Shown: piece after piece, positions 1 through 64,000 of the stretch
Layout: the number at the start of each line of letters is the position of its first letter
Position numbering within the stretch: position 1 is the first letter of the stretch
NCBI RefSeq assembly: GCF_010367455.1
Contig: NZ_WRPR01000002.1
Span: forward strand, 1-64,000
Source of the DNA: Candidatus Laterigemmans baculatus
GTDB taxonomy: Bacteria; Planctomycetota; Planctomycetia; Pirellulales; Pirellulaceae
DNA length: 64,000 bases
Direction of reading: 5' to 3'
The notes under the pieces: model-generated
What the model was told of the DNA's origin: nothing
What the model saw: only the letters and a program-made list of their open reading frames with translations
Databases searched by the model: none
Made by a program: the position numbers and the translations under genes

Positions 1-288
1 AGCCGGGAGCCGGGAGCCGGGAGCCGGGAGCAGGTAGCAGGTAGCAGGCAAGCGAGCGGCGACTTCGTACTCGTACTCAGCGCAGCGGTACTCGTACTCG
101 TACTCAATTTGATTCACTCACCGTCCGTACCCAAGATTCGAGTACGTGTACCGCTTCGCGGAGTCCGAGTACCGCTTCGCTGAGTCCGATTGCCGCTGCG
201 GCACGTACGAGCGAAGATGCACCGGCTCCCGGCTTCCTGCTCCCGGCTCCCGGCTTCCTGCTCCCTGAAACCTGAAACCTCCCTCCCT
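1..288. repeat. low-complexity repeat tract upstream of aroA
   Basis: No gene is seen here. The stretch is made of short degenerate words: a GGGAGCC array at the left edge running into GTAGCAG units (about 1-50), TACTCG units (about 65-105), CGCTTCG-containing units (about 140-200), and CGGCTCC/CTTCCTG units followed by a doubled CCTGAAA word (about 227-280). Similar words recur at 38.6-38.8 kb, so this is a dispersed repeat type. Open frames crossing it are probably not coding. Confidence 0.7.
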
Positions 289-1635
289 ATGCCCGCTTCG
301 CTCCCTTCGGCCCGTTGCGTTCAACTCGTTCCCGCCGGGCCGGTCGAGGGCCGGATCCGCCCGCCGGGCTCCAAAAGTCTCACCAACCGGGCGCTGATCT
401 GTGCGGCGCTGGCCGAGGGCCGCTCGGTCCTCCGTGGGGCGCTCGAGAGTGAAGACACCGAAGTCATGGTCGGCGGGCTGCGGCAGGTGGGCGTCGAAGT
501 GCGGGTCCGCGACAGCGGTCAGACGCTGGAGGTCGTCGGCATGGGCGGACGCCCCTCCCGGCCCGCTCTAGCGGAGCACGAGCCGCCGACCGAGATTTTT
601 ATTGCCAACAGCGGCACGACGATCCGCTTCCTCACCGCCGCCCTCTCGGCACTTGGGGGACGCTACCGATTGCACGGGGTCCCGCGGATGCACCAGCGTC
701 CCATTGGCGACTTGGTCCGGGCTCTGAATCAGCTCGGCGGCGGAGTGACCGCGGAGTCCGAGGGCGGCTGCCCGCCGGTCTCGATCGACAGCCGCGGCTG
801 GAGTGGGGAGCGGGTCGAGGTGGCCGGAGCGGTCAGCAGTCAGTACTTGAGCGGACTGTTGATGGCGGCCCCGGCTGCCGGGCGATCGATTCAGGTGCTC
901 GTCGACGGCGAACTCGTCTCGCGGCCCTACGTGGAGATGACGGTGGCTCTGATGCACGCCTTTGGCGGGCGGGTCGAAACGCGCGACGAGCGAACATTCA
1001 TCGTCGATGGCACCGCCCCCTATCGCGGCACCGACTACGAAATCGAACCAGACGCGTCAGCGGCCAGCTACCACTGGGCCGCTGCTGCGATCACTGGCGG
1101 AAGCGTGACGGTCGAGGGGCTCTCGCGAGACGCGCTGCAAGGGGACGTGGCCTTCGTCGACGTGCTCCAGCGGATGGGCTGTCGAGTCAGCGAAAGCGGC
1201 AACGGAATCACAGTCTCAGGGCGGGCTGCGCGAGGCGTCGATGTCGACATGAATGCGATCAGCGACACGGTGCAGACACTCGCCGTGGTGGCCTTATTCG
1301 CTGAAGGGCCGACGACGGTCCGTGGCGTCGGGCACAACCGCTTTAAGGAGACCGACCGCATTGGCGACCTGGCTCGCGAACTGCGGAAGTTGGGAGCGAC
1401 GGTCGAGGAGCAACCCGACGGGATGCGGATCGAGCCCCTCGCGAGGCAGCGGGCCCCTCTGCAGCAGGTCGCTCTCGAGACCTATCACGACCACCGCATG
1501 GCAATGAGCCTCGCCTTGGCGGGGTTGGTGATTCCGGGGGTGCGGATTCTCGATCCCGCCTGCACCGCCAAAACCTACCCGCACTATTTTGCCGATTTGG
1601 AGCGGCTCCGCGGACAAGCCCACCGCTGGGAATGA
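289..1635 (+). CDS. aroA: 3-phosphoshikimate 1-carboxyvinyltransferase (EPSP synthase)
   Basis: Transfers enolpyruvyl from PEP to shikimate-3-phosphate in the cytoplasmic shikimate pathway to aromatic amino acids. The 448-residue product shows the family signatures in order: PGSKSLTNRAL near residue 26, NSGTTIRFL near 105, RPIGDL near 145, FKETDRIGDL near 350 and YHDHRMAMSLALAG near 400. Length fits the family (about 430). The ATG at 289 is chosen because the in-frame start at 190 would add 33 residues encoded by low-complexity repeats. The PEP-loop motif reads NSGTT rather than the common NAGTA. No other aro gene is adjacent; a palindromic repeat follows the stop. Confidence 0.96.
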   Translation: MPASLPSARCVQLVPAGPVEGRIRPPGSKSLTNRALICAALAEGRSVLRGALESEDTEVMVGGLRQVGVEVRVRDSGQTLEVVGMGGRPSRPALAEHEPPTEIFIANSGTTIRFLTAALSALGGRYRLHGVPRMHQRPIGDLVRALNQLGGGVTAESEGGCPPVSIDSRGWSGERVEVAGAVSSQYLSGLLMAAPAAGRSIQVLVDGELVSRPYVEMTVALMHAFGGRVETRDERTFIVDGTAPYRGTDYEIEPDASAASYHWAAAAITGGSVTVEGLSRDALQGDVAFVDVLQRMGCRVSESGNGITVSGRAARGVDVDMNAISDTVQTLAVVALFAEGPTTVRGVGHNRFKETDRIGDLARELRKLGATVEEQPDGMRIEPLARQRAPLQQVALETYHDHRMAMSLALAGLVIPGVRILDPACTAKTYPHYFADLERLRGQAHRWE

Positions 1636-1689
1636 TGGCCAGGCTCAATAGGGCTTCGGCTCTCTTGGAAAACTGCGTTTCACCGCCAT

Positions 1690-1814
1690 CCTCCCCCCGG
1701 GAGGGTCGGGCTCTTAGGCCCGGGGAGGGCCTGCAGAATCCGTTCGCGTTGAGACCTCTCCGCTGCCCAGTGCCCTCCCCGCTCGTTCCTCGCGACCCTC
1801 CCGGGGGGAGGGTG
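1690..1814 (+). repeat. nested-palindrome element, full copy 1
   Basis: About 125 bp. The left end is CCTCCCCCCGGGAGGGTCGG and the right end is its near-perfect inverted complement. An inner pair of arms (CCCGGGGAGGGC and GCCCTCCCCG) encloses a variable core. The same plan recurs at 6861, 55581, 58488 and 63535. It lies between the convergent aroA and zinc-ribbon genes, where it could also act as a bidirectional terminator (inference). Confidence 0.85.
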
Positions 1815-1837
1815 TCGGTTGGGTTTTCTAGCAGAGC

Positions 1838-2086
1838 TTAGGGCTGCTCGTGGTAGCCGAGGACTTCCGGAATCCACTCCGGCTCGCTCGTTGACTGCCG
1901 CAGGATTTCATCGACACGGTCCAGCAGGACCTGTTCACGCGGTGGCGCAAGATGGCTGGCCGGCTCTTGCCCTGCCACGAATTCGGCATGGCAGTGCTGG
2001 CAGGCGACTTCCCGGCCGAGCAGCTCGACTGAGATCCGCATGTGGCGCCCGCAAGTCGGGCACGGCTGAGTAAAGCGAGAAGGCAT
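1838..2086 (-). CDS. small double-CxxC zinc-ribbon protein
   Basis: An 82-residue protein with CPTCGRHMRI near residue 8 and CQHCHAEF near residue 27, a two-knuckle C4 zinc ribbon, followed by an acidic tail. Small zinc-ribbon proteins of this kind are common in planctomycetes, and their targets are unknown. The ATG at 2086 is preferred because GGAG lies six bases upstream; an ATG two codons earlier (2092) abuts that same GGAG. The longer frame reaching 2161 lacks family-like sequence. It converges on aroA and has no operon partner. The metal-binding call is firm from the motif; a role in nucleic-acid or protein binding would be a guess. Confidence 0.7.
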   Translation of the reverse strand: MPSRFTQPCPTCGRHMRISVELLGREVACQHCHAEFVAGQEPASHLAPPREQVLLDRVDEILRQSTSEPEWIPEVLGYHEQP

Positions 2087-2497
2087 GGGCATCTCCGTCT
2101 GCCTCGACAAATCCGAATGTAATGGTCGTAAACTAGCCGTTCCGAGCCCGCAGTGCAACACGGGACGCCATTACGCCGACGCCGAGTGAATGGAAGACAA
2201 GAAACCGCAGCAGTTGCCAGGGTGCCGATGAGACTGATTCCGCAGGGGGCAGGTTCGCGCCGCGCGATGGCTCTGCTCTCTAACTTTGCCCCCGCGGCCC
2301 AGCCTAGTGGCCCAGCCCAGCGGCTTTGCCCCAGTGGCCCAGCCCAGCGGCTGTTTCTGGCTCGGCCCCGCTGGGCCTGTGTGGCAACGGTAGGCTCGTC
2401 GCTGCGGGTTTCAATCGCAAAGGCGACCCAACTCGTTCACCCGGCGCTCCTTGGAGCATGCCGGGCGAGGCCAGTAGACACTTGGGAAACGACTCGA
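2087..2497. other. intergenic region with a 27-bp-period direct repeat
   Basis: No gene or tRNA is recognised. A 20-bp word beginning AGTGGCCCAGCC occurs at 2306-2325 and again at 2333-2352. It is followed by a partial inverted complement around 2360-2375, so the stretch can fold into a hairpin. It separates two minus-strand genes and may hold the promoter of the zinc-ribbon gene; no clear -35/-10 pair is seen. Confidence 0.5.
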
Positions 2498-3868
2498 TTA
2501 CGCCTTGCGAATCTTTTCGCGACCCGCGGTAACTCCCGCTGTGGCGTTTCGCGTGTCGACAATCAGGGGAGCGTGAGCCACGATCTGCTCGTAGTCGAAG
2601 GCGGAGTGGTCGGTGGCGATCAGCACGCAGTCCTGCGAGGCGAGAAACTCGTCGGTCAATTCGCGGCTCTCCATCGCCGGCAGATCGTGGTGCCGCATTG
2701 AAGGAAGTCGCGGCACGTGCGGGTCACTGTAGGTCAGGTCCGCGCCCCGCTGGAGAAGGAGTTCCATCAGCACGAACGAGGGGCTTTCGCGAGGGTCGTC
2801 GACATCTTTTTTGTAAGCCACCCCGAGCAGGCAAATTTTGCTGCCTTTGATCGGCTTGCCCGCTTCGTTCAAAAATTCTGCGAGGCGTCCGATGACGTAC
2901 CGCGGCATCCCGGTGTTGACCTCGCCGGCGAGCTCGATGAAGCGGGTCGTCTGATCATGCTTGCGGGCCAGCCAGGACAGGTAGAACGGATCGATCGGGA
3001 TGCAGTGACCGCCGAGGCCGGGACCGGGGTAAAATGCCTGAAAGCCGAAGGGCTTGGTTTTAGCGGCATTGATCACTTCCCAGACATCGATCCCGATCGC
3101 GTCGAACAGGATCTTCAGCTCGTTGACCAGGGCGATGTTGACTGAGCGGTAAATATTCTCGAGCACCTTGGCAGCCTCGGCCACTTCGCAGCTACTCACG
3201 GCGATCGTGCCGGCGACCGCCGAGCCGTAGAGCTGGCAGGCCAGATCGCGGCTGACTTCGTCCAGCCCCCCGACGACCTTGGGAATTTGCGCGGCGGAGA
3301 AATTTGGATTGCCCGGATCTTCCCGTTCGGGGCTGTAGGCGACGAAGAAGTCCTTGCCTGCGGTCAGCCCGTTCGACTCGAGGATCGGGACCATCACATC
3401 GCGGGTGGTCGTCGGGTAGGTCGTACTTTCCAGCACCACCAATTGTCCGGGGCGAAGCGCTTTGGCAATCGCTTGGCACGTCCCGACCACATACTTGAGG
3501 TCGGGATCGCGGGCGTCGGTCAGCGGGGTGGGAACGCAGATCAGCAGCACATCGGGTTCGGCCAACCGCCGCATGTCGGCGGTGGCGGTGAACATCTTGT
3601 CGCTCAGCCAGCCCGCGACGCGTGCCGAATCGATGTGCTTGATGTAGCTGCGGCCCGCGTTGAGGGCATCCACCTTGGAAGCATCGACGTCGAACCCTTG
3701 GCAGCTGAACCCGGCGCGGACGAAGGCATCGATCAAGGGCAAGCCGACATAGCCGAGCCCGATGATCCCGACCGTCGCGGTCCGCTGCTCGATCCGCGCT
3801 GCGAGCGCATCCCTTGCCGTCGTCTCTGTCACGGGGCCGCCAACTGCTGTGGGAACAGAATTCGTCAT
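2498..3868 (-). CDS. nucleotide-sugar 6-dehydrogenase (UDP-N-acetylglucosamine 6-dehydrogenase type)
   Basis: Oxidises C6 of a UDP-hexose or UDP-HexNAc to the uronic acid in two NAD-dependent steps. The 456-residue protein has the N-terminal Rossmann motif VGIIGLGYVGLPL near residue 33, the central ESTTYPTTT segment, and the catalytic-cysteine motif GGHCIPIDPFYLSW. The Ser-Thr-Thr-Tyr-Pro form and the PREDPGNP-like segment resemble WbpA/WecC-type UDP-HexNAc dehydrogenases more than UDP-glucose dehydrogenase, but substrate is inferred. Start at the ATG 3868; the 27 extra upstream codons look non-native. It lies at the distal end of the minus-strand polysaccharide block and probably supplies an acidic sugar. 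Confidence 0.88.
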   Translation of the reverse strand: MTNSVPTAVGGPVTETTARDALAARIEQRTATVGIIGLGYVGLPLIDAFVRAGFSCQGFDVDASKVDALNAGRSYIKHIDSARVAGWLSDKMFTATADMRRLAEPDVLLICVPTPLTDARDPDLKYVVGTCQAIAKALRPGQLVVLESTTYPTTTRDVMVPILESNGLTAGKDFFVAYSPEREDPGNPNFSAAQIPKVVGGLDEVSRDLACQLYGSAVAGTIAVSSCEVAEAAKVLENIYRSVNIALVNELKILFDAIGIDVWEVINAAKTKPFGFQAFYPGPGLGGHCIPIDPFYLSWLARKHDQTTRFIELAGEVNTGMPRYVIGRLAEFLNEAGKPIKGSKICLLGVAYKKDVDDPRESPSFVLMELLLQRGADLTYSDPHVPRLPSMRHHDLPAMESRELTDEFLASQDCVLIATDHSAFDYEQIVAHAPLIVDTRNATAGVTAGREKIRKA

Positions 3869-4029
3869 GGAAGAAGGGATCCTTTGCCGGCATGAGCTCT
3901 GAACGGGGATGCGGAGGAGTGGTCCCGAACGCCCGATCCTCGGCCCCACCCCACCCGCGGCCGGGTTACTGTATCAGCTCGCAAAGACACTTCAATCTTT
4001 TGCGGGCTCGCGTTCAGTTGGGCTCGCGT

Positions 4030-5943
4030 TTAGGCGGCCGCGAGTCGCGCCGGAGCGGTCTGGTGGGCACCGGGCAAGCCGATCCCATATTCTTTCCGCC
4101 ACAGTTCAAAGACGGTCAAGCAGAACAGCCGCTGCACATTGCTTCGCCCACGCTGTTGGCCGGCGATCAGGTTCTCGATCGCCTGCGGGCGGAACAGCCG
4201 AGGGTCGGCTTCTCGCAGCACGCTCTGCATCATCTCGCCCCACGGGCCGTTGAACCACTGGGCCAGCGGCAACGAAAAACCTTGTTTGCGGCGGGTGTCG
4301 AGCGTCGGGGGGAGCAACCGTTCGCAGAGCCGCCGGGGCAGGATCTTGCGTTCGGCCGAGGTGGCGCGGAGCGCGTCGGGGGTCTGGCGAAAGGCGAACT
4401 CGATCAGCCGGTGATCGAGCCAGGGGGCCCGCACTTCCAGCGACGCAAGCATGCTGGCCCGGTCGACCTTGGTCAGGATGTCGTCGCAGAGATAGCTGCC
4501 AAAATCGGTCCGAGTCGCCTTCTGCACCGCGGTGCGGCCGCCGCGAGCGAGCGTCGTTTTGGCCGCCAACGTCCGCAGTGGATCAATTCCCGCGGCAGCC
4601 TCTTCGCTGAGCAGGGCTCGTCGGCCGCTCGTGTCAAAGAGGCTGTTGAATCGCGCACAGGCCTGGTCGGCATCGGCGAGCAGCGCGAGCGCCCAATTGC
4701 GGCCGCGAACTCCTTGGGGGCAGCCTCGCTCGAGGGCGGCCCGACCGAGGTGCCGCAGCGCCGCTGGGATCATCCGGCGGGGGCGGTCGAGTTGAGCCAA
4801 CCAGCGGTGATGCAAGTATCCGCCGAACAATTCGTCGCAACCGTCGCCTCCGAGAGCCACCGTCGCGTGCTGGCGGATCTGTTCGCAGACCATGTAGGTG
4901 CAGATCATCGACGAATCGCCGATCGGGTCGTCGTACTGGGCTGCGAGGCGGGGCAGCAGATCGCACGACGTCGCCGGCGCTTCGAGCTCGATGTGCTCGG
5001 TGTCGAAGTAGCGAGAGACTTCGCGGGCGTGGACCGATTCGTCGTAGCCGCCATGGCCGGGAAAGGTGATCGTAAAGGTTTTGATGCGGCGGGCCGAAGC
5101 GCGTGCGGCCAGCGCCGTCACCAGACTCGAATCGACCCCGCCGCTGAGCATCACGCCGACCGGCACGTCGGCAACCAGTTGCTGGCGAACGCTCTCGCTC
5201 AGCAGCGCCTCGAGCCGATCGGTCATCTCCTCGGCGTCCACCCTCTCCCCCGAATCGAGTTCCGGGAGCGACCAGTACCGCCGCTGTTCGAGTCGGTCGC
5301 TCGCCGGGTGATAGCTCATGCAGCAGCCGGCTGGCAGACGCTGGACGCCCTCGATCATCGTGCGCTCGCCGATCGCGTAGCCGTAGGCGAGGAACTGGTC
5401 GAACGACTCGAGGTCGAGGGTCGCTGGCACGAGCTCCGAGGCGAGGAGCGCTTTGATCTCCGACGCGAAGATCAACCGGCCCGCCTGGTGGTAGTAGAAC
5501 AGCGGTTTTTCGCCCGCCCGATCGCGAGCCAGGAACAGCCGCCCGGTGCGGCGATCGTAAATCGCCAGCGCGAACATCCCCACCAGGCGGTCGAGAAACG
5601 CTTCGCCCCACTGCCGGTAGGCGGCCAGCAAGACTTCGGTGTCCGTGGCGGTCCGGAACGCATGTCCCAGCCCGCGGAGTTCGCTCCGCAACTCGCGGTA
5701 GTTGTAGATCTCCCCATTGAACACGATCACGATCTGCTGGTGGGCGTCCTCCATCGGCTGCCGCCCGTCGGCAGAGAGATCGATGATGGCCAGCCGGCGA
5801 TGCCCCAGCCCCACCCCTTCGCTCCCCTGGTACCAAAGCCCGGCGGCATCGGGACCGCGATGGGCGAATGTGTCCCGCATCTTCGCCAGCGTGCTTTGGG
5901 CGAGCATGCCCGAGCTGGTCGCGATTCCAACAATTCCGCACAT
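4030..5943 (-). CDS. asnB: asparagine synthase (glutamine-hydrolysing) family amidotransferase
   Basis: Uses glutamine ammonia to amidate an ATP-activated carboxylate. The 637-residue protein begins MCGIVGI, with Cys2 as the class II glutaminase nucleophile, and contains the GEIYNYRELR segment and the PP-loop LSGGVDSSLV near residue 268. The length matches the long AsnB paralogues often found in polysaccharide clusters. Those paralogues can amidate uronic acid residues rather than aspartate. Its position between a UDP-uronate-forming dehydrogenase and a GT2 makes sugar amidation plausible here (inference). About 30 bp separate it from the upstream GT2 gene, so co-transcription is likely. Confidence 0.88.
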   Translation of the reverse strand: MCGIVGIATSSGMLAQSTLAKMRDTFAHRGPDAAGLWYQGSEGVGLGHRRLAIIDLSADGRQPMEDAHQQIVIVFNGEIYNYRELRSELRGLGHAFRTATDTEVLLAAYRQWGEAFLDRLVGMFALAIYDRRTGRLFLARDRAGEKPLFYYHQAGRLIFASEIKALLASELVPATLDLESFDQFLAYGYAIGERTMIEGVQRLPAGCCMSYHPASDRLEQRRYWSLPELDSGERVDAEEMTDRLEALLSESVRQQLVADVPVGVMLSGGVDSSLVTALAARASARRIKTFTITFPGHGGYDESVHAREVSRYFDTEHIELEAPATSCDLLPRLAAQYDDPIGDSSMICTYMVCEQIRQHATVALGGDGCDELFGGYLHHRWLAQLDRPRRMIPAALRHLGRAALERGCPQGVRGRNWALALLADADQACARFNSLFDTSGRRALLSEEAAAGIDPLRTLAAKTTLARGGRTAVQKATRTDFGSYLCDDILTKVDRASMLASLEVRAPWLDHRLIEFAFRQTPDALRATSAERKILPRRLCERLLPPTLDTRRKQGFSLPLAQWFNGPWGEMMQSVLREADPRLFRPQAIENLIAGQQRGRSNVQRLFCLTVFELWRKEYGIGLPGAHQTAPARLAAA

Positions 5944-5972
5944 GAGTCCGTTCCTTCGGGTGCGCTGGCGAG

Positions 5973-6758
5973 CTATCGCAGTCGAGTTTGGCGAAGCCCG
6001 AGACGGGTCAGGCTTGTCGCGGCCAGAAAGCGAGCGGGGTAGACGTAGTTATGCAGCGGCGCCCGGTCACGCCACACGCCGCGGCTGAGGACCCAAGTCC
6101 CATACAGCATCGCGGTCAGCTTCATCTTGGTGCGGACGCAGTAGCGGAGGAGCGGTTCTTGCAGATTGTGGTATCGAAACTCCCCCCTGCCCCGCATCCA
6201 GAGATCGTAATCCTGCGAGCGACGGAGCGACGCGTCGTAGCCTCCGGTCCGCTCGAGGAAGCTGCGGCGCATCATCACCGAGGGATGGATGAAGGGTGTT
6301 TCACGGTAGATCTTCCCGCACAACTCCGCATGGCTCTCCGGACGTCGGGCAATTCCCAGCTCCGTCCCCTGGCTATCGAACAGCTCGGCGGCCGTGCCGA
6401 GCACATCGACGTCGGCGTGCGAACGCAGGAACTGCTGTTGCCGCTCGAGCCGCTCCGGGAACATCCAGTCGTCCCCGTCCATGCGGGCGATCAAATCGTG
6501 CCGGGCCGCTTGCCAGCCAATGTTTAAGGAAGCGGCGAGCCCCAGGTTTTGGCGGTTGCGAAGGATGCGGATCCGGCTGTCCGCCGCTGCAAACTCCCGC
6601 AAGATCTCCGCCGTTCGGTCGGTCGATGCGTCGTCGATCGCGACCAACTCCCAATCCGGATCGCTCTGCTCGACAATGCTGGCGAGCGCGCGGGCGAGGG
6701 TCGCCTGTTCGTTATGCACCGCCATGACAACCGAGACACCCACTGCAATCCACTCCAA
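5973..6758 (-). CDS. family 2 glycosyltransferase
   Basis: A GT-A fold transferase that adds a sugar from a nucleotide-sugar donor to a lipid-linked glycan on the inner face of the membrane. In 261 residues it shows VSVVMAVHNEQATLARAL at the N-terminus, the nucleotide-binding AIDDASTDRT near residue 42, and the metal-binding MDGDDW (DXD-like) near residue 93. A LRRSQDYDLWMR segment near residue 178 resembles the ED-type catalytic motif of GT2 enzymes. The family assignment is secure; donor and acceptor cannot be told. It precedes the asnB-like gene by about 30 bp. Confidence 0.88.
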   Translation of the reverse strand: MEWIAVGVSVVMAVHNEQATLARALASIVEQSDPDWELVAIDDASTDRTAEILREFAAADSRIRILRNRQNLGLAASLNIGWQAARHDLIARMDGDDWMFPERLERQQQFLRSHADVDVLGTAAELFDSQGTELGIARRPESHAELCGKIYRETPFIHPSVMMRRSFLERTGGYDASLRRSQDYDLWMRGRGEFRYHNLQEPLLRYCVRTKMKLTAMLYGTWVLSRGVWRDRAPLHNYVYPARFLAATSLTRLGLRQTRLR

Positions 6759-6860
6759 AGGTTGAGCCGGTCGCGATCGTAGAATAAGCCGCAGAATCGA
6801 CCAACGGCAGTTTTACAGGCGCTCCGTTAGACGCTGTCGGAAACCCCCTCTTCCCCATTA

Positions 6861-6984
6861 CTCTCCCCCCGGGAGGGTCGGGCTCTCAGGCCCGGGGAGG
6901 GCCAGCTGGATCCGTTCGCATTGAGGCCTCGGCGTCGCGGATCGCCCTCCCTGCTCGTTCCTCACGACCCTCCCGGAGAGGGTG
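6861..6984 (+). repeat. nested-palindrome element, full copy 2
   Basis: Same architecture and orientation as the element at 1690, with small changes (CTCAGG for CTTAGG, and a shortened right end CCGGAGAGGG). It lies between the start of the GT2 gene and the end of the sugar transferase gene. It could terminate the upstream unit or insulate the GT2-asnB pair. Confidence 0.82.
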
Positions 6985-7028
6985 CCGGATCGGTTTTCTC
7001 GCAGAGCGTAGCGGCCCCCACTGCGTCT

Positions 7029-7643
7029 TCAGGCGGCTCGCCTCGGCGCGACCACCCGGGCCGCGGTGCGAGCGATGACCAGGGCATCCGAGCGGAGGGT
7101 CCGCCGCTCGAGATAATCGAGGTCGAGTTGCAATTTGGCGGGCAGAATTCGATCGCAATACTGCTGTTCCCAGTCCTCCCCTTGGAGCTGCGATTCTTCG
7201 TCGCTGAACGCCAACGAAGCAACTCCCGTCAACCCGGGCGGATGATCGAGCAACCGCCGTTGTTCCTCGGAATACATCGCCACGTAGCGGGGGTCTTCTG
7301 GACGCGGCCCCACGAGCGACATCTCGCCTCGCAGGACGTTGATCAGCTGAGGCAACTCGTCGAGCTTGGTCCGCCGCAGAAATTTCCCGAGCGGCGTGAC
7401 CCGCGAGTCTCCGAGTGTGGTGATCGCGGGGCCTCGACGATCCGCATCGACGCACATCGAGCGGAATTTCAGCAAATGAAACGGCTTTCCCTGACGCCCG
7501 AGCCGGGTCGCCCGATAGAACGCGGGGCCGCCATCCTGCAGCCGGCATGCGATCGCGATCGTCATCAAGAGCGGAGACAGCACCACCAAAGCCGCGGTGG
7601 AAGCCAGGATATCGACACAGCGACGAATTGTTGAAGCATTCAT
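7029..7643 (-). CDS. small phosphoglycosyl transferase (bacterial sugar transferase family)
   Basis: Starts glycan assembly by moving a sugar-1-phosphate from a UDP-sugar onto undecaprenyl phosphate at the inner membrane. At 204 residues it has only the single N-terminal re-entrant hydrophobic helix (residues 10-35) and the catalytic core. Visible motifs are LLKFRSM near residue 66, the catalytic TKLDELPQLINVL near 95 and SLVGPRPE near 112. The size matches PglC-like monotopic enzymes rather than WbaP-type enzymes with extra membrane domains. The neighbouring DegT aminotransferase and GNAT genes fit a 4-amino-sugar as the first residue. Confidence 0.92.
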   Translation of the reverse strand: MNASTIRRCVDILASTAALVVLSPLLMTIAIACRLQDGGPAFYRATRLGRQGKPFHLLKFRSMCVDADRRGPAITTLGDSRVTPLGKFLRRTKLDELPQLINVLRGEMSLVGPRPEDPRYVAMYSEEQRRLLDHPPGLTGVASLAFSDEESQLQGEDWEQQYCDRILPAKLQLDLDYLERRTLRSDALVIARTAARVVAPRRAA

Positions 7644-7710
7644 CTCAGTTCATCTTCCCACGCCCGCAGGCGGAACAGGTTCAGCCCCTGTTAGAAACAC
7701 CCTTTCACCA

Positions 7711-7733
7711 TTACCCTCCCGGGAGGAGGGTGT
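7711..7733. repeat. end-only remnant of the nested-palindrome element
   Basis: CCCTCCCGGGAGGAGGGTG looks like the two outer ends of the 125-bp element joined with the interior deleted. It sits between the aminotransferase and sugar transferase genes. Confidence 0.55.
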
Positions 7734-7756
7734 CGTGCTGGGTTCTCTCGCAGCGC

Positions 7757-8962
7757 CTAGGCTGCGGCAGCGACCGTGAGGTTCCGCTGCTGGTGGAACT
7801 GACGGCCAATATCCAATACGACGTTCGTCACTCGCGAGACTTCTTGCGGCGTCATCGACGAGTAGATTGGTAAAGAAATTTCTCGCGCGTATTGTTGGTA
7901 AGCCTGCGGGTAGGACTCGGGCTTATACCCATACCGCTGCGCGTAGTAAGGATGGATGTGCAAGGGGATAAAATGCACGCTCACGCCGATCCCGCGGTCT
8001 CGCAGACGCGAGATGAACTCGTCGCGATCGATCGAGAGTCGATCGGGGTTGAGCCGCAGCATGTAGAGATGCCAGGCGTGCATCCGATCAGGCAACGCGG
8101 TCGGGAGGCTGCACCAGTCTTCGTTGGCAAAAGCCGCTTGATAGCAGGCCGCAATTTCCGCCCGGCGCTCCCGCATCGCCGACGCTCGACTCAATTGGAC
8201 ACGTCCCATCGCCGAGGCCATGTCCGTCAGGTTGTACTTATAGCCCGGCTCGGTAATTTCATACTTCCACGAACCGGCGGCCGTGTATCGTTTCCATGCG
8301 TCCTTGCTGATCCCGTGCAGGGCCATGATCCGGCAGCGATCGGCGATCTTCGCATCATTGGTGCAAATCATCCCCCCTTCGCCGGTCGTCATCGTTTTGG
8401 TTGCATAGAAGCTGAAGCAGGTAGTCGTGCTGAGCGAGCCAATTTTCTGGCCGCCGTAGGTTGCCGGAAATGCGTGGGCGGCATCTTCGATTACGGGTAA
8501 GCCATGTCGATCCGCGATCTCGTGGATCGGTTTCAATTCGCAGGCTTGGCCAGCAATGTGAACCGGAATAATCGCTTTGGTTCGCGGGGTGATCGCCTCG
8601 GCGATGCGTCCGGGGTCGATGTTGCAAGAGATCGGGTCGACGTCGACCAGGATTGGATCCGCATCAAAGTAACGGATCACTTCGGCCGTGGCAGCGAAGG
8701 TATAAGGCGTGGTGATAACCTGGTCTCCTCGCTGAATCCCGAGGGCTTCGAGCGATAGGTGCAGGGCGGCGGTACAGCTGTTGACCGCGATCGCATGTTG
8801 GCAACCAACCTCGGCGGCGAACTCGCTCTCGAAGCGGTGGGTCAATGCACCCGTCGTCAGCCATCCGCTACGAAGGGCCTCGACGACGGCCTCGACTTCG
8901 GCTTCTCCAATGTCGGGGCGGGCGAACGGTAAGAAATCGGTGTCGCAGCTCATTTCGTCCAT
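7757..8962 (-). CDS. DegT/DnrJ/EryC1/StrS-family sugar aminotransferase
   Basis: A PLP enzyme that aminates a 3- or 4-keto nucleotide sugar, usually with glutamate. In 401 residues it shows the AVNSCTAALHLSLEALG segment, VEDAAHA-type VIEDAAHAFPA, and the PLP lysine region FSFYATKTMTTGEGGM around residue 188. Length and motifs match the family well. A CapD-type 4,6-dehydratase in the same locus (29225-31234) would supply the keto sugar, so the product is likely a UDP-4-amino-4,6-dideoxy sugar (inference). The true start may be three codons later at MSCDTDF. The GNAT gene upstream ends 18 bases before this start. Confidence 0.93.
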   Translation of the reverse strand: MDEMSCDTDFLPFARPDIGEAEVEAVVEALRSGWLTTGALTHRFESEFAAEVGCQHAIAVNSCTAALHLSLEALGIQRGDQVITTPYTFAATAEVIRYFDADPILVDVDPISCNIDPGRIAEAITPRTKAIIPVHIAGQACELKPIHEIADRHGLPVIEDAAHAFPATYGGQKIGSLSTTTCFSFYATKTMTTGEGGMICTNDAKIADRCRIMALHGISKDAWKRYTAAGSWKYEITEPGYKYNLTDMASAMGRVQLSRASAMRERRAEIAACYQAAFANEDWCSLPTALPDRMHAWHLYMLRLNPDRLSIDRDEFISRLRDRGIGVSVHFIPLHIHPYYAQRYGYKPESYPQAYQQYAREISLPIYSSMTPQEVSRVTNVVLDIGRQFHQQRNLTVAAAA

Positions 8963-8980
8963 CCGCTGGGTGTCTAAAGC

Positions 8981-9667
8981 TCAGGCCGCATCGCGTCGGC
9001 CTCGGGAGCCAAGCTCAATCACGTATTCGTTCATCTGCCGTCCCTCGGAGGTGACGAACTGCTGCTTCAAACGAAACCCGTGATGCAGGTAAAAGGCATT
9101 CACCGCATCATTGGCGTCGCGGTCCGTGGTCAGGCAGACGGCTTGTACCCCAAACAGGGCCATCCGATCAAGAAAGCTTTCGATCAACCGGCCTCCGATA
9201 CCTTGGCCAGCGCAACGCGGATCGACCGCGATCGACATCAGCAGCGCCGCACCCTGGCGATTCTCTCCCTGTCCGCTCGACTCGCTGCGACGGAGCGAAT
9301 GCAGCACCCGGGGGAGAATCTGCGGCCGGCGGATAAGGGAAGGCAATGCAGCGATCGCAAACCGCAGAAACTGGCTGCGGATCAGACGCATAAAGCAACT
9401 CTGCGACTCTCCCACGCCGGCCGCAAAGCCAACGAGTCGGCCTTGGGGATCGCTGGCGGTCAGCACAAGACCCGTGGGGTCGCGCTCAATCGCCAGGTAC
9501 AGCGTTCGCAGGAAACGGGGGCCAAGCGAAGTCAGAAAGAAGTTCGGGAAAGCAGACATATGCAAGTCTGCCATGGCGGTGAGCTGATCGACTCGAGCGG
9601 TCTTGATAGAAATCGTCATCGCCGACCGCCCTCCCTGGCGGCTCCCGGAGTGATCCAGGCTGCTCAT
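8981..9667 (-). CDS. GNAT-family N-acetyltransferase
   Basis: A 228-residue acetyltransferase with the acetyl-CoA pyrophosphate-binding motif SIAVDPRCAGQGIGGRLIESFL near residue 138 and the typical C-terminal NAFYLHHGF segment. The start at 9667 is chosen because its ATG overlaps the stop of the upstream GT4 gene in an ATGA arrangement, which points to translational coupling; an ATG at 9619 is the alternative. It sits next to the DegT aminotransferase, so acetylation of the new amino group on the sugar nucleotide is the likely role, as in WecD- or PseH-type enzymes (inference). Confidence 0.85.
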   Translation of the reverse strand: MSSLDHSGSRQGGRSAMTISIKTARVDQLTAMADLHMSAFPNFFLTSLGPRFLRTLYLAIERDPTGLVLTASDPQGRLVGFAAGVGESQSCFMRLIRSQFLRFAIAALPSLIRRPQILPRVLHSLRRSESSGQGENRQGAALLMSIAVDPRCAGQGIGGRLIESFLDRMALFGVQAVCLTTDRDANDAVNAFYLHHGFRLKQQFVTSEGRQMNEYVIELGSRGRRDAA

Positions 9668-10932
9668 GGGGCACTCGCGAGGGCTGTGGGATGAGCGTTC
9701 GCACCGGCAGCCGATTCCAAGATGTCGGCGAGTCTGGACACGCACTGTTGACGGCCGAAATGCTCGACAGCGTAGAGCCGCCCCGCGGCACCCTTTTGGA
9801 GAGCCTCGCGTGGGCGATCGAGCATCGTGAGCACGGCTTGGCCCAGCGCCAGCGGATCGGCGGGCTGGACGATGGACCCGCAATCGGCTCGCCGGATCAC
9901 CGCGGCCGTCTCACTCGCCTCTTCGACCGCTGCGATGATCGGGCGGCCGGCCAGCATGTAGGCGATCATTTTGCTCGGAACGCTGGCGCTGGCACCGCCC
10001 GCACAAGTCGGCAGCAGCATCACGTCCGCCAAACCTTGGACATCATTGAAGTCTTCGTTGCGGAGCGGATGGATGAACTGCACGTTCTCGAGTTGTCGTT
10101 GGGCTGCGAGGGCCTCCAGCCTCTGCCGTTCGCTGCCGTCGCCCGCGATCACGAATCGCACGTCCGCGCGACCCGCGATTGAACTGGCCGCGTCGAGGAT
10201 GGAATCGACATTGGCGGTTGATCCAATGTTGCCCGCAAACATCGCCACACGGGTCTCGGCAGGGATCCCCAAGGCACTGCGAAGCCGGTTTTCCCGGCTG
10301 GTGGGTTTGACGCGATCGGCATCCATCCAGTTGGGAACCGTGTGCAGCCGCTCCGGAGGGACCCCACGATCGTCCCGGTACAAGTTGGTGAATGCCGGGC
10401 AGATCGTGGCGATGGCCTGAGCTCGCCTCGCCACGTAACCGTCCGTCCGTCGCAACAGATTCGCCAGAGGGCCGCGGGGAGAGATTCCGCTGGTCAGGGT
10501 CGCCGCTTCGGGATGAACGTCTTGCACCGAGAGGACGAAGGGGATCCCCCGCAGACACCGGATCAAGGGCAGGCCGAGACCACCCAGCACTGGCCAGGTG
10601 TTTGCATAGATGATATCGGCCCGGTTGAAAAACGCGGCAAGGCTTGAGAACGTTCCGAATGCCGCATACTCGAGGGATCGGCCGACGAGGGAGCGGCGCG
10701 GCAAAAAGGGAACCGGCAGACGCACGATCTCATAGCCGTCCGCATGTTTCTCGGACTGAGGGAACCAGCGGCTGTAACCCGCCATGACGCGTGAACCCGG
10801 ACGCGTCGGCATGGGGGCCACGACACGCACATCATGTCCTCGTTGCACCAAACCAGCTGCAAGGTCGGCGCTCGTGCCGGCCGATGTGACTGGCTCCGGC
10901 GGAAAGACGCAGCTGAGAATCAGTACACGCAC
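9664..10932 (-). CDS. family 4 glycosyltransferase (WcaI-like)
   Basis: A retaining GT-B transferase of 422 residues. The N-terminal acceptor domain starts MRVLILSCVFPPEP, followed by TSADLAAGLVQRGHDVRVV. The C-terminal nucleotide-binding domain has VAMFAGNIGS near residue 228, RFVIAGDGSERQRLEALA near 258 and LLPTCAGGASASVPSKMIAYMLAGRPIIA near 305, including the family proline-serine-lysine segment. This pattern resembles WcaI-type colanic-acid transferases. It overlaps the downstream GNAT gene by four bases. Donor and linkage are unknown. Confidence 0.9.
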   Translation of the reverse strand: MRVLILSCVFPPEPVTSAGTSADLAAGLVQRGHDVRVVAPMPTRPGSRVMAGYSRWFPQSEKHADGYEIVRLPVPFLPRRSLVGRSLEYAAFGTFSSLAAFFNRADIIYANTWPVLGGLGLPLIRCLRGIPFVLSVQDVHPEAATLTSGISPRGPLANLLRRTDGYVARRAQAIATICPAFTNLYRDDRGVPPERLHTVPNWMDADRVKPTSRENRLRSALGIPAETRVAMFAGNIGSTANVDSILDAASSIAGRADVRFVIAGDGSERQRLEALAAQRQLENVQFIHPLRNEDFNDVQGLADVMLLPTCAGGASASVPSKMIAYMLAGRPIIAAVEEASETAAVIRRADCGSIVQPADPLALGQAVLTMLDRPREALQKGAAGRLYAVEHFGRQQCVSRLADILESAAGANAHPTALASAP

Positions 10933-11002
10933 CTAAAACTCTCCTTCCGTGGAACTCCAGGTCCCCTGGCCGCTGGCCATGGGGAGCCGACGTCGGCTCG
11001 TT

Positions 11003-12178
11003 CTATGCCGCCTGCCTGGATGGCTCGGCGACCGCCGCCTCCAGGATTGCCCGCAGGGTCCTCGTGGCGGTTTTGACGTGACCATCGAGCTGATCCGCTC
11101 GCCGCCGTGCGGCGATTTGTAAGCGTCGCCGCAGCTCCGCGTCGGTCATGCTCCGTTCGATCGCAGCTGCGATCGACGTGGGATCATAGGGATCAAAGTA
11201 AACCGCCGCATCACCAGCCATCTCCGGCATCGCGCCGATGTCGGAGCTTGCGATCACCGCACCCGCGGAGAGAGCCTCCATGAGAGCAGTCGGACAATTT
11301 TCACAGGTCGACGGAAAAGCAAACAGTTCGCAGCGAGCGAGAAGTGAGGGGATATCCGCCGGTTGGATGTCACCGAGCAATTGGATGCGATCGGAACAGC
11401 CCAAACGCTCGATCGTGGCGATGATCTTTTCTCGATAGCGGCTGCCGGTATAGACCCCTCCGGCAATCAGCAGCTGAACATCTTGCATCGCGGTATGATC
11501 CCGCAGCCGTGCAAATCCCTCGACCAGTTCGACGATGTTCTTGTAAGGCTGAAGATGGGACACGCAGAGCAGGAACCGCGAGGGCAACTGCAGCGGCGCT
11601 CCCGAGGGTGCCTGCCGGTTCGGAAGGTCGCGATCCACGGCCCGCGGAATGACCGTGAACCGCTGGCGTGGCAGCTTCAGCGAAGTGCTGAGCAGGTCGG
11701 CGAAATCGTTGGATCCCACGATGATCCGCTCCGCGCGGCGGCTGGCTCGATGCACGGCATGAGCCAAGATCCGGAAGCGCAGCCATGACTTCAAGCCGAC
11801 ACGCCGCCATCCGCAATGCGATGAAAACGGGGCCGCGTTTTGAAAAACCACCGTGGTCGGAATCCGGATCCCGCGGGGAACCGTGTTGCCGGGACAGAAC
11901 AGCACATCGGGCTGATGATCGCAAAGTAGTTTGGGCAGCGTGACGTGCTCGGCGAACTGCCTTCCGAGCATCCCTCGGTCCGCCTCCGGGAGCACGAGGA
12001 CCTGCAGTCCGGCGACCGGCGATGCGGCGAGGATCCGAGCTACGTACGGGGATGCAAAAAGCAACACCTGATGCTCCCGCAGCACACCCTGTTGCTCCCA
12101 GCATCGCAGCAGGCTTTGGAGGTTTTTCAGGCTCCCCCCGGAGGCTTTGAAAAGCGCGTTGATCGCTATTTTTGTCAT
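11003..12178 (-). CDS. family 4 glycosyltransferase
   Basis: A 391-residue GT-B enzyme. The N-terminus (KIAINALFKASGGSLKNLQSLL) has the GG loop that contacts the acceptor. The C-terminal half shows FLLCVSHLQPYKNIVELVEGFARL near residue 205, LLIAGGVYTGSRYREKI near 237 and FAFPSTCENCPTALMEALSAGAVIASS near 291. In the usual GT4 E-x7-E motif the first Glu (ENC) and the second (MEA) are both present. Its start overlaps the stop of the membrane-protein gene by four bases, so the two are translationally coupled. The substrate is unknown. Confidence 0.9.
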   Translation of the reverse strand: MTKIAINALFKASGGSLKNLQSLLRCWEQQGVLREHQVLLFASPYVARILAASPVAGLQVLVLPEADRGMLGRQFAEHVTLPKLLCDHQPDVLFCPGNTVPRGIRIPTTVVFQNAAPFSSHCGWRRVGLKSWLRFRILAHAVHRASRRAERIIVGSNDFADLLSTSLKLPRQRFTVIPRAVDRDLPNRQAPSGAPLQLPSRFLLCVSHLQPYKNIVELVEGFARLRDHTAMQDVQLLIAGGVYTGSRYREKIIATIERLGCSDRIQLLGDIQPADIPSLLARCELFAFPSTCENCPTALMEALSAGAVIASSDIGAMPEMAGDAAVYFDPYDPTSIAAAIERSMTDAELRRRLQIAARRRADQLDGHVKTATRTLRAILEAAVAEPSRQAA

Positions 12179-13710
12179 GCCGTCTGTTGTCCACGTCGGA
12201 GGACGTCATGGTGGAAATGGGGAACCGAACCGATGCGATGCACGACGATAAGGATCCCGCAGCCCATCAGTCCGCGGATGAGATTCATGTCGCCGTACCA
12301 AAGCCAGAGCATGGAGACGGTCACAACGCATCCGTAAAGGACGCGATTGCCCAACCCATGACCCTGCGCCAGGAGTTCGCAACGTGTGACGAAGAAGCCC
12401 ATCAAGGCCATGATGGCGAACACGCCCAAAATGCCAAAATTGTTATACGGGACGACGCAGGGGTGCACGCCTCCTCCACAGAGCGGGTCGTACCACCAGT
12501 TGGGCGAATTGGTACCATCCATGGGCCTCTTGTAACCCACTGCCTGCGTGATCATTCCCGGTGGCAGACTGAGCAGGTAGTCCACATAGGTGCTTCCATG
12601 CTTGAGATCGATGTCGGATCTCGCTTCCTCGGCGACCATGCCCAAATTCGTTAGCAGCACACCGGTCCAGGTGTTCAAGGTTAACGCCCGCTTGGGGATG
12701 GTCGATAGCTCCGCCAATGCGCTCTCGCCGGTGCTCAGCGTGGAGCGAAGGAATCCAAGGGAGATGAGGACGCAAATGATCGCAATTGAAGGCACCGTGA
12801 CGTACGCCGCGCGGCGCAGCTTTTCGCGGTTTCGCAGCAGCCAGTTTTTGCTTTGGTGACCGCTGGTCAGGTAAAGCGCAACGATACCAGCCAGCAAACC
12901 CGTGCATTCACGGTCGCCCCGCATGAGCTGGAGCACCACCACGATATAGAGGCTGGCAGCGGCTATCCAGATGCGTTTCTCGCCACGCCGCTTACTTCCC
13001 GAGGGCTCGTTCTCACTATCGATGTAGAGCAGAATCAGGATCAGGTATGAAACCAGAAACGACGCGTTGAAGTTTAGATTCGCGCCGGCGGATGTTGCCG
13101 CTTCCGACGCATAACTGGCCTCCCAGATCGTTTTGCTGGGGGCCGATAGCTGGGATAGCAATACCGCAGCTACCAGCAGGATAAAGAAGGGAACTGCCGA
13201 GAGGACTCGCGGACGGGGTTGCGTGGACTCTCGCGGAGGTTGGACACCGATTGCTGATCGAAGGTGAATCCCACAGGCAAGCCCCGTCAAACCGCAAATG
13301 CCGATCCACACCATCCTGGCATTGAGCACGGGGTCCAGGCACAGCGGCACCGCCATGGGCGTCTCCCACCAGACGAAGTCCTGGTCGAAGAGATACCCGA
13401 CTGTCGCGCTGAACGGCAACGCGTAGAGAAACAGCGTCAGGCGAGGGAGAATGCTGAACGCGGTTGTGGATGCGGTGAGCAGTGCCAGAGCGGTGAGCAT
13501 CGCCGCCATCAGAACGACAGCCCGGAGGGGCGGTACGCTATCGCTGACAAGAATCCCACAGGCGACCAACCCGCCCAGAGCCCAGCTGGCCGCTTGATAG
13601 CCGCTCGAGATCTTCGCCGACCGAGCCATGCCGGGAAGGGCAGCGTGGCGGGGCGGCGGAATTTCGGCAAACATGCCGCCGATCGCCGGCGATGTTTTAG
13701 ATCCGATCAC
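12175..13710 (-). CDS. polytopic membrane protein, Wzy-like polysaccharide polymerase
   Basis: A 511-residue protein with about 11-12 hydrophobic segments (for example around residues 37-55, 63-85, 91-110, 128-146, 167-185, 204-222, 252-270 and 400-480) and a large polar loop around residues 330-420. Sequence identity to a named family cannot be read by eye. Position between two GT4 genes, membrane topology and a large extracytoplasmic loop are what one expects of the repeat-unit polymerase in a Wzx/Wzy system. It overlaps the downstream GT4 gene by four bases (ATGA). A second polymerase/ligase-type protein is encoded at 21283. Confidence 0.7.
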   Translation of the reverse strand: MIGSKTSPAIGGMFAEIPPPRHAALPGMARSAKISSGYQAASWALGGLVACGILVSDSVPPLRAVVLMAAMLTALALLTASTTAFSILPRLTLFLYALPFSATVGYLFDQDFVWWETPMAVPLCLDPVLNARMVWIGICGLTGLACGIHLRSAIGVQPPRESTQPRPRVLSAVPFFILLVAAVLLSQLSAPSKTIWEASYASEAATSAGANLNFNASFLVSYLILILLYIDSENEPSGSKRRGEKRIWIAAASLYIVVVLQLMRGDRECTGLLAGIVALYLTSGHQSKNWLLRNREKLRRAAYVTVPSIAIICVLISLGFLRSTLSTGESALAELSTIPKRALTLNTWTGVLLTNLGMVAEEARSDIDLKHGSTYVDYLLSLPPGMITQAVGYKRPMDGTNSPNWWYDPLCGGGVHPCVVPYNNFGILGVFAIMALMGFFVTRCELLAQGHGLGNRVLYGCVVTVSMLWLWYGDMNLIRGLMGCGILIVVHRIGSVPHFHHDVLRRGQQTA

Positions 13711-13722
13711 GTTTGACCCTGG

Positions 13723-14535
13723 TTAGCTGTGCTTGACGCCTAGGACGTGGTATCCCACCGTGGCCGTCTGTTCGAGTTGCAGTGCATCGAGCGGTCTGGC
13801 GCAGAGCGGAAGCAAGATGCGGAAAAGCGGTAGGGTCAGGAGCCAACCCAACCCGAGAAGTGGCCAGTAGCGGGTGTGTTGGCGTGCAAACTTCGGACGG
13901 AGGTAGGCGCTGCACCGCTCACCTTCTTGAGCGAGCAATCCAAAGAAACCTCGGTTGCGTTCAATGCTGGCCACTTGGACGCCCACCTCCGGCAGGAATT
14001 TCTGATACCAATGAGGTGTGTAGCCGCCATAGAAATGATAGGGCTCCTGGTGCAGTTCGGAGCCTTGGGGTGCCGACAGAATCAGCTTGCCGCCAGGACG
14101 GAGCAGTCGCGACATCTCGCGTATCGCAGCGATGGGCTCCGGAACATGCTCGAGAACCTCGGTGCAGAGAATTGCATCGAAGGATTCATCGGCAGCAGGG
14201 ATCGCAGTGATATCCGAGGTATAAGTGAGCGGAGTATAGCTGCCGATGGTGGCAGGCTCCTGGCCAAAGTCCTGCGAGGAATATTCGCAGTGTTGAAAGA
14301 GGTGCCGGTAGGGACCACAACCGGCGCCCACATCCAGGATTCGAGTGCCAGGTGCGAGCTGTGAGGCTTGCTGCTGCACCCACCGGTCGCGGTTATAGCG
14401 ATTGAATCTCGTGAACGAGTGGAGCCAGCGGGGTAGTCGCCGTCCGCTCCCGACGCCCGCTGCGCCCTGTCCGGCTTTCGGGGTCGCGATGGTTTCCGAA
14501 AGCGTTTGCCGTGAACCGGTCAATGTGGCGGACAT
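13723..14535 (-). CDS. class I SAM-dependent methyltransferase
   Basis: A 270-residue methyltransferase of the UbiE/Methyltransf_11 type. It shows the SAM motif I ILDVGAGCGPYRHLF near residue 69, an acidic motif II region, DAILCTEVLEHVPEP near 123 and the LLRPGGKLILSAP segment near 147. The C-terminal 60 residues are hydrophobic and may contact the membrane. It is the first gene of the minus-strand block 14535-7029, only 12 bp from the Wzy-like gene, and probably methylates a sugar of the glycan or its lipid-linked precursor (inference). Confidence 0.88.
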   Translation of the reverse strand: MSATLTGSRQTLSETIATPKAGQGAAGVGSGRRLPRWLHSFTRFNRYNRDRWVQQQASQLAPGTRILDVGAGCGPYRHLFQHCEYSSQDFGQEPATIGSYTPLTYTSDITAIPAADESFDAILCTEVLEHVPEPIAAIREMSRLLRPGGKLILSAPQGSELHQEPYHFYGGYTPHWYQKFLPEVGVQVASIERNRGFFGLLAQEGERCSAYLRPKFARQHTRYWPLLGLGWLLTLPLFRILLPLCARPLDALQLEQTATVGYHVLGVKHS

Positions 14536-14806
14536 CCGATGCGTTCCCCGTGAGTTGGGTTGGCTTAATCAAAGAGCGATTTAGGTAGCACTCATCATTC
14601 CATGTGCGGCTGCGAACTATCAGCCCGAGTGTTCAATTCTGTCAATCCCGATTTTTTCGACTGGCCTTCGAATCCGGGGCGGTTTCGAATCACCGTTCCC
14701 CGCTTTGGAGGCATTTGCTACGTTCCGCGGGGTCCGATTTCCCCGGGGAAGCGGGCGGCTCGGATGGCGGCCGGTGTGAGAGCCCCGAACAAAAAGTAGA
14801 AGCGGG

Positions 14807-16195
14807 ATGAGAGCGACATCTGAGGCGACCGGTAGCAGCGCTAAATGGAGCGGCCCGTCGATCGCATTTTTCGCGGGGATCCGTGGGCGTGGCCTCATGC
14901 AGGAAACGGCGTGGCTGGCCTTGGGGAAACTCTTGGCGGCCGTCGGTGCGATTGCAGCGGTTCGCTTCCTGACCGACGCGCTGCCGCCGGCTGAATATGG
15001 TGATTTGATGTTGGGCGTGTCCGGTGCGATGCTGGCCCAGTCGTTCTTGTTCTCGCCGCTCTCGACGACCCTCCAGCGGTTCTACATCGCTTCTTGTGAA
15101 AACGAGACCGGTTGGGGGTATTGGCGTGCCGCGATGTTGGCGCTTAGCGTCGTCATCGGTTTGGTGCTGCTCGTGGGGCTTGCGCTGATTCTGGGGCTGA
15201 CCGTGATGGGGCACTGGGAAACGTGGCCGTTAATCGCTGCCACGATCCTCTTTGCTATCGCTGTCGGAGTGGGGGGAATATTTGACGGGATCCAGAATGC
15301 TGCCCGGAATCGGCGGCTGGTTGCGGTCCATCAAGCCATCGACCCATGGCTGCGGATCGGCATGGCGCTCGCTTTGACGACTTGGATGGGAGCGATCGGT
15401 TGGGCCGGGATGGCCGGTTTCGCGCTCGCATCTGCCCTGACGGTCGGTTCGCGATGGTGGTTTTTCCAGCCGCAGCGGCAGGCTTTCCGCCGCCAGTCCG
15501 GGTCGGTCCGCGAGAGTCGCATCGAGATGCTCGCTTACGCCTGGCCGATTGTGTGTTGGGGATTTTGCTTATGGGTCACGGGCGCCTGTGATCGTTGGAC
15601 GTTGCGGATCTTCTCCGACGCGGCGGAAGTGGGGCAGTACGCCGTCCTCTTCCAGCTGGGGATCTACCCGTTGCTGATGATCACCGATCTGGTCCAGCAA
15701 CTGCTGAGCCCCCTCTTCTTCAGCCGCGCCGGCGATGGCCGCGATCGCCAGCGGATGCAAAACGTGTTTCAGCTCCAGTGGTATGTGTTGGCCGGCACGT
15801 TCCCCTTGGTAATCGCGGCGACGGCGACGGCCTGGCTTCTGAGCGACTGGATCTTGTACTTTTTTGCCGCTCCGGCTTATCGAGACTGCGCTCCTCTGTT
15901 GCCGCTGATGACGTTTGCCGGCGGGCTGGCCGCGAGCGAGCGAGTGGCCGGGTTGGCGTTGGTCTGCGGCCGCAGTGTGCAGCCGCTCTTGCCGGTTCGC
16001 GTCGGAGGCAGCCTGCTGATCTGCGGGCTGTGTCTGATCGGCGGAGCCTGGCAGGGAATGACGGGAATCGTCGGGGCGCTGCTGGCCGGGCACGCGGTGA
16101 TGTGTGCTTGGACGCTGTGGTTGGTCCGCCGCGAAGGGGCGCAGTGGAACGCGCCTCGGGCCGTCGTCGAGCCGCCTCTCGCGACCGCTGCCTAA
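14807..16195 (+). CDS. Wzx-like lipopolysaccharide/oligosaccharide flippase
   Basis: A 462-residue integral membrane protein with about 12-14 hydrophobic helices and the gross topology of the MATE/polysaccharide-transport superfamily. It would flip undecaprenyl-linked repeat units to the periplasm. The first 30 residues up to MQETAWLALGK are polar, so the ATG at 14897 is a possible alternative start. It is transcribed away from the minus-strand GT block, with a 271-bp divergent intergenic region between them that holds no gene. Family assignment rests on topology and context more than on a motif. Confidence 0.8.
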   Translation: MRATSEATGSSAKWSGPSIAFFAGIRGRGLMQETAWLALGKLLAAVGAIAAVRFLTDALPPAEYGDLMLGVSGAMLAQSFLFSPLSTTLQRFYIASCENETGWGYWRAAMLALSVVIGLVLLVGLALILGLTVMGHWETWPLIAATILFAIAVGVGGIFDGIQNAARNRRLVAVHQAIDPWLRIGMALALTTWMGAIGWAGMAGFALASALTVGSRWWFFQPQRQAFRRQSGSVRESRIEMLAYAWPIVCWGFCLWVTGACDRWTLRIFSDAAEVGQYAVLFQLGIYPLLMITDLVQQLLSPLFFSRAGDGRDRQRMQNVFQLQWYVLAGTFPLVIAATATAWLLSDWILYFFAAPAYRDCAPLLPLMTFAGGLAASERVAGLALVCGRSVQPLLPVRVGGSLLICGLCLIGGAWQGMTGIVGALLAGHAVMCAWTLWLVRREGAQWNAPRAVVEPPLATAA

Positions 16196-16248
16196 TCTCG
16201 CTCCGAGTCGCGGCCCTTTCCGGTTCGCGGCCCCTTCTGGTTCGCGGG

Positions 16249-16280
16249 GCTCCTCACTCGGCGTGGGCCGGGTGAGGAGC
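16249..16280. terminator. possible bidirectional hairpin between convergent genes
   Basis: Nine-base arms GCTCCTCAC (16249-16257) and GTGAGGAGC (16272-16280) are separated by 14 bases, lying between the convergent flippase and methyltransferase genes. There is no T-tract, so this is only a candidate. Confidence 0.35.
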
Positions 16281-16298
16281 GATCTGGAGCAGGACGCC

Positions 16299-17363
16299 TT
16301 AGGCGGCGCGGGCGGCTGCCGCCGGTGCTTTCTTGCGGACCATCAGGATGATGTGATCGCGTTTCACCGCCTCGAAATCCCCGGCCTGCTCGAAGTAGCT
16401 CCAAAACGTTTCAGCGCTCACGTACCGCTGGAATTCGTGATTGCCATACTCGTCAAAAGTATTGCACCAGGTCGTTTTGAAGTCGGGCATCGAGGGCTGA
16501 TAGATTGCCAACCGAGCGCCGCGAGCGACGTATTTGATCAGCGGCGTATGACCGAGCGTGCTGGTGATGCCGGTGAAAGCCAACAGTTGATAGCGATCCC
16601 ACTTCGAGATGCGAGCGCGGACGCAGTCGGCCCAACGGCGGCGGATTTTTCCCAGCATCCGCGTCGATTTCGCATAATGCGTCGCCAGCATCAGGCCCTC
16701 GCTGCGGAGCACGCGAGCCAGTTCTCTGACCGTGGCGGCCGAGTCGCGGGTGTGCTGAATCACTCCTTCGCAGTAGACCATGTCGAGCTGGTCATCGGCC
16801 AAGGGAAGACGAGTGAGATCGCCTTGCACACCGAACCAGTGGGGATGATGGCGAAGCTTCCTCGCCGCGACATCGATCGCCCCGCTCAGGTCGATCGAGA
16901 GCACGTGTCCCCCCTGCTTGAGCAGCCACTGGGATTGATCTCCGGCGCCGGCCCCCGCATCGAGCGTGAACTGGCCGCTGATCTGTTCGAGTGGTAGCCC
17001 GTAGCGTTCGGCGACTCGCCAACGCAGGTCGGCTTCGGTCCGGGGCGTCGAGTTCCAACTCCACTGGAAGGCGAAGTGGTCGACCGTGGCTTCGCCCTGA
17101 AAATCTTCGCTTTCGGCGTGCGGCACTTGATGCCCCGAAGCGCGGAGCCAATCGGCGTGGCGGTGGGCCGATTCGGGAGTCAGCCGCGCGACTGAATCGA
17201 CGATCGGCCAGGCCCAGCGTTGGTCGTCACGGACGAGGAACCCACAGATTGGGACCCCCGCAGGAGTCCGCGCCTGAACGATGGGGCGGAGGGGCGCGCC
17301 GTCGGTCGGATCACGCCATTGAATTCGATCGAACAGCGTCTGTTGTGCGACATCCATGTCCAT
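16299..17363 (-). CDS. class I SAM-dependent methyltransferase
   Basis: A 354-residue protein. The first 90 residues are unlike the core and may be a Trm112/zinc-free substrate-binding lead-in (YcaR-like DPTDGAPLRP near residue 17). The catalytic domain has TLDAGAGAGDQSQWLL near residue 133, LSIDLSGAIDVA near 155, DMVYCEGVIQHT near 195 and LARVLRSEGLMLATHY near 215. The start at 17363 (MDMDVAQQ) is preferred over 17465 because the extra 34 codons look non-native. It stands alone on the minus strand inside the polysaccharide locus; sugar methylation is a plausible role. Confidence 0.85.
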   Translation of the reverse strand: MDMDVAQQTLFDRIQWRDPTDGAPLRPIVQARTPAGVPICGFLVRDDQRWAWPIVDSVARLTPESAHRHADWLRASGHQVPHAESEDFQGEATVDHFAFQWSWNSTPRTEADLRWRVAERYGLPLEQISGQFTLDAGAGAGDQSQWLLKQGGHVLSIDLSGAIDVAARKLRHHPHWFGVQGDLTRLPLADDQLDMVYCEGVIQHTRDSAATVRELARVLRSEGLMLATHYAKSTRMLGKIRRRWADCVRARISKWDRYQLLAFTGITSTLGHTPLIKYVARGARLAIYQPSMPDFKTTWCNTFDEYGNHEFQRYVSAETFWSYFEQAGDFEAVKRDHIILMVRKKAPAAAARAA

Positions 17364-17607
17364 ACAACCGTGCGAAAGTGGAAGTGGTGAGGACTTTTCG
17401 AGAGGTGCAACGGGACCGCCAAGCGCGCAGGGGCGGCGCAGTTTGGAGACGAATCGTACCGGCACCTGTTCGTGGGGGGCAATCTCAAAACACCGCTCCC
17501 GAGAGCGGTTCCGATGGTTCCCTGCCCCGGTCCAACTATTGGTCTTTTCTCACCCCACTGGTGCGGATATGGTTTGCCGGTCAGATACCTCTCGGGAGAA
17601 GGCACGG

Positions 17608-18735
17608 ATGCTTTCGAAATCTTTGCAAATCCTAGGCATGGGCCTTGCGCTTGTGAGTGCTGGGTGCGCCACGACCGCCCATACTGCGGCGAGGCTCCCG
17701 GCTCAGCTGCAAGCGCCTCCGGCGCAAAGCGCTCAGCGAGTGGATCTCTCGCAGATGGCCACCACGGCGGTCCGCTCCGACACGCTCCATCCCGGAGACG
17801 TGGTTCAGGTCAGCGTGGCGACCGGGATTGAAGTCCGAGGGGCGCTCGAATGGGACGTCCGGGTCGCCGACTCCGGCGAGCTGAATCTGCCCATCATCGG
17901 CCCGGTGCCGGTCGGGGGACTCACGACCACCGAAGCGGCCGAGCGGATCACTCAGGAAGCGATCGGGCGGGGCAAGTACGTGGCTCCCAAGATCACGGTG
18001 GTGATCGAGAAGCCCCGGACGTACCAGGTCCGAGTCGTCGGCGCGGTCAATGAACCGGATACCTACGAGCTGCCGGCCGCGCGAAGCGACCTGCTGATGG
18101 CCCTGACTCGAGCGCGGGGGCTCGCCGATGACGCTGCGATGACGGTCGAGATCCGACACCCAGACTCGCCAGAGTTGGCGCTCGGCGGGGGTGCGGAGTT
18201 CGCCGGCGGCGAGATGCTCGCAGGAGACGGAACCCTGGGAGGCGAGGAGTCGCTCGGGGGAGACGTCGCCCAGGCGAGTTTCCGCAGAGCCGCCGGGCGG
18301 TCCCGCCGCGTCCGCGTGGATCTCAACGAGGTGGGGGAGATGTCGGCCGAGGAGCTGCGGTTGTATGACGGCAGCGTGGTGATGGTCTCTCGCCGCAGTC
18401 CCCGCCGGGTGAACGTGCTCGGGCTGGTCCGCGAACCGTCGGCGGTGGAGATGCCCGACGGGGAGGATCTGTACCTGCTCGATGCGATCGCGGCGGCCAA
18501 AGGAACGACCAATGGTGTCGCCAATCAAGTCAGGATCACGCGTCGCGTCGAGGGCGAGCCGGAACCGGTCATCATCGAGGCGACCTTGCGCGACGCCCGC
18601 CGCGGCGGCCCCAGCAATATTCGGCTCGCCCCAGGCGACGTCGTGACGGTGGAGCAGACTCCCTTGACCGTCGCGGTCGATACGATCACCACCTTCTTCC
18701 GGGTCGGTTTCAGCGCCGCCCTCCCAGGACTGTAG
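17608..18735 (+). CDS. polysaccharide export lipoprotein (Wza-like, Poly_export/SLBB)
   Basis: Outer-membrane or periplasmic channel component for capsule/exopolysaccharide export. The 375-residue product starts with a lipoprotein signal, MLSKSLQILGMGLALVSAGC, with lipobox VSAGC, so Cys20 is the lipidated residue. A Poly_export domain follows (LHPGDVVQVSV to VVIEKPRTYQVRVVGAV) and then SLBB-like segments including RRVNVLGLVREPSAVEMP near residue 265. The frame is open from 17356 but the ATG at 17608, with GGGAGAAGG just upstream, gives the signal peptide. The kinase gene begins six bases after the stop. Confidence 0.93.
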   Translation: MLSKSLQILGMGLALVSAGCATTAHTAARLPAQLQAPPAQSAQRVDLSQMATTAVRSDTLHPGDVVQVSVATGIEVRGALEWDVRVADSGELNLPIIGPVPVGGLTTTEAAERITQEAIGRGKYVAPKITVVIEKPRTYQVRVVGAVNEPDTYELPAARSDLLMALTRARGLADDAAMTVEIRHPDSPELALGGGAEFAGGEMLAGDGTLGGEESLGGDVAQASFRRAAGRSRRVRVDLNEVGEMSAEELRLYDGSVVMVSRRSPRRVNVLGLVREPSAVEMPDGEDLYLLDAIAAAKGTTNGVANQVRITRRVEGEPEPVIIEATLRDARRGGPSNIRLAPGDVVTVEQTPLTVAVDTITTFFRVGFSAALPGL

Positions 18736-18741
18736 AACGCG

Positions 18742-21276
18742 ATGGAAGATCCAACGACATCGGCCCCAGCTCCGCTTTCGGCATCCATGAGTTTGGGTTC
18801 CGAAGCGGTGCATACTGCAGTCGGTTTGGCACGCGTCGTCTGGCAGCGACGCGTGGCCATGCTGGGCTGTCTGTTGGCCGCCGCTGCGCTCGGTGGGCTG
18901 TACTATCTGAGCGCCACGCCGATCTATCAGGCGACCGCACAGATGTTGGTCGAGCGCGTGGGAGAGAATCTGCTCGGGGCTTCCACCGCCGCAGAACTCG
19001 ACAATCAAAGCCTGATCGCCAACCAGGAGGCGCTGCTCACCCAGCCGCTGGTGCTCGAGCGGGCCGCGGAGCGTCTCGCCGGGAGCTCCGAGGAGACGCA
19101 GATCGATATGCAGGGGGTGCCCCGCCATCGCTGGCCCGAGGTCCTGCGGAATAATTTGTCCGTCTCTTCGGTCAACCGCACGAATTTGATCGGATTGAAT
19201 TATCGCTCCAAGGATCCCGAAGCGGCCGTCGTGGTTCTGCAGGCCGTGATGGATGCCTATCTCGACTTCGTCGAAGAGCACCACCAGAGCAACTCCCACA
19301 GCTTGCTGGCGACGTTGGAGCGGGTCCGCGGCGAAGTCGAAGAAAAGTTGGCTCAAGCTCAAGAACAATTGCTCGAGACTCGCCGCCGAGTGCGCAGCCT
19401 GGGGCTCGAGCAAGGTGGAGAAACGGTCCACCCGGCAGTCCAGCGGGTCATTCAGTTGAACGACCACTTGGTGGGAATTCAGGAGCAGCGGATCGAGTTG
19501 GAGGCGGCCCTGGCCGCGCTCCAGCAGGCGATCCTCGACGGGGGCGACCTCCGCGAGTACCTGACCCTGGTTCAGCCGGAGGTCGGGACCCAGATGATGA
19601 ACAACGTCTTGGGGTTGGGAGCGACGCAGACCCAAACGGCCGCCGCCCTGGAGCGGCACTTGCTCGATATCCGGGCCCGCTTGGCCGGCATGCGCGAGCA
19701 CTACGGCGAAACGCATCCGGAGCGTTTGCAGCTGGAGCGGGAAATCGTCCAAGCGGAGCAGTACTTGGAGGCCGTTCAGGCCGGCGGGAGCGGTCCGACC
19801 GGCCAGCTCCGCCGCGAGCAACTGGGCCCGATGCTGCTCTCCATGCTCAAGGAAAAACTCGCTAAGACGAGACTGTATGAGCGCGAGCTGGAACGTGAGT
19901 TGGCCGCCAGTGAGCAGGAGGCGGTCGAGTTGAGCGACGGGCTGAGCGAGCTGACGATCGCCCAGCGCGAGCTCGATCGGCACACCCGACTGCATGAGAC
20001 GCTGTTGACCCAGATGGCCGGCTTGGACATCGGCCGGAACCGTGCCGGGTTGACCGTCAGCGTCACCGGAGAGCCGACCGCCAGCCCGACTCCCGTCTCG
20101 CCAAGACTCTCGCTGATCGCAGCGATGGTGCTGTTCGTTGGAGGCGGATTGGGGCTGGTCATCGCGTACGTCAGCGATCTGATGGACGATCGCTTTCGCA
20201 GTCCCGACGAGCTCGAGCGACAGCTGCGACTGCCGCTCCTGAGCGTCGTCCGCCGCATGGAGGCGGGCGAGCGAGAGGGGGCCGCTGCGGTGCTGGTCCA
20301 CGCCCGGCCCAATGCGGTCGAGACCGAACCGTTCCGCACGCTCCGCACGAGTTTGTTGATCGCCGGCGGCGACGAGCGGAGGATTGGAATTACCAGTACG
20401 CAGCCGGGTGACGGGAAAACGACGGTGGCGAGCAATCTCGCCGCGTCGCTCGCACAGAGCGGACGGCGGGTGTTGGTGATCGACGGCGACTTGCGAAAAC
20501 CGGGCTTGTCCAATCTCTTCAAAGTCCGCGATCGCGAGGGACTCAGTACGATCCTCTGCATGTCCGAGCCGATCGCTCAGGCGGCACCTCCCCGCGTCGT
20601 CGCCTCGGAGATTCCCGGCCTGTCTCTGATTCCCTGCGGTCCCAAGCCACTCGACCCGAGCGAATTGCTGGCCCGGATGCGGATGGCCGAATTGCTCGCC
20701 TGGGCCGAGCAGCACTTCGACATGGTGATCGTCGATTGTCCTCCCGCCCTGGTCGCCAGTGACGCGCTGATCGTCGGCCGCTTGGTCGACCAAATGATGC
20801 TGGTCGTGCGTCCCGATCAGAACCCGCGCCGGATGGTCATCCGAGCGATCGAGGCCCTGCGGTCGGTCCAAACGCCGCTCCGAGGGATCATTGCCAATAA
20901 CGTTTCCAATCGCTCCGAGAACCACTACTACGGCTACGGTTACGGCCACTACGGCTACGGCGAAGACGAAGCCGAGCTGCAAGCGGTTCCGGCGGAAGAA
21001 TTCGCCGTCGGCGTTCCTGGGATGCCCCACTCGCCCCTGCCCCACTCGCCCCTACCCAACTCGCCCCTACCCGGTGCCCCTTCCGTCGCTGGCCCCGGCC
21101 CGGGCGTTCCGGTGACGCCCCACGCGCCGGCAGCCCCAGCGTCCTTCTTCGCCCCTCCGGCTCCGCACTTCGAGCCTGCTCCGACGTCCGCGGATTCGTC
21201 GCCCGAGGAGCCGGCTCCGGAGAGGCGGACCCAGCCGCGACGGCGCCGCTCGCCCTCCTCCCAGACCGCCGCCTAA
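18742..21276 (+). CDS. polysaccharide co-polymerase/BY-kinase (Wzc-like tyrosine autokinase)
   Basis: Controls chain length and export through cycles of tyrosine autophosphorylation. The 844-residue protein has a Wzz-type chain-length domain with TM1 near residues 38-58, a coiled-coil periplasmic region (about 160-410), TM2 near 455-478, then the ATPase: Walker A TQPGDGKTTVASN near 552, Walker A' VLVIDGDLRKPG near 577 and Walker B MVIVDCPPA near 663. A tyrosine cluster (seven Tyr in about 16 residues, 726-742) follows. The last 90 residues are Pro/Ala-rich, beginning with PHSPLP-type repeats of 15 bp. Forms an operon with the Wza-like gene and the ligase. Confidence 0.94.
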   Translation: MEDPTTSAPAPLSASMSLGSEAVHTAVGLARVVWQRRVAMLGCLLAAAALGGLYYLSATPIYQATAQMLVERVGENLLGASTAAELDNQSLIANQEALLTQPLVLERAAERLAGSSEETQIDMQGVPRHRWPEVLRNNLSVSSVNRTNLIGLNYRSKDPEAAVVVLQAVMDAYLDFVEEHHQSNSHSLLATLERVRGEVEEKLAQAQEQLLETRRRVRSLGLEQGGETVHPAVQRVIQLNDHLVGIQEQRIELEAALAALQQAILDGGDLREYLTLVQPEVGTQMMNNVLGLGATQTQTAAALERHLLDIRARLAGMREHYGETHPERLQLEREIVQAEQYLEAVQAGGSGPTGQLRREQLGPMLLSMLKEKLAKTRLYERELERELAASEQEAVELSDGLSELTIAQRELDRHTRLHETLLTQMAGLDIGRNRAGLTVSVTGEPTASPTPVSPRLSLIAAMVLFVGGGLGLVIAYVSDLMDDRFRSPDELERQLRLPLLSVVRRMEAGEREGAAAVLVHARPNAVETEPFRTLRTSLLIAGGDERRIGITSTQPGDGKTTVASNLAASLAQSGRRVLVIDGDLRKPGLSNLFKVRDREGLSTILCMSEPIAQAAPPRVVASEIPGLSLIPCGPKPLDPSELLARMRMAELLAWAEQHFDMVIVDCPPALVASDALIVGRLVDQMMLVVRPDQNPRRMVIRAIEALRSVQTPLRGIIANNVSNRSENHYYGYGYGHYGYGEDEAELQAVPAEEFAVGVPGMPHSPLPHSPLPNSPLPGAPSVAGPGPGVPVTPHAPAAPASFFAPPAPHFEPAPTSADSSPEEPAPERRTQPRRRRSPSSQTAA

Positions 21277-21282
21277 GCCCCT

Positions 21283-23907
21283 ATGCCCGGCCTCCGTCTC
21301 CCATCGTCTCGGCGGCACGGTTCCGCCTTCCAGCGAGAGCAAGCGTGGAAATCCCGCGACTCAGGGGGATTCGACTCGCCCGTCGAGCGGAGGGGCAGCG
21401 GGATCCCGTTGGTGGCCTGGACGATTGGCCTGGCGCTGCTCACTGCGACGCTCCTGCTCGGGGGGCGTCATCCGGTCGGGCGGCTGGGGGTGGTCGTGGC
21501 GGTCGTGGCGGTAACGCTCGTCGTCGCCTTGGCGGCGCGGGGGAATCGCTGGCGGTTTTGCGGTGCCGAGTGGTTATTTCTGTTGGCGACACAACTCGTC
21601 ACGCTGCAACTCGTGCCCCTGCCTGCAGGGCTGCTCGCACGAGTGCGGCCAGAGTTCGAACGACTCCTCCCCTCGCTCGCAACGCACGCCGACGGGCTCC
21701 GCACTTGGCAGCTGATCTCGGTCGCTCCGCAGCACACCCGCGAAGCGCTCGCGATGTGGCTCGCCTATGGGGCACTCTTCTTTGCCGTCCACCACTGGTT
21801 GGTCTATTCGCGAGCCGCCGGTCACTTGCTGCGGATCGTCGGCTGGTCCACCCTCGTCTTAGCCGCGGTGGGGCTGGCGCAGTACTTTTTCGACAACGGG
21901 CGGTTCCTGTGGCTCTATGACAATCCTTCGCGGCCTTCCGGCGGTGCGGTCATGGGGCCCTTTCAGAACCGCAACCACTTCGCCCACATGATGGCGTTGG
22001 GGATCGGGCCCTTGATCTACTTAGCCCTTGGCAATCCGCCCTTTGCGCAGAAGTGGGAGCGAGGGACGGCTGCGGCCGGTTTGGCCTTGGTCGGGCTGGC
22101 GAGCTTGCTGAGCTACTCGCGGGGTGGGATTGCGGTGGTGGCCCTGAGCGCGGTGCTCAGCGGCCTGCTGATGCCTCGCCCAGCGGGGCGAAAATGGATG
22201 GGGGGGATTCCCGCGGCGCTGATTTCCGCGGCGCTGATCATCGCATGGATCGGGGTGGCCCTCGCGATCAATGGTGGGGGGCGGGTTGTGGAGCGCCTCG
22301 GCACGCTCTCCTCGGGGTCGCTCGAGTCGATTTCGTCGCAGCGCTGGATGTTGTGGCAGGCGATGGGGCGAGCGATCGAGGCCAGCCCGCTGGTCGGCTA
22401 CGGAGCCGCCAGCCACTCGGAGGTGTATCCGAGCTTTCTCGAGCAGGGGACGGAGAACCGTTATACCCATGGCGAGAGCGGCTACCTCCCGCTGCAACTC
22501 GAGAATGGCTTGCTCGGCAGTCTGCTGCTGTTGCTGCTGGTGGTGCTCGGTATCGGCTGGTTGCGGCGCGGCTGGCGGAGCGGTGGCGTGGCGGAAAGGC
22601 GGATCCTCGCGGCGATCGCGGGGCCGCTGGCCGCCAGTCTCGCCCACTCGACGATGGATTTCGTCTGGTACATCCCAGCTTGTTTGGCTACCACGCTCGT
22701 CCTGCTGGCCTGCGCGAGCAGCCTCTCGCGGCTCTCGGCTGAGGGCGAACGGCGGTCCTCCGAGAGCCCTGCCGAGGAATGTCCCGCTGGCGTTTGGAAT
22801 TTCAGTTCGCTCGGCCGCGTGGGGCTGGGGTTTGCAGTCTTGGGGTGGTGCTTCATCACCCTTCTGCCCGCCGCGAAGGCCGCGTTCTACTGGGATGCCT
22901 ACCGTCGCATCGTCCGGACCGAGTCCGACTCCGAGGTGGCGGCCGACAAGCTGGCCCATGCCCACTGGTTGCTGCAGCAGGCGGCCGTGCGGAATCCCGC
23001 CGACGGAGTCGTGCACACCCGATTGGCGCAGCTCAGCGTGGCGATGGCCGAAGCGAGTTCCGGTTCCGGTGCGCCGATCTCCTCGCTGGCTCTCTTGCAG
23101 GAGGCGTGGCTGCAGGGACGTCATGAGCAAGCGGCGGAGATTTGGCGGACGCTCCCGCTCGAGGCTCGGCAGCGATTGCTGGAGGCGGATGCTCACGTCG
23201 CTCGGGCGATCGCGGAAACGCCGCTTCAGGGGAGCGCGTACGTGACCGCCGCCGAGATCGCTTTCCTCGGCCACGATCGCTTGCCCGCGGCTGACGTTTT
23301 GCTCGAACACGCGCGGCGGTTGCGACCCCACAGCGGCTCCATCGCGCTCCGCAGCGGAGTGGTGCAGGCACGTGCGGGGGATGTCCAGGCCTGTATTGCC
23401 AGTTGGCGGTACGGGTTTCAGGCCGACCGCTCCGAACGCCACGCGACGCTGAAGCTGCTCAGCGATCGACTGCCAGCCGGCTTGCTAGTCACGCTCCTGC
23501 AGCCCGACCCCGAAGGCCTCCGCGACATCCGTTGGCACTTCGAATCGACCGGCAATACGACTGCGCTGCGAGCCTTGGCTCCCGATCTCACCGAGGGGAT
23601 CGCCCGCGTGGCGAGAGCGCGGCAGGAAATCGACCGGCAACGCGAGGGACTTCTCGAAGCGAGTCGGTTCGCCGGCCAATACGGCCTCCCGGCTCGTGCC
23701 ATCGAGCTTGCGGAAGAAGCGATCCGCATCGCTCCCGGACACTACGAGGCCCATCGTCTCCTGGTCGACCTGTATCGCCAACAGAATCGCATGGCAGAGG
23801 CCGAGGCCGAGGTCCAATGGTGCCTGCGGCGGCGGCGAGATCCTCAGTTGGAAGCGATCCAGACCGAACTGGTGCGACTGCGGCTCGCCTCTCGGCGGCC
23901 GGAATAG
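21283..23907 (+). CDS. O-antigen ligase/polymerase-like membrane protein with C-terminal TPR domain
   Basis: An 874-residue protein. Roughly residues 45-520 are a multi-pass membrane domain with the Wzy_C/WaaL-type core (QNRNHFAHMMALG near residue 228, LLSYSRGGIAVVALS near 270, and a periplasmic stretch RYTHGESGYLPLQLENGLLG near 392). The remainder is soluble and helical with tetratricopeptide-like repeats, ending in ALREEAIRIAP-type and YRQQNRMAEAEAEV helices. The gene begins six bases after the kinase stop, so it is the third gene of the export operon. It could ligate or polymerise glycan; which one cannot be decided from sequence. Confidence 0.87.
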   Translation: MPGLRLPSSRRHGSAFQREQAWKSRDSGGFDSPVERRGSGIPLVAWTIGLALLTATLLLGGRHPVGRLGVVVAVVAVTLVVALAARGNRWRFCGAEWLFLLATQLVTLQLVPLPAGLLARVRPEFERLLPSLATHADGLRTWQLISVAPQHTREALAMWLAYGALFFAVHHWLVYSRAAGHLLRIVGWSTLVLAAVGLAQYFFDNGRFLWLYDNPSRPSGGAVMGPFQNRNHFAHMMALGIGPLIYLALGNPPFAQKWERGTAAAGLALVGLASLLSYSRGGIAVVALSAVLSGLLMPRPAGRKWMGGIPAALISAALIIAWIGVALAINGGGRVVERLGTLSSGSLESISSQRWMLWQAMGRAIEASPLVGYGAASHSEVYPSFLEQGTENRYTHGESGYLPLQLENGLLGSLLLLLLVVLGIGWLRRGWRSGGVAERRILAAIAGPLAASLAHSTMDFVWYIPACLATTLVLLACASSLSRLSAEGERRSSESPAEECPAGVWNFSSLGRVGLGFAVLGWCFITLLPAAKAAFYWDAYRRIVRTESDSEVAADKLAHAHWLLQQAAVRNPADGVVHTRLAQLSVAMAEASSGSGAPISSLALLQEAWLQGRHEQAAEIWRTLPLEARQRLLEADAHVARAIAETPLQGSAYVTAAEIAFLGHDRLPAADVLLEHARRLRPHSGSIALRSGVVQARAGDVQACIASWRYGFQADRSERHATLKLLSDRLPAGLLVTLLQPDPEGLRDIRWHFESTGNTTALRALAPDLTEGIARVARARQEIDRQREGLLEASRFAGQYGLPARAIELAEEAIRIAPGHYEAHRLLVDLYRQQNRMAEAEAEVQWCLRRRRDPQLEAIQTELVRLRLASRRPE

Positions 23908-23954
23908 GAAATCCGCTAGTCGATGTGGCAGCGATGCTCTCGGCGGCTTCTTGC

Positions 23955-24536
23955 TCAAGCAGCATACCGCTGCGGGAGCAGAGCGGAATTGGCAACGCTG
24001 AGTCTCGCCCGTTGCTTGGGGAACTCGCTCACGAAGCGTCGATCATCGATCCCAAAGTAGGCTGCCAGATGTTCGGCCGAGTCCCAGAGGGTGTCATAAG
24101 TGATGAACCGCAGGCTTTCCGATGAAGCGGCTCGCCAGTTGGCCTTTTGGGCTTCGACTGCGGCGATGAAGGCCCGGCGCTGGCGGTCCCCCCTGGCGAT
24201 CACACCGGTGAGGCAACCGAGCTTTGCCGCTTGGGCCTCGACCCAGCCACGCCGCCGAATGCTCCGGTAGATCACATCCGCATCGCCGCTGACAAACAGA
24301 ATTCGCGTGCCGCCCAACGCACTCCAGTCCTGGGGCGGACGAGGCCAATGCTTGAGGCCATCTGAATCGCTGACGGCATTGACGGTAAGGAAGCGTGAGA
24401 GATGCTGGAGAAGTGCCGTGGTCGCCACCCCGCCCGGGGAGACGATCCAACCTTCGAGTCCCTTGACGGAAGGAGGGTCGGCGAATTGACGAATCATCGC
24501 TTTGACCATGAGCCGCAATCGGGGACGGTAAACCAC
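23955..24536 (-). CDS. sulfotransferase-like protein of unknown activity
   Basis: A 193-residue protein whose start resembles a sulfotransferase 5'-PAPS loop: GWIVSPGGVATTALLQHL near residue 29, where a canonical loop would carry a Lys or Arg and Ser/Thr. A later segment, RILFVSGDADVIYRSIRRRGW near residue 78, resembles the region around the 3'-PAPS-binding Arg-Ser pair. The C-terminal half includes LAAYFGID, reminiscent of the end of sulfotransferase domains. The match is by eye only. It is the last gene of the minus-strand block 31234-23955, so polysaccharide modification is a reasonable guess. Confidence 0.6.
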   Translation of the reverse strand: MVYRPRLRLMVKAMIRQFADPPSVKGLEGWIVSPGGVATTALLQHLSRFLTVNAVSDSDGLKHWPRPPQDWSALGGTRILFVSGDADVIYRSIRRRGWVEAQAAKLGCLTGVIARGDRQRRAFIAAVEAQKANWRAASSESLRFITYDTLWDSAEHLAAYFGIDDRRFVSEFPKQRARLSVANSALLPQRYAA

Positions 24537-24910
24537 GCTTCTCCCTCCATGATCTGAGCAGCCCGGGCAGGGTGAACCGGCGGTTCACCTCTGCGGACGC
24601 GAATCGAAATCAGCTGGCGAAGGTCACGAATCCGCTCGCCGCAAGGAGTCCCTTTGGAATAGCTGGTGGTAGCTAAACGAGGGGGTATGGCACCATCATT
24701 CGGGCCGCTCGAAGCTTTGGTTGAACCGCAGGAGTGCGTTTCATGCGGACCTCAGAAGAATCTCGTCGGCTTTTGCTCGTTCTACCGGTTCTTCGGCGCC
24801 AAGGGCGCTGGCTTTCGCGCCCGTCGGCACTTGGCTACCCGGAGCAACCCCGAGTGCCCGCTGGATCCGGGCGGCCAGAGTGGCCAGAAAAATCAGAGGA
24901 GTCCGAGAAG

Positions 24911-24936
24911 TCGCCGCGGGCGAGAATCCGCGGCGA
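24911..24936. terminator. perfect GC-rich stem-loop downstream of the FkbM gene
   Basis: Nine-base perfect arms with an 8-base loop. No T-tract follows on either strand, so terminator function is only possible. Confidence 0.3.
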
Positions 24937-24982
24937 TTGGAGAAATGGCCGACGTCGACCGCTCCGGGTGAGGAGCGGTGTC

Positions 24983-25054
24983 GAGGGGCCTGTGGAGGCC
25001 GAGGGGCCTGTGGAGGCCGAGGAGATTGTGGAGGCCGAGGAGACTGTGGAGCAA
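24983..25054. repeat. tandem array, four 18-bp units
   Basis: Units begin GAGGGGCCTGTGGAGGCC at 24983 and 25001, with diverged copies at 25019 and 25037. The array lies in noncoding DNA just past the 3' end of the minus-strand FkbM gene. Confidence 0.9.
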
Positions 25055-25063
25055 AACAGCTTG

Positions 25064-25930
25064 TCAGGCGGCACCCAGCAGTTCTTGTTTCCGGCCCTGC
25101 TCGAGGAACAGGAAATTGTGGGTTCGGATTGTATCGATTCCGGTTTCCACAATCTTCTCTAATTCACTGCGAAGCACGATCCGGCACTCCGCGTCGACCG
25201 TCCAGGCCTCATACCCTTGGCTCCAAAAAATTTCGAAGGTCGAGAGTAGATTCGGATTGATCTCCAGTCCTACCGGGAGATGTTCGGTGACGGAGATTTC
25301 CACCATCCACAGCGGCTTGACGTCCCGCGCCACGAACGCAGCGGCTCCGGCGAGCATCATTTGCTCGGCCCCTTCGACATCGACGATCATGAGGCACTTT
25401 TGGTCCTGAAATCTTGCCCCGAGGACTTTGTCCAAGGTTGAGCACGGGACGAGCGTGCGGTACTCGCTCGACGTTCCCGCCCAACCCTTCATGAGGGAAG
25501 CTCCGGTGCCGCCACCATAGATTTCGATGACGCCGACTTGATCGCTGAGCGCCACGGGATAGATCTCGGCCCGCGATTCCCAGTGATTCGCCTTCACGTT
25601 TCGGCAGAGGTACCCCAGGTTGTGGGCGACGGGTTCGAAAGCGACGACGTACTTGCCCTGCTGGAGCGCCAGGCAGCAGTAATAGCCGATGTTCGCCCCG
25701 ACATTGATGACCGTGTCGACGTGCGGGAGCAGGCTCTCGACGATATGCGTTTCTTCCTGCTCGAACCGGCCGCTCTCCATGGCCGCGTTGCCGGCAAGTT
25801 TGAAACCCAACGGCGTGTCCCGAGGCTCCATGTAAACGTGCCAACTATCCCGGACACTTCGGTAGCTGCTCGCGACCTTCGGGAAGCGTTCGACGACCGG
25901 TTTCAGAGTGCGTAAGAAGTGCGTTTTCAT
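25064..25930 (-). CDS. FkbM-family methyltransferase
   Basis: A 288-residue SAM-dependent methyltransferase of the FkbM type, which O-methylates sugars or polyketides. The core shows DTVINVGANIGYYCCLAL near residue 71, VVAFEPVAHNLGYLCRNV near 94 and CLMIVDVEGAEQMML near 183, the three segments that mark the family. The ATG at 25930 (MKTHFLRT) is preferred over one 20 codons upstream. It lies 79 bp after the CgeB-like gene on the same strand, supporting a role in decorating the glycan. Confidence 0.9.
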   Translation of the reverse strand: MKTHFLRTLKPVVERFPKVASSYRSVRDSWHVYMEPRDTPLGFKLAGNAAMESGRFEQEETHIVESLLPHVDTVINVGANIGYYCCLALQQGKYVVAFEPVAHNLGYLCRNVKANHWESRAEIYPVALSDQVGVIEIYGGGTGASLMKGWAGTSSEYRTLVPCSTLDKVLGARFQDQKCLMIVDVEGAEQMMLAGAAAFVARDVKPLWMVEISVTEHLPVGLEINPNLLSTFEIFWSQGYEAWTVDAECRIVLRSELEKIVETGIDTIRTHNFLFLEQGRKQELLGAA

Positions 25931-26009
25931 ATGACAACCCGTCCGGGTATTTTTTGGGGGCGTTTGGTCAGCTTGTAAATGCCACGCCATCGTGGCAGTC
26001 GTCTTCGAT

Positions 26010-27392
26010 CTAAGCAGCCGCGGGAGTCAACTCGGAACTGTGCTGCGAAGATGGCATTGTTTTCGCAGACGCCATCACGCCGAGCGTGCGACAGATGGTT
26101 TCGTAGCGGTGCAGCCAGCGATGTTCGCGGAGGCATCGGACGCGGGCGCGGGCAGCGATTGCCTCGGCTTCTTCGGGATTGCGGAGGTAGTGGCGAACCA
26201 GATCGACGAGCTCTTCACGGCTGTGATAGCACGCGATCTCGCGGCCGATCTCAAAATGATCCGCCAGGTCCGCGTTGTAGGTCGTGAGGTAGAGGCCGCC
26301 TCCGGTGCCGGGGACTTCGAAATCTCGCCCCTTGAGGTTGGTCAGCATCTCGGAATAGAGAATTCCCCCCGCGCCGAGATTGATTTGGCTGCGATTGATC
26401 AAACGCACCAGTTCCCTGCCGCTCAGCGAGTCGCTGCCCCAGCCATGGCCGAAGACCTGAAGCGGGATATTGCAGCGGCGGAGATCGCGAATCAGGGACC
26501 GGCGGAACCCATACGCACCGCCGACAAAGCTGACCGGGATGTCTTTCTTGACCGACATCGGGCGGAAGAACTCGGCATCGAACCCTTCCGCTTGGTAGAT
26601 CGGTCGGCCACCCTCGCAGAGATACCATTCGCAGGCCACGCGAGCGCTGGTCCAGCTCAGGTCGAAGGCGGGAGCGAGGTCGATCTGCCCAAACCGCCAG
26701 CCGTCCATTCCGGGAGCTTCCCAGGACTGTTTGTCGTCGAGGCACATATTGACCACCGGGACGCCGATCTGTTGGGTGATCTCCTCGATCAACTCCGGCG
26801 TCACCTCGAGTCCGCTGGCGTAGACGAACACCCAGTCGACGGGATCCTCGGCATGGACTCGCGCGAGCGTCTCGATAAATTCGCGGTGCATGCTCCGACG
26901 ACGGCGGACCGCCGAGGCGTCCCGTTTGCGAAACTCCTCCGGTGTATAGCCCCGCGCGGCATAGTCGTACTCGCTGACTCGCCCCAGTGCCTGAAGGTCG
27001 GGATAGAGCGCGGAGTGCCAGCCAAGTCGCGGAATAAAAGCAAAGGTATGGATCTCGCCGCTGGCCTTTGCGGTCGGCTGATAACCGCGGCCCGCAAGTC
27101 GCCGCTGCACGTCCTTGGCAGTCGACAGGGGGTCGTACCGCAAGCCGGCTGCTTCGGCGCGACGTGCATACTCCGCCTGCCGCTGGCGGAACGACCGGTG
27201 CAATTGTTGGCGCCGGTAATAACTCCACCCGGCGTCGATCCAAGGCTGGTGCCCAGCCCATTGCTTTACCGCGTCAGGCAGCAACACGATAAGCCTCCTC
27301 CGTTTGAACGGCGATCCCCACTCCAGCGAGTGTCGCCATGGAGGCCGAGGATCGCTGGATGCATGTTGTGATTGAAACCAAGAACTTTTCAC
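26010..27392 (-). CDS. CgeB-like glycosyltransferase (DUF3880/Glyco_trans_1_2 type)
   Basis: A 460-residue protein. The middle holds DWVFVYASGLEVTPELIEEI near residue 188 and VVNMCLDDKQSW near 215, as in the DUF3880 domain. The C-terminal part carries the CgeB-type glycosyltransferase signature: VSFVGGAYGFRRSLIRDL near residue 290, INLGAGGILYSEM near 340, LKGRDFEVPGTGGGLYLT near 353 and a C-terminal LREHRWLHRYE segment. CgeB homologues act in surface maturation in Bacillus spores and in glycan loci elsewhere. The N-terminal 30 residues are atypical and the start could be internal. Confidence 0.85.
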   Translation of the reverse strand: MKSSWFQSQHASSDPRPPWRHSLEWGSPFKRRRLIVLLPDAVKQWAGHQPWIDAGWSYYRRQQLHRSFRQRQAEYARRAEAAGLRYDPLSTAKDVQRRLAGRGYQPTAKASGEIHTFAFIPRLGWHSALYPDLQALGRVSEYDYAARGYTPEEFRKRDASAVRRRRSMHREFIETLARVHAEDPVDWVFVYASGLEVTPELIEEITQQIGVPVVNMCLDDKQSWEAPGMDGWRFGQIDLAPAFDLSWTSARVACEWYLCEGGRPIYQAEGFDAEFFRPMSVKKDIPVSFVGGAYGFRRSLIRDLRRCNIPLQVFGHGWGSDSLSGRELVRLINRSQINLGAGGILYSEMLTNLKGRDFEVPGTGGGLYLTTYNADLADHFEIGREIACYHSREELVDLVRHYLRNPEEAEAIAARARVRCLREHRWLHRYETICRTLGVMASAKTMPSSQHSSELTPAAA

Positions 27393-27502
27393 CCGATGCG
27401 GTCGAAGCCGGCGACCGCTTCCGAGCCGGTTGAGCCGCCGTTGCGTGTATCCCGAATTTCCCCACTTCGAAGCAAGATCGGTTTCCCCGTCGGGGCGATG
27501 GC

Positions 27503-29170
27503 TCAGCGAATCGTGGCCGGTTCTCCGCCCGGCTGGGGGCGGGAGGCGATTTGCGGATTGGCTACATCGGAGCCAGGGATTTCAAAGACGACGGCTTCAT
27601 CGATCGACTGGCAGATATCGTTGATGATCAGACCGTCGCTGCGCCGCAAGCGGATCGTTTCGATCGGTTCCTGCCAGTCAAAGACGGGGCGGTCGCCGTT
27701 CCGGCCGGTCCAGATGTGTTGCGGAGCTTGAGGGATATAGTCCATCACCAGCGAGGACGGCGGCCCCGCCGCGATATAATTTTTCAAAAGTCGCTTGAAG
27801 TCATCGCGGCGTTCCGGTTCGAGCTGAGTCACGCCGTGCTGGTCGAGGAGTGTCTGGTACTGTTCGAAGTTGGAGATCTGCTGGACGTCGAGACAGAGTT
27901 GCAAGTCGACAACACCGCCGAGGCCCGCCGTCAAATGGGGGCGTGGATCGGCGAAGAACAGCATTCCCTGCGCAAAGGAGATATCGAACGGCGCCAAGCG
28001 ATACGGAGGAACTTGGTAGGTGGTTCCGCTGGTCCCCACGAATTCGATGCTATATCGCGGTGTCAAGGGTGTGTCGTACCAAGCGAGGTTGGCGGGTGCT
28101 TTATAGATTGGCATGAGGGCCAGCATCGCAAAGGCAGCCAACGCACCGGTGGGGAGCGAAAAACACTGCAACTTTGTTTGCTCGTTCATCCGCCACAAGT
28201 AAGCGGCCATGGTTAAGTCGATCGCAATCCATTTCCAGAAGAAAATGCCGGCGGAAACAAAGATCCCCAGGTGCAATGCCGTGCAGGCAAAAAGTAAGAT
28301 GATCGCGGATCGCCGCCGAACGGCAAGTAAAATGACTCCCAACTCAGTGACGATCGTGGCGACCGTCATCGGGACTGCGCCTGCGGCCATGAAGCGGTAG
28401 AGACGGGCCTGCATGTCCTCGCTCAGCCAGCCGAGCCAGCCATTTTGGTATACCGCATGGGGGAATAGAAACGCCGGCTGTTCCCAGGCCACCCAGTTGA
28501 TCACGAGTTTGCCGAGCCCGGGCTTGAGGTAGAAGGTTCCGATGACGACGAGCGTCGCTAGCAGAAAGTCCTGGGGGCGTAAGCGGATTCTTGCGATCTT
28601 CAAAACCGGGGGAACCATCGCAAGCGTAAGTAGCTCAAAGCCGAGTTGCTTGTCGATGTTGGCATTGGTCAAGGGAACCTCAAACTGTCCCATGATCAAG
28701 TACAACTGCGTGATCAGCAGCGGCAGAAAGCAAGGGTGGGCGACTGAGCCGACGAGAAAGATCACGGCCAGGAGACGGTCCGTCGCGTGAAATTGTTCGA
28801 CGTAGAAGTTGGGGTCATACGTAGTCATCGCCCACGCTAGAGGAACCCCACTTGAAAGGATCAAGATCTGGGGAAGCCTGCCGATTTCAAGCACGCTCCA
28901 CGCCACCGATTTTGCGTATCCGGCGAGCACGACGGCGAGGGCGATGGCGGCGAGGATGGGCGGTTCCGTGATCGCTCCCCATGCCATTACCGATTGCCAG
29001 TAGACGTCCGGCGGCATCGCTCGATAGGCCATTTCCGGAAGGATGCGGAGCAGTAATAAGCCGCTCAGCAGCCAGGTGAGCGCGAGAGCGGCCTGATACC
29101 ATTCGCCTCGTCGCTGATAGAGAGTCTCATCGAACCAATTTACGAGTCGGACCTGCAAGGCGTTGATCAT
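27503..29170 (-). CDS. polytopic membrane protein with C-terminal soluble domain, function unknown
   Basis: A 555-residue protein I do not recognise with certainty. Residues 25-345 contain about 9-10 hydrophobic helices; after a last helix near 345-360 comes a 190-residue polar domain with many Asp, Tyr and Trp. The layout (several helices, a histidine at HLGIFVSAGIFF near residue 302, then a soluble tail) recalls HTTM/vitamin-K gamma-carboxylase-like membrane proteins, but no diagnostic motif is clear. It lies 54 bp after the CapD-like gene and is probably co-transcribed with it. A role in glycan modification is inferred from context only. Confidence 0.6.
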   Translation of the reverse strand: MINALQVRLVNWFDETLYQRRGEWYQAALALTWLLSGLLLLRILPEMAYRAMPPDVYWQSVMAWGAITEPPILAAIALAVVLAGYAKSVAWSVLEIGRLPQILILSSGVPLAWAMTTYDPNFYVEQFHATDRLLAVIFLVGSVAHPCFLPLLITQLYLIMGQFEVPLTNANIDKQLGFELLTLAMVPPVLKIARIRLRPQDFLLATLVVIGTFYLKPGLGKLVINWVAWEQPAFLFPHAVYQNGWLGWLSEDMQARLYRFMAAGAVPMTVATIVTELGVILLAVRRRSAIILLFACTALHLGIFVSAGIFFWKWIAIDLTMAAYLWRMNEQTKLQCFSLPTGALAAFAMLALMPIYKAPANLAWYDTPLTPRYSIEFVGTSGTTYQVPPYRLAPFDISFAQGMLFFADPRPHLTAGLGGVVDLQLCLDVQQISNFEQYQTLLDQHGVTQLEPERRDDFKRLLKNYIAAGPPSSLVMDYIPQAPQHIWTGRNGDRPVFDWQEPIETIRLRRSDGLIINDICQSIDEAVVFEIPGSDVANPQIASRPQPGGEPATIR

Positions 29171-29224
29171 TACGCGATGTTCGGTGTCAAGTAGCGGAAG
29201 AACATGGTGAGAACGCGGCGTGGG

Positions 29225-31234
29225 TTAGGCTGCCAGTCGGCGGTTTGAGGGGGAGAAGGCCCGCGCGGCGGCAGGCGTCGGAGACGGTTCAGCGACTTGC
29301 GAATCGTCTTGAAAGGCAAAGCTCGGGACGATCCGTTTGAGCTCGCAGCGGATGGTCGTGGGATCCGCTCCACCGACCGCGAGCAGTGAGGCGATCTGTC
29401 TGGCGACCGTCTGGCGAGAAACGCGGACGCTGTTGGCCATGAGGATTTTGGGGTGGATCGTCTCGCTGTGAGTTTCATCCTCCGCGTACAGTTCCTCGTA
29501 GAGCTTTTCTCCCGGCCGCAGCCCGGAGATCTGGATCTCGATGTCGTGGCCGAGCCGCAGTCCCGAGAGCCGGATCATGTCTTCGGCCAGATCCATGATG
29601 CGAACCGGCTCACCCATGTCGAGGACGAAGATCTCGCCCCCCTGCCCCAGGGCGCTCGCCTGGATCACCAGTTGGCTCGCTTCGGGGATCGTCATGAAGA
29701 ATCGTGTCATCCGTTGGTCGGTGACGGTCAGCGGACCGCCGCGGGCGATCTGCTCTCGGAAGACCGGGATCACGCTCCCGGCGGAGCCGAGCACGTTTCC
29801 GAAGCGGACGGTGACGAACCGGCAACGCGAGCGTTCGGCGAGGCTCTGGACGTACAGTTCGGCGACCCGCTTGCAGCAGCCCATCACGCTCGTCGGATTG
29901 ACCGCTTTGTCGGTGCTGATCATCACGAACGTCTGGACCCCGTACTGGTCGGCGAGATCCGCCAACAGCCGCGTGGCGCCGACGATGTTTTTCACGCCCT
30001 CGCCAGGATGCTGTTCCATTAGCGGAACGTGTTTGTAGGCGGCCGCATGGAAGACGAGCTCGGGGCGAGCGGCCTGCATCAGCGACTCCATCCGCGCTTT
30101 GTCGGTGACGTCGGCGATTGCGATCTCGGCTTGGCCCCGGGCGATCGCATCGCGAAGCTCCAGACCGAGGTGGAATTGCCCGTTCTCGCTGCGGTCGACC
30201 AGCGTGATGTGGGCTGGATCGAACGCGAGTAGCTGGCGGACCAGTTCCGAACCGATCGAACCGCAGCTGCCGGTGACCAACAGCCGGCGACCAGCGATCC
30301 ACTGCAGCAATCCCGATTGATCGATCGCCACGGTCTCGCGGCCGAGCAGGTCTTCGATCGCCACCTCGCGAGGGCGGAAGTCGACTTGCCCGCTGACGAT
30401 CTTGGCGACGTCCGGCAGCACGCGGACCGCAACGCCGACTGCTTCGCAAGCCGCCATGATCGCCCGCACGCGGGCTCCCGGAAGGTCGCCGCTGCCGAGC
30501 AGCACCATTTTGGTTCCCGTCCGCAAAGCGATCTCGGCGGCCTCGTCGAGTCCGCCGACGACCGGAACTCCCGAGATCTCGCGATGCAGCAGCCGATCAC
30601 GGTCGGTCAGCAAGCCCGTCGGTCGATAGCCCTCGCGGTTGGCCAGCCGCAAGGAACGCAACATCAGTTCGACGCTGGTCGTTCCGCCGGCGATCAGCAC
30701 CGGAACGGCATCGCTCTTGTCCCGCGGCGCCTCGCGACGCTCCCGGCAAATCCGCCGCAGCGAAAGCAGGCCGCCGACGAGCAACGCGGTCAGGCAGGAA
30801 TCGATCAGGATCACGCCGCGGGGAATCGTGCTGCCGGGCGTCAGCAGCGTGTCGATGGCGGTGATCGTGGCGATCATCGCGGTGGCCGCGAGGGTCGCCT
30901 TGAGCAAGCGAACGCCATCGGAGAGGGAGACGAACGCGTGGCAGCTGAGCGTGATCCGCCCGAGCAGGAAGGTGGCCGTCTTCACTCCCACGACCCACGG
31001 CAGCGTCATCAGCAGTTGGCGCTGGAACTCGGGGAGCAGCACCCCGTCGAACCGCAGCAGATAGGCCCCGACCAGCGACAGCACCAAGGTCGGAACCAAC
31101 CACAACATTGGCCGCAGTCGCGTCGCCACCTGACGCCAAGAAGGACGTCGCCAAAGCTTGGGCAGTAAGATTGAGGCAGGATTCACGGTGTCGCTCTGTT
31201 TCCGTCGGATCGATCGAAACGCTCGGGTTCGCAT
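29225..31234 (-). CDS. CapD/WbpM/PglF-type nucleotide-sugar 4,6-dehydratase
   Basis: Membrane-anchored SDR that converts UDP-GlcNAc to the 4-keto-6-deoxy sugar. In 669 residues it has several N-terminal transmembrane helices (about 40-170), a first nucleotide-binding-like domain, and the catalytic Rossmann domain starting LLVTGSCGSIGSELVRQLL near residue 317. It also shows YKHVPLMEQHP near 423 and the catalytic MISTDKAVNPTSVMGCCKR segment near 455 with the M-x3-K arrangement of this subfamily. The glycine loop has Cys where most relatives have Ala or Gly. The start at 31234 is preferred over 31297. Its product would feed the DegT aminotransferase at 7757. Confidence 0.93.
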   Translation of the reverse strand: MRTRAFRSIRRKQSDTVNPASILLPKLWRRPSWRQVATRLRPMLWLVPTLVLSLVGAYLLRFDGVLLPEFQRQLLMTLPWVVGVKTATFLLGRITLSCHAFVSLSDGVRLLKATLAATAMIATITAIDTLLTPGSTIPRGVILIDSCLTALLVGGLLSLRRICRERREAPRDKSDAVPVLIAGGTTSVELMLRSLRLANREGYRPTGLLTDRDRLLHREISGVPVVGGLDEAAEIALRTGTKMVLLGSGDLPGARVRAIMAACEAVGVAVRVLPDVAKIVSGQVDFRPREVAIEDLLGRETVAIDQSGLLQWIAGRRLLVTGSCGSIGSELVRQLLAFDPAHITLVDRSENGQFHLGLELRDAIARGQAEIAIADVTDKARMESLMQAARPELVFHAAAYKHVPLMEQHPGEGVKNIVGATRLLADLADQYGVQTFVMISTDKAVNPTSVMGCCKRVAELYVQSLAERSRCRFVTVRFGNVLGSAGSVIPVFREQIARGGPLTVTDQRMTRFFMTIPEASQLVIQASALGQGGEIFVLDMGEPVRIMDLAEDMIRLSGLRLGHDIEIQISGLRPGEKLYEELYAEDETHSETIHPKILMANSVRVSRQTVARQIASLLAVGGADPTTIRCELKRIVPSFAFQDDSQVAEPSPTPAAARAFSPSNRRLAA

Positions 31235-31507
31235 CGCTCCCGTCCGTGGGAGACCGTTAGTCAGCGGCTTGTAACAGAACGCCGCGCCGTTTCCCAAGAG
31301 AGGTTTTACACCTCCAGCGGTGGTGACTCCCCCACCCCTGCGGGGCGCGGCTAGCGGCGGAGAACAGGTTCGACTTCCGCGGGATCGCCCCCCGCGATAT
31401 ACATAAGGCTAAATAAACCGCGCAAATCCCATCGTTCGCCCCCCCACCTTCAGCCCCTTGAGACCCATCCCTGGGCCTCCTCAACGGGTCCGGTCCGCGG
31501 GAAAGGC

Positions 31508-31534
31508 TTGAGATGGGCAAGTTTCTTTTATGAT
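31508..31534 (+). promoter_or_regulatory. possible sigma-70-like promoter for the disordered-protein gene
   Basis: TTGAGA at 31508 and TATGAT at 31529 are separated by 15 bases, and the start codon at 31589 lies 54 bases after the -10. The spacer is shorter than the usual 16-18, so confidence is low. Confidence 0.3.
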
Positions 31535-31588
31535 CGATCGAGCCGATTTCCCCGGCTCCCAACTCTGACACTGAGATAGCAAGCAAGC

Positions 31589-33694
31589 ATGAGTGACCAT
31601 TGGAAGACCCTGGCGCGTTTGCTGGGCGCCCCAGGGGCCGCCGATCCCCCCAAGCCAAAGCCCAAGTCCTCACCGACAGCTTCCAAACCGGCCGACTCGA
31701 AGCCAGCCGAATCGAAGCCAGCCGAAGCGAAATCGACCCCAGCGGAGCCCGCCGTGAGCGGCGGTCCCACGCCGAAAGCCGAGCGGCCTTCGCCCGCCGG
31801 AGAAGCCAAGCCCGCGTTCGGCGGAGCAAAATCGAGCGAGACTTTGCCTCCGTCGCTCCCCGGTTTCGGTCCGGCAGCTGCTGCGGAGCCAACGGCTGCT
31901 GCTGCTGAGTCGGCAGCCGCCGCTGAACCAGCCAACGAGGATGCGGACGACATTTTCAGCGGGTTTGGCAAACCGCGAGGGACGCAGCGGAGCGAATCGC
32001 CACGCGGCGAAACGCGGCAGTCCACCACGCCCGCCCGCTCCTCGCGGCAAGAGTCAGGCCGCACCGAATCTCGGACTTCGGCCGACAAGCCGACCCCGGC
32101 CGACAAAGTGTTTAGCGAGCCGATCCGCAGCGAAGGACCTTCCTCCTGGGACGAACTGGTCGACCGCCTGGGGATCCCCGCTGCTCCGTCCCCCCAGCCC
32201 CGGCTGAGCGACAGCGAGCCGCTGGAAAAGCCGGCTCCCCAAGCACGTGAAGAGCGGGCACCCAGCGAGCGGGTACCGAGCGAGCGGGCAACTGACCAGC
32301 GGGAGCAGCGCTCCACGTCCTCCCGTTCCAAGCCGGCCGGCGGTGGGTTCGGGGTTGGCCTGGGGATCGAGCCGGAAGCCGAGCCGGCTGGTGCTGAAGA
32401 ACCAGCCGCACGGCAGCAAGAGTCGGGCGCACGGCAGCAAGAGTCGGGCGCACGGCAGCAAGAGTCGGGTGAGGAGCCGCAGGCGACCGCGCCGGTCGAT
32501 CGCGATCCGCTCGCCGAACTCGGTGGAGCCGGGTGGGGAACGCCCCGTCGGGGACGCACCGATGCGGGGCGGCGAGCTGAGCCGGAAGCTCGCGAGGAAC
32601 GTCCGAGCCGGAGTCGCGAGTCGCGGGGCGGTGGCCGCGAGGAAGCGGCCGAGCCGGTTCGCAGCGAAGAGCGGACAGAGAGTCGTCCCGAAAGCCGGTC
32701 GGAGGGCCGCCCCGAAGGCCGATCCGAAGGCCGCCGAGGGGGACGTGGCCGCGAAGAGCGTGAGTCCGAGGAGTCGCGGGGCGAGGAATCGTCCGCTCGT
32801 CCGTCGCGTCGCGGACGTCGCCGCGGGCAGCGGCAGCGGATGTCGGGCGATGAGGTCGGCTGGGACGAAGAACGCTCTGCCTCGTTCGGTCGCGAGCGGG
32901 AACGCGGCGGTTTGGAGGATGAAGAGGAACCGGTGGTCGGCTTCGTTGACGACGAGGACGATGAGGAATTTGGAGTTCTCCCGGCAGTCGACGAAGAGTC
33001 GTCCGCCGCGGGAGGTACCGACGAGGAAGAGTCGCAGCCCCGTCGCCGCCGTCGCCGAGGGCGTCGCCGCCGCGGCGGTAGCAGCGAAGCGACTGGCGAG
33101 CCGACGGCCCGGGGTGGGCGCGAAGGGGAGCCGGCCGATGGTGCCGCCGCGGAAGATCGCCGGGCGGCGGGTGCCGACGAGCGGGCCGGTGGTCGGGCTG
33201 CGGGTGGTCGGGCTGCGGGTGGTCGGACTGAGGGTGGTCGGACTGAGGGTGGTCGGACTGCGGGGGGTCGGGCTGCCGGTGGTCGGGCTGCGGGTGAGGC
33301 CGCTGGACGGGCGACCGGTCGGGCGATCGACTCGGAATTCGATGACGATCACGAGGACGACGACGAGGCCGTCGTGCTGCGGCGTTCGCGCCGCGGGCGG
33401 CGTCGTCGTGGAGCCCCGGTCTCCGAGGGCAGCCGGGTGACCGAAGCCGATCGGGGAGCCGAGGCTGATGCAGGAGCCGAGGATGACCTCGGGGCCGGTG
33501 AAGACACGCCCCGGAGCAGCAACTACGGGCTGGAGAGCGACGGCGAGGAAGAGGCGGTCCTGCAGAACACGCAGCGGAACATCCCGACCTGGACCGATGC
33601 CGTGGCCCTGTTGGTCAACCCGAACCTGGAGTCGCGGAAGCGCGATCCGCAGCGGGGAGGCGGCGGGCGAAGCCGAGGCCGCCGCCGCGACTGA
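31589..33694 (+). CDS. large disordered Arg/Glu/Gly-rich protein of unknown function
   Basis: A 701-residue low-complexity protein. It starts MSDHWKTLARLLGAPG, then runs through Pro/Ala/Lys stretches, three 21-bp repeats encoding ARQQESG (32407-32469), alternating acidic blocks and basic patches ([35 protein letters not shown]), and an array of about eight 15-bp units encoding GGRxx (33187-33296). Near the C-terminus a compact segment, NIPTWTDAVALLVNP, looks folded or conserved. Such Arg-rich tracts often bind RNA, but no domain is visible; the function is unknown. Long open frames on the other strand and frames are composition artefacts. It lies 106 bp upstream of the SRP RNA gene. Confidence 0.75.
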   Translation: MSDHWKTLARLLGAPGAADPPKPKPKSSPTASKPADSKPAESKPAEAKSTPAEPAVSGGPTPKAERPSPAGEAKPAFGGAKSSETLPPSLPGFGPAAAAEPTAAAAESAAAAEPANEDADDIFSGFGKPRGTQRSESPRGETRQSTTPARSSRQESGRTESRTSADKPTPADKVFSEPIRSEGPSSWDELVDRLGIPAAPSPQPRLSDSEPLEKPAPQAREERAPSERVPSERATDQREQRSTSSRSKPAGGGFGVGLGIEPEAEPAGAEEPAARQQESGARQQESGARQQESGEEPQATAPVDRDPLAELGGAGWGTPRRGRTDAGRRAEPEAREERPSRSRESRGGGREEAAEPVRSEERTESRPESRSEGRPEGRSEGRRGGRGREERESEESRGEESSARPSRRGRRRGQRQRMSGDEVGWDEERSASFGRERERGGLEDEEEPVVGFVDDEDDEEFGVLPAVDEESSAAGGTDEEESQPRRRRRRGRRRRGGSSEATGEPTARGGREGEPADGAAAEDRRAAGADERAGGRAAGGRAAGGRTEGGRTEGGRTAGGRAAGGRAAGEAAGRATGRAIDSEFDDDHEDDDEAVVLRRSRRGRRRRGAPVSEGSRVTEADRGAEADAGAEDDLGAGEDTPRSSNYGLESDGEEEAVLQNTQRNIPTWTDAVALLVNPNLESRKRDPQRGGGGRSRGRRRD

Positions 33695-33746
33695 GCGCCG
33701 CCGCGACTGAGCGGCGCCGCAGCGGTGAAATGAATGCAACCGCGGG

Positions 33747-33776
33747 TTGCCGATTGGCCCCGCGTGCGGGTACAAC
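33747..33776 (+). promoter_or_regulatory. possible promoter of the SRP RNA gene
   Basis: TTGCCG at 33747-33752 and TACAAC at 33771-33776 with an 18-base spacer. Transcription would begin about 15-20 bases before the RNA's terminal stem, consistent with 5' processing. Both boxes are four or five of six to consensus. Confidence 0.35.
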
Positions 33777-33800
33777 GGTGCAGCGGGCCGGCGGCGAGAA

Positions 33801-33910
33801 CTGCCGGGCAGTGGCGGCCCTTGCGATTGGGAACCATGAACTTGGTCAGGCCTTAACTGGAGCAGCCATAAGTGGGGTACCTTTGTGTGAGGGCCGCCGC
33901 TCCCCGGCAG
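33801..33910 (+). ncRNA. ffs: signal recognition particle RNA, small bacterial (4.5S-type)
   Basis: RNA scaffold that binds Ffh and guides ribosomes to the membrane. The 5' and 3' ends form a 21-base stem (CTGCCGGG...GGCGGCCCT from 33801 pairing with AGGGCCGCCG...CCCGGCAG ending at 33910) with only two or three mismatches. The apex carries the universal helix 8 pattern: GTCAGG at 33845, then AGCAGCC at 33861. The tetraloop is TAAC (33854-33857) instead of GGAA, matching the URRC class known for SRP RNAs. A T-rich tail (33911-33924) follows. Lying directly upstream of dnaX-ybaB-recR is a common location for this gene in bacteria. Confidence 0.88.
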
Positions 33911-33956
33911 TCGTTCTTCTTCTTCGGTGGCACGTTCTTCCTCCGCTGCGTTTGGT

Positions 33957-35915
33957 ATGTCTGAGAGCGTCGCGCAATCGTCCGACCGCTATGTCGTCGT
34001 CGCGCGGCGTTACCGGCCTCGCGGCTTTGAGCAACTGGTTGGCCAGGAGCACGTCGCCCGGGCGCTGAAGAACGCGATCGAGACCGGGCGGGTCGGGCAC
34101 GCCTACCTGTTCACCGGGGCTCGCGGGGTCGGCAAGACCAGCACCGCGCGGATCTTCGCCAAAGCGCTCAACGCGCCCGAGGGGCCCACGGCGACTCCTG
34201 ACGACAGCAGCGACATCTGCCAGGCGATCGACGCCGGGGAAGACATCGACGTGCTGGAGATCGACGGAGCGAGCAACCGCGGGATCGACGAGATCCGCCA
34301 GCTTCGCTCGGGGGTCGGGGTTCGTCCGAGCCGAGCGCGGTACAAGATCTACATCATCGACGAAGTCCACATGCTCACCCAAGCGGCCTTCAACGCCCTG
34401 TTGAAGACGCTCGAGGAGCCTCCGGAGCACGTCAAATTCATCTTCTGCACGACCGATCCGGAAAAGATCCCGATCACCGTGCTCAGCCGTTGCCAGCGTT
34501 TTGACTTCGCTCCGGTGCGGGTCGATGAGATCGCCGGCCGACTGCGAGAGATCGTCGACGCCGAGCGGGCCGAGGCGGACGACGAAGCGTTGCGGTTGTT
34601 GGCGCGCCGCGCCGCTGGATCGATGCGCGACAGCCAGTCGCTGCTCGAACAGGTCCTCAGCTTCAGCAGTGGTCGGCTGACCGTCGAGAGCGTGCATTCG
34701 ATGCTCGGCACGGCCGACGACGCGCGGATGGTCGAGTTGGCCGAAGCGCTCGGCAACCGCGACAGCCGCAAGGCGCTCGACGTGATCGACGCGGCCGTGC
34801 TGGGAGGCGTCGACGCGGGGCAGTTGGCCGAACAACTGCTTGGCTTTTTTCGCGACATGATGACCGCCGCGGTCGGTTGCGACGCCGAGATGCTGCGGTT
34901 TACCAGCTCGGCGATGCACCCCCAGCTGAAGGAGCAAGGGCAGCAGGTGGGGCTGCAGACGATCCTGGGGATCGTCGCCCTGCTCGACCAGACCCTGGTC
35001 CGGATCCGCCAGAGCGTCCACGGTCAAGTGTTGCTCGAAGCGGCTGTGGTGCAGATCTGCACCCTCCCGGACCTCGACGCGATCACCCGGCTCGCGGCCG
35101 CTCTGTCCGGGGCGGGGGGCAATGGAGCGGCCGGGGGCGAAAAAAAAAACGCTAGTCGGCCCGCCGCCGCGGTAGCCGCTCCCCAAGCGGTTCAGGCTGC
35201 AGCGCGTGCTCCAGCTCCCGGAGGCACGCCGCTCGCGGAACAGCCTGCGGCCCCCTCCCCTGCTCAGGCCCCCGCCCCTGCTCAGGCCCCCTCCCCTGCT
35301 GAGGCCCCCTCGGCTGCAGCTCAGTCCCCTGGCGCTGTTCGGAGTGCCTCCGCTGCCTCCGCTGCCTCCGCTGGCGCTGCTCAGGTCTCGGCACCGGTCG
35401 GCACAGGTGGGCCGTCGCGACCGCAGCTGGCGGCCGCGAGCGGGGGGAGAGAGGGCGGGGCGCCGGTTGCTGCGGGGGGCGAATCGCAGGATTTGGTCGT
35501 GCCGCTCGAGCGGCCTTGGGACAAGCCGACGGCCGAGCGGGTGTGGCAAGCCGCGTTGGCAGCAATGGATGGGATGACGGCCGATTTTGCTCGCCAAGCC
35601 GCTGCTGTTGAGCCGCAGGGGAAGCATCGTCTGCGTCTCATGTTTCCTGCCGACCGCGAGCTGGCCCGCCGAGCCTGCGAGAAGCCCGAGCGAAAAACGC
35701 AGCTCGAAGCGGCGATCCGGTCTGTTTCGGCACGCGACGTGCAGATAGACTGCGATTTGTGTTCCACCACGGCCGCGCCCCCCAAGCCGGCCAAGGCCTC
35801 AGCCGCAGTCAACCGGCGTCAGCTGATGCGGGAGGCCGAGGGGCACCCGCTGGTGCAGGAACTGATCGAGCTGTTCGAAGCGGAAATCGTGCGGGTCGAT
35901 CAGCTCTCTGGGTAG
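33957..35915 (+). CDS. dnaX: DNA polymerase III subunit tau/gamma
   Basis: Clamp-loader ATPase. The 652-residue tau form has Walker A GARGVGKT at residues 54-61, IIDEVHML (Walker B), the TTDPEKIPITVLSRCQRF sensor/arginine-finger region, AAA+ lid and collar domains to about residue 380, a Pro/Ala-rich linker and a C-terminal tau domain. The zinc knuckle C-x8-C-x2-C-x2-C is degraded to A73, D82, S85, C88. Ten A residues at 35140-35149 followed in the -1 frame by CGC TAG suggest programmed slippage giving a gamma form of about 399 residues. The ATG at 33957 is chosen over the GTG at 33927. Leads into ybaB and recR. Confidence 0.95.
   Translation: MSESVAQSSDRYVVVARRYRPRGFEQLVGQEHVARALKNAIETGRVGHAYLFTGARGVGKTSTARIFAKALNAPEGPTATPDDSSDICQAIDAGEDIDVLEIDGASNRGIDEIRQLRSGVGVRPSRARYKIYIIDEVHMLTQAAFNALLKTLEEPPEHVKFIFCTTDPEKIPITVLSRCQRFDFAPVRVDEIAGRLREIVDAERAEADDEALRLLARRAAGSMRDSQSLLEQVLSFSSGRLTVESVHSMLGTADDARMVELAEALGNRDSRKALDVIDAAVLGGVDAGQLAEQLLGFFRDMMTAAVGCDAEMLRFTSSAMHPQLKEQGQQVGLQTILGIVALLDQTLVRIRQSVHGQVLLEAAVVQICTLPDLDAITRLAAALSGAGGNGAAGGEKKNASRPAAAVAAPQAVQAAARAPAPGGTPLAEQPAAPSPAQAPAPAQAPSPAEAPSAAAQSPGAVRSASAASAASAGAAQVSAPVGTGGPSRPQLAAASGGREGGAPVAAGGESQDLVVPLERPWDKPTAERVWQAALAAMDGMTADFARQAAAVEPQGKHRLRLMFPADRELARRACEKPERKTQLEAAIRSVSARDVQIDCDLCSTTAAPPKPAKASAAVNRRQLMREAEGHPLVQELIELFEAEIVRVDQLSG
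35124..35155 (+). promoter_or_regulatory. probable programmed frameshift/slippage site in dnaX
   Basis: A 10-A run (35140-35149) lies just after the collar domain. In the normal frame it reads GAA AAA AAA AAC GCT; after a -1 slip, or one extra A in the transcript, it reads AAA CGC TAG with the stop at 35153-35155. A Shine-Dalgarno-like GGAG lies at 35124-35127, twelve bases upstream of the run, as in the stimulator arrangement known for Escherichia coli dnaX. A G/C-rich inverted segment follows. Confidence 0.75.
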
Positions 35916-36082
35916 CGCGAGCTGCCGTATGCGGGCGGGCCGTGCGCGGGCTGCTGTGCGGGGGCTGCTGTGCGCGGGCGGGCCATGTGCGCGGATCAAG
36001 GTTCGGGCTTATCAGGCAACCTGCGGATCGCACTCTCGGCTCGCACTCGACCGAGATCTCATTCACTTAGAGCGGGAAAGTT

Positions 36083-36439
36083 ATGTTCAAGGGATTGGCT
36101 GGAATGGCCTCGATGATGGGCAACCTGCAGCAGGTGCCCCGCAAGTTGGAAGCGATCAATGAGCGGTTGCGGAGCGAGCGGGTGGTTGGGGAGGCAGACG
36201 AGGGGCGGGTGGTCGTCGAGATGAACGGGCTGGGGGAGCTGCAGGCGATTACGATCGCCCCGGCGCTGGTGGCGGGGGGAGATCCGGTGCCGGCTCAGCA
36301 GCCGATTTGCGAGGCGGTCAACGAAGCGAATTTGCGGGCTAAGAAGCTCTATGGGGAGGCGATCCACGAGATGGCCAAGGATTTAAATATGAATATTCCC
36401 GGGATCGAGTCGCTGCTCACGCGGCTGACGGGGGGCTGA
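36083..36439 (+). CDS. ybaB: YbaB/EbfC nucleoid-associated protein
   Basis: A 118-residue dimeric DNA-binding protein. It begins with a Met-rich helix (FKGLAGMASMMGNLQQVPRKLEAINERL), followed by VVVEMNGLGELQAITIAP (the beta-sheet) and a C-terminal helix KKLYGEAIHEMAKDLNMNIPG. These match the family. The gene lies between dnaX and recR, the classic order. The 167 bp upstream of it are a GC-rich stretch of GCGGGCTGCTGT-type repeats without a gene. Seven bases separate its stop from recR. Confidence 0.93.
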   Translation: MFKGLAGMASMMGNLQQVPRKLEAINERLRSERVVGEADEGRVVVEMNGLGELQAITIAPALVAGGDPVPAQQPICEAVNEANLRAKKLYGEAIHEMAKDLNMNIPGIESLLTRLTGG

Positions 36440-36446
36440 ACGGTTC

Positions 36447-37046
36447 ATGGCGGAATGGTCCCACAGCGTGGGTGAGCTGGTCGATCAGCTGGGTCGGCTA
36501 CCGGGCATCGGGCGGAAGACGGCGGAGCGACTCGCTTACCACCTGTTACGCGTCCCCCAGGCCGAGGCGCTTGCGCTGAGCGAATCGATCCGTCGCGTTC
36601 GGGAGAACGTGAGGTACTGCGAAACATGCTTCAATTTATCGGAGGGGCCGCGATGTTCGATTTGCGCGGACCCCCGGCGCGATGCGACGCGGCTGTGCGT
36701 GGTCGAGCAGCCCCGCGACTTGATGTCGCTCGAGCAGGCGGGAGCTTACCGCGGGCTGTACCACGTGTTGCTCGGTCGCATCGCCCCGCTCGACGGAATC
36801 GGTCCTGATCAACTGACCATCGACCATCTCGTCGACCGCGTCCGCAGCGGCAGTTTTCGGGAAATCATTATGGCGACGAATCCGACGGTCGAAGGGGATG
36901 GGACTTCGCTCTACATCTCGAATTTGCTGTCGGAGTACGCGCTCGAGGTGACCCGGCTGGCCCGAGGAATCACCGCCGGAAGCGTGCTCGAGTACGCGAA
37001 CCGAGAGATTTTGGCGGACGCGCTGAACGGGCGCCAGAAGTTTTAA
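36447..37046 (+). CDS. recR: recombination protein RecR
   Basis: Acts with RecO (and RecF) to load RecA at gaps. The 199-residue protein shows the N-terminal helix-hairpin-helix (VDQLGRLPGIGRKTAERLAYHLL), a four-cysteine zinc finger (CETCFNLSEGPRCSIC) and a Toprim domain with LCVVEQPRDLMSLEQAG. The C-terminal walker-like segment VTRLARGITAGSVLEYAN completes the family pattern, and the length (about 200) is exact. It is separated from ybaB by seven bases and from rpoN by 33, so the four genes may form one transcript. Confidence 0.97.
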   Translation: MAEWSHSVGELVDQLGRLPGIGRKTAERLAYHLLRVPQAEALALSESIRRVRENVRYCETCFNLSEGPRCSICADPRRDATRLCVVEQPRDLMSLEQAGAYRGLYHVLLGRIAPLDGIGPDQLTIDHLVDRVRSGSFREIIMATNPTVEGDGTSLYISNLLSEYALEVTRLARGITAGSVLEYANREILADALNGRQKF

Positions 37047-37079
37047 TCGCAACCTAACCTGCTACGGAGACGGATTCCC

Positions 37080-38570
37080 ATGCGTATGTCGATGGGGATG
37101 GAGGCGCGTCAAACTCAGACGCAGAAGTTGGCGCCCCGGATGATCCAGTCGATGGAGATTCTGCAGCTGCCGGTGCTGGCGCTGGAAGAACGCATCGAGC
37201 AGGAAATGAATGAGAATCCCCTGTTGGAGATTCAGGAAGTTGATCCCCAGTTGCCTGAGGAAGACGAAGAGCCGTCGGCCGACACTCGCAGCGACGACGA
37301 GCGGGAGTTGGTGGTCGACAACGATCATGACAACAAGGACGACTTTGAGCGGCTGCTGAACATGGACAGCGAGCTGCCGAACACTTTTGACGATTCGTTC
37401 CGCCGCTCGTCCAACCGCGTCCAGGATGATGCCGACCGCCGCCACGATCTGATGGCCAACGCCGAGGCGCGTCCCGAATCGCTCAACGACTATCTGCTGC
37501 ACCAGCTCGCCGAACTCGACATCGACGACCGCGTCGAAGCGATGGCCGAGCGGATCATCAGCGCCCTCGACGCCCGCGACGGCGGCTACCTGCGGACGCC
37601 GCTCGTCGACATGCTGCCGGCCGGACACACGCCGGAGGATCTCGAGCTGGCCAACGAAGCGCTCGCGGTCGTCCAGAGTCTCGAGCCGGCCGGCGTCGCC
37701 GCCCGTTCGCTGAGCGAATGCCTGCTGAACCAGCTCCGCGAGGGGATGCCGTTCTACGAAGAGCTCAAGATCCTGATCGGAAACCACCTGGAGGATCTGG
37801 CCGAGAACCGTTTGCCGGCGATCCAGCGGAAGACCGGGATTTCGCTCGAGACGATCCAGGCGGCTCGCGAGCAGATGCACAAGCTGACTCCGAAACCCGG
37901 AGCGGCGTTCATGAAGGCGATGGTGCCGAACGTCACCCCCGACGTGATCGTCGAGCAGGATCAGGATGGGACCTACCGCGTGCGGTTGGATGATGACCGC
38001 GTCCCCACGCTGTACATCAGCGATTACTACCGCCGCCGGCTGCAGGATCCAGGGGCCACGGCCGAAGAACGCGAGTTCATTAAAAAGAAGATCACCAACG
38101 CCCAGTGGTTGATCGACTCGATCGAGCAGCGCCGCGGCACGTTGACGAAGGTCGCTCAGGCGATCGTCGAGCACCAGACTCGGTTCCTCGACGAAGGCCC
38201 CGAAGCGATCGAGCCGCTCAAGATGCAGCAGATCGCCGACCGCGTGGGAGTCCACGTGACCACCGTCAGCCGCGCGGTCGACGACAAATGGATCCAGACG
38301 CCTCGCGGAATCTTGCCTCTGCGACGCTTCTTTGTCGGCGGAACGCAGACCGAAGATGGCGATGACGTGGCCTGGGATACGATCCGCCTGCGGCTGCAGG
38401 AGCTGATCGATAAGGAGAGCAAGAGCAGCCCGTTCAGCGACGAAGAACTGGTCGAGGAGCTGAAAAAGCACGGGATGAGCGTCGCGCGCCGCACCGTCAC
38501 CAAGTACCGCAAGAAAATGGGCATCCCCAGCAGCCGCCAGCGCCGCGATTGGACGCTGGTGAAGAAGTAG
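37080..38570 (+). CDS. rpoN: RNA polymerase sigma-54 factor
   Basis: Recognises -24/-12 promoters and needs an AAA+ activator. The 496-residue protein has the N-terminal activator-interacting region (QTQKLAPRMIQSMEILQLPVLAL), an acidic linker of about 60 residues, the core-binding domain, the HTH MQQIADRVGVHVTTVSRAVDDKW near residue 381, and the RpoN box ARRTVTKYRKKMGIPSSRQRR at the C-terminus. All landmarks are present. GGAG lies about 14 bases before the ATG. The gene follows recR closely, an unusual neighbour for rpoN, so its expression may be tied to the dnaX cluster. Confidence 0.97.
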   Translation: MRMSMGMEARQTQTQKLAPRMIQSMEILQLPVLALEERIEQEMNENPLLEIQEVDPQLPEEDEEPSADTRSDDERELVVDNDHDNKDDFERLLNMDSELPNTFDDSFRRSSNRVQDDADRRHDLMANAEARPESLNDYLLHQLAELDIDDRVEAMAERIISALDARDGGYLRTPLVDMLPAGHTPEDLELANEALAVVQSLEPAGVAARSLSECLLNQLREGMPFYEELKILIGNHLEDLAENRLPAIQRKTGISLETIQAAREQMHKLTPKPGAAFMKAMVPNVTPDVIVEQDQDGTYRVRLDDDRVPTLYISDYYRRRLQDPGATAEEREFIKKKITNAQWLIDSIEQRRGTLTKVAQAIVEHQTRFLDEGPEAIEPLKMQQIADRVGVHVTTVSRAVDDKWIQTPRGILPLRRFFVGGTQTEDGDDVAWDTIRLRLQELIDKESKSSPFSDEELVEELKKHGMSVARRTVTKYRKKMGIPSSRQRRDWTLVKK

Positions 38571-38584
38571 CAAGAGGCGAGGAA

Positions 38585-38833
38585 GCTGAGGTAGGAGGTT
38601 TCAGGTTTCCGATTTGAGGCTTCGGATAATCTGTAATCTCCTGTTATTTCCGGCTTCCGGCTCCCAATTACGAGCTCCGCTGAGCACGAGCACGATAATG
38701 AATGCTCCCCGTGCTCCCTTCCGTGCTCCCTTCCGTGCTGTTCCGTGCTGTTCCGTGTCCTTCCGTGGCCCCCATTTTCCGGCTTCCAGCTCCCGGCTCC
38801 CGGCTCCCGGCTCCCGGCTCCCGGCCCCCGGCT
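38585..38833. repeat. composite word-repeat tract
   Basis: No gene. It runs from a TTTCAGG word (about 38597), through CCTTCCGTG/CTGTTCCGTG words (38710-38770), to a 7-bp CTCCCGG array (38785-38830) that reaches the lactonase stop codon. The outer words also occur at 1-288 and the CCGTG word near 42.7 and 43.2-43.5 kb. Confidence 0.75.
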
Positions 38834-38835
38834 CC

Positions 38836-39822
38836 CTATTCTCCGACTCGCAGCTTGGGCGTCGGTAGGCCCTTGGTCGACAGCCGGACTGCGTACAGCC
38901 CGTTGCGGGCGGTGATGTAGAGCGTGTCTCGCTCGGGGCCGCCAAAGGTGACGTTGGCAGGCTGTTCGGGAACTTCGATCAAGGTGAGGAACTCTCCGCC
39001 GGGCGAGAACACTTGCACGCCGAGGTTGCTGGTGATGTAGAGGTTGCCAGCGGTGTCGACTACCATTCCGTCGCCCCCGGCGTTTTCTTCGGCTTGCTTC
39101 TGCCGCAGTTTGCAGAACACCGAGGGCTTGGAGAGCTGGCCGGGACCGACGACGTCGTAGACGAGCATTTCGGCCGAGCGGCTAGGGATCAGGTACAGGC
39201 GGTCGCCTTGGGGCGACAGCGCGATGCCATTGGGTGCCGGCAGATCGCCGCTGACTCGCGAGACTTTGCCGTCGGTGCTGAGGTAGTAAAACGCCTGGAC
39301 TTTCTGCGGCAACGGTTCCGGGGCTCGGAACAGCGGATCGGTAAAGTAAACGCCGCCGGCTTGGTCGATCACCAGATCGTTGGGTGCGTTGAAGCGGGCT
39401 CCTTCGTAGGTGGCGGCGAGAGTGGTCGGTTTTTTCGTCTTCAAGTCATAGGCGACGACTTGGCCGTCCATTTGGCAAGCGAGGAGCCGCCCCCCCGCTT
39501 CGACGAAGAGCCCATTGGCATGCCCCGACGGCTGGATAAAGGGCTCGGCCTGGGAGTCGCCGCGGCGGACGTAGATCGTGTTGGCCGGAATGTCGCTGAA
39601 GTAGAGGGCTCCTTCGCCCGCCCCGGAGTTGTCGCTGGCGTAGGTGGGGCCTTCGGTGAATTGGAAACCGCCTTGCAGCTTTTCGACGGGGCCGCGCGTG
39701 GAAACGGCGGTTTGGCCATCGGCCGCCTTGGCGCTCGAACCCGAGAGGGCGCCGCCAAGCAGAGTGCCGCCAAGCAGAGTGGTGCGGAGCAAGAGCGTCA
39801 GGGAGCGTCGGTTCGGAAGCAT
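38836..39822 (-). CDS. exported SMP-30/gluconolactonase-like protein
   Basis: Six-bladed beta-propeller hydrolase, related to gluconolactonase and SMP-30, in 328 residues. A Sec-type signal peptide is visible (NRRSLTLLLRTTLLGGTLLGG, cleavage near AKAADG around residue 34), so it acts outside the cytoplasm. Metal-site segments include FTEGPTYAS near residue 57, FNAPNDLVIDQAGGVYFTDP near 141 and GGDGMVVDTAGNLYIT near 250. Planctomycetes have many such paralogues, with varied lactone or ester substrates. The start at 39822 gives the signal peptide; the frame upstream lacks one. No operon partner is certain. Confidence 0.88.
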   Translation of the reverse strand: MLPNRRSLTLLLRTTLLGGTLLGGALSGSSAKAADGQTAVSTRGPVEKLQGGFQFTEGPTYASDNSGAGEGALYFSDIPANTIYVRRGDSQAEPFIQPSGHANGLFVEAGGRLLACQMDGQVVAYDLKTKKPTTLAATYEGARFNAPNDLVIDQAGGVYFTDPLFRAPEPLPQKVQAFYYLSTDGKVSRVSGDLPAPNGIALSPQGDRLYLIPSRSAEMLVYDVVGPGQLSKPSVFCKLRQKQAEENAGGDGMVVDTAGNLYITSNLGVQVFSPGGEFLTLIEVPEQPANVTFGGPERDTLYITARNGLYAVRLSTKGLPTPKLRVGE

Positions 39823-39890
39823 CGGTGGATTCCTCGGGAGTGGGAAACAGCGTACCGCGTCCATTATGGACGGCCCGAAACCCCGCGGCG

Positions 39891-41429
39891 TTAGGTCAGG
39901 AGCTTTTTCCGCAGCGCCGTCAACGCGTCGAGCAGCGGACGCGGCTTGCCGCTGGGATCGATCAGCCCGGCGTGCGGCATCGAATGGGGATAGCGGTCGT
40001 CCCAGCTGTCCCACACGATCCCGTGCACGACGCCCTTGGCGATCAGGGCGCGAACCCAGCGGGCGGCGAGTTCCGCTTGCAGTTGCGGCGTGGTGCGACC
40101 CTCGGGGCCGAGTGGAATCACTTTGGCGGCTTGCGTCGCGAGCGGATCGGTACCGCCGCTTGCGGGCATCGCCAATTGCACGAGCAGGGGCAAACCGAGC
40201 GAGGCCCAGCGATCGATGTGTTGGCTCAGGTCGAGCAGCGAGCGGGGAAGACTGCCGGGGGCGGTGTAGTTCATCCGCATCTCCAGCCCGATGCCGGCGA
40301 CGCCCAGGTTCGAACGGATCAGGGCGTCGGCAAAGTGCAGCGGGGAGATGCCGTCGCGCTCCCTCGCCAGATACTCGCCCCACGGCTGGTCGACCGAAAT
40401 CAAGACTGGAGTCCGCGGATCGACGCGGCGGATGGTGTGGATCACGGCCACCGCCAACCGCATCACCTGCTCTTCATCGAGCGTCATCGGTCCTGGCGTG
40501 TTCAGGCCGGCCGTGGCGTGCCACAGGGTGACGCGGCCGTGATAGCGAAGCACGGCCCGTTCGACGTAGCTTTCGACCGCCTCGACCAGGCTGATGAAAT
40601 CATCCTCGACCAGATACGACCAGTGCGGCAGCATCCGCGGGCGAAAGTCGAGCAGCGGTCCGGCGATCGTTCGCAGCCCGGAAGCCATCGCCCACTGAAA
40701 CATCCGGTCGTAGGGGGCGAAGTCGACCTTGCCGGCGTCGGTCTCGACCGTTCCCCAGCCGAGTGGGATTTGCACCGTATTGAAGGCGCTGAGCAATGGC
40801 TGCTGGAGCGGGCCGCCGATCACCTCCCCGGCGCTGGCCGCCGCCACGTTGGCTCCGAGCAGCGTTGCCAGCCGGCCCTCGGTCTGTTGCCGATACTCGA
40901 TCGCTTGGCGGCTGTAGCAATCGACGAGTTGCTCGCCGGCCTGGTACAGCTGGTGGATCGCCACGTCCGCCGCCGCGCCGACTTCCTCCGCCGCGCCGCG
41001 GTGGGAGGCGGCCCGCAGGAAAGCGTCGGTCGCGGTTTGTAACTGCTGCCGTTCGGCCGCGCTCGATTGCAGACCCGCTCGTCGCCACAGATCGGCCTGA
41101 TTGCGGAGCCGAAAGCATTCGCCGCGAGCCAACTCCAGCGGCAGCAAGCGGGGCTCCTGCGTCGGTCGCCCGGGTCGTTCGGTCTGGGGCAGCGAACAGG
41201 TCGAGAGCGTCGCCAGGGGGCCGCCCGGAGCGACCGGGTAGGGAATATAGAGCCGGCCCGAATCGTCCACCGTCCGCTGGATCGTCAAGATCCCATCGTT
41301 GAGCCCCACGCGGCCTTCCCAGGGGATCCCCTCGCTGCCGCAGACGTAGGCAGCATTCCAGAGGTCGAGTCCCCAAAGGTTGAGACCTTCGCGTTGAGCG
41401 GGCGGAACGGTGAAGCGGAATTGACCCAT
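39891..41429 (-). CDS. GH10-like TIM-barrel protein (xylanase-like fold, uncertain catalysis)
   Basis: A 512-residue protein with no signal peptide. The C-terminal 300 residues resemble glycoside hydrolase family 10: FNTVQIPLGWGTVE (start of barrel), FQWAMASGLRTIAGPLLDF, RVTLWHATAGLNTPG, IHTIRRVDPRTPVLISV, GIGLEMRMNY and GIVWDSWDD. Where active xylanases have a WDVVNE acid/base segment, this protein has LWHATA with no Glu. A possible nucleophile Glu remains in GLEMRM. It may be a non-canonical enzyme or a carbohydrate-binding relative. The first 190 residues are unlike GH10. Confidence 0.72.
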   Translation of the reverse strand: MGQFRFTVPPAQREGLNLWGLDLWNAAYVCGSEGIPWEGRVGLNDGILTIQRTVDDSGRLYIPYPVAPGGPLATLSTCSLPQTERPGRPTQEPRLLPLELARGECFRLRNQADLWRRAGLQSSAAERQQLQTATDAFLRAASHRGAAEEVGAAADVAIHQLYQAGEQLVDCYSRQAIEYRQQTEGRLATLLGANVAAASAGEVIGGPLQQPLLSAFNTVQIPLGWGTVETDAGKVDFAPYDRMFQWAMASGLRTIAGPLLDFRPRMLPHWSYLVEDDFISLVEAVESYVERAVLRYHGRVTLWHATAGLNTPGPMTLDEEQVMRLAVAVIHTIRRVDPRTPVLISVDQPWGEYLARERDGISPLHFADALIRSNLGVAGIGLEMRMNYTAPGSLPRSLLDLSQHIDRWASLGLPLLVQLAMPASGGTDPLATQAAKVIPLGPEGRTTPQLQAELAARWVRALIAKGVVHGIVWDSWDDRYPHSMPHAGLIDPSGKPRPLLDALTALRKKLLT

Positions 41430-41750
41430 ATATTCGCCGGGGCGTGTGTCAAACGGCGGGCATTGCGAGAACCTTCGGCGGTATCGGAAAACGGTGTTTT
41501 CCGACAGAGCCTAGCGGCCCGGCGAAGGCGAGAAAAGGATGGACGGAAATCGTGGCCGGGCGAAAAAAGGTCGCCAAGAGACTTCTCCGCCGCTTCTATC
41601 CCCTTGGTTGTGGAGGTTAAATAGGCGAATCTGACGTCGGCGGAGGTTCCCCCGTGGCGCTCTCCGTTGCAACACGCTCCTCCCCTGCTCCCCACACCTC
41701 CAAGACCCACACCTCCAAGCCCCGCTCCTCCAAGCCCCGCTCTGCCTGCC

Positions 41751-42659
41751 GTGCTCGATTTCGATTCCGCCGGCGCCCTGCTCCGCACCGCCCTGCCCTT
41801 GCCCCTCCGCCGTGGCAAAGTCCGCGACGTCTACGACCTCGGCGAGACTTTGGCGATCGTCAGCACCGATCGGATCAGCGCCTTCGACTATGTCCTGCCG
41901 GTTGGGATTCCCGACAAAGGCCGCATCCTGACGTCGCTCAGCCGTTTTTGGTTCGACTTCCTCTCGGTCCCCCATCATCTGCTGTCGCTGGAGGTTCCCG
42001 CCGAATTGGCGGTCGATGCGGCCGCGGCCAAAGCGCTCGCCGGCCGCACGATGGTGGTCCGGAAGGCGGAGGTCGTGCCGTTCGAATGCGTCGTCCGGGG
42101 GTATCTCGAAGGCAGCGGTCTGCGGGAGTATCAGCAGTCGCAGTCGGTGTGCGGGATTGGGCTGCCGACGGGACTGCGGCAATGCGATGCCCTGCCCGAG
42201 CCGATTTTCACCCCGGCGACCAAAGCCGAGGAAGGGCACGACGAGAACGTCTCCTTCGAGACCATGGTCGCGGCGGTCGGCACCGCGACGGCCGAACGGT
42301 TGCGGGAGCTCAGCCTGCGGATCTACCGCGAAGCGGCCGAGCGAGCCGCGGCGGCGGGGTTGATCATCGCCGACACCAAGTTCGAATTCGGTTTCGAGGG
42401 GGACCGGTTGATCCTGGTCGACGAAGTCCTGACGCCCGACAGCTCACGCTTCTGGCCCGCCGACAGCTACGCGCCCGGCCGCTCGCAACCGTCGTACGAT
42501 AAACAGTTCGTCCGCGAGTGGCTGATGCATCAAAGCGGCTGGGACCGCAACAGCCCGCCGCCGCCGCTCCCCGCCGAGATCGTCGCCAAAACCCGCGAAA
42601 AGTACCTCGAAGCCCACCACCGAATCACCGGGGAAGAAGTACTGAGCACTGAGCACTGA
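41751..42659 (+). CDS. purC: SAICAR synthase (phosphoribosylaminoimidazolesuccinocarboxamide synthase)
   Basis: ATP-dependent ligation of aspartate to CAIR in purine synthesis. The 302-residue product shows [12 protein letters not shown] near residue 20, [27 protein letters not shown] and [14 protein letters not shown] in order, all family landmarks. The GTG at 41751 is chosen because upstream codons (from a TTG at 41667) encode a Pro-rich repeat made of CTCCAAGCCC units rather than native protein. No other pur gene is near. The coding end runs into a GAGTACT array. Confidence 0.95.
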
Positions 42660-42715
42660 GTACTGAGTACTGAGTACTGAGGGGCCACGGAAGGACACGG
42701 AAGGAGCACGGAAAA
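42649..42715. repeat. word-repeat tract left of the GxxExxY gene
   Basis: A 7-bp ACTGAGT/ACTGAGC array (42649-42680) followed by GGCCACGGAAGGACACGG-type words (42682-42712). The second word is the complement of the CCGTGTCCTTCCGTGGCC words found at 43.43 and 38.75 kb. The remaining sequence to 42827 is an AG-rich stretch with no gene. Confidence 0.75.
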
Positions 42716-42827
42716 GAGAAGGAGTACGGGCGACAGACAGAGCTAGGGCAGGAGGAGACGCAGCGCGCGGAAGGAAGGCGGAAAAGAGTGGGTGACCAGA
42801 GAGCAGTGGGAATAGGGACACGAGCGT

Positions 42828-43196
42828 TTAAAAGACGAGCCGCCGGAATTCTGCTTTTTGTCGGCCAAAGTTGATGAGCAGCCCGACCTTAATGCCCGTT
42901 GCCTTGAGTTCGTTGATCAGTTGGGCTTCGTCACGGTTATCAATATCTGGTGCGACCTTCAGTTCCACCAGAACGCATCGGTCAACCAAAATATCGGCTC
43001 GATAGTCGCCGACGAGTCGCCCCTTGTATTGGACCGGGATGCACGTCTCTATCTCAGCGTTCAGGCCTCGCAGTTCGAGCTCGATCTGCATGGCCCGCTG
43101 GTAGACTTTCTCTAGAAATCCAAAACCCAGTTCTCGGAAGACTTCGAACGAAGCTCCGATAATCTGCTCCGTGATTTCCCTCTGCTCGAGCGGCAT
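42828..43196 (-). CDS. GxxExxY family protein
   Basis: A 122-residue protein of the GxxExxY family, named for the motif GFGFLEKVYQRA (Gly-x-x-Glu-x-x-Tyr) seen near residue 28. The core GRLVGDYRADILVDRCVLVELKV near residue 59 carries the D-x-n-E-x-K pattern of PD-(D/E)xK nucleases. Biochemical activity in the family is not known to me. The start MPLEQREITEQIIGA at 43196 is preferred over 43286, whose extra codons are translated repeat words. The gene is bracketed on both sides by arrays of CCGTG/CACGG words. Confidence 0.88.
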   Translation of the reverse strand: MPLEQREITEQIIGASFEVFRELGFGFLEKVYQRAMQIELELRGLNAEIETCIPVQYKGRLVGDYRADILVDRCVLVELKVAPDIDNRDEAQLINELKATGIKVGLLINFGRQKAEFRRLVF

Positions 43197-43238
43197 CGAC
43201 TTGCTCCAGGATTCTGGGCTGTGCCAAACAAACGTTAG

Positions 43239-43297
43239 CCACGGAAGAACACGGGCCACGGAAGGACACGGGCCACGGAAGGACACGGGACAGAGAA
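43239..43297. repeat. word-repeat tract right of the GxxExxY gene (same strand as left tract)
   Basis: Three tandem words of the form CCACGGAAGGACACGGG, the same orientation as at 42682. It abuts the 5' end of the GxxExxY gene. Confidence 0.8.
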
Positions 43298-43424
43298 GGC
43301 AAGATTCGAGGGCTAAGCCCTGGGTGTATACATAAGTCTAGTTGCAGGGCAAGGGGCTGAATAGCTTCTGCCGTACTGGCTTTGTTCCCTTTCTTTCAAC
43401 CTCTCCATGCCACTCTCCCTTTCC

Positions 43425-43515
43425 GTGATTCTTCCGTGTCCTTCCGTGGCCCTCCTCTGATCCCCTTCTCTCTTCCGTCCCCTTTCCGTGCTTTTCAGGG
43501 TCCTTCCGTGGCCCA
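43425..43515. repeat. word-repeat tract in inverted orientation
   Basis: Words TTCCGTGTCCTTCCGTGGCC (43433-43452), TTCCGTCCCCTTTCCGTGC and GGTCCTTCCGTGGCCC follow, inverted relative to the tracts at 42682 and 43239. The stretch 43298-43424 between them has no gene. Confidence 0.78.
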
Positions 43516-43537
43516 TCTCCCTGACCCAGCTCACCGC

Positions 43538-45274
43538 TCACTCCTGGCGGCTGAGGAGGCGGGCTCGGATGCGGTTGCCGTGTTCTTGGGGGGCGTCGAT
43601 CGTCTTGTAGAGCTCTTCGGCTCGCTCGAGATCGCCCAGGTGCTCGAGGGACCGCGCCAGGTTGTACCGTGCGGCGGCTTCCCAGCGCGATCGCTGTTCA
43701 TCGCCCAGGACTCGTTTGTCGAACCAGTTGCGGGCGTTCTCATAATCGCCCGTGTCGTAGTGGATGAGGCTCAACCAGTAGCTGGCGGCTCGCTTGGCCA
43801 CGCGCATCACTTCTTGGATGCGACGGATCTGAAAGCTGAACTCTTCGTTGCTCTGCCCCAATTGGCGACGGATGCCGTAGCTCCGCTGGAGGTCGACGTT
43901 GAATTCCAGGTCGTCGATATCGAACTCGGGGTGCCGAAGCTGCATGTACAGGATCCGTGCGCCCTCTTCCTGCCCCTCGCTGTCGAAATCTCCCACCAGA
44001 TGCTCCCACCGCGCCTTGGCGAGCGGGAAGCCTGGCGTCAGCATCCCCCACTCGGACGCTTGCCAGGCGGCGATGTTCAGATCGTTCTCGGCCGCTTCAG
44101 CTAACGCGGCTTCGTAGATCTGAGCTTCGAACGGAACCGACCACAGCTGAACCGCGGTGATCCCCGGGATCGCTTTGAACGCTTCACTGCTGGCGGTGGC
44201 GTCGTAGCCGAGCATCATCCGGGTCTCGCCGGTGAGTCCCGCCTCGAGACGAGCCATCCGCTGCGAGAGCGATTCCGGCGGTGCGTCGAGCAGTGCCACG
44301 GTCTGCTGCACCATCTCCGCGTCGATCGGATAGTCGAACCAACCGGGGACGTTCAACCGCCGCAGGATGCTGGCATCCTCTCGAGCTTCGCCCAAGGTCG
44401 CGATCCCGACTTGGTCCGGCCCCGGCACGGGAATCCCCAAGCGGGGCTCGAACAGGAACAGCTCTTCGCCGACGCGGACGCCGACGAGCCATTCGGACGG
44501 TTCGGAGGCATTCTCGCCCGGAAGTCCCAGCAGGCAGGCGTCGATTCCGGCTTGGCGGCAGAGCTGAATGAAGACCCTTGCCCGCTGCCAGGGGTCGCCG
44601 CTGCTTCGCATCAGCGTCTCGAGTGTCGTCTGACGATAGCCGGGGCCGCGGAACGTCAGGCCCGCCGGAAGTCGAGCGATTGGGGGCGCCGGCGAGTCGA
44701 GCTCCAGCGGTTCGAGGGCGATGTTGCGGATCGTCCAGTCGAACAATTGGCTCGCCTGCCGCAATCGAAATTGGCCCTCCGAGCCGAGCCGCTCTTCGAG
44801 CGACGAGAGCCACTCGGCGAACAGCGGATCGTCCCCGGTCGCCTGGCCGGCCCACTTCGTCACCTGCCGCAGCAAGTAGTTCAGCTCCAGGTACTCGACG
44901 TCGCTCGGGACGAAGCGGGAGGCGTCCAAGGCTCGCAGGCCCGGGGCATCTTTCAGGCGAGGCTCGATCGAGGCCGTCAGCGCCGTGGGCGACCAGTTCC
45001 CGGTCGCCGGATGCGAATCGCTCCAGGTGTTGAGGAAGCTGACGATCCGCTGTTCGGCCGCCTCTTGATTGAGCTCGGCCAATTGCGAGACGAGCCGATG
45101 GGCTTCGCGGAGGTTGTCGATCTCGTGTGCGGCTCGCTGCTGGGCTTGCCGGCGCTGTTGAATGTCCCGCACCGGGTCGTCGTGTTTCTCGCAGCCGACG
45201 AGCAGCGTCAAGCAACCCAGCAGCCATCCGCTGCAGCAGATCCACGGCCGGTGTTGGAGAGTCTCGGTTCGCAT
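43538..45274 (-). CDS. lipoprotein with transglutaminase-like and C-terminal TPR-like regions
   Basis: A 578-residue predicted lipoprotein: a hydrophobic stretch ending LTLLVGC at about residue 28 fits a lipobox. The middle contains RVFIQLCRQAGIDACLLGLPG near residue 235, which resembles the region around a transglutaminase-like core, but the His-Asp partners are not evident. The C-terminal 120 residues, with RWEAAARYNLARSLEHLGDLERAEELY, look like tetratricopeptide helices. It seems planctomycete-specific; the function is unknown. Two extra ATGs lie upstream (45277, 45286). No convincing operon partner is seen. Confidence 0.78.
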   Translation of the reverse strand: MRTETLQHRPWICCSGWLLGCLTLLVGCEKHDDPVRDIQQRRQAQQRAAHEIDNLREAHRLVSQLAELNQEAAEQRIVSFLNTWSDSHPATGNWSPTALTASIEPRLKDAPGLRALDASRFVPSDVEYLELNYLLRQVTKWAGQATGDDPLFAEWLSSLEERLGSEGQFRLRQASQLFDWTIRNIALEPLELDSPAPPIARLPAGLTFRGPGYRQTTLETLMRSSGDPWQRARVFIQLCRQAGIDACLLGLPGENASEPSEWLVGVRVGEELFLFEPRLGIPVPGPDQVGIATLGEAREDASILRRLNVPGWFDYPIDAEMVQQTVALLDAPPESLSQRMARLEAGLTGETRMMLGYDATASSEAFKAIPGITAVQLWSVPFEAQIYEAALAEAAENDLNIAAWQASEWGMLTPGFPLAKARWEHLVGDFDSEGQEEGARILYMQLRHPEFDIDDLEFNVDLQRSYGIRRQLGQSNEEFSFQIRRIQEVMRVAKRAASYWLSLIHYDTGDYENARNWFDKRVLGDEQRSRWEAAARYNLARSLEHLGDLERAEELYKTIDAPQEHGNRIRARLLSRQE

Positions 45275-45303
45275 CATCGAAGGCATCGGGCGTGGAAGGG
45301 TAC

Positions 45304-45323
45304 GTCAGCCTTTCCAGGCTGAC
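45304..45323. repeat. short inverted repeat
   Basis: GTCAGCCT and AGGCTGAC arms flank TTCC. It sits just upstream of the lipoprotein gene and next to the GCTAGCG element. Confidence 0.6.
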
Positions 45324-45335
45324 AAAGTGTGTTAG

Positions 45336-45475
45336 ATCAGCCGCAGCGCGCTAGCGTCCGGTTCTCACGGCGTTTTCGAGAACCGGGGGCTAGCGCCCGG
45401 CGGCTGATGAATAATCCGGGCTAGCGCCCGGCGGCTGATGGAGGATTCGGGCTACCGCGTGGCGGCTGTTGAGTA
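45336..45475. repeat. ATCAGCCGC/GCTAGCG palindromic element, copy 1
   Basis: Inverted arms ATCAGCCGC...GCTAGCGTCCGGTTCTC (45336-45366) and GAGAACCGGGGGCTAGCGC...GCGGCTGAT (to 45408). The right-end unit is repeated twice more (to 45440 and to about 45475). A related copy lies at 52906. It separates the lipoprotein and kdsA genes. Confidence 0.85.
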
Positions 45476-45482
45476 AGGTGGA

Positions 45483-46331
45483 CTACGCAGGACGGACGGC
45501 GGCTCGGACTCGGGCGAGTTGTTCGAGCAGTAGCGGGATCGCGTGGAGCGGCACCATGTTCGGTCCGTCGCTCGGGGAGCGATCGGGATCGGGGTGGGTT
45601 TCGAGGAACACCGCATCGACTCCCACCGCCACGGCGGCGCGGGCCAGCGGCGGGACCATCTCGCGGTTGCCACCGGTGGCCCCCTCGAGACCGCCGGGAC
45701 GCTGGACGCTGTGGGTCGCGTCGAACACGACTGGCACGCCGAGGGCTCGCATGGCCGGCAAGCCGGTCATGTCGTTGACCAGGCGGCCGTAACCGAAAAA
45801 CGTCCCTCGTTCGCAGAGCAGGACGCCGCCGGCCCCCCCGCCGCGAAGTTTATCGACGACGTACCGCATGTCCTCGGGGGCCATGAACTGGCCTTTCTTC
45901 ACGTTCACCGGTCGATGGGTCGCGGCGGCGGCCAGCAGCAGGTCGGTCTGCCGGGCCAAAAACGCCGGGATCTGCAGCAGGTCGCAGACGGCCGCCACCG
46001 CTGCGGCCTGGTCGGGCAAATGGACATCGGTCGTCACCGGCAACCCGCTGCGGTGAGCGACTTCGGCCAGCATTTCCAGTCCTTGCTCGAGCCCGGGGCC
46101 GCGCAAGCTGGTGCGGCTGGTGCGATTGGCTTTGTCGAACGAGGCTTTGAAGATCAGCTGCAGCCCCAACCGCTCGGTCGCTTCGCGGAGTCGCAGGGCG
46201 ATCTCGGTCGCCGCGTCGACGGTTTCCAGCACGCACGGGCCGGCAATGATCGTGAGCGGCCGCTCGGGGCCGATCTGCACCTGCTTCGCCGAGCCGGTCC
46301 CCACCGCCACGCCCGCGATCTCCACGCCCAC
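45483..46331 (-). CDS. kdsA: 3-deoxy-8-phosphooctulonate synthase (KDO8P synthase)
   Basis: Condenses PEP with arabinose-5-phosphate, the first committed step to the Kdo sugar of lipopolysaccharide. The 282-residue product shows [13 protein letters not shown] near residue 30, [11 protein letters not shown] near 65, [13 protein letters not shown] near 107, [16 protein letters not shown] and [11 protein letters not shown] with its HPDPD end. All match KdsA. The GTG at 46331 gives the usual 280-residue length. A TTG at 46466 that overlaps the previous stop (TTGA) is an alternative but would add three 21-bp repeats of GSGELAT. It may be co-transcribed with the lipid kinase. Confidence 0.95.
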
Positions 46332-46347
46332 GCGGCTCGCGTCGGGC

Positions 46348-46410
46348 AGTTCGCCGCTGCCGGTGGCCAGTTCGCCGCTGCCGGTGGCCAGTTCGCCGCT
46401 GCCGGTGGGG
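46348..46410. repeat. tandem array, three 21-bp units
   Basis: Units AGTTCGCCGCTGCCGGTGGC(C/G) at 46348, 46369 and 46390. It lies between the lipid-kinase gene and the proposed kdsA start, in frame with kdsA if a longer start is used. Confidence 0.9.
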
Positions 46411-46462
46411 CGCGATTCCGAGTCATGGGAGCCGGTCGCGGTCGACGGTTCAGGAGAAGCGG

Positions 46463-47542
46463 TCAACGGGAATCTCGGGGGTTCGGTGGCTGGGGTTGGT
46501 TCGGCAAGCGGAGCGTGACTCGCTGCGGAGCGACGCGAATTTCGAGCGGGAGGCGTCCCACGTAATCGCCATCGAGTTGGACCGCCAAGGGAGTTTCGGA
46601 GGAGAACCGAAAGTGCTCGCTGCGGACTCGGTGGACGTCGGGCCAGCGCGCGTGCCGACCGCAGATCACGCCGCCGAGATACCGCAGCCCGTGCAACAAT
46701 GACCCATCGCGAAGCCCGCAAAAATCGAGCAGCCCGTCGGTTTCATCCGCGCCGGCCTCGACCGCTAAGCCTGCCGCATATCGTGGCAGATTGAACACTA
46801 GCGCCCACGCGACCGTCAACGGATCGCCGTCGGCCTCGCTCCCGAACTGCTCGACACGGACCGGCGGATATCGATAGCTACGCAGCGTCGCCAGGATCGG
46901 TTTGGCGTAACTGATGCGGCGGATGTGGCCTCTCCGGGTCAGGTGCATCCGCCGCACGACCTGAGCGTCGAAACCGACCGAAGCCATCACCAAGAACATC
47001 CGCTCGCGGGACCGACGGCGTGGTTGCGTGGCGTCCCCGAAGCGAGCGATTCCCGCGTCGATCCGCAACGAGCGGCCGCGAAGGATCGTTTCGGCCGCCG
47101 CCTCGGGAAGATTGCTGACCCCGTAGTGCCGCGCGACGAGATTCTCCGTCCCCAGCGGCAGCGGCATGATCGGAACCGAGGCCGGCATCAGAGAGGCCAT
47201 GAGGTTCAGCGTCCCGTCTCCGCCGGCGGCAACCACGCACGGAGGGCGGCCGCCCTCGAGCGCTTCGTCGACGCGGTGGCGAAGGGTCGCGAGGTCCGAA
47301 TGCATTTCAACGCGGAGGTCGGCCGCTGCCAGTTTTTGCCGGAGCAACTCCAAGCGATCGCGACCGGCCCCCGAGCCCGCTTTGGGGCTGCTCGCGATCA
47401 CCACCGTGTCGCCGCTCCGCAGTTCGCCCGCAACCCCCTCGGTCGTTCCCTCCGCCGTTCCCGGCTCAGGAGGAACGTGCGACCCCGCGGCTCCACCGGG
47501 CGCTGCGGGAGGTCGGCGTTCGGGGGAAGTGGGTTTGTGCAT
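46463..47542 (-). CDS. diacylglycerol-kinase-family lipid kinase (YegS/BmrU-like)
   Basis: Phosphorylates a diacylglycerol or related lipid. The 359-residue protein has a long Pro/Gly-rich N-terminal extension (about 45 residues) then [12 protein letters not shown] near 50, the nucleotide-binding GGDGTLN near 106, [12 protein letters not shown] near 127 and a C-terminal [18 protein letters not shown] region. In the usual GTxND motif the D position reads L (GTENL). The core is convincing, the lipid substrate unknown. Start could be later than the initial Met because of the odd extension. Confidence 0.88.
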
Positions 47543-47676
47543 GGGAGGAAGGGGGTGAGAGGGGGAGCGAAAAGTTTGCTGCGCGGCGCGGTTTCGCGAC
47601 CTATTCTTCCGAGCAGGGTCCCTGCGTTCGAGGCTGCCATCGCATTTCCAAACACCGCTCTAAAAAGCTTGGCGTC

Positions 47677-48150
47677 GTGAAAGCCATCCGTCGTTATTGG
47701 GTTACGGGTCTGATTCTGGTCATGGTCGGGGTCCATGCTGCCATTATCGGATATATCCGCAATCAGTTGTCGATGCTGGAAACGGCTCAAGTCACGGCGG
47801 TCACCGTGGGCAGTTTCCGCTTCCGCACGCTGCAGGACCCGTCGCATATTCACTCGTTCCGGCTGCACGCCGTCCTAGAGCCCACGCAGCGCTACCGCGC
47901 TACGGAACGCATCGAGCAAATGCGGCTGGAGATCCACGAATCCTCCGAGCAACTGTTGCGGCAGGTCGAACCGAGTTGGTTGGCCGATCCGACGCAAGAA
48001 GAACTCCGCGGGCGACTGCTCGAAGTCGTCCTGCGACATCTGAACGAACCGCTCGTCCAACGGATGCTGATCACCGACTGGCTCAGCCTCCCGGTCCAGC
48101 CCGTCAAAAGCTCCGACCAAACGTTCGCCAACGTGTCCGGTCCGTTGTAG
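47677..48150 (+). CDS. FliL-like single-pass membrane protein
   Basis: A 157-residue protein starting with a GTG. Residues 8-28 form one transmembrane segment (VTGLILVMVGVHAAIIGYI). The soluble remainder has a late segment EELRGRLLEVVLRHLNEPLVQRMLITDWLSLPVQ (about 107-140) that resembles the C-terminal half of FliL, in which a pair of helices precedes a VLFTDFVVQ-type strand. No flagellar genes are nearby, so the call rests on the weak alignment. If correct, it may be an orphan FliL-like protein. It could instead be an unrelated small membrane protein. Confidence 0.5.
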   Translation: MKAIRRYWVTGLILVMVGVHAAIIGYIRNQLSMLETAQVTAVTVGSFRFRTLQDPSHIHSFRLHAVLEPTQRYRATERIEQMRLEIHESSEQLLRQVEPSWLADPTQEELRGRLLEVVLRHLNEPLVQRMLITDWLSLPVQPVKSSDQTFANVSGPL

Positions 48151-48181
48151 GGCTCAGTGAGGAAATCGGTGGATTCGATAG

Positions 48182-48336
48182 TTTTGAGCCGTAGGCGCTA
48201 GCCTCGGGCCTCGCGACCCCAGGCATTTCCGTAGCGGAACCCGCGGCTAGCGCCGTCGGCTCACCCGCGGCTAGCGCCGTCGGCTCACCCGCGGCTAGCG
48301 CCGTCGGCTCACCCGCGGCTAGCGCCGTCGGCTCAG
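48182..48336. repeat. GCTAGCGCC element with four 24-bp right-end units
   Basis: Left end TTTTGAGCCGTAGGCGCTAG at 48182, then about 38 bases, then four tandem copies of a 24-bp unit beginning CCGCGGCTAGCGCCGTCGGC at 48241, 48265, 48289 and 48313. The same element in opposite orientation is at 61958-62081. It separates the FliL-like and DUF6702 genes; no gene lies within 48151-48380. Confidence 0.9.
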
Positions 48337-48380
48337 GGTTTTTTTCATGGTCTCCACTCGACGGCGCGGATGGTTGCTGC

Positions 48381-48887
48381 CTACTCCGGCACGCGCTCGG
48401 TCGGGTTGCCGCGGGTCGTGCGGAGGGCCACCGGAGGGTCGGTCCGGAGCAACTGCAGCGTGTTGATCTGCGTCGGCTCGGTCTCGAAGATCACCCGGTT
48501 GGTCAGCCAAACCGGAGCCTCGGCCGCCGGACGCTCCAGTTCAAAGTAAACCCAGACGTACCGCACTTCGTCCTCGACCCCCACCCAGTGGAACCGGGCT
48601 CGCCGCTGAACCCGCTGCTCCGCCGCGTCGCCGGCCGCCGCGGCGGGGGAGTCGGAAAGATAGATTGTGCCGGCCAAATAGTCGCTGAGCAGTTTTTTTG
48701 TCGACTCGGCCGACTCTTTCTCGAGGACAATCCGCCGCCCGGTCGCCTCGCTGAGCGCCGCGTCCAGGTCTCGCGGATGCAGTCGCAGCGCGATCTTCAG
48801 CCGGCTGTGGTCGGCGTTCCACTGCGCTTCGGCAACGCTGACGTGAAACGGGTGCCATAGCAAAGCGACAAACAACGCAGCAGCCAT
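48381..48887 (-). CDS. DUF6702 family protein, likely exported
   Basis: A 168-residue protein that begins with a short hydrophobic stretch (MAAALFVALLWHPFHVSVAEAQW). The family signature HPFHVSVAEAQWNAD followed by LKIALRLHPRDLDAAL is clear. Function is unknown; members are often found with M1 peptidases in Bacteroidetes and Planctomycetes. Here the peptidase gene ends two bases upstream, so the two are almost certainly co-expressed. The short N-terminal signal may be truncated, and an upstream start inside the peptidase gene is possible. Confidence 0.82.
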   Translation of the reverse strand: MAAALFVALLWHPFHVSVAEAQWNADHSRLKIALRLHPRDLDAALSEATGRRIVLEKESAESTKKLLSDYLAGTIYLSDSPAAAAGDAAEQRVQRRARFHWVGVEDEVRYVWVYFELERPAAEAPVWLTNRVIFETEPTQINTLQLLRTDPPVALRTTRGNPTERVPE

Positions 48888-48889
48888 CG

Positions 48890-51448
48890 CTAGTTCTCCT
48901 CCGCGGCTTCGGCCTCGGCTTCAGTGGGTTGCGCCGCCGCCGGGTCTTGCTCCGCCGCCGGTGGTTCCCCCGCCTCGGGCTGATTCAAGCTCGGTTTCTC
49001 CGAGTCCGGCTTTTTGACTTCGAGTAACTCCTTCTCGGGTGACTCTTTACCATCCTTCTTTTGCTTGGTTTTCGCCCGTTCTTCCTCGGCCTTCTGCTCG
49101 CGTTTGCGGGCCTGCTTCATGGGATTGTCCGCCTCCTTGTCTTTGAACAATTCGAAGCGTGTCGGCTCGAGCTTGGGAGGCCAATGGTTGTTGGAGTATT
49201 CGGTGTCGGCCGTTTGCCGCCGCGGGTCGAGTTCCAATCGCGCGAGTTCCTTGTCGGCGATGATCAGTTTTTTGACCTCGCTGCTGTTTCGCCGCCAGAT
49301 CTCCGCGGGGATTTCGAGCAATTCGCTCGTGCCATCGGTGTAGTGGATGCGGAGGATGATCGGCATGACCAGTCCTCCCTGATTGGTGAAGGTTACAACG
49401 TAGAAGTTCGATTTCCGCTTGATCAACCGCTTTTCTTCGTCGTCGAGCGAGTCGACGAACCGCTGAAAAGCTTTGCGATCGTCGGGGAAAACTTCCAAGT
49501 CATCGTAGTCGTTGTAAAAATCTTTCAAGCCGGGATACAGGTCGACGAATTTGGGAAGACTTTCGTTTCTCGCGTTCGACAGGGTTGGTTCCTCGGCTTC
49601 ACGCTCGCGACGCTTGCGGTCGGCCCGTTCGTCGGGATCGCCGCTGTCGATCTTGTAGAGTTGGACTTGGGAGATCGCGATATCGACGTGGTCGGTGGAG
49701 TAGAACCAGCCTCGCCAAAACCAGTCGAGATCGACGCCCGAGGCATCTTCCATGGTGCGAAAGAAATCGGCGGGAGTCGGGCGTTTGAATTTCCATCGCC
49801 GGGCATATTCCTTAAACGCGAAGTCAAATAGCTCTCGCCCCAGGATGGTTTCGCGAAGAATGTTCAGGGCCGTCGCCGGTTTGGCGTAGGCATTGGGACC
49901 AAATTGCAGGATCGATTCGCTGTTGGTCATGATCGGGACTTGATTGGTGCCCCGCATATAACTGGCGATATCGGCCGGTTCGCCGCGACGGCTGGGATAT
50001 TCCTCTTCCCATTCTTGCTCGGCGAGATATTGCAGAAAGGTATTGAGCCCTTCGTCCATCCAGGTCCATTGGCGTTCGTCGCTGTTGACGATCATCGGGA
50101 AATAGTTGTGCCCAACCTCGTGGATGATGACCGAGATCAACCCGTATTTGGTCCGCTCCGAGTACGTGCCGTCGGCGTCGGGCCGGGGGCCGTTGAAGCA
50201 GATCATCGGGTACTCCATCCCATAGATTGGTCCATTGACGCTGATCGCCGTCGGGTAGGGATACTCAAAGGTGTAACGTCCATAAACATTCAGTGTATGG
50301 ATGATCGAAGCGGTCGAGTATTGGCTCCAGAGCGGTTCGGCTTCGCGCGGATAGTACGACATCGCCATCACGCGATGGCCGCCGACGTTGTGCCCCATCG
50401 CGTCCCAGATAAATTTTCGACTGCTGGCGAAGGCGAAGTCGCGAACATTTTCCGCTTCGAAAATCCACGTCTTAGTTTTTTTGTTTGCTGGGGCCACGTT
50501 CTTCTTGGCTTCTTCAGCTTTCTTGGCTTCGTCTGGCGTGACGATGAAGACCGGTTTCTCGGCGGTGGCCGCTTTGTCGAGCCGCTCTCGCTGGGTTTCT
50601 GAGAGGACGTCTGCGGGGTTTTGCAGAGTCCCCGTCGCCGCCACGATATGGTCGGCCGGAGCGGTAATTGCGACGCGATAGTTACCCAGCTCGAGCGTGA
50701 ATTCACCGAACCCCAGGAACTGTTTGTGCTGCCAGCCGGTGTAGTCGGTATAAGCCACGACTCGGGGATACCACTGGGCAATCTCATAGATGTAGTTGCC
50801 GTCGTCTTCGAAGAACTCGTACCCGGCGCGGGCTCGCAGCAGCGTCGCATCGACGATGTTGTATGAGTATTCGATGCGGAGCCGGCTGGACGTATCCGGC
50901 GTCAAAGGAGCCGGCAGATCGACTCGCATCATCGTGTCGACGATGGTGTACGGCAGTTTTTGACCCTCGCCATCGGTCACGGCGGTGATCTTGTAGCCGC
51001 CATCGAACGATTCGCTCGTCAGCACCGACCGCAGCGTCGTGAAGGGGACTTTGGTGCCAAAGCCGGGGGCCACGGCGGTGCGGTTCGCCGTGGAATCGGG
51101 TCGAAAGCGGTTCTGGTCCAGCTGCAACCAGACGTACCGCAACGACTGCGGCGAGTGATTCGTGTAGACGATCTCCACGCTCCCGCTGAGCCGCTGGCGG
51201 TCGTCGTCGAGCGCGATGTCGATCACGTAGTCGGCCCGCTGTTGCCAGTACTGCGGCCCAGGCTCGCCGGAGGCGGTGCGATACACGTTGGGCGTCGGCA
51301 GCCATTCTTCCAGCTGCCGGAACGCGTCGGGGCGGTTTTCGTTCTTGGCGTTCGGAGCGGGCTGGGCGGAGGCGGTTCGCGTCGGTCCCAACCACACCAC
51401 GGCCGCGAGGAGGGCCAGGAGCGATTGACGGATTCGGAATCGGAGCAT
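48890..51448 (-). CDS. exported M1-family (gluzincin) aminopeptidase
   Basis: A zinc aminopeptidase in 852 residues with a signal peptide (LLALLAAVVWLGPTRTASA, cleavage near residue 28). The HExxH motif HEVGHN lies at about residues 442-447, with the third zinc ligand in WMDEGLNTF 18 residues later (about 465). The exopeptidase signature is replaced by the YGMEYP segment near 400; the usual GAMEN motif is not obvious. The C-terminal 80 residues are highly charged (Lys/Glu-rich). The start at 51448 gives the signal peptide; the longer frame to 51784 runs through tandem repeats. Next to the DUF6702 gene. Confidence 0.88.
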   Translation of the reverse strand: MLRFRIRQSLLALLAAVVWLGPTRTASAQPAPNAKNENRPDAFRQLEEWLPTPNVYRTASGEPGPQYWQQRADYVIDIALDDDRQRLSGSVEIVYTNHSPQSLRYVWLQLDQNRFRPDSTANRTAVAPGFGTKVPFTTLRSVLTSESFDGGYKITAVTDGEGQKLPYTIVDTMMRVDLPAPLTPDTSSRLRIEYSYNIVDATLLRARAGYEFFEDDGNYIYEIAQWYPRVVAYTDYTGWQHKQFLGFGEFTLELGNYRVAITAPADHIVAATGTLQNPADVLSETQRERLDKAATAEKPVFIVTPDEAKKAEEAKKNVAPANKKTKTWIFEAENVRDFAFASSRKFIWDAMGHNVGGHRVMAMSYYPREAEPLWSQYSTASIIHTLNVYGRYTFEYPYPTAISVNGPIYGMEYPMICFNGPRPDADGTYSERTKYGLISVIIHEVGHNYFPMIVNSDERQWTWMDEGLNTFLQYLAEQEWEEEYPSRRGEPADIASYMRGTNQVPIMTNSESILQFGPNAYAKPATALNILRETILGRELFDFAFKEYARRWKFKRPTPADFFRTMEDASGVDLDWFWRGWFYSTDHVDIAISQVQLYKIDSGDPDERADRKRREREAEEPTLSNARNESLPKFVDLYPGLKDFYNDYDDLEVFPDDRKAFQRFVDSLDDEEKRLIKRKSNFYVVTFTNQGGLVMPIILRIHYTDGTSELLEIPAEIWRRNSSEVKKLIIADKELARLELDPRRQTADTEYSNNHWPPKLEPTRFELFKDKEADNPMKQARKREQKAEEERAKTKQKKDGKESPEKELLEVKKPDSEKPSLNQPEAGEPPAAEQDPAAAQPTEAEAEAAEEN

Positions 51449-51513
51449 GGCTAGCCAGCGGGTGGAGCAATAGGAAACAACCGGCCCCAGTGTAGTCGCG
51501 CCGCGGCGAGCGA

Positions 51514-51585
51514 GTGGGGCGTTGCCAGGGCGTGGGGCGTTGCCAGGGCGTGGGGCGTTGCCAGGGCGTGGGGCGTTGCCAGGGC
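51514..51585. repeat. tandem array, four 18-bp units
   Basis: Units GTGGGGCGTTGCCAGGGC start at 51514, 51532, 51550 and 51568. It lies in the divergent region between the peptidase and eboE genes. Confidence 0.92.
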
Positions 51586-51619
51586 GCGAGGCAAGGGGCA
51601 TCCTAAACGGGACCTGCTC

Positions 51620-52906
51620 GTGACGGATTCCCCCGCCTGCGAAACCCGCTCCCGTAAATCCCGAGTTGATCGATTGCCTGAGCCCCGTTGGACGACCGGT
51701 TATTGCACGAACGTTCACGCGGGCACCGATCTGGCGTCGATCCGCGAAAATCTCTCGCAGTACGCGATCGCGGTGCGCGAGCAAGTGGTCGCCGCTGGTG
51801 ACCAGCCGATGGGCGCCGGTTTACCGATGGGTGTGGGGCTGTGGGTTCCGGCCGAAGCGGCTCATCAACTGACCGACCGAAGTGCGGCCGAGGAGTTCGC
51901 CCAGTGGCTGGCCGAGGCGAAGCTGCTCCCCTTCACCTTCAACGGGTTTCCATACGGCAACTTTCATCAGGCGGTCGTCAAGCATAAGGTGTACGAGCCT
52001 GCGTGGTGGCAGCCCGAGCGCCGCCAGTACACGTCGGAGCTGATCGGGATCCTCGACGCGCTGCTTCCGCCCGGCCGCATCGGATCGATCAGCACGCTGC
52101 CGCTCGGCTGGGGCACGAGCGGCTGGGGAACGGCCAGCGGCGATGAGCTCAACGCGGCAGCGGCGAACCTCGGGTCGATCGCCGAGGAGCTCCGCCGGCT
52201 GGAAGACAGGACGGGGCGGCGGATCGTGCTGGCGATTGAACCCGAGCCGGGATGCTGTCTCGATACCTCGGCCGACGTGGTTCAGTTCTTCGACCGCTAC
52301 TTTCCCAAGCCCGAGAGCCGCCGGTATCTGACGGTTTGTCACGACATCTGCCACGCGGAAGTGATGTACGAGTCGCAGGCGGACGTGCTGCGGCGGTACG
52401 CGGAGTACGGGATCGTCGTTGGCAAAGTCCAAGTCAGCAGCGCGATCGACGTCCGCTGGGCCGAGATGGACAGCGAGGCTCGGCAAGCGGCGGTCGAGCA
52501 GCTTTCGCGGTTCGCCGAGGACCGCTACCTCCACCAGACCGGGCGGCTGCTCGGCAACGGCAGCCGGCGGTGGGTCGACGATCTGCCGCAGTGGCTCGAC
52601 CAGCTTTCGCGGGACCCGTCGCTGGCTGCCGGTGACCGCAGCTGGCGAGTCCACTTCCATGTGCCGATCTACCTCGAACAGTTCGGTCGACTGCATGCCA
52701 CGCGGGAAGCGATTGGCGAGTGCCTGCGGGCGTGGACGCGGATGCCAAGCGAGCTGCGGACCGATCACTTGGAAGTCGAGACCTACGCCTGGGGCGTGCT
52801 CCCTGCGGAGCTGCAGCATTCGGGGTTGGCCGACTCCATCGCCACCGAGATGCAGTGGCTGCACCAAACGCTCGCGGAGATCGAGGCGGAGGGAACGGGG
52901 TTTTGA
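51620..52906 (+). CDS. eboE: EboE family protein (metabolite-traffic TIM-barrel protein)
   Basis: A 428-residue protein recognised as EboE by its start (GYCTNVHAGTDLASIRENL near residue 29), LGWGTSGWG near 155, EPEPGCCLDTSADVV near 210 and CHDICHAEVMYE near 240, and its xylose-isomerase-like TIM-barrel pattern with metal-binding Glu and His residues. The ebo gene set is linked to movement of secondary metabolite precursors in cyanobacteria. The other ebo genes (eboA-D, eboF) are not in this window. The start could be at codons later than 51620. The stop codon overlaps the start of a palindromic repeat. Confidence 0.85.
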   Translation: MTDSPACETRSRKSRVDRLPEPRWTTGYCTNVHAGTDLASIRENLSQYAIAVREQVVAAGDQPMGAGLPMGVGLWVPAEAAHQLTDRSAAEEFAQWLAEAKLLPFTFNGFPYGNFHQAVVKHKVYEPAWWQPERRQYTSELIGILDALLPPGRIGSISTLPLGWGTSGWGTASGDELNAAAANLGSIAEELRRLEDRTGRRIVLAIEPEPGCCLDTSADVVQFFDRYFPKPESRRYLTVCHDICHAEVMYESQADVLRRYAEYGIVVGKVQVSSAIDVRWAEMDSEARQAAVEQLSRFAEDRYLHQTGRLLGNGSRRWVDDLPQWLDQLSRDPSLAAGDRSWRVHFHVPIYLEQFGRLHATREAIGECLRAWTRMPSELRTDHLEVETYAWGVLPAELQHSGLADSIATEMQWLHQTLAEIEAEGTGF

Positions 52907-52979
52907 TCAGCCGCCACGCGCTAGCGTCCGGTTCCCGGGGAAATGCAAAGAACCGGACGCAAGAAGCGTGGCGGCTGAT
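52906..52979. repeat. ATCAGCCGC/GCTAGCG palindromic element, copy 2
   Basis: Arms ATCAGCCGCCACGC...GTCCGGTTC and GAACCGGACGC...GCGTGGCGGCTGAT (52906-52979), an imperfect inverted repeat. Related to 45336-45475. The last A of the eboE stop codon is its first base. Confidence 0.85.
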
Positions 52980-52995
52980 GGCCCAAGAGCCCGAT

Positions 52996-53014
52996 CCTCC
53001 CCGGGGGGAGGGTG
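52996..53014. repeat. end-only remnant of the nested-palindrome element
   Basis: CCTCCCCGGGGGGAGGGTG resembles the joined outer ends of the 125-bp element. It lies 35 bases upstream of pdxJ. Confidence 0.5.
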
Positions 53015-53048
53015 AAGGAAATCACCATTACAACCAGGAATTGAGACG

Positions 53049-53777
53049 ATGATCGAATTGGGGGTCAACATCGACCATGTTGCCACGCTTCGCCAAGCCC
53101 GTCGGACGTACGAGCCCGATCCGGTGATCGCGGCGGCGATGGCCGAGCAAGGGGGGGCCGATGGGATCACGTTTCACCTCCGCGAGGATCGCCGCCATAT
53201 CCAGGACCGGGATGTGGAGCTGCTGCTGCGGACGGTTTCCGTCAAAACGAATTTCGAGCTGGCCTGCGCCGACGAGGTGGTGGGAATCGCTTGCCGGTTG
53301 CGGCCCACCTGGGCGCTGCTCGTCCCGGAGAAACGCGAGGAGGTGACGACCGAGGGAGGGCTGAACGTGTTGGCCGATCGCGGCCGCGTCGCCGCTTCGA
53401 TCGCCCAGCTTCGCGAAGCGGGGATTTTGGTCAGCCTGTTCCTCGACCCCGATCCGGCTCAAGTGGCCGCGGCCGCGGAGTTGGGGAGCGACGCGGTGGA
53501 ACTCCACACCGGCCCGTACGCGCTGGCCCGCGGCGAAGAGCAGCAAGCGGAACTCGAGCGGCTGCGGGTGGCGGCGGCGGAGACGACCGCCGCTGGGATG
53601 CGGGTCCACGCCGGACATGGGCTGAACTACACCAACGTCCGCCCCGTGGCGGCGATTCCGGCGATGGTCGAGCTCAATATCGGCCACTCGATCGTTTCGC
53701 GGGCCGTCTTCGTGGGAATGCGGGAAGCGGTCGCCGAGATGCGGCGCATCCTCGACGTCGTCGCGCCCCGGGGCTAG
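53049..53777 (+). CDS. pdxJ: pyridoxine 5'-phosphate synthase
   Basis: Condenses 3-amino-2-oxopropyl phosphate with 1-deoxyxylulose-5-phosphate, the last ring-forming step of vitamin B6 synthesis. The 242-residue product starts [18 protein letters not shown] and shows [17 protein letters not shown] near residue 41 and [11 protein letters not shown] near 192, with the catalytic histidines and Glu in place. Length is exact for the family. Downstream of it lies the 23-bp inverted repeat; no other pdx gene is near. Confidence 0.97.
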
Positions 53778-53794
53778 CTGGACGGGGCGTCATT

Positions 53795-53854
53795 GTCGCC
53801 TTTCGCTCCGCGAAAGTTGCGCAGAAACGCTACTTTCGCGGAGCGAAAGGCGAC
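53795..53854. repeat. perfect 23-bp inverted repeat
   Basis: Arms GTCGCCTTTCGCTCCGCGAA...(53795-53817) and its exact complement ACTTTCGCGGAGCGAAAGGC...(53832-53854) flank a 14-base loop. It is the only intergenic signal between pdxJ and phoD and could act as a terminator hairpin or as a repeat copy. Confidence 0.9.
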
Positions 53855-53954
53855 TATCGCAGCGTGAATTTTCGGTGTGCAGCGCGGGCAGCGGGCGGAG
53901 GCGTTTGCTAAGGTTGGAATCGCTTCATTCCTCCCATGTGCTTCGGAGTCCGCA

Positions 53955-55511
53955 ATGCTCTCGCGTTCCCTGCCTCGGCGTCGGTTTCTGCTCGGTTCCG
54001 CTTCGCTCGCCGGTGCTGCCTGGATGTCGGGCAAGGCGTTGGGCGCGGTTCGCAGCGACGTCTCGTTCGCCGATTATCCGTTCAAGCTGGGAGTCGCTTC
54101 GGGGGACCCGGACGACAACGGATTTGTGATCTGGACGCGGTTGGCCCCCAAGCCGCTCGAGGGGGGCGGGATGAGTGACCACGCGGTCGCCGTCGACTGG
54201 GAAGTCAGCGAGGACGAAAGCTTTGGTAAGGTCGCCCGGCGAGGGACTTTTGATGCCACGGTCGCTCTGGGGCATTCGGTCCATGTCGAAGTCGTCGGCC
54301 TCGAGCCCGACCGTTGGTACTTCTACCGCTTCCACGCCGGTGGCGAGACGAGTCCGGTGGGGCGGGCCCGGACCTTTCCGGCGGCTGACGTGATGCCCGA
54401 GAAGCTGCGGTTTGCGTTCGCCTCCTGCCAGCATTTCGAAACCGGGCACTTCACCGCCTTGCGGCACATGGCCGACGAGGGGCTCGATCTGGGCATCCAC
54501 CTGGGCGACTACATCTATGAGTACGCCGGCAAGGATGGCCGCGTCCGCAAGCACGTGGGCGAAGAGATCGAATCGCTCGACGACTACCGCAATCGGCTGG
54601 CCCAGTACCGCACCGACGAGCATCTGCAGGCGGTCCACGCCGCGATGCCGTGGCTGGTCACCTGGGACGATCACGAGTTCGATAACAACTGTGCCGGTGA
54701 CATCTCCGAGCAAGAGGGAGTCACGCCGGCCGAGTTCCTGCGGCGGCGGGAAGCCGCTTACCAGGCCTACTATGAGCACATGCCGCTGCGGATTTCGGCG
54801 CTGCCCAAAGGCCCGCACATGCGGCTCTATCGCTCCACCGCATTCGGCCAGCTGGCGAATTTCTCAGTCCTCGACACTCGCCAGTACCGCACCGACCAGC
54901 CCAACGGCGACCACCTCAAGCCGCTCGAGGGGGGCGTCTTCCGCAGCGATGCGGAGATGCTCGGAGCGGCGCAGGAACGGTGGCTGCGAAAGGACCTGGC
55001 CCGGTCCACCGCGCAGTGGAACGTGTTGGCCCAGCAGGTGATGATGGCGCGGGTTGATCGCACGGTCGGCGAGGAGCGGAAATTTAGCATGGACCAGTGG
55101 GCTGGCTACGAGCTGCCCCGCCGCCGGCTGCTCTCGTATCTGGCCGAGCAGCGGATCAGCAACCCGGTCGTGCTGACCGGCGACATCCACTCCAATTGGG
55201 TCAACGACCTGAAGCTCGACTTCGACGATGCGAATGCTCCCACCGTGGCCACCGAATTCGTGGGCACCTCGATCACTTCCGGCGGAGATGGGCGCGACCA
55301 AGCTCCCGAGACGCCGCAGCTGCTCGACGAAAACCCGTTCGTCAAGTTCTACAACGCCCAGCGGGGCTACGTCCGCTGCACCGTCACGCCCGACGCCTGG
55401 ACCTCCGACTTCCAGATCGTCCCCTACGTGACGCGGCCCGGAGCTCCGCTCGAGACGCGAGCGACGTTCGAAGTCCAAGCGGGACGCCCCGGAGCCGAGC
55501 AGGCAGGCTGA
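53955..55511 (+). CDS. phoD: PhoD-family alkaline phosphatase/phosphodiesterase
   Basis: An exported metallophosphoesterase of 518 residues. The signal carries the twin-arginine motif [18 protein letters not shown], so it is a Tat substrate. PhoD landmarks follow: [21 protein letters not shown] near residue 30, [29 protein letters not shown] near 180, [11 protein letters not shown] near 234 and [13 protein letters not shown] near 405, together the metal ligands of the family. The start at 53955 gives the Tat signal. The last five sense codons and the stop are the first unit of an 18-bp tandem array. Confidence 0.94.
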
Positions 55512-55565
55512 GCTGAGCAGACAGGCTGAGCCGAGCAGGCAGGCTGAGCTGAGCAGACAGGCTGA
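55494..55565. repeat. tandem array, four 18-bp units overlapping the phoD stop
   Basis: Units start at 55494, 55512, 55530 and 55548, alternating GCCGAGCAGGCAGGCTGA and GCTGAGCAGACAGGCTGA. The first unit encodes AEQAG and the phoD stop. Confidence 0.93.
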
Positions 55566-55580
55566 GCAAATCACCCTCAC

Positions 55581-55710
55581 CCTCCCCCCCGGGAGGGTCG
55601 GGCTCTTAGGCCCGGGGAGGGCCGCCCGTGCCCAAGAATTTCGGCCGCTGCTGAAACGTCGTCGCAGAGGCCTCCCCGCTCGTTCCTCGCGACCCTCCCG
55701 GGGGGAAGGT
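55581..55710 (+). repeat. nested-palindrome element, full copy 3
   Basis: Same ends and inner arms as copy 1, same orientation. It lies in the 310-bp region between phoD and dapA, which otherwise contains no gene. Confidence 0.85.
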
Positions 55711-55821
55711 AAATCAGGAAACGCGGGGCCTGGGTTGGGTGGGTTGTTCGATTCGCGGGTGATCTGTCAGGATACTTCGGTCACCCCCGCTTCACTGCAA
55801 CCTACGAGGCAGACCATCTCT

Positions 55822-56730
55822 ATGAAGAATCGCAAAGGATCCGAATTCGCTGGGTTGTCCGTAGCGATCGTGACCCCGTTTCGCGATGGCGCAGTCGACT
55901 ATGCTCGACTTCGCGAGCAGATCGAGTTTCAGATTGCTGCCGGAACCGGCTGCCTGGTTCCGGTCGGCACGACCGGCGAGTCCCCGACGCTGACGCACGA
56001 CGAGCACGAGCGGGTGATCAGTGAAGTCATCCAGATCGCCGCCGGTCGCTGCAAAGTGATGGCCGGGACGGGCAGCAACAGCACGGCCGAGGCGCTGCGA
56101 CTCACCAGTCGCGCGGCCCGCGAAGGGGCCGATGCCACGCTGCAGGTCGCTCCGTATTACAACAAGCCGACGCAGGAAGGTTTTTACCAGCACTTCAAGG
56201 CGGTTGCCGAAGCGGTCGACATTCCGGTCTGCGTCTACAACATCCCCGGCCGGACCGGCAAGAACATCGAGCCGGAGACGATCTTCCGCTTGGCCGAACT
56301 CCCTGGGATCACGATGGTCAAGGAAGCCACCGGCTCGCTCGACCAGTGCTCGCAAGTCCTCACGACGACCGACCTGACCGTGCTCAGCGGCGACGACAGC
56401 TTGACCCTTCCGATGCTCTCGGTCGGAGCCGAAGGGGTGGTCTCGGTGGTCGGCAATATCGTCCCCGAAGACATGCTGGCGATGGTCCGCCGCTTCCTCG
56501 ACGGCGATGCGGCTGGAGCGATGGAACTGCACTACCGCCTGTTCGGGCTGTGCCGCGAAATGCTCGGCTTGGCCACCAATCCGATCCCGCTCAAAGCGGC
56601 GATGCGGATCCTCGGCCGCGACACCGGCGAGTTGCGATTGCCGATGACGCCGCTCGAAGGGCCCGCCGAAGCCCAGTTGCTCGAGACGCTTAAGAGCTAC
56701 GGTCTGGTCGGCGAAGCGGTCGAAGCCTGA
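55822..56730 (+). CDS. dapA: 4-hydroxy-tetrahydrodipicolinate synthase
   Basis: Condenses pyruvate with aspartate semialdehyde in lysine and diaminopimelate synthesis. The 302-residue protein shows [14 protein letters not shown] near residue 53, [14 protein letters not shown] near 112, the catalytic Tyr in VYNIPGRTG near 140 and the Schiff-base lysine in TMVKEATGS near 168. All match DapA. The ATG at 55822 is chosen over one 29 codons upstream that lacks family sequence. The gene is solitary for the lysine pathway here. A short GC-rich region and the small gene at 56874 follow. Confidence 0.95.
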
Positions 56731-56873
56731 GGTGCGTCGAGCCTGACGTACTTGGCGGATAGCCGCAATTTCGGCGGCGGACCCGGGAGCGTCGGCCCTG
56801 GTCCGCTTTTTGGCCTACGGTTGCATATGGTTTTGCGTTTGTCCGCACCACCGTCGCACCGTCAGAACGCCGT

Positions 56874-57206
56874 ATGCAGTGCCATCAATTAGCCGCCGAA
56901 ATCCTCCGCCTCGACGCGGAGCTCTCGCCCGCCGAGGTGGCTCGGCTGTGTTTGTTGATTTTCAACAGTCGACCCGACCCGGCGCTGCTCGAGAATGCCG
57001 CGGCGCTTCGCCAGCAGTGCAAGGCGGCCGGGTTCCGGCTCAAAGCGGCGGCCGACCAGCATGCGGCGATGACTGCCGAACTCGAAGCGCTGTGCGGCGA
57101 CGGGCCGCAGCGGTTCGATCCCGAGCAAATCTGGACGCTCGTCCGGGCGATCAAGGTCCAAAGCCAAGTCCTCGAACTGTACACCGACCAGCCGGCACTG
57201 GTGTGA
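56874..57206 (+). CDS. small helical protein of unknown function
   Basis: A 110-residue protein, Ala/Leu/Glu-rich and likely all alpha-helical, with no signal or membrane segment. Two cysteines near residues 3 and 26 and another near 49 and 74 have no obvious metal-site spacing. No family is recognised. It is considered real because the codon pattern and length are consistent and because its stop lies exactly against the stop of the convergent gene 57207-58322. Alternative: a spurious frame in GC-rich DNA. Confidence 0.5.
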   Translation: MQCHQLAAEILRLDAELSPAEVARLCLLIFNSRPDPALLENAAALRQQCKAAGFRLKAAADQHAAMTAELEALCGDGPQRFDPEQIWTLVRAIKVQSQVLELYTDQPALV

Positions 57207-58322
<1,116 letters not shown>

Positions 58323-58487
58323 GCGTCGAGAGGCTTTGGGGTCAGAGACTTTGGGGTCAGAAGGCGAGAAGGGATTGGGTTCGCTACCGGACTATCGGTC
58401 AGCAGACACGGGGAACGGCAGATCGTAACCACGGAGCTGCAAAACCGGCAAAGGGGGACGGGGGGAGATAGCGAATCTTCGCCGTCA

Positions 58488-58615
58488 CCCTCCCCCCGGG
58501 AGGGTCGGGCTCTTAGGCCCGGGGAGGGCCGGCGGAGCTTCGCCACCTGTCGAGCGCTCGACGCTGCGGATCGCCCTCCCCGCTCGTTCCTCGCGACCCT
58601 CCCGGGGGGAGGGTG
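58488..58615 (+). repeat. nested-palindrome element, full copy 4
   Basis: Same ends, inner arms and orientation as copy 1, with a core of GGCGGAGCTTCG-type sequence. It lies in the 423-bp divergent region between the glucose dehydrogenase and sufR genes; that region has no gene, only this copy and the sufR promoter. Confidence 0.87.
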
Positions 58616-58647
58616 ATATGAGAACCAGTCTTTTTTCGCACCGCTCG

Positions 58648-58676
58648 TTGTCAAAAAAACGTGGGAGCGGTAAAGT
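58648..58676 (+). promoter_or_regulatory. possible sigma-70-like promoter of sufR
   Basis: TTGTCA at 58648-58653 and TAAAGT at 58671-58676 with a 17-base spacer, 69 bases before the sufR ATG. The boxes match consensus at five and four of six positions. Confidence 0.4.
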
Positions 58677-58745
58677 TCATGTGCGGGGCACCCGTTTACC
58701 GGCAAGCCGCGATCGCGTGTTTTCTTTCCTCTGTTCGTCGTTGTC

Positions 58746-59501
58746 ATGTCTGGGTCCGCTACCGAAACGGTTGTTACGGACGTTCGCTCGGTCGACCGCG
58801 AGTTGCTCGAAGCGCTCCGCGGCGGTGAAGCGATCGGGATCCACGAGCTGACCGAGCGGCTCGGCGTGACGGCTACCGCCGTCCGCCAGCGGATCGAGCG
58901 GATGCTCGAGGGGGGGCTGGTCGAACGCGAGAAAGTGGTGGCAGGCCGAGGTCGACCGACGTACACCTACCGTTTGACCCTGCTCGGCCATCGACGTGCT
59001 GGAGCAGATCATGCGGAGTTGGCCGACGCGATGTGGCACGAGATCTTGTCGATCGAGGACGCCGAGCTGCGAAAATCGCTGCTCGACGGAATCGCTCGGC
59101 GAATCGGCCGGCGGTATCGCGATCAGGGTGGCCAGCGATTCGAGCATGGCACGCTCGAGGACCGGATGCACTCGCTGACCCAGGTGCTGGCTGGACACCG
59201 GATCGCGGCGGACGTCGTGCTCGGGGGCAGCCTCCCGGTGCTCGGCTTCCGAGCCTGCCCGCACCCCGATCTGGCATCCGAGGCCGATCGGCGGGCGATG
59301 TGCCACTTGGAAGAGCAGATGCTCAGCGAAGCTCTCGGCAGCGAAGTGCATCTGCAGAGCTGCCGTTTGGACGGAGACCACTGCTGTCATTTCGTCGCAA
59401 CGGATGCTGTCGGTGGAGCTGGCGGTGTCGGTGAATCCGGCGGTGTCGGTGGAGCCGGCGGTGTGGATAGCAGCGGCGGAGCTGACGCGGCCGAGGAGTA
59501 G
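58746..59501 (+). CDS. sufR: SufR-like iron-sulfur cluster transcriptional regulator
   Basis: DNA-binding repressor of the suf genes that senses cluster status. The 251-residue protein has an N-terminal winged-helix domain (IGIHELTERLGVTATAVRQRI near residue 30) and a C-terminal half with cysteines spaced ACPHPD, then C-x14-C-x19-C-x6-CC, including RLDGDHCCHF, as expected for a cluster-binding domain. The last 25 residues are Gly-rich repeats. Its position directly upstream of sufCBD supports the assignment. Ligand cysteines and the Fe-S cofactor are inferred, not demonstrated. Confidence 0.87.
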   Translation: MSGSATETVVTDVRSVDRELLEALRGGEAIGIHELTERLGVTATAVRQRIERMLEGGLVEREKVVAGRGRPTYTYRLTLLGHRRAGADHAELADAMWHEILSIEDAELRKSLLDGIARRIGRRYRDQGGQRFEHGTLEDRMHSLTQVLAGHRIAADVVLGGSLPVLGFRACPHPDLASEADRRAMCHLEEQMLSEALGSEVHLQSCRLDGDHCCHFVATDAVGGAGGVGESGGVGGAGGVDSSGGADAAEE

Positions 59502-59643
59502 CGGCGGTAGGCCCAGTGGTGAGCGACAGCAGGTTGCCCGCAGGAAGGGTTCACTGCCCTTCAAAAACAAGATTCATTCCCGAGCCGCCCGCTAGGTCGG
59601 CACACGTTGATCGAAATCGATACGAAAGTCCTGAGGAGTCCCG

Positions 59644-60462
59644 ATGAGTCACGTCCTGAAGATTGAAAATTTGCAAGTCTCCGTCGGGGACAAACCGATT
59701 CTTCGGGGCGTCAATCTGACGATGAACCACGGGGAGACGCACGCCCTGATGGGGCCCAACGGGAGCGGCAAGAGCACGCTCGGGCTGGCCATCATGGGGC
59801 ACCCCGGTTACACGGTCACCGGCGGCTCGATCTTGCTCGACGGCGAGGACGTGCTGGAGATGGCTCCGAACGAGCGAGCTCGGGCTGGGATCTTCATGGC
59901 GTTTCAGCGGCCGATGGCGATCCCCGGAGTCAAGATGGCCGACTTCCTCCGCCATGCGACGACGAACGTTCGCCGCCCGGACCGCAAGGAAGGGGAGGAT
60001 CTGATCCCGATGCGGGAATTCCGCAAGGAGCTCAAAGAGAAGATGAGCCACCTGCGGATGGATCCCGAATTCGCCCGCCGTTACGTCAACGACGGCTTTT
60101 CCGGCGGTGAGATGAAGCGGGCCGAAATCCTGCAGCTGGCGATGTTGCAGCCCAAGTTCGCGATCCTCGACGAGACCGACAGCGGGCTCGACGCCGACGC
60201 GGTGCGGCTGGCGAGCGAATCGATCGCCGATATCGGGGGCCGTGAAAAGATGGGGCTGCTGATCATCACCCACCACGACAAGCTGCTCGAGCACAACCCG
60301 CCGCAGTACACCCACGTGATGCTCGGTGGCCGCATCGTCGAGACCGGTGGCAAAGATCTGGCCGAGGAACTGCACCGCAGCGGCTACGACCGAATCCGCA
60401 AGGCCTATCCGGATGCCGAAGCGGCCAATCAAGAGATGATCGCCGAGGAAGCCGCGGTCTGA
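59644..60462 (+). CDS. sufC: Fe-S cluster assembly ATPase SufC
   Basis: ABC-type ATPase that drives the SufBD scaffold. The 272-residue protein shows Walker [11 protein letters not shown] near residue 39, the signature [17 protein letters not shown] near 152, Walker [11 protein letters not shown] near 177 and the H-loop [10 protein letters not shown] near 209. These and the MRMDPEF-type insert match SufC. A good Shine-Dalgarno GAGGAG lies five bases before the ATG at 59644. It is the first suf gene after sufR, with sufB starting 70 bp after its stop. Confidence 0.97.
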
Positions 60463-60532
60463 GCGATCGCTGGCTGACGCGTTTGCAAAACTTCACCGGC
60501 CGCGAGCCGGTCTCCTTCTACGGATCGATACG

Positions 60533-61939
60533 ATGGCGACGGACATCAGCGAAAAAGAACAGATCGGCGAGATCAACAAGTACAACTTTCGCACCGAGAC
60601 GCATGACGTCTTCAAGGCGCAGAAAGGTATCAATCGAGAGATCGTCGCCCAGATCTCCGAGATCAAGCGAGAGCCGAGCTGGATGCGCGACTTCCGGCTC
60701 AAGTCGCTGGAGATCTTCGAGCAGCGGCCGATGCCCAAGTGGGGCGGCGAGATCGATATCGACTTTCAGGACATCTACTACTACCTGAAGCCGACCGATC
60801 ATCAGGGCAAGACCTGGGACGACGTTCCGGCTGAGATCAAGGAGACGTTCGACAAGCTGGGAATTCCCGAAGCCGAGAAAAAGTATTTGGCCGGGGTCAA
60901 AGCCCAGTTCGAAAGCGAAGTCGTCTACGGATCGCTTAAGGAAGAGCTGGTCGACCAGGGCGTGATCTTCACTGATACCGACACGGCGGTCCGCGAGCAC
61001 TCGGATCTCGTCCGCCAGTACTTCTCGAAGGTGATTCCGCCGAGCGACAACAAGTTTGCCGCTCTCAATAGCGCGGTCTGGTCGGGGGGCTCGTTCATCT
61101 ACGTTCCCCCGGGAGTCCACATCCAGTTCCCGCTGCAGGCTTATTTCCGGATCAACGCCGAGAGCATGGGCCAGTTCGAGCGGACGCTGATCATCGTCGA
61201 CGAAGGGGCCAGCGTGCACTACGTCGAAGGCTGCACGGCGCCGATGTATACCTCCGAAAGCCTCCACAGCGCGGTGGTCGAGGTAATCGTCAACAAGGGC
61301 GCACGGTGCCGCTACACGACGATCCAGAACTGGGCCAATAACATCTACAACTTGGTGACCAAACGGGCGTACGCCTACCAAGATGCCACGATGGAATGGG
61401 TCGACGGGAACCTCGGCAGCAAGCTGACGATGAAGTACCCGGCGGTCCACATGATGGAGCCGGGGGCTCGCGGCGAGATCCTGTCAATCGCTTTCTCCAG
61501 CGCCGGCCAGCACCAGGACGCCGGAGCAAAATTGGTCCACGCCGCTCCGCACACCAGCGGCCAGATCATCAGCAAGAGCATCAGCAAGAACGGCGGGCGA
61601 AGCAGCTACCGAGGGCTGGTCCGCGTCGAGCCAGGCGCTCACCACAGCAAGAACAACGTCGTTTGCGATGCGTTGATCCTGGACGACATCAGCCGCAGTG
61701 ACACCTATCCCTATATCGAGATCGCTGAGCAGGATGTCCAGATTGGGCACGAGGCGAGCGTCTCGCGGATCGGTGAAGAGCAGATGTTTTATCTGCTCAG
61801 CCGCGGATTGAGCGAAGCGGAAGCGAGCACCATGATCGTCAACGGGTTCATCGAGCCGCTCGTGAAAGAATTGCCGATGGAGTACGCGGTCGAAATGAAC
61901 CGCCTGATCCAACTGCAGATGGAAGGCAGCGTCGGCTAA
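60533..61939 (+). CDS. sufB: Fe-S cluster assembly scaffold SufB
   Basis: Scaffold subunit on which new clusters form with SufC and SufD. The 468-residue product carries [23 protein letters not shown] near residue 200, the WNGA-like segment [20 protein letters not shown] near 235 and [21 protein letters not shown] near 375, whose Cys aligns with the essential Cys405 of Escherichia coli SufB. The C-terminal [18 protein letters not shown] segment is typical. A regulatory GCTAGCGCC element and an element remnant lie downstream before sufD. Confidence 0.97.
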
Positions 61940-61957
61940 GCCGTTCGCTCAGAAAAC

Positions 61958-62081
61958 CCTAGCCGACGGCGCTAGCCGCGGGTGCAGCAGCAGAAATCCC
62001 TGAGCCGACGGCGCTAGCCGCGGGTGCAGCAGCAGAAATCCCGGGGCTGTGTGGCCCGAGGCTAGCGCCTACGGCTCAAAA
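61958..62081. repeat. GCTAGCGCC element, inverted relative to 48182
   Basis: Two copies of a ~43-bp right-end unit beginning TAGCCGACGGCGCTAGCCGC (61960, 62003), then a left end reading GAGGCTAGCGCCTACGGCTC at 62058. Its reverse complement matches the element at 48182-48336, with two right-end units instead of four. Confidence 0.88.
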
Positions 62082-62138
62082 GATTGAAAGCACCGGCTTT
62101 TCTGACAGGACCTAAAGATCGACCGGCCCTGAAAGGCC

Positions 62139-62160
62139 GACCCTCCCGGCGGGAGGGGTG
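62139..62160. repeat. end remnant of the nested-palindrome element
   Basis: ACCCTCCCGGCGGGAGGGGTG matches joined outer ends of the 125-bp element. It lies 36 bases before the sufD start. Confidence 0.5.
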
Positions 62161-62195
62161 ATAAGCGACCGCACACACTCCAGCTATCTCAATCC

Positions 62196-63503
62196 ATGAC
62201 TGCTACGGCTACCGATCTGAAATTTGATGCCGCGGGTTTTGAGGCTTTCATTGCCTCGCGGACGGAACCCGATTGGCTGATCGCGCTGCGGCGCGAAGCG
62301 TTTGAGCATTTCCAGAGCATGGAATGGCCGGCGCGGCGGGCTGAGGAATGGATCCGCAGCGATTTGCGGCTGTTTCAATTGGACAAGTTTCGCGTCCCGC
62401 TCACTCAAAGCGACACGCCGAGCGGCGAAGGGTTGCTCAGCGAAGGCGTTGAACTCGGCGGCCGAATCCTGACGGTCGACAGCCACTGCCGAGCGGAATC
62501 GCTCCGCGAGTCGCTGGCGGCCCAGGGCGTGATCTTCGGCAGCCTTGAGCGGCTGGCGAGCGAACAGCCGGAACTGGTTCGCGAGCATCTATTCTCCGCG
62601 GTCGATCCCGATTATGACCGCTTCGCCGCCCTGCACGCCGCGTTCTGGTCGGGAGGCCAGTTCGTCTACATCCCCCGCGGCGTTGTGGTTGCCGAGCCGT
62701 TGCATTTGGCGACGCTGCTCGGCGAAGGAAGCGTCGACCTCTCGCACACCTTGATCGTGCTGGAGGAAGGTGCCGAAGCGACCGTGCTGCACGAAGCGAA
62801 CAGCGTTCAGCGGGATGCCGGAGGTCTGTCGCTCGGAGCTCTGGAAATTATCCAGCGGCCGGGTTCGCATCTGCGGTACGTGAGCCTCCAGGATCAAGGC
62901 TACAAGACGTTCCAGTTCGCCCATCAGCATGCGATCGTCGATCGCGATGCCTCGATCCAGTGGACGCTGGCCGCGATGGGCAACGGCTTCGCTAAGGTCA
63001 ACCAGTCGGTCGCGCTGGTCGGCCCCGGTGCGGACAGCCAAGTCAACGGGGTGATGTTCACCGAAGGTCGGCAGCACATCGCCTACCACACCTTGCAGCA
63101 CCACGTCGCTCCGCACTGCCACAGCGATTTTCTCTACAAGTCGGCCCAGCAGGATCAGAGCCGCACGGTCTGGCGGGGGATGATCAAAGTCGACAAAGCG
63201 GCTCAGAAGACCGACGGTTATCAGCGCAACGACAACCTGATCCTCTCCAGTCGTGCCCGAGCCGATTCGATTCCCGGATTGGAAATCGAAGCGGACGACG
63301 TTCGCTGCACGCACGGCAGCACGACGGCGCAGGTCGACGAAGAACAAGTTTTCTACGCCGAGTGTCGTGGGTTCACTCGCAATGAAGCGGTGCGGATGAT
63401 CGTGACTGGCTTCTTCCAACAGATTTTTGATCGGATCACGATCGAGAGCGTCCGCGACGCGCTCGGACAGACGATCGCCCGTCAGGTCCGCGAATACGCC
63501 TAA
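62196..63503 (+). CDS. sufD: Fe-S cluster assembly protein SufD
   Basis: Partner of SufB in the SufBC2D scaffold. The 435-residue protein shows FIYIPRGVVVAEPLH-type FVYIPRGVVVAEPLHLATLLGEG near residue 156, GAEATVLHEANSVQRDAGGLSLG near 195, GVMFTEGRQHIAYHTLQHHVAPHC near 285 and CTHGSTTAQVDEEQVFY near 370, whose His aligns with the cluster-site His360 of Escherichia coli SufD. The order here is sufC-sufB-sufD, with a repeat-rich 256-bp gap after sufB. No sufS is visible inside the window; it could lie beyond the right edge. Confidence 0.96.
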   Translation: MTATATDLKFDAAGFEAFIASRTEPDWLIALRREAFEHFQSMEWPARRAEEWIRSDLRLFQLDKFRVPLTQSDTPSGEGLLSEGVELGGRILTVDSHCRAESLRESLAAQGVIFGSLERLASEQPELVREHLFSAVDPDYDRFAALHAAFWSGGQFVYIPRGVVVAEPLHLATLLGEGSVDLSHTLIVLEEGAEATVLHEANSVQRDAGGLSLGALEIIQRPGSHLRYVSLQDQGYKTFQFAHQHAIVDRDASIQWTLAAMGNGFAKVNQSVALVGPGADSQVNGVMFTEGRQHIAYHTLQHHVAPHCHSDFLYKSAQQDQSRTVWRGMIKVDKAAQKTDGYQRNDNLILSSRARADSIPGLEIEADDVRCTHGSTTAQVDEEQVFYAECRGFTRNEAVRMIVTGFFQQIFDRITIESVRDALGQTIARQVREYA

Positions 63504-63534
63504 GCCGCGCCGAGTACAGTCGACAAATACATCA

Positions 63535-63720
63535 CCCTCCCGCTTGCGGGAGGGTCGGGCTCTTAGGCCCGGGGAGGGCAATGGGTTTCGGCACGAACTC
63601 CCGATTGAGCCGTTAGAAAACAAGCCAATGCGTTGAGGAAAAAGGGTCACCCGCCCTTATCACGCGAGCGTCTACCGGACCCTCCCCGCTCGTTCCTCGC
63701 GACCCTCCCGAGGGGAGGGT
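63535..63720 (+). repeat. nested-palindrome element, full copy 5 (with extended core)
   Basis: Same outer and inner arms, same orientation, but with a core about 60 bases longer than in copy 1. It fills most of the 258-bp gap between sufD and the MIP18-like gene. Confidence 0.85.
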
Positions 63721-63761
63721 AACATCAGAGCAATTCTTTCCTCATTCACTCCCACTCTGCC

Positions 63762-64000
63762 ATGACCATTACCGAAGACCACGTCCGTGAGCAGCTGAAA
63801 AAAGTCATCGACCCCGAGTTGTTCGTCAACATCGTCGATCTGGGCTTGATCTACGAAGTCAACATCGGCGAGCCCAAGGAAGATGGGCGGCACGATGTGA
63901 ATATCGAGATGACGATGACCAGCCCGATGTGTCCAGCCGGTCCCCAGTTGGTGGCCAATAGCAAGCAAGCCGTGACCGAACTGGAAGAGGTCGATGAGGT
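63762..64000 (+). CDS. MIP18/PaaD-like (DUF59) metal-sulfur assembly factor, truncated by the window edge
   Basis: The first 79 codons of a protein starting at the ATG 63762. It shows EQLKKVIDPELFVNIVDLGLIY near residue 9 and MTMTSPMCPAGPQL near 50, the DPE and CPA motifs of the MIP18/PaaD/SufT-type family that helps insert iron-sulfur clusters. Position right after sufD suggests a SufT-like role. The 3' end lies outside the window, so length and the C-terminus are unknown. Confidence 0.88.
   Translation, partial: MTITEDHVREQLKKVIDPELFVNIVDLGLIYEVNIGEPKEDGRHDVNIEMTMTSPMCPAGPQLVANSKQAVTELEEVDE

Follow-up and report, generated by a model that had tools for sequence, protein, structure and literature searches.

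The dnaX gene in the window (the whole 64,000-nucleotide stretch of DNA analysed here) carries ten consecutive A's just behind the portion encoding the clamp-loader core, and through transcriptional slippage at this A10 run a single reading frame very probably gives rise to both the tau and the gamma subunit. The original prediction had proposed recoding on the A run, possibly by transcriptional slippage, and is supported by the conservation of nine to ten A's, the use of all three codon phases, and the presence of stops in both alternative frames.

The dnaX gene and the A10 site

The gene product scores 430 bits against TIGR02397 (dnaX_nterm; cutoff 250) and contains matches to the Pfam families DNA_pol3_delta2, DNAX_ATPase_lid, and DNA_pol3_gamma3. 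An alternative GTG start at 33927, which would add ten codons upstream, is possible. The gene is followed, in order, by three ORFs that we take, by recognition, to be YbaB-like, recR-like, and rpoN-like. The features of the locus are as follows:

33957–35915, + strand, dnaX, full-length product tau of 652 aa (ATG at 33957, TAG at 35913–35915)
34680–35075, + strand, clamp-loader domain III (collar), the last domain common to tau and gamma (PF12169, residues 242–373)
35124–35127, + strand, GGAG, present here but not conserved, with SD-like motifs not enriched
35140–35149, + strand, candidate slippage site of ten A's (from the sequence, and from A9 or A10 in the corresponding position of 88 of the 114 class loci)
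35150–35912, + strand, tau-only part, comprising an Ala/Pro-rich linker and the C-terminal domain (HMM of Pirellulales tails)
35153–35155, + strand, TAG that would end a 399-aa gamma if the mRNA had one additional A or the ribosome shifted −1
35173–35175, + strand, TAG that would end a 405-aa gamma if the mRNA had one A fewer or two more

The run lies exactly where the original prediction had placed it, with the zero frame reading GAA AAA AAA AAC GCT in agreement with the codons then given (GAA AAA AAA AAC), and its location just after the collar was also confirmed, as the A10 begins in codon 395, 21 codons beyond residue 373 of 652, where domain III ends. Simulated mRNAs containing 8, 9, 10, 11, 12, 13, and 14 A's encode 398, 405, 652, 399, 406, 653, and 400 aa, respectively; every change in the A count that is not divisible by three truncates the product at most eight codons on, at the size of gamma, a consequence that the original prediction did not mention. 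The 11-A transcript, for which about 399 residues and the TAG at 35153–35155 had been forecast, encodes 399 aa ending in KKKR.

The A10 run in dnaX is far from a chance occurrence. A10/T10 is found only twice in the 5.76-Mb genome, one of the two being the dnaX site, and the A9 pattern has nine matches, representing seven separate runs of at least nine; for the window itself, shuffles give an expectation of 0.15 A9 matches. Runs of this kind are rare in whole genomes: G024, for example, has two A9 matches in 6.6 Mb, one of them inside dnaX.

The genome's second A10 (L001:1501–1510; G000:C100:157777–157786) fuses a BREX PglX-like/type IIG methylase in frame with a PDC-M25A-like ATPase, usually encoded as a defence gene of its own. 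As read from the sequence, gaining or losing one A would stop the methylase at a TGA close to where the ATPase begins, and this second run may represent slippage, phase variation, or an assembly error.

Conservation across the class and phylum

The comparison set consisted of 114 dnaX loci, one per species and apparently all from the class Planctomycetia, gathered from relatives, the phylum, the class, named genome contigs, and fetched regions; the genomes are in part MAGs and the species are related, so the counts are not independent. Judging by named hits, the genome of the window probably belongs near Aporhodopirellula (Pirellulaceae, class Planctomycetia). A run of nine or ten A's lies just behind domain III in 88 of these loci, in every case at residues equivalent to 393–444 of the window gene. 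Runs were found in 25 of 29 loci in the window's family (f1), 19 of 21 in f13, 15 of 18 in f78, 12 of 20 in f77, and 17 of 26 in the rest, with named carriers including Aporhodopirellula aestuarii (A10), a Schlesneria MAG (A10), and Gemmata sp. IIL30 (A9). Runs of at least nine are sporadic in the remainder of the phylum (8 of 94 loci). The original prediction had looked to related genomes for the A run and the −1 stop, and the relatives mostly keep both. The HMM of Pirellulales tails matches a zero-frame tau tail in each of the 113 complete class genes; a misassembled run would disrupt tau, which is intact in all of them.

Five members of genus g32 in family f13 (L035, L036, L243, L257, and L262) have two A9/A10 runs whose starts are 12 nt apart, and a sixth (L242) has a single run.

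Signature of selection on the run

Runs of 5, 6, 7, 8, 9, 10, and 11 or more A's number 61, 21, 4, 2, 59, 34, and 0 in the tail regions of the 114 loci, and the dnaX core contains no A run above 7. Selection against A/T runs becomes evident from nine nucleotides in many bacteria (Baranov et al., PMC1088944), a threshold that fits the lower limit of the runs in class dnaX. The absence of A11 might, as a guess, reflect excess slippage or DNA instability.

The 88 run-bearing genes place the run in codon phases 0, 1, and 2 in 7, 38, and 43 cases, and as all three phases are used, it is the nucleotides that are conserved rather than the peptide, which varies (QKKT, VKKN, EKKN, SKKK, KKKT). Outside the run, lysine is encoded by AAA in 44% and AAG in 56% of codons in the class genes, and in the window gene by AAG in 12 of 15 and AAA in 3 of 15; within the runs it is AAA without exception (log10 P about −79, assuming independent codons and genes). 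The surrounding linker is largely unalignable, with GGCGAAAAAAAAAAC intact in the closest relatives and little else in common among the linkers of three close genes.

Both alternative frames meet a stop within eight codons of the run in 68 of the 88 genes, versus a mean of 5.7 and a maximum of 15 of 88 in 200 sets of codon-shuffled linkers. Elsewhere, closure of both frames was found at 1.5% of linker positions in run-less genomes and at 8% of later linker positions in run-bearing genes. The median distance to a stop is 4 codons in the +1 frame versus 24, and 3 codons in the −1 frame versus 15.

Search for frameshift stimulators

In Escherichia coli, gamma is made by a −1 ribosomal frameshift at A_AAA_AAG in dnaX, aided by an SD sequence and a stem-loop. 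SD-like motifs upstream of the class runs show no enrichment (10 observed in 88 genes versus 9.7 expected), and GGAG is absent from the equivalent place in the close relative L004. The GGAG noted in the original prediction does lie 12 nt before the A10; the stimulator role implied for it did not hold up, the motif being unconserved and SD-like sequences at background, and it probably has no role. Downstream, the window has no stem-loop at 35150–35200 (z +0.59), and the 50 nt following the class runs are no more structured than shuffles (mean z 0.02). The heptamer in the window is A_AAA_AAA/A_AAA_AAC rather than an in-frame A_AAA_AAG, and 14 of the 88 class runs end in A_AAA_AAG.

A hairpin occurs upstream of the run in the window (35095–35133, z −2.0). 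Raw energies hinted at an enrichment of such nascent-RNA hairpins across the class, which disappeared upon correction for composition (z −0.18 versus −0.29, p 0.30).

Proposed mechanism and alternatives

Under the mechanism that we propose, RNA polymerase would slip on the A10 template and generate a heterogeneous pool of mRNAs with 8, 9, 10, 11, 12, or more A's, of which those with 10 (or 13) would be translated into tau and the others would reach a TAG in two to eight codons, yielding gamma-like proteins of about 398–406 aa. We infer the slippage event, its extent, and the functioning of the short product as gamma in the clamp loader. A −1 ribosomal shift requires a stop in the −1 frame only and an appropriately phased run of seven, generally with the help of stimulators. 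Heterogeneous mRNA accounts together for the stops in both frames, the avoidance of A7 and A8, the free phase, and the lack of stimulators, and slippage is therefore strongly favoured over ribosomal frameshifting.

Programmed −1 ribosomal frameshifting at A_AAA_AAA or A_AAA_AAC within the run, producing gamma as in E. coli, could draw on the in-frame heptamer contained in every run of at least nine and on the −1 stop 3 nt past the run in the window; we nonetheless consider it improbable as the sole source of gamma. The upstream and downstream flanks are at background; +1-frame stops, superfluous for a −1 shift, are enriched as strongly as −1-frame stops; runs of seven or eight A's, long enough for ribosomes, hardly occur; and only a small share of the runs end in the motif that is strong in E. 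coli. Action at both levels, with the A run giving rise to heterogeneous mRNA and also to a degree of ribosomal slippage, is less easily dismissed, as A9/A10 includes A_AAA_AAA and some ribosomal −1 shifting could contribute. Runs of this length are in principle prone to both processes, but no conserved feature specific to ribosomal shifting was found, and we regard the combined reading as possible, if unlikely.

The remaining alternatives do not involve recoding. Homopolymers mutate readily and the run has 9 A's in some species and 10 in others, as might be expected of a contingency locus subject to replication slippage and phase variation at the level of DNA rather than the transcript; however, a phase-variable gene should often be found off-frame, whereas tau, which is normally essential, is in frame in every complete gene, making this explanation very improbable. 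Least credible of all is a chance low-complexity sequence or a structurally useful Lys-rich peptide: AAA lysine codons do favour short A runs, but such a reading is at odds with the genome-wide rarity of the run, the exclusive use of AAA where AAG is otherwise preferred, the variable peptides, and the bimodal lengths. Transcriptional slippage at A10 is accordingly our preferred reading of the window gene.

Gain and loss of the run

On a tree of the DnaX core (a quick FastTree inference), the presence or absence of the run requires 16 changes. As nearly all deep branches carry the run, these changes would most simply be explained by a run present in the ancestor and lost several times. Gamma made by slippage would appear to be dispensable, as 26 of the 114 class genomes have no run of at least nine and most of these have no replacement signal: 24 of the 26 lack an A-run-like in-frame heptamer, and the two that have one, L249 (A_AAA_AAA) and L254 (A_AAA_AAC), meet a −1 stop after six codons. 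In the run-less genomes, gamma may have been lost or may be made otherwise.

All sampled members of genus g19 in the window's family (L015, L137, L142, and L143) lack both the A run and a replacement, and this genus represents a natural loss, with its sister genus g126 carrying the run. Three loci of family f33 (L072, L091, and L095) have a short dnaX tail past domain III and no tau domain in other frames, the −1 frame in L091 being that of the next gene, which is ybaB-like; these are possibly gamma-only clamp loaders.

Two-ORF dnaX genes

In another planctomycete order (that of G066; family f21, L291–L309, e.g., L301, L306, and L309), the zero frame of dnaX ends a short way past domain III, and matches to the Pirellulales tail HMM, obtained in 15 of 18 genomes, all fall in the −1 frame. 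Near the stop, all 18 carry a C followed by a CCN codon, no more than one codon away from the stop in 17 of them, versus a background of 2.7% per two-codon window. In most of these genes a stem-loop begins at the stop, with z values as low as −6.0, and it is missing from a minority, L292 among them; 4 of 8 pairs show compensatory changes, and GGA(G) is often found 12–18 nt upstream. Tetramers of the type C_CC.Y shift −1 in E. coli when given a stimulator (PMC4066793). Tau in family f21 is probably made through a −1 ribosomal frameshift at C_CCN, and this two-ORF dnaX is apparently an undescribed arrangement, as far as the literature was searched.

Further two-ORF dnaX genes, with A runs, occur in L086, L108, and L211; the −1 frame is confirmed by the tau HMM in the first two and not in L211. 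The dnaX genes of L089, L103, and L105 (genus g35, family f15) have in common a zero frame that ends at GGA AAA GCC TGA, with GCCGG next, and behind it lies an open −1 frame of 76 codons with no significant match to the tau HMM; these represent another possible two-ORF dnaX.

Taken as a whole, the survey leads us to think it fairly likely that dnaX recoding is widespread and has been repeatedly reinvented in Planctomycetota, with A9/A10 slippage for gamma ancestral to the class Planctomycetia and the arrangement reversed in the C_CCN order, where gamma would be the zero-frame product and tau would result from a −1 ribosomal frameshift at C_CCN, behind which come a stop and a stem-loop.

Significance and comparison with known systems

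Programmed transcriptional slippage in a core replication gene has so far rested mainly on Thermus thermophilus. The approximately 88 natural sites confined to 9–10 A's allow the requirements of RNA polymerase for slippage, and the question of whether selection maintains gamma, to be addressed by comparison, and the roughly 16 gains or losses among related species with and without the run open the disputed role of gamma to testing. Among the full texts that could be searched, exclusive of subscription papers and supplements, only PMC3711429 combined dnaX with planctomycetes, and its main text does not contain this site.

The window gene shares with E. coli dnaX the gene itself and the outcome, gamma from a truncated frame, but differs from it in that neither the window nor the class has the in-frame A_AAA_AAG as a rule, a conserved SD stimulator, or a 3′ stem-loop, and in that stops in both frames are selected and the run is almost never shorter than nine. 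Caulobacter also obtains a short and a long product from one dnaX gene, with gamma arising by proteolysis (PMC5009743), a route that needs no recoding signal and that could, speculatively, apply to the 26 run-less class genomes. The two-ORF dnaX genes identified by GeneTack mostly have A10 or A9 runs (12 of 17, the remaining five being outside the present comparison), and slippage was proposed for them (Antonov et al. 2013, PMC3711429); in those genes a slip is needed for tau, whereas the window gene and every complete class gene encode tau in the zero frame.

The closest counterpart is dnaX of T. thermophilus, in which, according to the accounts of Larsen et al. (2000) given in PMC1088944 and PMC5009743, transcriptional slippage occurs at A9 with stops in both frames and a gamma:tau ratio of about 1:1. 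The planctomycete system belongs to another phylum, uses A9 or A10, is kept across most of the sampled class members, and is described here at the level of sequence. Like the T. thermophilus gene, the window gene is a single ORF with tau in the zero frame (652 aa), an uninterrupted coding-strand run of at least nine A's behind the clamp-loader core, and near stops in both other frames (TAG at 35153 and TAG at 35173).
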